12,385 nucleotides of DNA from Actinomycetota bacterium (GTDB lineage Bacteria > Actinomycetota > Coriobacteriia > Anaerosomatales > Anaerosomataceae). Within the stretch, counting starts at the first letter, position 1. The number at the start of each line of letters is the position of its first letter. The position numbers and the translations under genes are program-made. Below, one piece after another: positions 1 through 12,385 of the stretch. The notes beneath the pieces are model-generated. The model worked only from the letters and a program-made list of their open reading frames with translations, was not told where the DNA came from and searched no databases. The stretch is taken from assembly GCA_011372845.1 (NCBI GenBank), contig DSAI01000085.1, forward strand, positions 1-12,385. Reading direction: 5' to 3'.

Positions 1-2
1 CG

Positions 3-332
3 GATATCGGCGTCGCGGCGACCTGCGTGCGCGTGCCGGTGCTCCGTTGTCACGCAGAGGCGGTCGCCGTGGAGTTCGACGCCGCGGTCGAGCCCGCGGC
101 GGCACGGCAGGCGCTCGATGGTGCGTCGGGTGTGAGCGTGCTCGACGACCCCGCCCAGCGTATCTACCCGATGCCCGGGATGCTCGAAGGCACGGACGAC
201 TGCTACGTGGGCAGGATACGGCGGGATGACAGCGTGCGGCACGGTTTGCAGCTCTGGATCGTGGCCGACCAGCTGCGCAAGGGTGCAGCTCTGAACACGG
301 TGCAGATAGCCGAAGCGCTGCTCGCGGGTTAA
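3..332 (+). CDS. asd: Aspartate-semialdehyde dehydrogenase, C-terminal part (5' end outside window)
   Basis: This is the last 109 codons of an open frame that enters from the left edge and stops at TAA 330-332. Asd reduces aspartyl-4-phosphate to aspartate semialdehyde with NADPH, at the branch leading to lysine/diaminopimelate, threonine and methionine; it is cytosolic. The visible part carries the family's TCVRVPV stretch followed by LRCHAEAV, which holds the substrate-site arginine and histidine. The C-terminal helix reads LQLWIVADQLRKGAALNTVQ, typical of bacterial Asd. The catalytic cysteine and NADP-binding N-terminus lie outside the window. An internal GTG at 27 is not the start, because the reading frame and family similarity continue upstream of it. 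It is followed by a 69-base gap with a GC-rich hairpin, so it probably belongs to a separate upstream unit. The family call is confident. Confidence 0.9.
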   Translation, partial: DIGVAATCVRVPVLRCHAEAVAVEFDAAVEPAAARQALDGASGVSVLDDPAQRIYPMPGMLEGTDDCYVGRIRRDDSVRHGLQLWIVADQLRKGAALNTVQIAEALLAG

Positions 333-345
333 CATGGTCACAGGT

Positions 346-371
346 GCGCGTGCGCAGACGGAAGCACGCGC
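346..371 (+). terminator. GC-rich hairpin after asd, possible terminator without T-tract
   Basis: An 8-base arm at 346-353 (GCGCGTGC) is perfectly complementary to 364-371 (GCACGCGC), with a 10-base loop. It sits 14 bases after the asd stop and 30 bases before the response-regulator start. No run of T follows, so a classical intrinsic terminator is not shown. It could be a weak terminator, an mRNA 3'-end stabiliser or part of the leader of the next operon. Confidence 0.35.
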
Positions 372-401
372 TCGAAGTCACAGACCCATGGGGGCGTTGC
401 C

Positions 402-1082
402 ATGTCCGAGCAGACCATCCTTATCGTCGAGGACGACGCGACGATCGCTCGCTTCGTCGAACTCGAGTTGCAGCATGCGGGATATCATGTCCTTAAGGCC
501 AGTGACGGCCCCACAGCCATCGATCTCCTTTTCGACAACGATGTCGACCTCGTGGTCCTCGACCTTATGCTTCCGGGCATCGACGGCATCGATGTTGCCC
601 GCCATATCCGGAAGCGAGGGTCGGAGGTACCGATCCTCATGCTCACCGCGCGGGCGGAAACACACGACGTAGTCGCCGGGTTCGAGGCTGGCGCCGACGA
701 CTACCTCCGGAAGCCGTTCGAGATCCCCGAGCTGATGTCGCGCGTCCGCGCGCTCCTCAAGCGCACCTCGTCGCCGGCGACCCCGGCCCAGATCGAGGCG
801 TCTGGCGTCTCAATCGACACCGAGCGCCGGGTGGCTACGCGTGACGGCGCCGAGCTCGACCTCACCGCGAAGGAGTTCGACCTGCTCGCGTATCTCGTGG
901 CCAACGCAGGGCGCGTCATCTCGCGTGATGAGATCATGGAGGCGGTCTGGGGCGCCAAGCGTGCCACCGACTCGAATGTGATCGAGGTCTTCGTGTGCCA
1001 CATCCGCAACAAGATCGGGGACCACGACAACCGCATCATCCAGACCATCAGGGGAGTCGGCTACTTCTTCGCAAAGGGTTAG
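402..1082 (+). CDS. OmpR/PhoB-family response regulator
   Basis: A 226-residue cytosolic response regulator. Residues 1-120 form a receiver domain with the acidic pair D11/D12, phospho-acceptor D54 (in VLDLMLPG), T82 and K104 (in RKPFE). Residues about 130-226 form the winged-helix effector domain, ending in the characteristic IRGVGYFF. All switch residues are present, so it should be phosphorylated and bind DNA as a dimer. The ATG is preceded by a GGGGG run at 390-394, seven bases upstream, and gives the usual family length. The gap to the next gene, a membrane histidine kinase, is only six bases, so the two form a cognate pair. It is the first gene of a long co-directional run and may regulate that run from the 69-base leader. 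The target genes and signal cannot be read from the sequence. Confidence 0.93.
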   Translation: MSEQTILIVEDDATIARFVELELQHAGYHVLKASDGPTAIDLLFDNDVDLVVLDLMLPGIDGIDVARHIRKRGSEVPILMLTARAETHDVVAGFEAGADDYLRKPFEIPELMSRVRALLKRTSSPATPAQIEASGVSIDTERRVATRDGAELDLTAKEFDLLAYLVANAGRVISRDEIMEAVWGAKRATDSNVIEVFVCHIRNKIGDHDNRIIQTIRGVGYFFAKG

Positions 1083-1088
1083 CACCCG

Positions 1089-2588
1089 GTGCGCTTCAAG
1101 ACGATCCGGTCACGCGTTGCCATCGTTGCCACCCTGTTCGCGGTCGTGCTGGTGGCCACCATCGCCGTCGGCACCTACGCGCTGGTGGCGCGCGGGATGC
1201 AGGCCGCTGCCATCGAGACGGCCGGGCTTCTTGCCGATGTCGCCGAGCGCGTCACGCGAAACACTCTCGATACCGCGCGCGAGCGTGCTGAGTCGGCGGG
1301 CATGGACCGTGAAGAGGCCCAGGCGGCGATGCTGGCCGCCATGGTGGAGGAGCCGCCGGCCCCCTTTGCCGAGGGCCTCGCGTACGAAGGCTCCTTCGCA
1401 CTGCATGTGATCCAACAGCCAGGCGATGAACCCGTCATGGTATGGGGCGTCGGTGAGAGCCATGAGGCGGGCGACGAGACGCTGCGCATGCGGGCGTTCA
1501 CCGGCGACGGGCCCGTGGCGGACTTCCCTGGCGCGCAGCCGCTCATCCGGGGGATGTTCGTGCGTGCCGACCTCGGCGTGTACTCATACTACCTTCCGCT
1601 CGAACTCCCGGGTGTGCACGCGGCTGTGCTCGATGTCGCGTACATGCCACGGGACCAGGAAGCCATCCTCGACGCGACGCGCCTTCCGATCACGGTCCTC
1701 GGCTTGATCGCCCTCACCGGGTCCCTCCTTGCGGCGATGGGGACCACGCGGCGGGCGATCTCCCTGATCGACGACCTGCGGCGCACTGCCGACTCCGTCG
1801 ACGTCGGGGTCCTGGACGTGCGACTGCCGGAAGAGGGCGGTACCGAGGTCGTGGACCTTGCGCGATCGCTCAACCGGCTAATCGACGGTCTTCAGCGGCG
1901 CAACGAGGTGCAGGCACGCTTCATCGCGGACGCATCGCACGAACTCGCCACACCGGTGGCCGGCATACGCGGCTATGTGAACATCCTCCGTGCGTGGGGG
2001 GCCGAGGATCCCGCGCTCCAGGAGGAGGCGGTGAGCGCGATCGATCGAGAGTCGCGCAGGATGGCGCGGCTGTGCAGCGACCTCCTGTCGCTCATCAGGA
2101 GCGAAGAGCAGGTCGAGTACCGGCAGATCCGGTACGACATCAACGCCGTCTGCCGGGAGGTGCTCGCCAACGCGGCCACGCGCTATCTTTCCAAGGAGCT
2201 GCGATTCACGGGACCGCGTGAGGGGCCACTGTGGCTGCACGGTGATCCGGATCGCATCGAGGAAGCGCTGGGCATCCTTGTCGACAACGCGTGCAAGTAC
2301 ACGCCCGATGGAGGGAGCGTGTCGGTGACCACGCGCAGGTCTCGAGATCGCGTCGTCGTCGACGTGACGGACACCGGCGTGGGTATCCCGGAGGAGGACC
2401 TGCCCAACGTGTTCGAGCGCTTCTATCGCAGCGACATCTCACGCTCGCAGGAGACCGGAGGCTTCGGGCTCGGCCTGGCGATCGCCAAACACATCGTCGA
2501 CGTGAGCGATGGCACCATATCGGTGAGAAGCACGGTCGGCTCGGGTACCACCTTCGAGATCTCGCTTCCGAGGCAGAGGGTCAGATGA
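1089..2588 (+). CDS. Membrane sensor histidine kinase (HAMP, HisKA, HATPase)
   Basis: A 499-residue inner-membrane kinase, partner of the response regulator immediately upstream. A first membrane helix lies at about 10-34, an extracytoplasmic sensor region at about 35-195 and a second helix at about 196-218. A HAMP-like linker follows at about 219-270. The H-box around H284 reads SHELATPVAG, where the usual arginine after HEL is alanine. The ATP-binding domain has N400 (DNACKYT), the DTGVGIP box and the GGFGLGLAI lid, so it should be active. The extracytoplasmic domain shows no motif I recognise, so the ligand is unknown. The start is GTG at 1089, with AAAGGG at 1073-1078 as a modest ribosome site; no better start was seen. 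Its TGA overlaps the ATG of the next gene, which suggests translational coupling. Confidence 0.92.
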   Translation: MRFKTIRSRVAIVATLFAVVLVATIAVGTYALVARGMQAAAIETAGLLADVAERVTRNTLDTARERAESAGMDREEAQAAMLAAMVEEPPAPFAEGLAYEGSFALHVIQQPGDEPVMVWGVGESHEAGDETLRMRAFTGDGPVADFPGAQPLIRGMFVRADLGVYSYYLPLELPGVHAAVLDVAYMPRDQEAILDATRLPITVLGLIALTGSLLAAMGTTRRAISLIDDLRRTADSVDVGVLDVRLPEEGGTEVVDLARSLNRLIDGLQRRNEVQARFIADASHELATPVAGIRGYVNILRAWGAEDPALQEEAVSAIDRESRRMARLCSDLLSLIRSEEQVEYRQIRYDINAVCREVLANAATRYLSKELRFTGPREGPLWLHGDPDRIEEALGILVDNACKYTPDGGSVSVTTRRSRDRVVVDVTDTGVGIPEEDLPNVFERFYRSDISRSQETGGFGLGLAIAKHIVDVSDGTISVRSTVGSGTTFEISLPRQRVR

Positions 2589-3187
2589 GCGGAGGCAAGA
2601 TGCGTCAGACCCGCTTCATAGCGCAGGCTGGAGTGATCGCCGCGGTGTATGCCGCCACCAGCCTCGTGATGATCCAGAGCCCGCTCGGTTACGGCCCTGT
2701 GCAGGTGCGCCTGTCCGAGGCGCTCACCGTGATCGCGTGTCTCACGCCTGCTGCGATACCGGGCCTGTGGGCGGGGACGTTAATCGCGAACGCGTTCATG
2801 CTCACGCATGTCGGCGTCCTGGGTCTCCTCGACGTGGTCCTCGGTTCCCTGGCTACGCTCCTCGGGGCGCTCTGGACCTGGAGGTATCGGCATCGTACCG
2901 CGCTGGCGCTTGCGGGACCGGTCGTGACCAACGCGCTCATCGTCCCCGCCTATCTTCCGTTGATGCTGGCGGGTGTCGCGGGCATCGACTTCTACCGCAT
3001 CGAGCAGCTCGGCCTGGACGCATCAGGGACATGGCTTACGATGTACCTGTTCGGTGTCGCCGCGGTCGGCCTTGGCCAGGCCGCGGCAGTGTACGGGCTC
3101 GGCCTCCCGCTGCTGGTGGCGCTCAGGCGTCTCGGCCTTGCGGAGCGGCTCGTCACGAACGGGCGGGGGGATATGCGTGGACAGTGA
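2585..3187 (+). CDS. queT: QueT-family ECF transporter substrate-binding (S) subunit
   Basis: A 200-residue, very hydrophobic protein with about five or six membrane helices. The N-terminal AGVIAAVYAA, then GYGPVQVRLSEALTV, then AAIPGLWAGTLIAN and LDVVLGSLATLLGA, match the QueT (DUF988) family in order. Members are thought to be S components that capture queuosine precursors for a shared ECF energy-coupling module; the substrate assignment in the family rests largely on preQ1-riboswitch association. No energising ATPase or T subunit lies in this window, so it would need one encoded elsewhere. The ATG at 2585 overlaps the kinase stop by four bases, preceded by AGAGGG at 2575-2580. An in-frame ATG at 2600 behind GGAGG (2591-2595) is a serious alternative and would remove five residues. 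No riboswitch-sized leader exists here, since the gene lies inside the run. Confidence 0.85.
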   Translation: MSGGKMRQTRFIAQAGVIAAVYAATSLVMIQSPLGYGPVQVRLSEALTVIACLTPAAIPGLWAGTLIANAFMLTHVGVLGLLDVVLGSLATLLGALWTWRYRHRTALALAGPVVTNALIVPAYLPLMLAGVAGIDFYRIEQLGLDASGTWLTMYLFGVAAVGLGQAAAVYGLGLPLLVALRRLGLAERLVTNGRGDMRGQ

Positions 3188-4964
3188 GGCGGACGGGCGC
3201 CGAGGGGCGCTGATCGCCCACGGGGCCGAGGGGTGCACCGGCTGCTGGACCTGTGTCAGGTGCTGTCCGGTGAGCGCTATCCGGGTGAGCGGTGAGTGCG
3301 CGGAGATCGTCCAGGAGAAGTGCATCGCGTGTGGACAGTGCGTGAACGAGTGCGCACGGAGCGGCATCACGGTGCGCGACGACACGCCACGGGTCCGCGA
3401 ACTGCTGCGCACTCACCGGCACGTGGTGGCTCTGCTTGCGAGCGAGTTCATCGCGGCTTTGTATCCGATGACCGTCGTCCAGATCGAGCGCTCGCTTGAG
3501 GTCATGGGCTTCGATTCGGTCGAGACCACGCTCCTTGGGGAGGAGCTCGTCGCCCAAGCGTACGAGCAGCTTCATGCGCGGGAGGGCAGCGTGCCAAGCT
3601 TGAGGTCCACCTGTCCGGTGGCGATCGACTTCGTGCGCAAGTACCACCCGGCGTTCGTCCAGGCGCTCGCGCCGATCGTGCCGCCCTACGTGGCGCAGGC
3701 GAGACTCATCCGGGCGGTCTACCCTCACGAGGTCGCGATAGTCTACGTCTCCCCGTGCTATGCGCGCAAGGATGAGGCGCTCGATCGGTCGTTCGATGGC
3801 GCCATAGATGTCGCGATCGACTTCACGGAGCTCAAGAGACTGATCCTCGAGGAACGTCCGCTGGTTCCGGGCGGCTCGGTGACCGCACCAGCGCCGAGCA
3901 GGCCGGGCGCGCTGAAGGAGATCTCGCTTACCGACGGGTTCCCTCGGCAGACCCTGGTCTCACGCAATCTGACCGATGCGTCGGTGCACGTCGTACGCGG
4001 TGTTCGAGAGATAGACCGCTTGCTCACGGCCATCGGCGCGGGTGAAGCGGGTCCGCTGGTCATCGACATGCTCAACTGCGAGGGGTGCATCGACGGCCCC
4101 GCTGTGAACCCCAGTCTGTCGCTGTTCGCCAAGCGCAACGTCGAGGCGGCAGCGCGAAGGAGCCCCGGCACCACGCAGGTCAGCACTCGGGCGATGCTGA
4201 CCATGCTTCCCGCGGTTGATCTCATCCGTTCCTTCGTGGCCGAGCCGGTCTCCGTGCCTGTGCCGGATGATGCCGCGATCGACGCGGTGCTCGCCGAGGG
4301 TGGTTTCACACGGGAGACAGCGCTCGACTGCGGTGCATGCGGGTGGCCCACATGCCGTGCGCACGCGGCTGCGATATACAATGCCGAGTCGAGCTGGGAT
4401 CTCTGCCTGCCGCTCCAGCGGCGCCTCCTCCGCGAGCATGCGGCCTCTCTCGCCGAGACCCAGACGCTTGATCCGACTACGGGCCTGTGGAACACGCGCT
4501 CCTTCGGCGATCGTCTGGCCGTCGAGATCGCTCGCCTGAACCGGTACGGGTCGCCGGTATGCGTGGCGTTGATAGACGTCGGCGGGCTCGATGCCATCCG
4601 TGGCGCGAACGATGGATCCGAGGCTGACGAGGCGCTGCGTGCGATCGGCGGACGCTTCAACGCATGCCTTCGCGCCACGGATGTCCTGGCGCGGTGGACC
4701 GGTGACCGATTCGCCGTTGCGCTGTCGGGCGTGAACAAGACCGAGGCGTTCGCCGCGGCCGAGAAGCTGCGCGAGAGCGTGTCCGCGTTCGCACTGGCGG
4801 GCGACGGCTCCGGGTATACACAGGGCGTGAAGGCCACGATATCGATCGGTGTGGCCTCCGCCCCGCGGGGGGCGGAGGCGCGTGATGTGCTGGAGTCGGC
4901 CGACACCGCCCTTCTCGAGGCGATACGCGCCGGAGGAGATCAGGTGCGCCTGGCCCTCGGCTAG
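3177..4964 (+). CDS. Sensory-type [FeFe]-hydrogenase-like protein with degenerate GGDEF domain
   Basis: A 595-residue soluble multidomain protein. Residues 20-59 hold two 4Fe-4S motifs (C20, C23, C26, C30; C49, C52, C55, C59). Residues about 80-345 resemble the [FeFe]-hydrogenase H-cluster domain, with C146 (STCP), C194 (SPCYARK) and C301/C304 (NCEGC) in place of motifs L1, L2 and L3. Residues 385-410 form a Fes-type Fe-S domain, C-x2-C-x4-C-x16-C (C385, C388, C393, C410). A helical linker leads to a GGDEF domain at about 430-595. The signature is TGDRF (508-512) instead of GGDEF, so cyclase activity is unlikely, but the c-di-GMP inhibitory motif R499-A-T-D502 stands at the correct five-residue distance. 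This suggests a redox or H2 sensor that binds c-di-GMP, rather than a catalytic hydrogenase; that role is inference. The GTG start at 3177 follows a G-rich site and overlaps queT by 11 bases. An open frame extends further upstream but lies wholly within queT. Confidence 0.85.
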   Translation: MDSEADGRRGALIAHGAEGCTGCWTCVRCCPVSAIRVSGECAEIVQEKCIACGQCVNECARSGITVRDDTPRVRELLRTHRHVVALLASEFIAALYPMTVVQIERSLEVMGFDSVETTLLGEELVAQAYEQLHAREGSVPSLRSTCPVAIDFVRKYHPAFVQALAPIVPPYVAQARLIRAVYPHEVAIVYVSPCYARKDEALDRSFDGAIDVAIDFTELKRLILEERPLVPGGSVTAPAPSRPGALKEISLTDGFPRQTLVSRNLTDASVHVVRGVREIDRLLTAIGAGEAGPLVIDMLNCEGCIDGPAVNPSLSLFAKRNVEAAARRSPGTTQVSTRAMLTMLPAVDLIRSFVAEPVSVPVPDDAAIDAVLAEGGFTRETALDCGACGWPTCRAHAAAIYNAESSWDLCLPLQRRLLREHAASLAETQTLDPTTGLWNTRSFGDRLAVEIARLNRYGSPVCVALIDVGGLDAIRGANDGSEADEALRAIGGRFNACLRATDVLARWTGDRFAVALSGVNKTEAFAAAEKLRESVSAFALAGDGSGYTQGVKATISIGVASAPRGAEARDVLESADTALLEAIRAGGDQVRLALG

Positions 4965-4972
4965 GAGGCATC

Positions 4973-6028
4973 ATGGAGCACGAAGCGCTTCTGTGGGAGC
5001 CCGATGGCTCGCGCATACACTGCCTTCTGTGCCCCAACGACTGCCGCATAGCAGTAGGAGCGCGTGGTACCTGCGGTGTGCGTGAGAACCGCGCCGGGCG
5101 GCTCATCGCGCTGACGTACGGGCTGGTCTCGTCGGTTGCGGTCGATCCGATCGAGAAGAAGCCGGTCTTCCACTACCAGCCCGGCGCCACGGCGCTCTCG
5201 CTCGGCAGCGTCGGCTGTTCTATGCGATGCGCGCACTGTCAGAACTGGCAGATCAGCCGTGCCGCGGTGGGCGAAGACCCGCACCTCGAGTTCCTGGAGC
5301 CGTCGGCAGTGCCGGATCTGGCCCGTCGACACGGTTGCGCAGGGGTGGCGTTCACCTACAACGAGCCGGTCATCTGGGCCGAGTACGTGCTCGACGTCGC
5401 ACGGCACTCCCACGAGAACGGCCTCTACACGGTGATGGTGACCAACGGGTATGTCACCGAGGCGGGTCTTGACCTGTTCGGGCCGCTTATCGACGTGTGG
5501 CGGGTCGATGTCAAAGGATTCGACGACGCGACCTACAGGAGGCTCTGCAAGGTGCGCTCGGTGAAGCCGGTGCTGGAGATGGCGGAGCGTGCTAAGTCGA
5601 TGTGGGGCATGCACGTGGAGGTCGTCACCAACGTCATCCCCACTGTGAACGATGACGATCGTACTCTGCGGGGTATCGCGGGGTGGATCCGCAGTGGTCT
5701 CGGCGAGGACACGCCGTGGCACATCACGCGTTTCTTCCCGTATCTCGATCTCTCGCATCTCGAACGCACGCCGCTCGAGACGCTCGAGCGTGCACGGCGG
5801 ATCGGACATGAGGAGCGGCTGCACCACGTCTTCCTCGGCAATGTGGACGTGCCCGGCGCAGAGGACACGGTGTGTCCGGCGTGCGGCTCGGTCGCTGTGC
5901 GCCGGCGAGGCTACACGATCGTCGATCGACACGTGAGCGATGGAGCTTGCGCACGCTGCGGCGCGCCGCTGGGCATCATCGGCGGAGATGAACCGCTATC
6001 ATGGAAGCCGACCTCGCACGGTGGATGA
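4973..6028 (+). CDS. amrS: AmmeMemoRadiSam system radical SAM protein AmrS
   Basis: A 351-residue radical SAM protein. The SAM-cluster motif C82-SMR-C86-AH-C89 is intact, preceded by an N-terminal cysteine set (C17, C20, C24, C34) typical of this family, which resembles pyruvate formate-lyase activating enzymes. The stretch around VDPIEKKPVFHY and the FTYNEPVIW segment are also characteristic. Near the C-terminus a CPACG ... CARCG pair forms a zinc-ribbon or rubredoxin-like tail. The name AmrS comes from recurrent association with AMMECR1 and Memo proteins; neither is in this window and the reaction of the system is not established to my knowledge. The ATG has GGAGG at 4964-4968, overlapping the upstream stop codon and four bases before the start, so it is translated next to the hydrogenase-like sensor. 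Both are iron-sulfur proteins, which may reflect a shared anaerobic role. Confidence 0.9.
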   Translation: MEHEALLWEPDGSRIHCLLCPNDCRIAVGARGTCGVRENRAGRLIALTYGLVSSVAVDPIEKKPVFHYQPGATALSLGSVGCSMRCAHCQNWQISRAAVGEDPHLEFLEPSAVPDLARRHGCAGVAFTYNEPVIWAEYVLDVARHSHENGLYTVMVTNGYVTEAGLDLFGPLIDVWRVDVKGFDDATYRRLCKVRSVKPVLEMAERAKSMWGMHVEVVTNVIPTVNDDDRTLRGIAGWIRSGLGEDTPWHITRFFPYLDLSHLERTPLETLERARRIGHEERLHHVFLGNVDVPGAEDTVCPACGSVAVRRRGYTIVDRHVSDGACARCGAPLGIIGGDEPLSWKPTSHGG

Positions 6029-6050
6029 GTGGAACCGCGAAAGGACCGGA

Positions 6051-7295
6051 GTGCAGCCTACTGTCATCATCCCGACGTTCTGGACGAAGCGGCGCACACG
6101 CGGCGGATCGTCGAAGACCCGCACGTCGTTCGACCACCCGACCGTGGTGGGGCAGACCGGCCAGCTGCAGGAGTGTCTGCGGTCGCTTGAGGGCGTCACC
6201 GGTCTTGGGCGGATCATCGTGGTGGTCGCCGCCGCCGACGAGGCCACTGCCAATGCCGCCGAAGACGGCGTTCGCGATGTGCTTGCGGACATGGCGGACC
6301 TCGACACCTTCGTGTTCGGCCAAGCCGAGTTGGGCTCGCTTCACCGGCGGCTCGAGCAGATGGAGTTCGCGGACGTCATCGACGGCGTGTGGCTCTCATC
6401 CTACGGGGGTGCCCGCAACGCAGGGTTGGCGATGGCAGCGGTTCTCGGCAGCGAGGCGGTCGTCTTCGTGGACGACGACGAAGTGGTGGACTCGGCGGAC
6501 TTCCTCGAGAGAGCGCTTGAGGAGCTCGGCGAGCGTCACTCAGACGGGGGCATGGTCTACGCGAAGACAGGACTCTATCGTGACGATTCTGGGGCGCTGG
6601 CTCGTGCCGGTGCGGATCCCTGGTCGGACACGTTCTGGAGGCAGGGGGAGTTCTTCGACCGTGCCGTCACGGCGGTGGCCCGCCCGCCGCGGATCAAGCC
6701 TACGTCGCTGGCGTTCGGTGGGTGCCTCGCACTCCATCGCGACATGTACTGCAACGTACCGTTCGACCCGTGGACGGTACGAGGGGAAGACATCGACTAT
6801 GTCGTCAACGCCCGGATGCATGGCGCCGACATGTTCCTCGACAACGAGTGGTCGGTGGTGCATCGGCCTCCGGCGCCCGCGAGCAGAGCGATGCTTTTCG
6901 GCAACGACGTCTTCAGGTTCATCTACGCGCACAGGAAGCTTGAGTTCTCCAAGTCGCAGGTCGATCTCCGGCAGGTGACCGCCGAGTCCCTGGCGCCGTA
7001 TCCCGGACGCCTTGTGGACGGGTCCATCGGCTGGCGCAGCCGGGTCACCGCTCTGCTCCGGGCCGTTGCCGGCAAGGAGCGCGCCGTGTACATCGATATC
7101 GCCCGGCGACAGGTACCCGAGGCGCAGCGATACGCACGCGACAACTGCGAACGGTACTTCGTCTTCCAGCGCCGGTGGCCGATGCTCATGGACCGGCTCT
7201 GGACGGATCTGCCCCTGCAGTCGCTGTTCACCGGCGAACGGCGTGTGGACCGCGGGGCGCTCACCGGCCGGTTCCCCGGGATCAGGATCGAATGA
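6051..7295 (+). CDS. GT-A fold glycosyltransferase, family 2-like
   Basis: A 414-residue protein opening with TVIIPTFW, the first strand of a GT-A nucleotide-sugar fold. The metal-binding acidic motif is FVDDDE (D141-D143), and a second acidic motif RGEDID (E246, D247) is where family 2 enzymes place the acceptor-activating residue. The C-terminal region, about 290-414, is helical and contains no clear membrane segment. It should transfer a sugar from a nucleotide donor to an unknown acceptor in the cytosol or at the inner membrane face. The GTG at 6051 was chosen because AAAGGA (6040-6045) lies five bases upstream and the fold begins at once. An in-frame ATG at 5988 would overlap amrS and add 21 residues without family character. 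It is separated by 22 bases from amrS and 4 from the exporter gene. The donor, acceptor and exact family are not determinable here. Confidence 0.8.
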   Translation: MQPTVIIPTFWTKRRTRGGSSKTRTSFDHPTVVGQTGQLQECLRSLEGVTGLGRIIVVVAAADEATANAAEDGVRDVLADMADLDTFVFGQAELGSLHRRLEQMEFADVIDGVWLSSYGGARNAGLAMAAVLGSEAVVFVDDDEVVDSADFLERALEELGERHSDGGMVYAKTGLYRDDSGALARAGADPWSDTFWRQGEFFDRAVTAVARPPRIKPTSLAFGGCLALHRDMYCNVPFDPWTVRGEDIDYVVNARMHGADMFLDNEWSVVHRPPAPASRAMLFGNDVFRFIYAHRKLEFSKSQVDLRQVTAESLAPYPGRLVDGSIGWRSRVTALLRAVAGKERAVYIDIARRQVPEAQRYARDNCERYFVFQRRWPMLMDRLWTDLPLQSLFTGERRVDRGALTGRFPGIRIE

Positions 7296-7299
7296 GCGC

Positions 7300-8085
7300 G
7301 TGTCGGAGACGTGGCTTGCAGCGGCGGGCGTCGGGTTCGTCGCGGGATACCTGTCCGGTCAGTTCGGGATCGGTGGCGGGATGATCACCACTCCCGCGAT
7401 ACGCCTGATCCTTGGCGGTTCGGAGCTCGTTGCGGTGGGGACGCCGCTCCCTGTCATCATCCCTACGGCGATCACCGGGGTGATCGAGTACCGTCGGCGG
7501 GGGTTGCTCGACACGCGCGTGGGTCTCACGCTCGGCGCGGAGGGCGCCGCCTTCTCGGTCCTGGGTGCGTGGCTCACCTCGCTCGTGGGCGGTGACGTGG
7601 TGCTGTATCTCACCGCCGCCCTCATCGCCTGGATGTCGTTCGACATGGCGCAGCTCGCACTGCGTCCGGAGCAGGCAGCGCACGTGAAGGCCGCGATGGC
7701 CGGGCGCAGGGATTCCTGGCTCTGGCTTGCCGCCATCGGTGCGATCACCGGCGTGTACTCGGGATTCCTGGGGCTTGGCGGCGGGTTCGTCGTCGTTCCA
7801 GCGCTCGTGCGCTTCCTCGGCTTCGATGCCAAGCGCGCGGTCGGCACGAGCCTCATCGCCGTGCTGGTACTGGCGGTCCCTGGCACCATCACCCACTACT
7901 TCCTGGGTCACATCGACATCGCCATCGCGCTCGGCATGTCTCTTGGTGTCGTTCCCGGTGCCATATTGGGCGCCAGGGTCACGGCGGCGTCGCAGGAGAA
8001 GACGGTCCGAGTGGCCTTCGCGGCGATGCTGTTGGTGGTGGGACTGCTACTAGCGGCCAACGAACTGGGCTGGCTGTCCTCATGA
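7300..8085 (+). CDS. TauE/SafE-family (DUF81) anion exporter
   Basis: A 261-residue membrane protein with about eight hydrophobic segments. It shows the internal duplication of the TauE/SafE family: a glycine-rich motif at residues 16-27 (GYLSGQFGIGGG) and a second at 151-162 (GVYSGFLGLGGG), each followed by a P-containing helix. Family members are linked to export of sulfite, sulfoacetate or related organosulfur anions, but many have no known substrate. No sulfur-metabolism gene stands beside it, so the substrate is open. The GTG at 7300 lies five bases after the glycosyltransferase stop. AGGA at 7284-7287 is a distant ribosome site, so coupling is likely. The stop overlaps the next ATG by four bases. 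The frame is open far upstream, but that part lies inside the glycosyltransferase gene and is not family-like. Confidence 0.88.
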   Translation: MSETWLAAAGVGFVAGYLSGQFGIGGGMITTPAIRLILGGSELVAVGTPLPVIIPTAITGVIEYRRRGLLDTRVGLTLGAEGAAFSVLGAWLTSLVGGDVVLYLTAALIAWMSFDMAQLALRPEQAAHVKAAMAGRRDSWLWLAAIGAITGVYSGFLGLGGGFVVVPALVRFLGFDAKRAVGTSLIAVLVLAVPGTITHYFLGHIDIAIALGMSLGVVPGAILGARVTAASQEKTVRVAFAAMLLVVGLLLAANELGWLSS

Positions 8086-8948
8086 CGGGGCGCTTCTTCG
8101 CGGACGCCACGGCGGCCCAGGTGGACAAGCTTGCGCGGGCGCTGGTCGCTGCCCGTGTGTTTCCCGACGAGCAGACGCTCCGTGCGCACCATCGCGACCA
8201 TCCCTGGATGATCCAGGTGAGCGGGCGGGGCGATGTGGCCGTGCTGGACCGGTGGCGCGACCACCTCGACCTGCTTGGTGTCGAGGCCCTGTGGTGTCCG
8301 GTGCGCCATATCGGCGACGCGGTCACCCACCTCTCGTCCTGTGCGGCTGAGCACGGTTTCTCCGGTCTGGTGAGCTCCCCGGTCAGGTCCAGCGATGTGC
8401 CCGTGTATGAGGCCGCAGGCATGCGCGTCCGCGAGACGCTCGCCGTGCTCGAGCTCACCCCGGTGTGCCCCGCGGCCGCTCCCGGGCGCCCCGATGTGTC
8501 GACGCGAACCGCCCTTGCGGCCGACGCCGAGGAGATCATCGCCATCGACGGCGAGTGTTTCGAGCCGTTCTGGCACTACGATATTCGCTTGATGCGGAGG
8601 TTCCTCGACGCTGGCGGGGTCACCCTGGCCGAGCGTGACGGGCGCTGCGTCGGCTATACTCTGAGCACGGTCGACCGCGGGTCGGCGGTGCTGGGCCGGC
8701 TCTGCGTGCGCGTGTCCGACCGCCGTGTCGGCATCGGATCGCTTCTGTTGGAGGCGGCCGTTTCGCGAGCACGGGAGGGCGGAGCGCGGCACATGACGCT
8801 CTCGGCGCGGACGGGGAACGCCGCCGCGCTGGCGCTGTACCGCTCGGCAGGCTTTGCCGATACGGGTCGGCGTTACGCGTTCCTCACGGTCGGAGACGAG
8901 ACGGGGAGGGATCGGGGCCATCGCATCGGTTCGCTCATGGGTCGTTGA
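8082..8948 (+). CDS. Two-part GNAT-family N-acetyltransferase
   Basis: A 288-residue cytosolic protein. Residues about 145-275 form a complete GNAT domain, with acetyl-CoA pyrophosphate loop R214-R-V-G-I-G219 and the late NAAALALYRSAGF signature. The first half, about 1-135, ends in a stretch (SDVPVYEAAGM ... LAVLEL) that mirrors the LYRSAGF ... AFL end of the second half, but it has no visible Q/RxxGxG loop. It therefore looks like a decayed or acceptor-binding GNAT repeat. The acceptor is unknown; protein alpha-amine, small amine or antibiotic substrates are all possible for the superfamily. The ATG overlaps the exporter stop as ATGA with no strong ribosome site, so coupled translation is likely. 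The 3' end is overlapped by the frame of the next gene. Confidence 0.82.
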   Translation: MTGRFFADATAAQVDKLARALVAARVFPDEQTLRAHHRDHPWMIQVSGRGDVAVLDRWRDHLDLLGVEALWCPVRHIGDAVTHLSSCAAEHGFSGLVSSPVRSSDVPVYEAAGMRVRETLAVLELTPVCPAAAPGRPDVSTRTALAADAEEIIAIDGECFEPFWHYDIRLMRRFLDAGGVTLAERDGRCVGYTLSTVDRGSAVLGRLCVRVSDRRVGIGSLLLEAAVSRAREGGARHMTLSARTGNAAALALYRSAGFADTGRRYAFLTVGDETGRDRGHRIGSLMGR

Positions 8949-10209
8949 CGCGACCCTGGTCCTGACAACGGCGATCATCGCCATCGTCGTGGGGGCGGGT
9001 CTGTTCGGGATGGTGCCCGAGCCGGTGTTCATCGCTGCCACAATCGCCCTCGCTACCACGGCGATGGGGACCGTGGCGATGCGACTCATCAGCCGCCCCG
9101 ATCACATCAAGGCGCTGCAGTCACACCAGATCGTGGTGATCGCCGACCGGTCGCTGGCGTACCTGCGCCGGGGTCTCGACGCCGAGACCGCGCAGGAGGT
9201 CTGCAGGCTGGCGCTCGCCGAGAGCGAGGCGGCTGCGGTGGCGATCACCGACACCGAGACCGTTCTCGGTTTCGCGGGCATCGGGGAGGACCACCACGAG
9301 GTGGGCGGGCCGATCCTCACGAAGGCCACGCGCGAAGCGCTTGAGACCAACGAGCATCGCATCCTTGGCACGAAGGACGAGATTGGCTGTCCACGGCGCG
9401 ATTGCCTGTTGCGCGCGGCGATCGTGGTCCCGTTGGAGGTCCGCGAGAAGCCCGTAGGTACGCTGAAGTTCTACTACACCACGGCCAGGCTGTTGAACGA
9501 GACCCAGATCGCTATGGTGAGCGGTCTCGCCCGCCTCCTGTCGACGCAGCTCGAGCTCTCGGAGCTCGAGCACCAGACCGAGTTGGCGTGCAGGATGGAG
9601 CTCAAGGCGCTGCAGGCGCAGATCAACCCGCATTTCCTGTTCAACACGATCAACACCATCGCGATGATGATCCGCACCGATCCGGGAGGCGCGCGCGACC
9701 TCCTTCGCGAGTTCGCCGCCTTCTACCGGCGGATGCTTGAGGACAACGAGGGGCTCGTCCCGCTCGAGCGGGAGGTCGAGTACGCCCTCACCTATCTCCG
9801 GTTCGAGCAGGCACGGTTCGGTGACCGTCTGCGCGTGGTCTCCGACCTCGACCCCGAGGTGCTGGCGACCCACGTGCCTGCGTTCATCCTGCAGCCGATC
9901 GTGGAGAACTGCGTGCAGCATGGTGTTCGCGAGGAGGGCCCTCTCACCGTGTCGATCACGGCTGGGAGGGTCGATGGAGACGTCCGCGTGGCGATTGCTG
10001 ACGACGGGGTGGGAATATCCGAGGAGGACCTGCCGCGCGTGCTCGAGGTGGGGTTCGGGACCGGCCTCGGTATCGCTCTGGGCAACGTCCACGATAGACT
10101 GAAGGGGCACTTCGGCCCCGGAAGCGGCCTGAGCGTGGAAAGCGAGGGCGGAGAGGGGACCGTGGTGACGGTGACGATCGCGTCCTCGCCGGAGAAAGTG
10201 GACCGATGA
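8854..10209 (+). CDS. LytS-type sensor histidine kinase with GAF domain
   Basis: A LytS/YpdA-class kinase. One or two hydrophobic segments (about residues 35-75) anchor it, much less than the 5TM-Lyt region of classic LytS. A GAF domain follows at about 95-230 with the family stretch EDHHEVGGPIL and a C179-x4-C184 pair. The His_kinase domain has H260 in QINPHFLFNT, N352 in QPIVENCVQHG and ADDGVGI, so it should be active. Its partner is the LytTR regulator that overlaps it by four bases. The start is uncertain: TTG at 8854 overlaps the acetyltransferase by 95 bases, and no ATG or GTG occurs in frame before the first hydrophobic segment. A strong GGGGAGGG (8903-8910) stands before two in-frame ATC codons (8911, 8920). 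Residue numbers here count from 8854. The real protein may be about 20 residues shorter. Confidence 0.86.
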   Translation: MPIRVGVTRSSRSETRRGGIGAIASVRSWVVDATLVLTTAIIAIVVGAGLFGMVPEPVFIAATIALATTAMGTVAMRLISRPDHIKALQSHQIVVIADRSLAYLRRGLDAETAQEVCRLALAESEAAAVAITDTETVLGFAGIGEDHHEVGGPILTKATREALETNEHRILGTKDEIGCPRRDCLLRAAIVVPLEVREKPVGTLKFYYTTARLLNETQIAMVSGLARLLSTQLELSELEHQTELACRMELKALQAQINPHFLFNTINTIAMMIRTDPGGARDLLREFAAFYRRMLEDNEGLVPLEREVEYALTYLRFEQARFGDRLRVVSDLDPEVLATHVPAFILQPIVENCVQHGVREEGPLTVSITAGRVDGDVRVAIADDGVGISEEDLPRVLEVGFGTGLGIALGNVHDRLKGHFGPGSGLSVESEGGEGTVVTVTIASSPEKVDR

Positions 10210-10922
10210 CCACGATGCTAAAAGCGTTGCTGGTGGACGACGAGGTCCCCGCACGTTCCGAACTCCGTTACCTGCTGGGCGAGGCCGGCGGCGTGGAGGT
10301 CGTGGGCGAGGCCGGCAGCGCGAGCGAGGCGCTCCAACTCATCCGCGCCATACCGTACGACGTCGTCTTCCTCGATGTCAGCATGCCGGGGCTCAGCGGG
10401 ATAGAGTTGGCCGAGGCGCTCTCCGGGCTCGATCATCCACCCGCGCTCGTGTTCGTCACCGCGCACAGCGAGCACGCGGTGAAGGCCTTCGAAGTAGCCG
10501 CAACCGACTATCTCGTGAAGCCCGTCGAGGTCGAGCGGCTCAAGATGGCAATCGAGCGCATCGCCCCGGCCGCCGAGACGCCGGTGCGCGTGGAGCGGAT
10601 CCCCGTGGAGAAGGGCGGTCGCAAGCTCCTGCTCCAGGTGGCCGATATCACTCACATCATGGCCAAGGACGACTACAGCTACATGTTCACTGATGGTGAA
10701 CGCTACCTCTCCACGTTCTCATTGGCCGATCTCGAGGGCCGTCTGGAGTCGCAGGGGTACTTCCGGGTCCACCGCCGCTTCCTTGTGAACCTCTCCCACG
10801 TGGCCGAGGTCGCTCCCATGTACGGCGGTACGATGGAGCTGACGCTGAAGGACCGGGCGCACACGCGCATACCCGTCTCACGACGACGCGCACCTGCGTT
10901 GAAGCGCGTCCTGGGAATCTAG
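10206..10922 (+). CDS. LytTR-family response regulator
   Basis: A 238-residue response regulator. The receiver domain (1-120) has the acidic residues D11 and D12, phospho-acceptor D57 (FLDVSMPG) and the conserved lysine in YLVKPVE. Residues about 135-238 form a LytTR DNA-binding domain with the typical MAKDDYSYMFT strand and the FRVHRRFLVNL core. It should bind direct-repeat promoter sites as a dimer after phosphorylation by the LytS-type kinase encoded just upstream. The two genes overlap as ATGA, the usual arrangement for this kinase-regulator type. An ATG at 10215 is a possible alternative start that would remove three residues. Regulons in this class often include membrane transport or envelope genes; the targets here are unknown. 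Confidence 0.93.
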   Translation: MTTMLKALLVDDEVPARSELRYLLGEAGGVEVVGEAGSASEALQLIRAIPYDVVFLDVSMPGLSGIELAEALSGLDHPPALVFVTAHSEHAVKAFEVAATDYLVKPVEVERLKMAIERIAPAAETPVRVERIPVEKGGRKLLLQVADITHIMAKDDYSYMFTDGERYLSTFSLADLEGRLESQGYFRVHRRFLVNLSHVAEVAPMYGGTMELTLKDRAHTRIPVSRRRAPALKRVLGI

Positions 10923-10924
10923 CC

Positions 10925-11380
10925 GTGCTGATCGGCGTGCTGTCAGACACCCATGGAGCGCTCCCGCCGGGGGTCGCCGAGGCGTTCCGGGATGTCGACC
11001 GGATCATACACGCCGGTGACATCGGTCCCGCGTGGATACTCGACCATCTGGAGGCGATCGCCCCGGTGATCGCGGTACGGGGGAACATGGACTCGGGCGA
11101 GCTTGAATGGCGGTTGCAGGACCGCGCCGTCATCCAGGCCGACGGACAGCGGGTCATGATCGTCCACCAGGCCGCGCCCCTGCTGCGCGCAGGAGTGCCC
11201 GAAGGGGTCACCGTGCTGGTGAGCGGTCACACGCACCGGGCCCGCGTGGAGCATGTCGGCGGACTCCTCCACGTGAACCCCGGAAGCGCCGGCGGCCGTT
11301 CGCGGGATGGCCGGGGCCCCACCGTTGCCCTGCTCGACTGTGCCGCTCACCCGCCCACGGCCAGCATCATCGAGCTCTAG
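10925..11380 (+). CDS. YfcE/MJ0936-type metallophosphoesterase
   Basis: A 151-residue small cytosolic phosphodiesterase with the full calcineurin-like metal-site series: D8-x-H10, G31-D32, G53-N54 with D56, H81 and G101-H102-T103-H104. The family hydrolyses phosphodiesters with Mn or similar metals, and the natural substrate is generally unknown. The residue after H81 is Q where glycine is common, a small departure that need not abolish activity. The GTG start at 10925 is two bases after the LytTR stop and has no clear ribosome site of its own, so it probably depends on translation of that gene. It is the last gene of the tight run; a strong hairpin lies 10 bases beyond its stop. Confidence 0.88.
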   Translation: MLIGVLSDTHGALPPGVAEAFRDVDRIIHAGDIGPAWILDHLEAIAPVIAVRGNMDSGELEWRLQDRAVIQADGQRVMIVHQAAPLLRAGVPEGVTVLVSGHTHRARVEHVGGLLHVNPGSAGGRSRDGRGPTVALLDCAAHPPTASIIEL

Positions 11381-11389
11381 CGGTTTCCA

Positions 11390-11415
11390 CCGCTCGTCCA
11401 TTCGCCGACGAGCGG
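11390..11415 (+). terminator. Perfect 9-bp hairpin after the phosphoesterase gene
   Basis: The arms CCGCTCGTC (11390-11398) and GACGAGCGG (11407-11415) are exactly complementary, with an 8-base loop. It lies 10 bases after the stop at 11380, the right place for the end of the long operon. The sequence after it is C-rich rather than T-rich, so termination may be U-tract independent or Rho-assisted, or the hairpin may only protect the 3' end. Confidence 0.45.
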
Positions 11416-11426
11416 CCCCCTCACAC

Positions 11427-11477
11427 CGGTGAACGGCGGACGGCTCGCTCCGTGAACGGCGCGTGAGCCGTTCACCG
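11427..11477 (+). promoter_or_regulatory. Competing hairpins from two direct repeats and one inverted copy
   Basis: GTGAACGGCG occurs twice, at 11429-11438 and 11452-11461. The inverted copy GCCGTTCAC at 11467-11475 can pair with either. The distal pairing spans 11 bases (11427-11437 with 11467-11477, 29-base loop). The proximal pairing spans 9 bases (11452-11460 with 11467-11475, 6-base loop). The two structures exclude each other. This lies between the long operon and the stress-protein gene. It could be a terminator pair, a protein-binding site or a leader switch; the function is not shown. Confidence 0.4.
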
Positions 11478-11610
11478 CTTGTGCCGCACCCTCCGCCGAC
11501 CCGCTGCCGCCGCACGCGACAGCTTCGTTCCATCCCTCAGGCCCTCGCGTCTAGTGTGGTCTTGCGGGCGTGCGACCGCCGCCCGTTGGACAGCTGGGGA
11601 GGTGGGAAGT

Positions 11611-12105
11611 ATGGACGTTTGCATCAAGGGTTCTGCCGAGGACGTCAGGCTCGGTGACATCGATGAGATCTGTCACGAGATTGGGCGCATCCTTCTGCCG
11701 ACCGACGGTTCCGCACCGTCTGTTGCGGCGACCGAGTATGCGGTGATGCTCGCGAAGACGTTCGGCGCATCGGTCAAGGCCATCTACGTGGATACCGGCC
11801 TCGAGGCTCTTGAGTATCCCGAGGAGGTCATGGACGAGGACGTCTACGAAGGCGTTCACGCATCGGTCAAGGGGCTCGTGCTCGCCAAGATCATGTGCGA
11901 GCGCAACGGCGTGCCGTGCGAGGTCGAGGTCGTGCAAGGCGGCGTGGCCAAGCGGATCGTGCACGTCGCCGAGGAGTGGAAGGCCGACATGATCGTGGTC
12001 GGCGACACGGGGCGCACAGGCCTCAAGCGTATAGCCCTGGGCAGCGTGGCCGAGACGGTCGTCAAAGGCGCGCCAGTCCCCGTTCTTGTCGTGAAAGCCG
12101 AGTAA
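11611..12105 (+). CDS. Universal stress protein (UspA family)
   Basis: A 164-residue cytosolic protein with the UspA fold. The first strand reads ILLPTDGS with D32, and the ATP-binding motif G131-x2-G134-x9-G144-S145 is intact, so it belongs to the nucleotide-binding class. A 23-residue N-terminal extension precedes the usual first strand, somewhat longer than typical. The ATG is well supported by GGAGG at 11598-11602, eight bases upstream. The 230-base gap before it suggests its own promoter, though no convincing -35/-10 pair was seen. The next gene starts 44 bases downstream and looks like a symporter subunit; USP genes next to transporters are common, and USP proteins may modulate them, but that is inference here. 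Confidence 0.92.
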   Translation: MDVCIKGSAEDVRLGDIDEICHEIGRILLPTDGSAPSVAATEYAVMLAKTFGASVKAIYVDTGLEALEYPEEVMDEDVYEGVHASVKGLVLAKIMCERNGVPCEVEVVQGGVAKRIVHVAEEWKADMIVVGDTGRTGLKRIALGSVAETVVKGAPVPVLVVKAE

Positions 12106-12123
12106 TCGCCGGTCGCTCACAGC

Positions 12124-12142
12124 CGTCTTCGGACGAAGGAGG
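12124..12142 (+). promoter_or_regulatory. UUCG-loop mini-hairpin abutting a strong Shine-Dalgarno
   Basis: CGTC-TTCG-GACG at 12124-12135 forms a four-pair stem closed by a C(UUCG)G tetraloop, one of the most stable small RNA loops. It ends directly before AAGGAGG (12136-12142), a full match to the ribosome anti-SD, seven bases ahead of the ATG at 12150. It could position or insulate the ribosome site, or mark an RNA end between the stress-protein gene and the next gene. Confidence 0.4.
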
Positions 12143-12149
12143 TGCACAG

Positions 12150-12385
12150 ATGGGAGAGACGACAGCACATGGCTCGGCAGCCCTCTCTGCCGACGGTCGT
12201 CAGATACAGTACGGCGACCACATCGACACGATCGAAAGCGTCGACGCCGTGTTCCGGGGCCAGCGGAAGCTGAGCTTCACGTACGGCGCGATCTTCTTCG
12301 CGGTGACCCTCGGGGTCCCCGCGTCATCGGTGTGGTGGAAGACGTGGTATTCGGTAGAGGTCTGGGGCGGGTTCACCGCCAACTA
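12150..12385 (+). CDS. DUF485-like small membrane subunit of a solute symporter (3' end outside window)
   Basis: The first 78 codons of a protein that runs off the right edge. Residues 1-35 are hydrophilic. A hydrophobic segment follows (about 43-60, FTYGAIFFAVTLGV), then the tryptophan-rich WWKTWYSVEVWGG, and a second segment appears to begin at the edge. This hairpin-like plan after an FRGQRKLSF stretch resembles DUF485 proteins, small partners encoded beside acetate or other solute:sodium symporters. The evidence is moderate, because only part is visible and the symporter gene itself would lie outside. The ATG has a very strong AAGGAGG site seven bases upstream, fitting a highly translated membrane protein. 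It may share a transcript with the stress-protein gene 44 bases upstream. Confidence 0.6.
   Translation, partial: MGETTAHGSAALSADGRQIQYGDHIDTIESVDAVFRGQRKLSFTYGAIFFAVTLGVPASSVWWKTWYSVEVWGGFTAN

Follow-up and report, generated by a model that had tools for sequence, protein, structure and literature searches.

The locus described here raises the question of what is sensed, and what signal is given out, by a protein in which a hydrogenase-like domain is joined to a GGDEF domain. The gene lies in the window, by which we mean the whole stretch of 12,385 nucleotides that was analysed, from a member of the Coriobacteriia, and an initial annotation had proposed that its product could feed H2 or redox state into c-di-GMP signalling. 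The reading of open reading frames and a Pfam domain search gave a single intact frame of 595 residues (Table 1), and the domain search bore out the two 4Fe-4S motifs, the H-cluster-like domain, the FeS-type cluster and the GGDEF domain that had been noticed in it, including a profile match of the middle region to Fe_hyd_lg_C. The GGDEF domain of the window protein has the PleD fold and counts as a GGDEF domain by that fold. The Fer4x2-H-FeS-GGDEF architecture is real and conserved: it is present in 20 named loci whose products are 46-68% identical to the window protein and, among the 120 matches listed, 111 span at least 95% of the query. At the positions of the 4Fe-4S motifs, the 249 family members have Cys wherever a letter is present (8 to 44 of the 249 rows are gapped in these columns), except for one Gly at position 23. 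The GGDEF output is a new variant among H-domain sensors; in line with the initial annotation, which knew of no characterised protein of this kind, neither the Fer4x2-H-FeS-GGDEF architecture as such nor a GGDEF output on an H-domain protein of the HydS type was met in the literature searched, a set that covers few subscription papers.

Table 1. Positions in the window of the H-domain/GGDEF gene, its domains and motifs, and its two adjoining genes.
Feature	Position	Strand	Remarks
QueT-family transporter gene, upstream neighbour	2585..3187	+	PF06177; start codon chosen by us
Whole gene, Fer4x2 - H-domain - FeS - GGDEF	3177..4964	+	595 aa, GTG start
Two ferredoxin-type 4Fe-4S motifs, C20 C23 C26 C30 / C49 C52 C55 C59	3225..3356	+	Fer4_10
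H-domain (Fe_hyd_lg_C), residues 82-308	3420..4100	+	
Motif L1, STCP; C146 at cluster ligand position, T145 for C299 (CpI)	3606..3617	+	
Motif L2, SPCYARKDE; C194 at ligand position, S192 for M353, R197 for K358	3750..3776	+	
Motif L3, NCEGC; C301 and C304, CxxC replacing CxxxC	4074..4088	+	
C-terminal FeS cluster motif Cx2Cx4Cx16C (C385 C388 C393 C410)	4323..4412	+	PF04060
Helical linker from cluster to GGDEF	4413..4466	+	Helix 411-428 in structure model
GGDEF domain with degenerate A-site	4467..4940	+	
I-site motif RATD (R499, D502), five residues ahead of the signature	4671..4682	+	
TGDRF where GGDEF is expected	4698..4712	+	
AmrS-type radical SAM gene (AmmeMemoRadiSam), downstream	4973..6028	+	TIGR04337, 303 bits, cut-off 220

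The conservation of the residues around the active site of the H-domain is of particular interest. These were compared in a family set of 249 rows, composed of search matches and loci and including certain genes twice; four loci (L001, L023, L037 and L041) are left out of the family alignments, L002 gave no match, and CpI residue numbers were assigned by position from the shared cysteines. All four ligand positions of the H-domain (C146, C194, C301 and C304) are Cys in 249/249 members. The canonical motifs with which their surroundings were compared are TSCCP (present in 25 of 30 group A loci), MPCxxKxxE and CxxxC. The family has T145 at the site of the proton-transfer cysteine C299 (247/249 members), S192 for M353 (233/249), L299 for M497 (248/249) and R197 for K358, the last being Arg in every one of the 249 members. 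Lys358 binds one of the cyanide ligands of [2Fe]H; our literature search found no paper on Lys358 with cyanide. The equivalent of Lys358 is Lys in 110/110 Bacillota relatives read and, judged from these residues, the Lys-to-Arg change sets the Coriobacteriia GGDEF family apart from its Bacillota relatives, and the active site of the H-domain is rebuilt, not abandoned.

The distribution of the H-cluster maturases bears on what such a site could hold. Among 246 genomes of the class, 63 of the 69 that belong to the window's order have a match to Fe_hyd_lg_C, one per genome except in G124, which has two; the figure counts the H-domain match alone, the identity of the GGDEF protein having been examined in L001 and in 18 loci (L024-L041, of which L037 is truncated by a contig end and L041 interrupted by N). 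Nineteen of the 21 relatives searched first match Fe_hyd_lg_C at 56-116 bits. Scores in the rest of the class, among the matches listed, run from 214 to 323 bits, with weaker best matches in three further class genomes (E 3.1e-53 to 2.7e-42); by the NCBIfam cut-offs, the strongest group of these matches includes two that belong to group A, and the second includes three that belong to group B. HydG was found above cut-off in 0/69 genomes of the order, 51 of which have a completeness of 90% or more and a contamination of 5% or less, and HydE and HydF were each above cut-off in 0/21 relatives, where the many matches below cut-off are other GTPases and radical SAM proteins. A HydG match at E<=0.001 is present in 6/69 genomes, four of them scoring 161-191 bits and the other two 18 bits against a cut-off of 312, and the two HydG-like frames that were read (L002 and L078) have CxxxCxxC and lack CxxCx22C, the motif that marks HydG; we take both to be ThiH-like. 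The HydG profile works, since it finds HydG above cut-off in 156/299 Bacillota genomes, and among 14 control genomes one was above cut-off in each of the HydG, HydE and HydF searches, with Thermotoga maritima among the control matches in all three. Since the genome that contains the window has a completeness of 70%, the maturase argument is drawn from its relatives. The absence of maturases, the Arg in place of Lys358 and the CxxC third motif together make a complete H-cluster in the window protein unlikely. The H2-activating [2Fe] site is probably not made in the order, and since HydG is found in none of the order's genomes sampled, the window protein probably responds to a signal other than hydrogen. 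The absence of HydEFG may also be compatible with another, non-HydEFG route of maturation; a literature search on sensory hydrogenases without HydEFG turned up a single review, on cyanobacteria.

The CxxC motif alone cannot exclude an H-cluster, because 42 of the 55 Bacillota genomes carrying the CxxC form have HydG (a status assigned by hand from the search table, with no match or a best E weaker than 1e-90 taken as lacking, in genomes of unstated completeness among which G512, at 3.3e-89, is a doubtful call). A rule that CxxC means no maturase was considered and rejected: on the same assignments, the CxxC-only Bacillota genomes comprise 36 with HydG and 12 without, the CxxxC-only genomes 25 with and 15 without, and the genomes with both forms have HydG in 6 of 7 cases. 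The Bacillota also indicate what the module is used for. A Fer4-H-FeS profile matches 187/299 of their genomes at E<=1e-12, the weaker matches perhaps without the full module, and in the 110 full-length relatives read, taken from the stronger among the profile matches listed, the third motif is CxxC in 60 and CxxxC in 50. A motif scan of the 60 CxxC tails gave a sigma-54 activator in 42, a histidine kinase in 13, GGDEF and HD in one and no assigned motif in four; the same scan found sigma-54, kinase and GGDEF/HD motifs in 0/50 tails of the CxxxC form, and the sole CxxxC protein scanned with Pfam (L080) has a PAS domain. Pfam confirmed a sigma-54 activator fusion with a Fis-type HTH (L081) and, in the Bacillota genome G474, a Fer4-H-FeS-GGDEF-HD protein with a canonical GGEEF (L167), in which the same module has a c-di-GMP-type output outside the Coriobacteriia too. 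Fusions of an H-domain to a sigma-54 activator are common in Bacillota (L081, L084, L086 and others; 42/110 by motif). The joining of the homologous module to sigma-54, kinase, PAS and GGDEF-HD domains is as signal input predicts, and therefore favours a sensor.

Phylogeny places the window protein with these relatives. In a quick 99-row tree (30/60 CxxC and 25/50 CxxxC Bacillota rows, 14/20 further loci, 7/30 group A loci and L023), the Coriobacteriia GGDEF proteins form one clade among FeS-bearing proteins with support 100, and this clade together with 69 Bacillota FeS-bearing proteins is set apart from the 8 group A or group A-like rows, again with support 100. L023 is group A-like (TIGR02512 385.4, cut-off 405.95), and the 99-row tree is thus one without group B rows; the two group A loci scanned of the 30, L048 and L052, pass TIGR02512. 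When 8 group B rows were added, the resulting 107-row tree, which like the 99-row tree includes no named TmHydS or TamHydS sequence, gave the GGDEF clade with support 100, group A apart with 97, a tie between the GGDEF clade and the Bacillota CxxC form with 77, and a split between the FeS-bearing proteins and the 8 group B rows with 62. Two class assignments were tried and rejected: a group A hydrogenase, for which the window protein scores 68.5 bits with TIGR02512 versus a cut-off of 405.95 and from which the tree sets it apart, and a group B hydrogenase, for which it scores 118.5 bits with TIGR04105 versus a cut-off of 450, the tree separation here being weak (62).

Of the alternatives to be weighed, the one that survives best, although it is fairly unlikely, is a genuine [FeFe]-hydrogenase of the group C/D type that senses H2 and has a c-di-GMP output, and whose maturases were missed by the profiles or lie outside the binned genomes. 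It is possible because the organisms use H2 via [NiFe] enzymes: full-length PF00374 [NiFe] matches of more than 470 bits are present in 18 of the 21 relatives, and isolates of the Anaerosomatales grow on H2 (PMC9686372). The window protein also shares the cluster layout of TmHydS and TamHydS, including Cx2Cx4Cx16C, and agrees with TamHydS in having Ser for M353 and Leu for M497, so far as the available part of the source goes (PMC8163306). This alternative must, however, accommodate the maturase counts of 0/69 (HydG) and 0/21 (HydE and HydF), the lack of the HydG motif in the two HydG-like frames read, and an Arg for Lys358 that is invariant in the family. Of the input first envisaged as H2 or redox, redox (or gas) fits better, and H2 is made doubtful by those same counts. 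The [NiFe] large subunits themselves, of about 550-590 aa (G000:C81:290-1783 and 17 relatives), have one in-frame TGA in 18/18 full-length matches listed, which suggests selenocysteine-containing [NiFeSe] enzymes in the order.

The output can be examined in the same manner. The A-site of the window protein reads TGDRF (T508, R511), with G469 and R475 at positions that are D in 246/248 and N in 226/248 members, respectively. At the I-site, 247/248 members retain RxxD, a motif that is common in active cyclases too. A canonical GG[DE]EF is found in 102/248 members, all of which also have D467 and D484. A tree of the H and FeS columns, built without the GGDEF columns, was thinned to 177 rows, of which 81 are canonical at the A-site and 96 degenerate. 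On it, 7 changes account for the state of that site, versus a shuffled mean of 58.9, and the window protein falls within a supported set of 87 rows, 86 of them degenerate; in the outgroup-rooted 99-row tree, the window's clade is degenerate in 13/13 rows and the deeper rows are canonical in 8/9. Given this distribution of A-sites, the window's lineage has probably lost the cyclase signature and retained the I-site, as in c-di-GMP receptors derived from former cyclases, among them PopA and PelD. Turnover of c-di-GMP is likely in the relatives, since EAL domains are present in 20 of 21, and the better reading of the window protein is that of a putative c-di-GMP binder rather than a maker. That it is instead a regulated diguanylate cyclase, catalytically active despite TGDRF, is very unlikely: the PleD fold, the 102 canonical relatives and a Bacillota relative with canonical GGDEF and HD can be cited in its favour, but the window protein itself has T508 and R511 in its signature, and G469 and R475 where D and N prevail in the family. 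A c-di-GMP-related output, as suggested at the outset, is better read as putative binding through an intact RxxD, while synthesis by the window protein is doubtful given TGDRF, G469 and R475. The initial interpretation is partly supported, and its inference of a path from H2 to c-di-GMP is weakened at both ends.

The GTG start of the gene overlaps the QueT gene by 11 bases, and a QueT gene is directly upstream in 38/39 loci (certain genomes counted twice). An AmrS gene begins 8 bases past the stop codon and is directly downstream in 36/38 testable loci; Memo and AMMECR1 are the usual partners of AmrS. Two-component pairs of the OmpR type (402-2588) and the LytS/LytTR type (8932-10922) flank the gene, and the majority of the longer syntenic loci have both. 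The near-constant presence of the radical SAM gene amrS could be taken to favour a Nar1-like factor for Fe-S assembly or repair, with the GGDEF domain as a scaffold and not part of a sensor, and Nar1 has the H-fold and no [2Fe]H according to the part of the source at hand (PMC12621388). The joining of the homologous Bacillota module to classical signalling outputs argues against such a factor, for which we see little likelihood. Finally, the chance that the gene is an artefact, with a hydrogenase fragment joined to a cyclase by misassembly or by a frameshift, the latter allowed for in the initial annotation, is practically nil, because full-length orthologues of the same architecture exist in independent assemblies.

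We therefore return to a sensor, and prefer, with about even confidence, a HydS-type Fe-S redox or gas sensor without [2Fe] and with a putative c-di-GMP-binding output, not an H2 sensor that makes c-di-GMP. A Nar1-like H-domain within such a sensor is the best-supported reading. A [4Fe-4S] cluster would be bound by the four H-domain cysteines, and the empty cavity of the domain may house another small cluster, as proposed for yeast Nar1. The centre in the H-domain and the accessory clusters may respond to the intracellular redox state or to a gas (e.g. O2 or NO), and the change could reach the GGDEF domain via the region of the C-terminal cluster and the 411-428 helix. This domain would act as a c-di-GMP-binding regulator in the window's lineage, and in relatives with a canonical GGDEF it would make c-di-GMP. 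It is also conceivable, if quite unlikely, that the H-domain carries a different metal centre installed without HydEFG, the candidates being a Nar1-like [2Fe-2S] or another cofactor assembled with the adjacent AmrS. If this were true, the proteins would be metallo-sensors of a new kind that are linked to c-di-GMP, in a family found across the order.

The preferred Fe-S redox or gas sensor can be set beside several known systems. TmHydS (group C, M2f) is alike in having two N-terminal 4Fe-4S motifs, an H-domain, Cx2Cx4Cx16C and a C-terminal signalling domain, and in the replacement of C299, in the accessible portion of its description (PMC8163306), where this spacing is reported for HydS enzymes of groups C/D. 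TmHydS is a characterised hydrogenase with a PAS output, whereas the window protein has a GGDEF output, CxxC, Arg for Lys358 and no maturases found. TamHydS (group D, M2e) shares the cluster set and likewise has Ser for M353 and Leu for M497 (PMC8163306); unlike the window protein, it has no PAS or other output domain reported in the available parts of two papers (PMC8163306, PMC13104023). With this same cluster layout both enzymes are H2-active (PMC8163306), TamHydS when matured (PMC8163306, PMC13104023), and the signalling route of TamHydS is unsettled because H2 does not reduce its C-terminal cluster, by the excerpt available to us (PMC13104023). The HydDB groups C1 (kinase), C2 (chemotactic) and C3 (phosphatase), all marked putative, are likewise H-domain proteins tied to regulation; the HydDB table, in the part of the article obtained, has no diguanylate-cyclase-linked [FeFe] class and uses that label for [NiFe] group 2c (PMC5037454). 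Nar1/CIAO3 resembles the proposed H-domain in its H-fold and retained [4Fe-4S] site, without maturases and, because these are absent, without [2Fe]H, and for yeast Nar1 a [2Fe-2S] in the empty cavity and a link to O2 have been proposed, as far as the partial text reports (PMC12621388). Nar1/CIAO3 is a eukaryotic Fe-S assembly factor with no GGDEF domain, unlike the window protein. The Bacillota CxxC proteins have, like it, a module that extends over nearly the whole A1 profile at 320 bits or less (L081), but they keep Lys358 and have other outputs in 59/60 cases. Group B provides the best NCBIfam match of the window's H-domain (TIGR04105, 118.5 bits), whereas in the class the 3 true group B proteins that were scanned reach 605-612 bits, and all 8 that were read are without the C-terminal FeS motif. 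On the output side, PopA and PelD are c-di-GMP receptors with a degenerate GGDEF; they differ from the window protein in their input domains and share with it a degenerate A-site and a retained RxxD, through which the window protein, too, may bind c-di-GMP.
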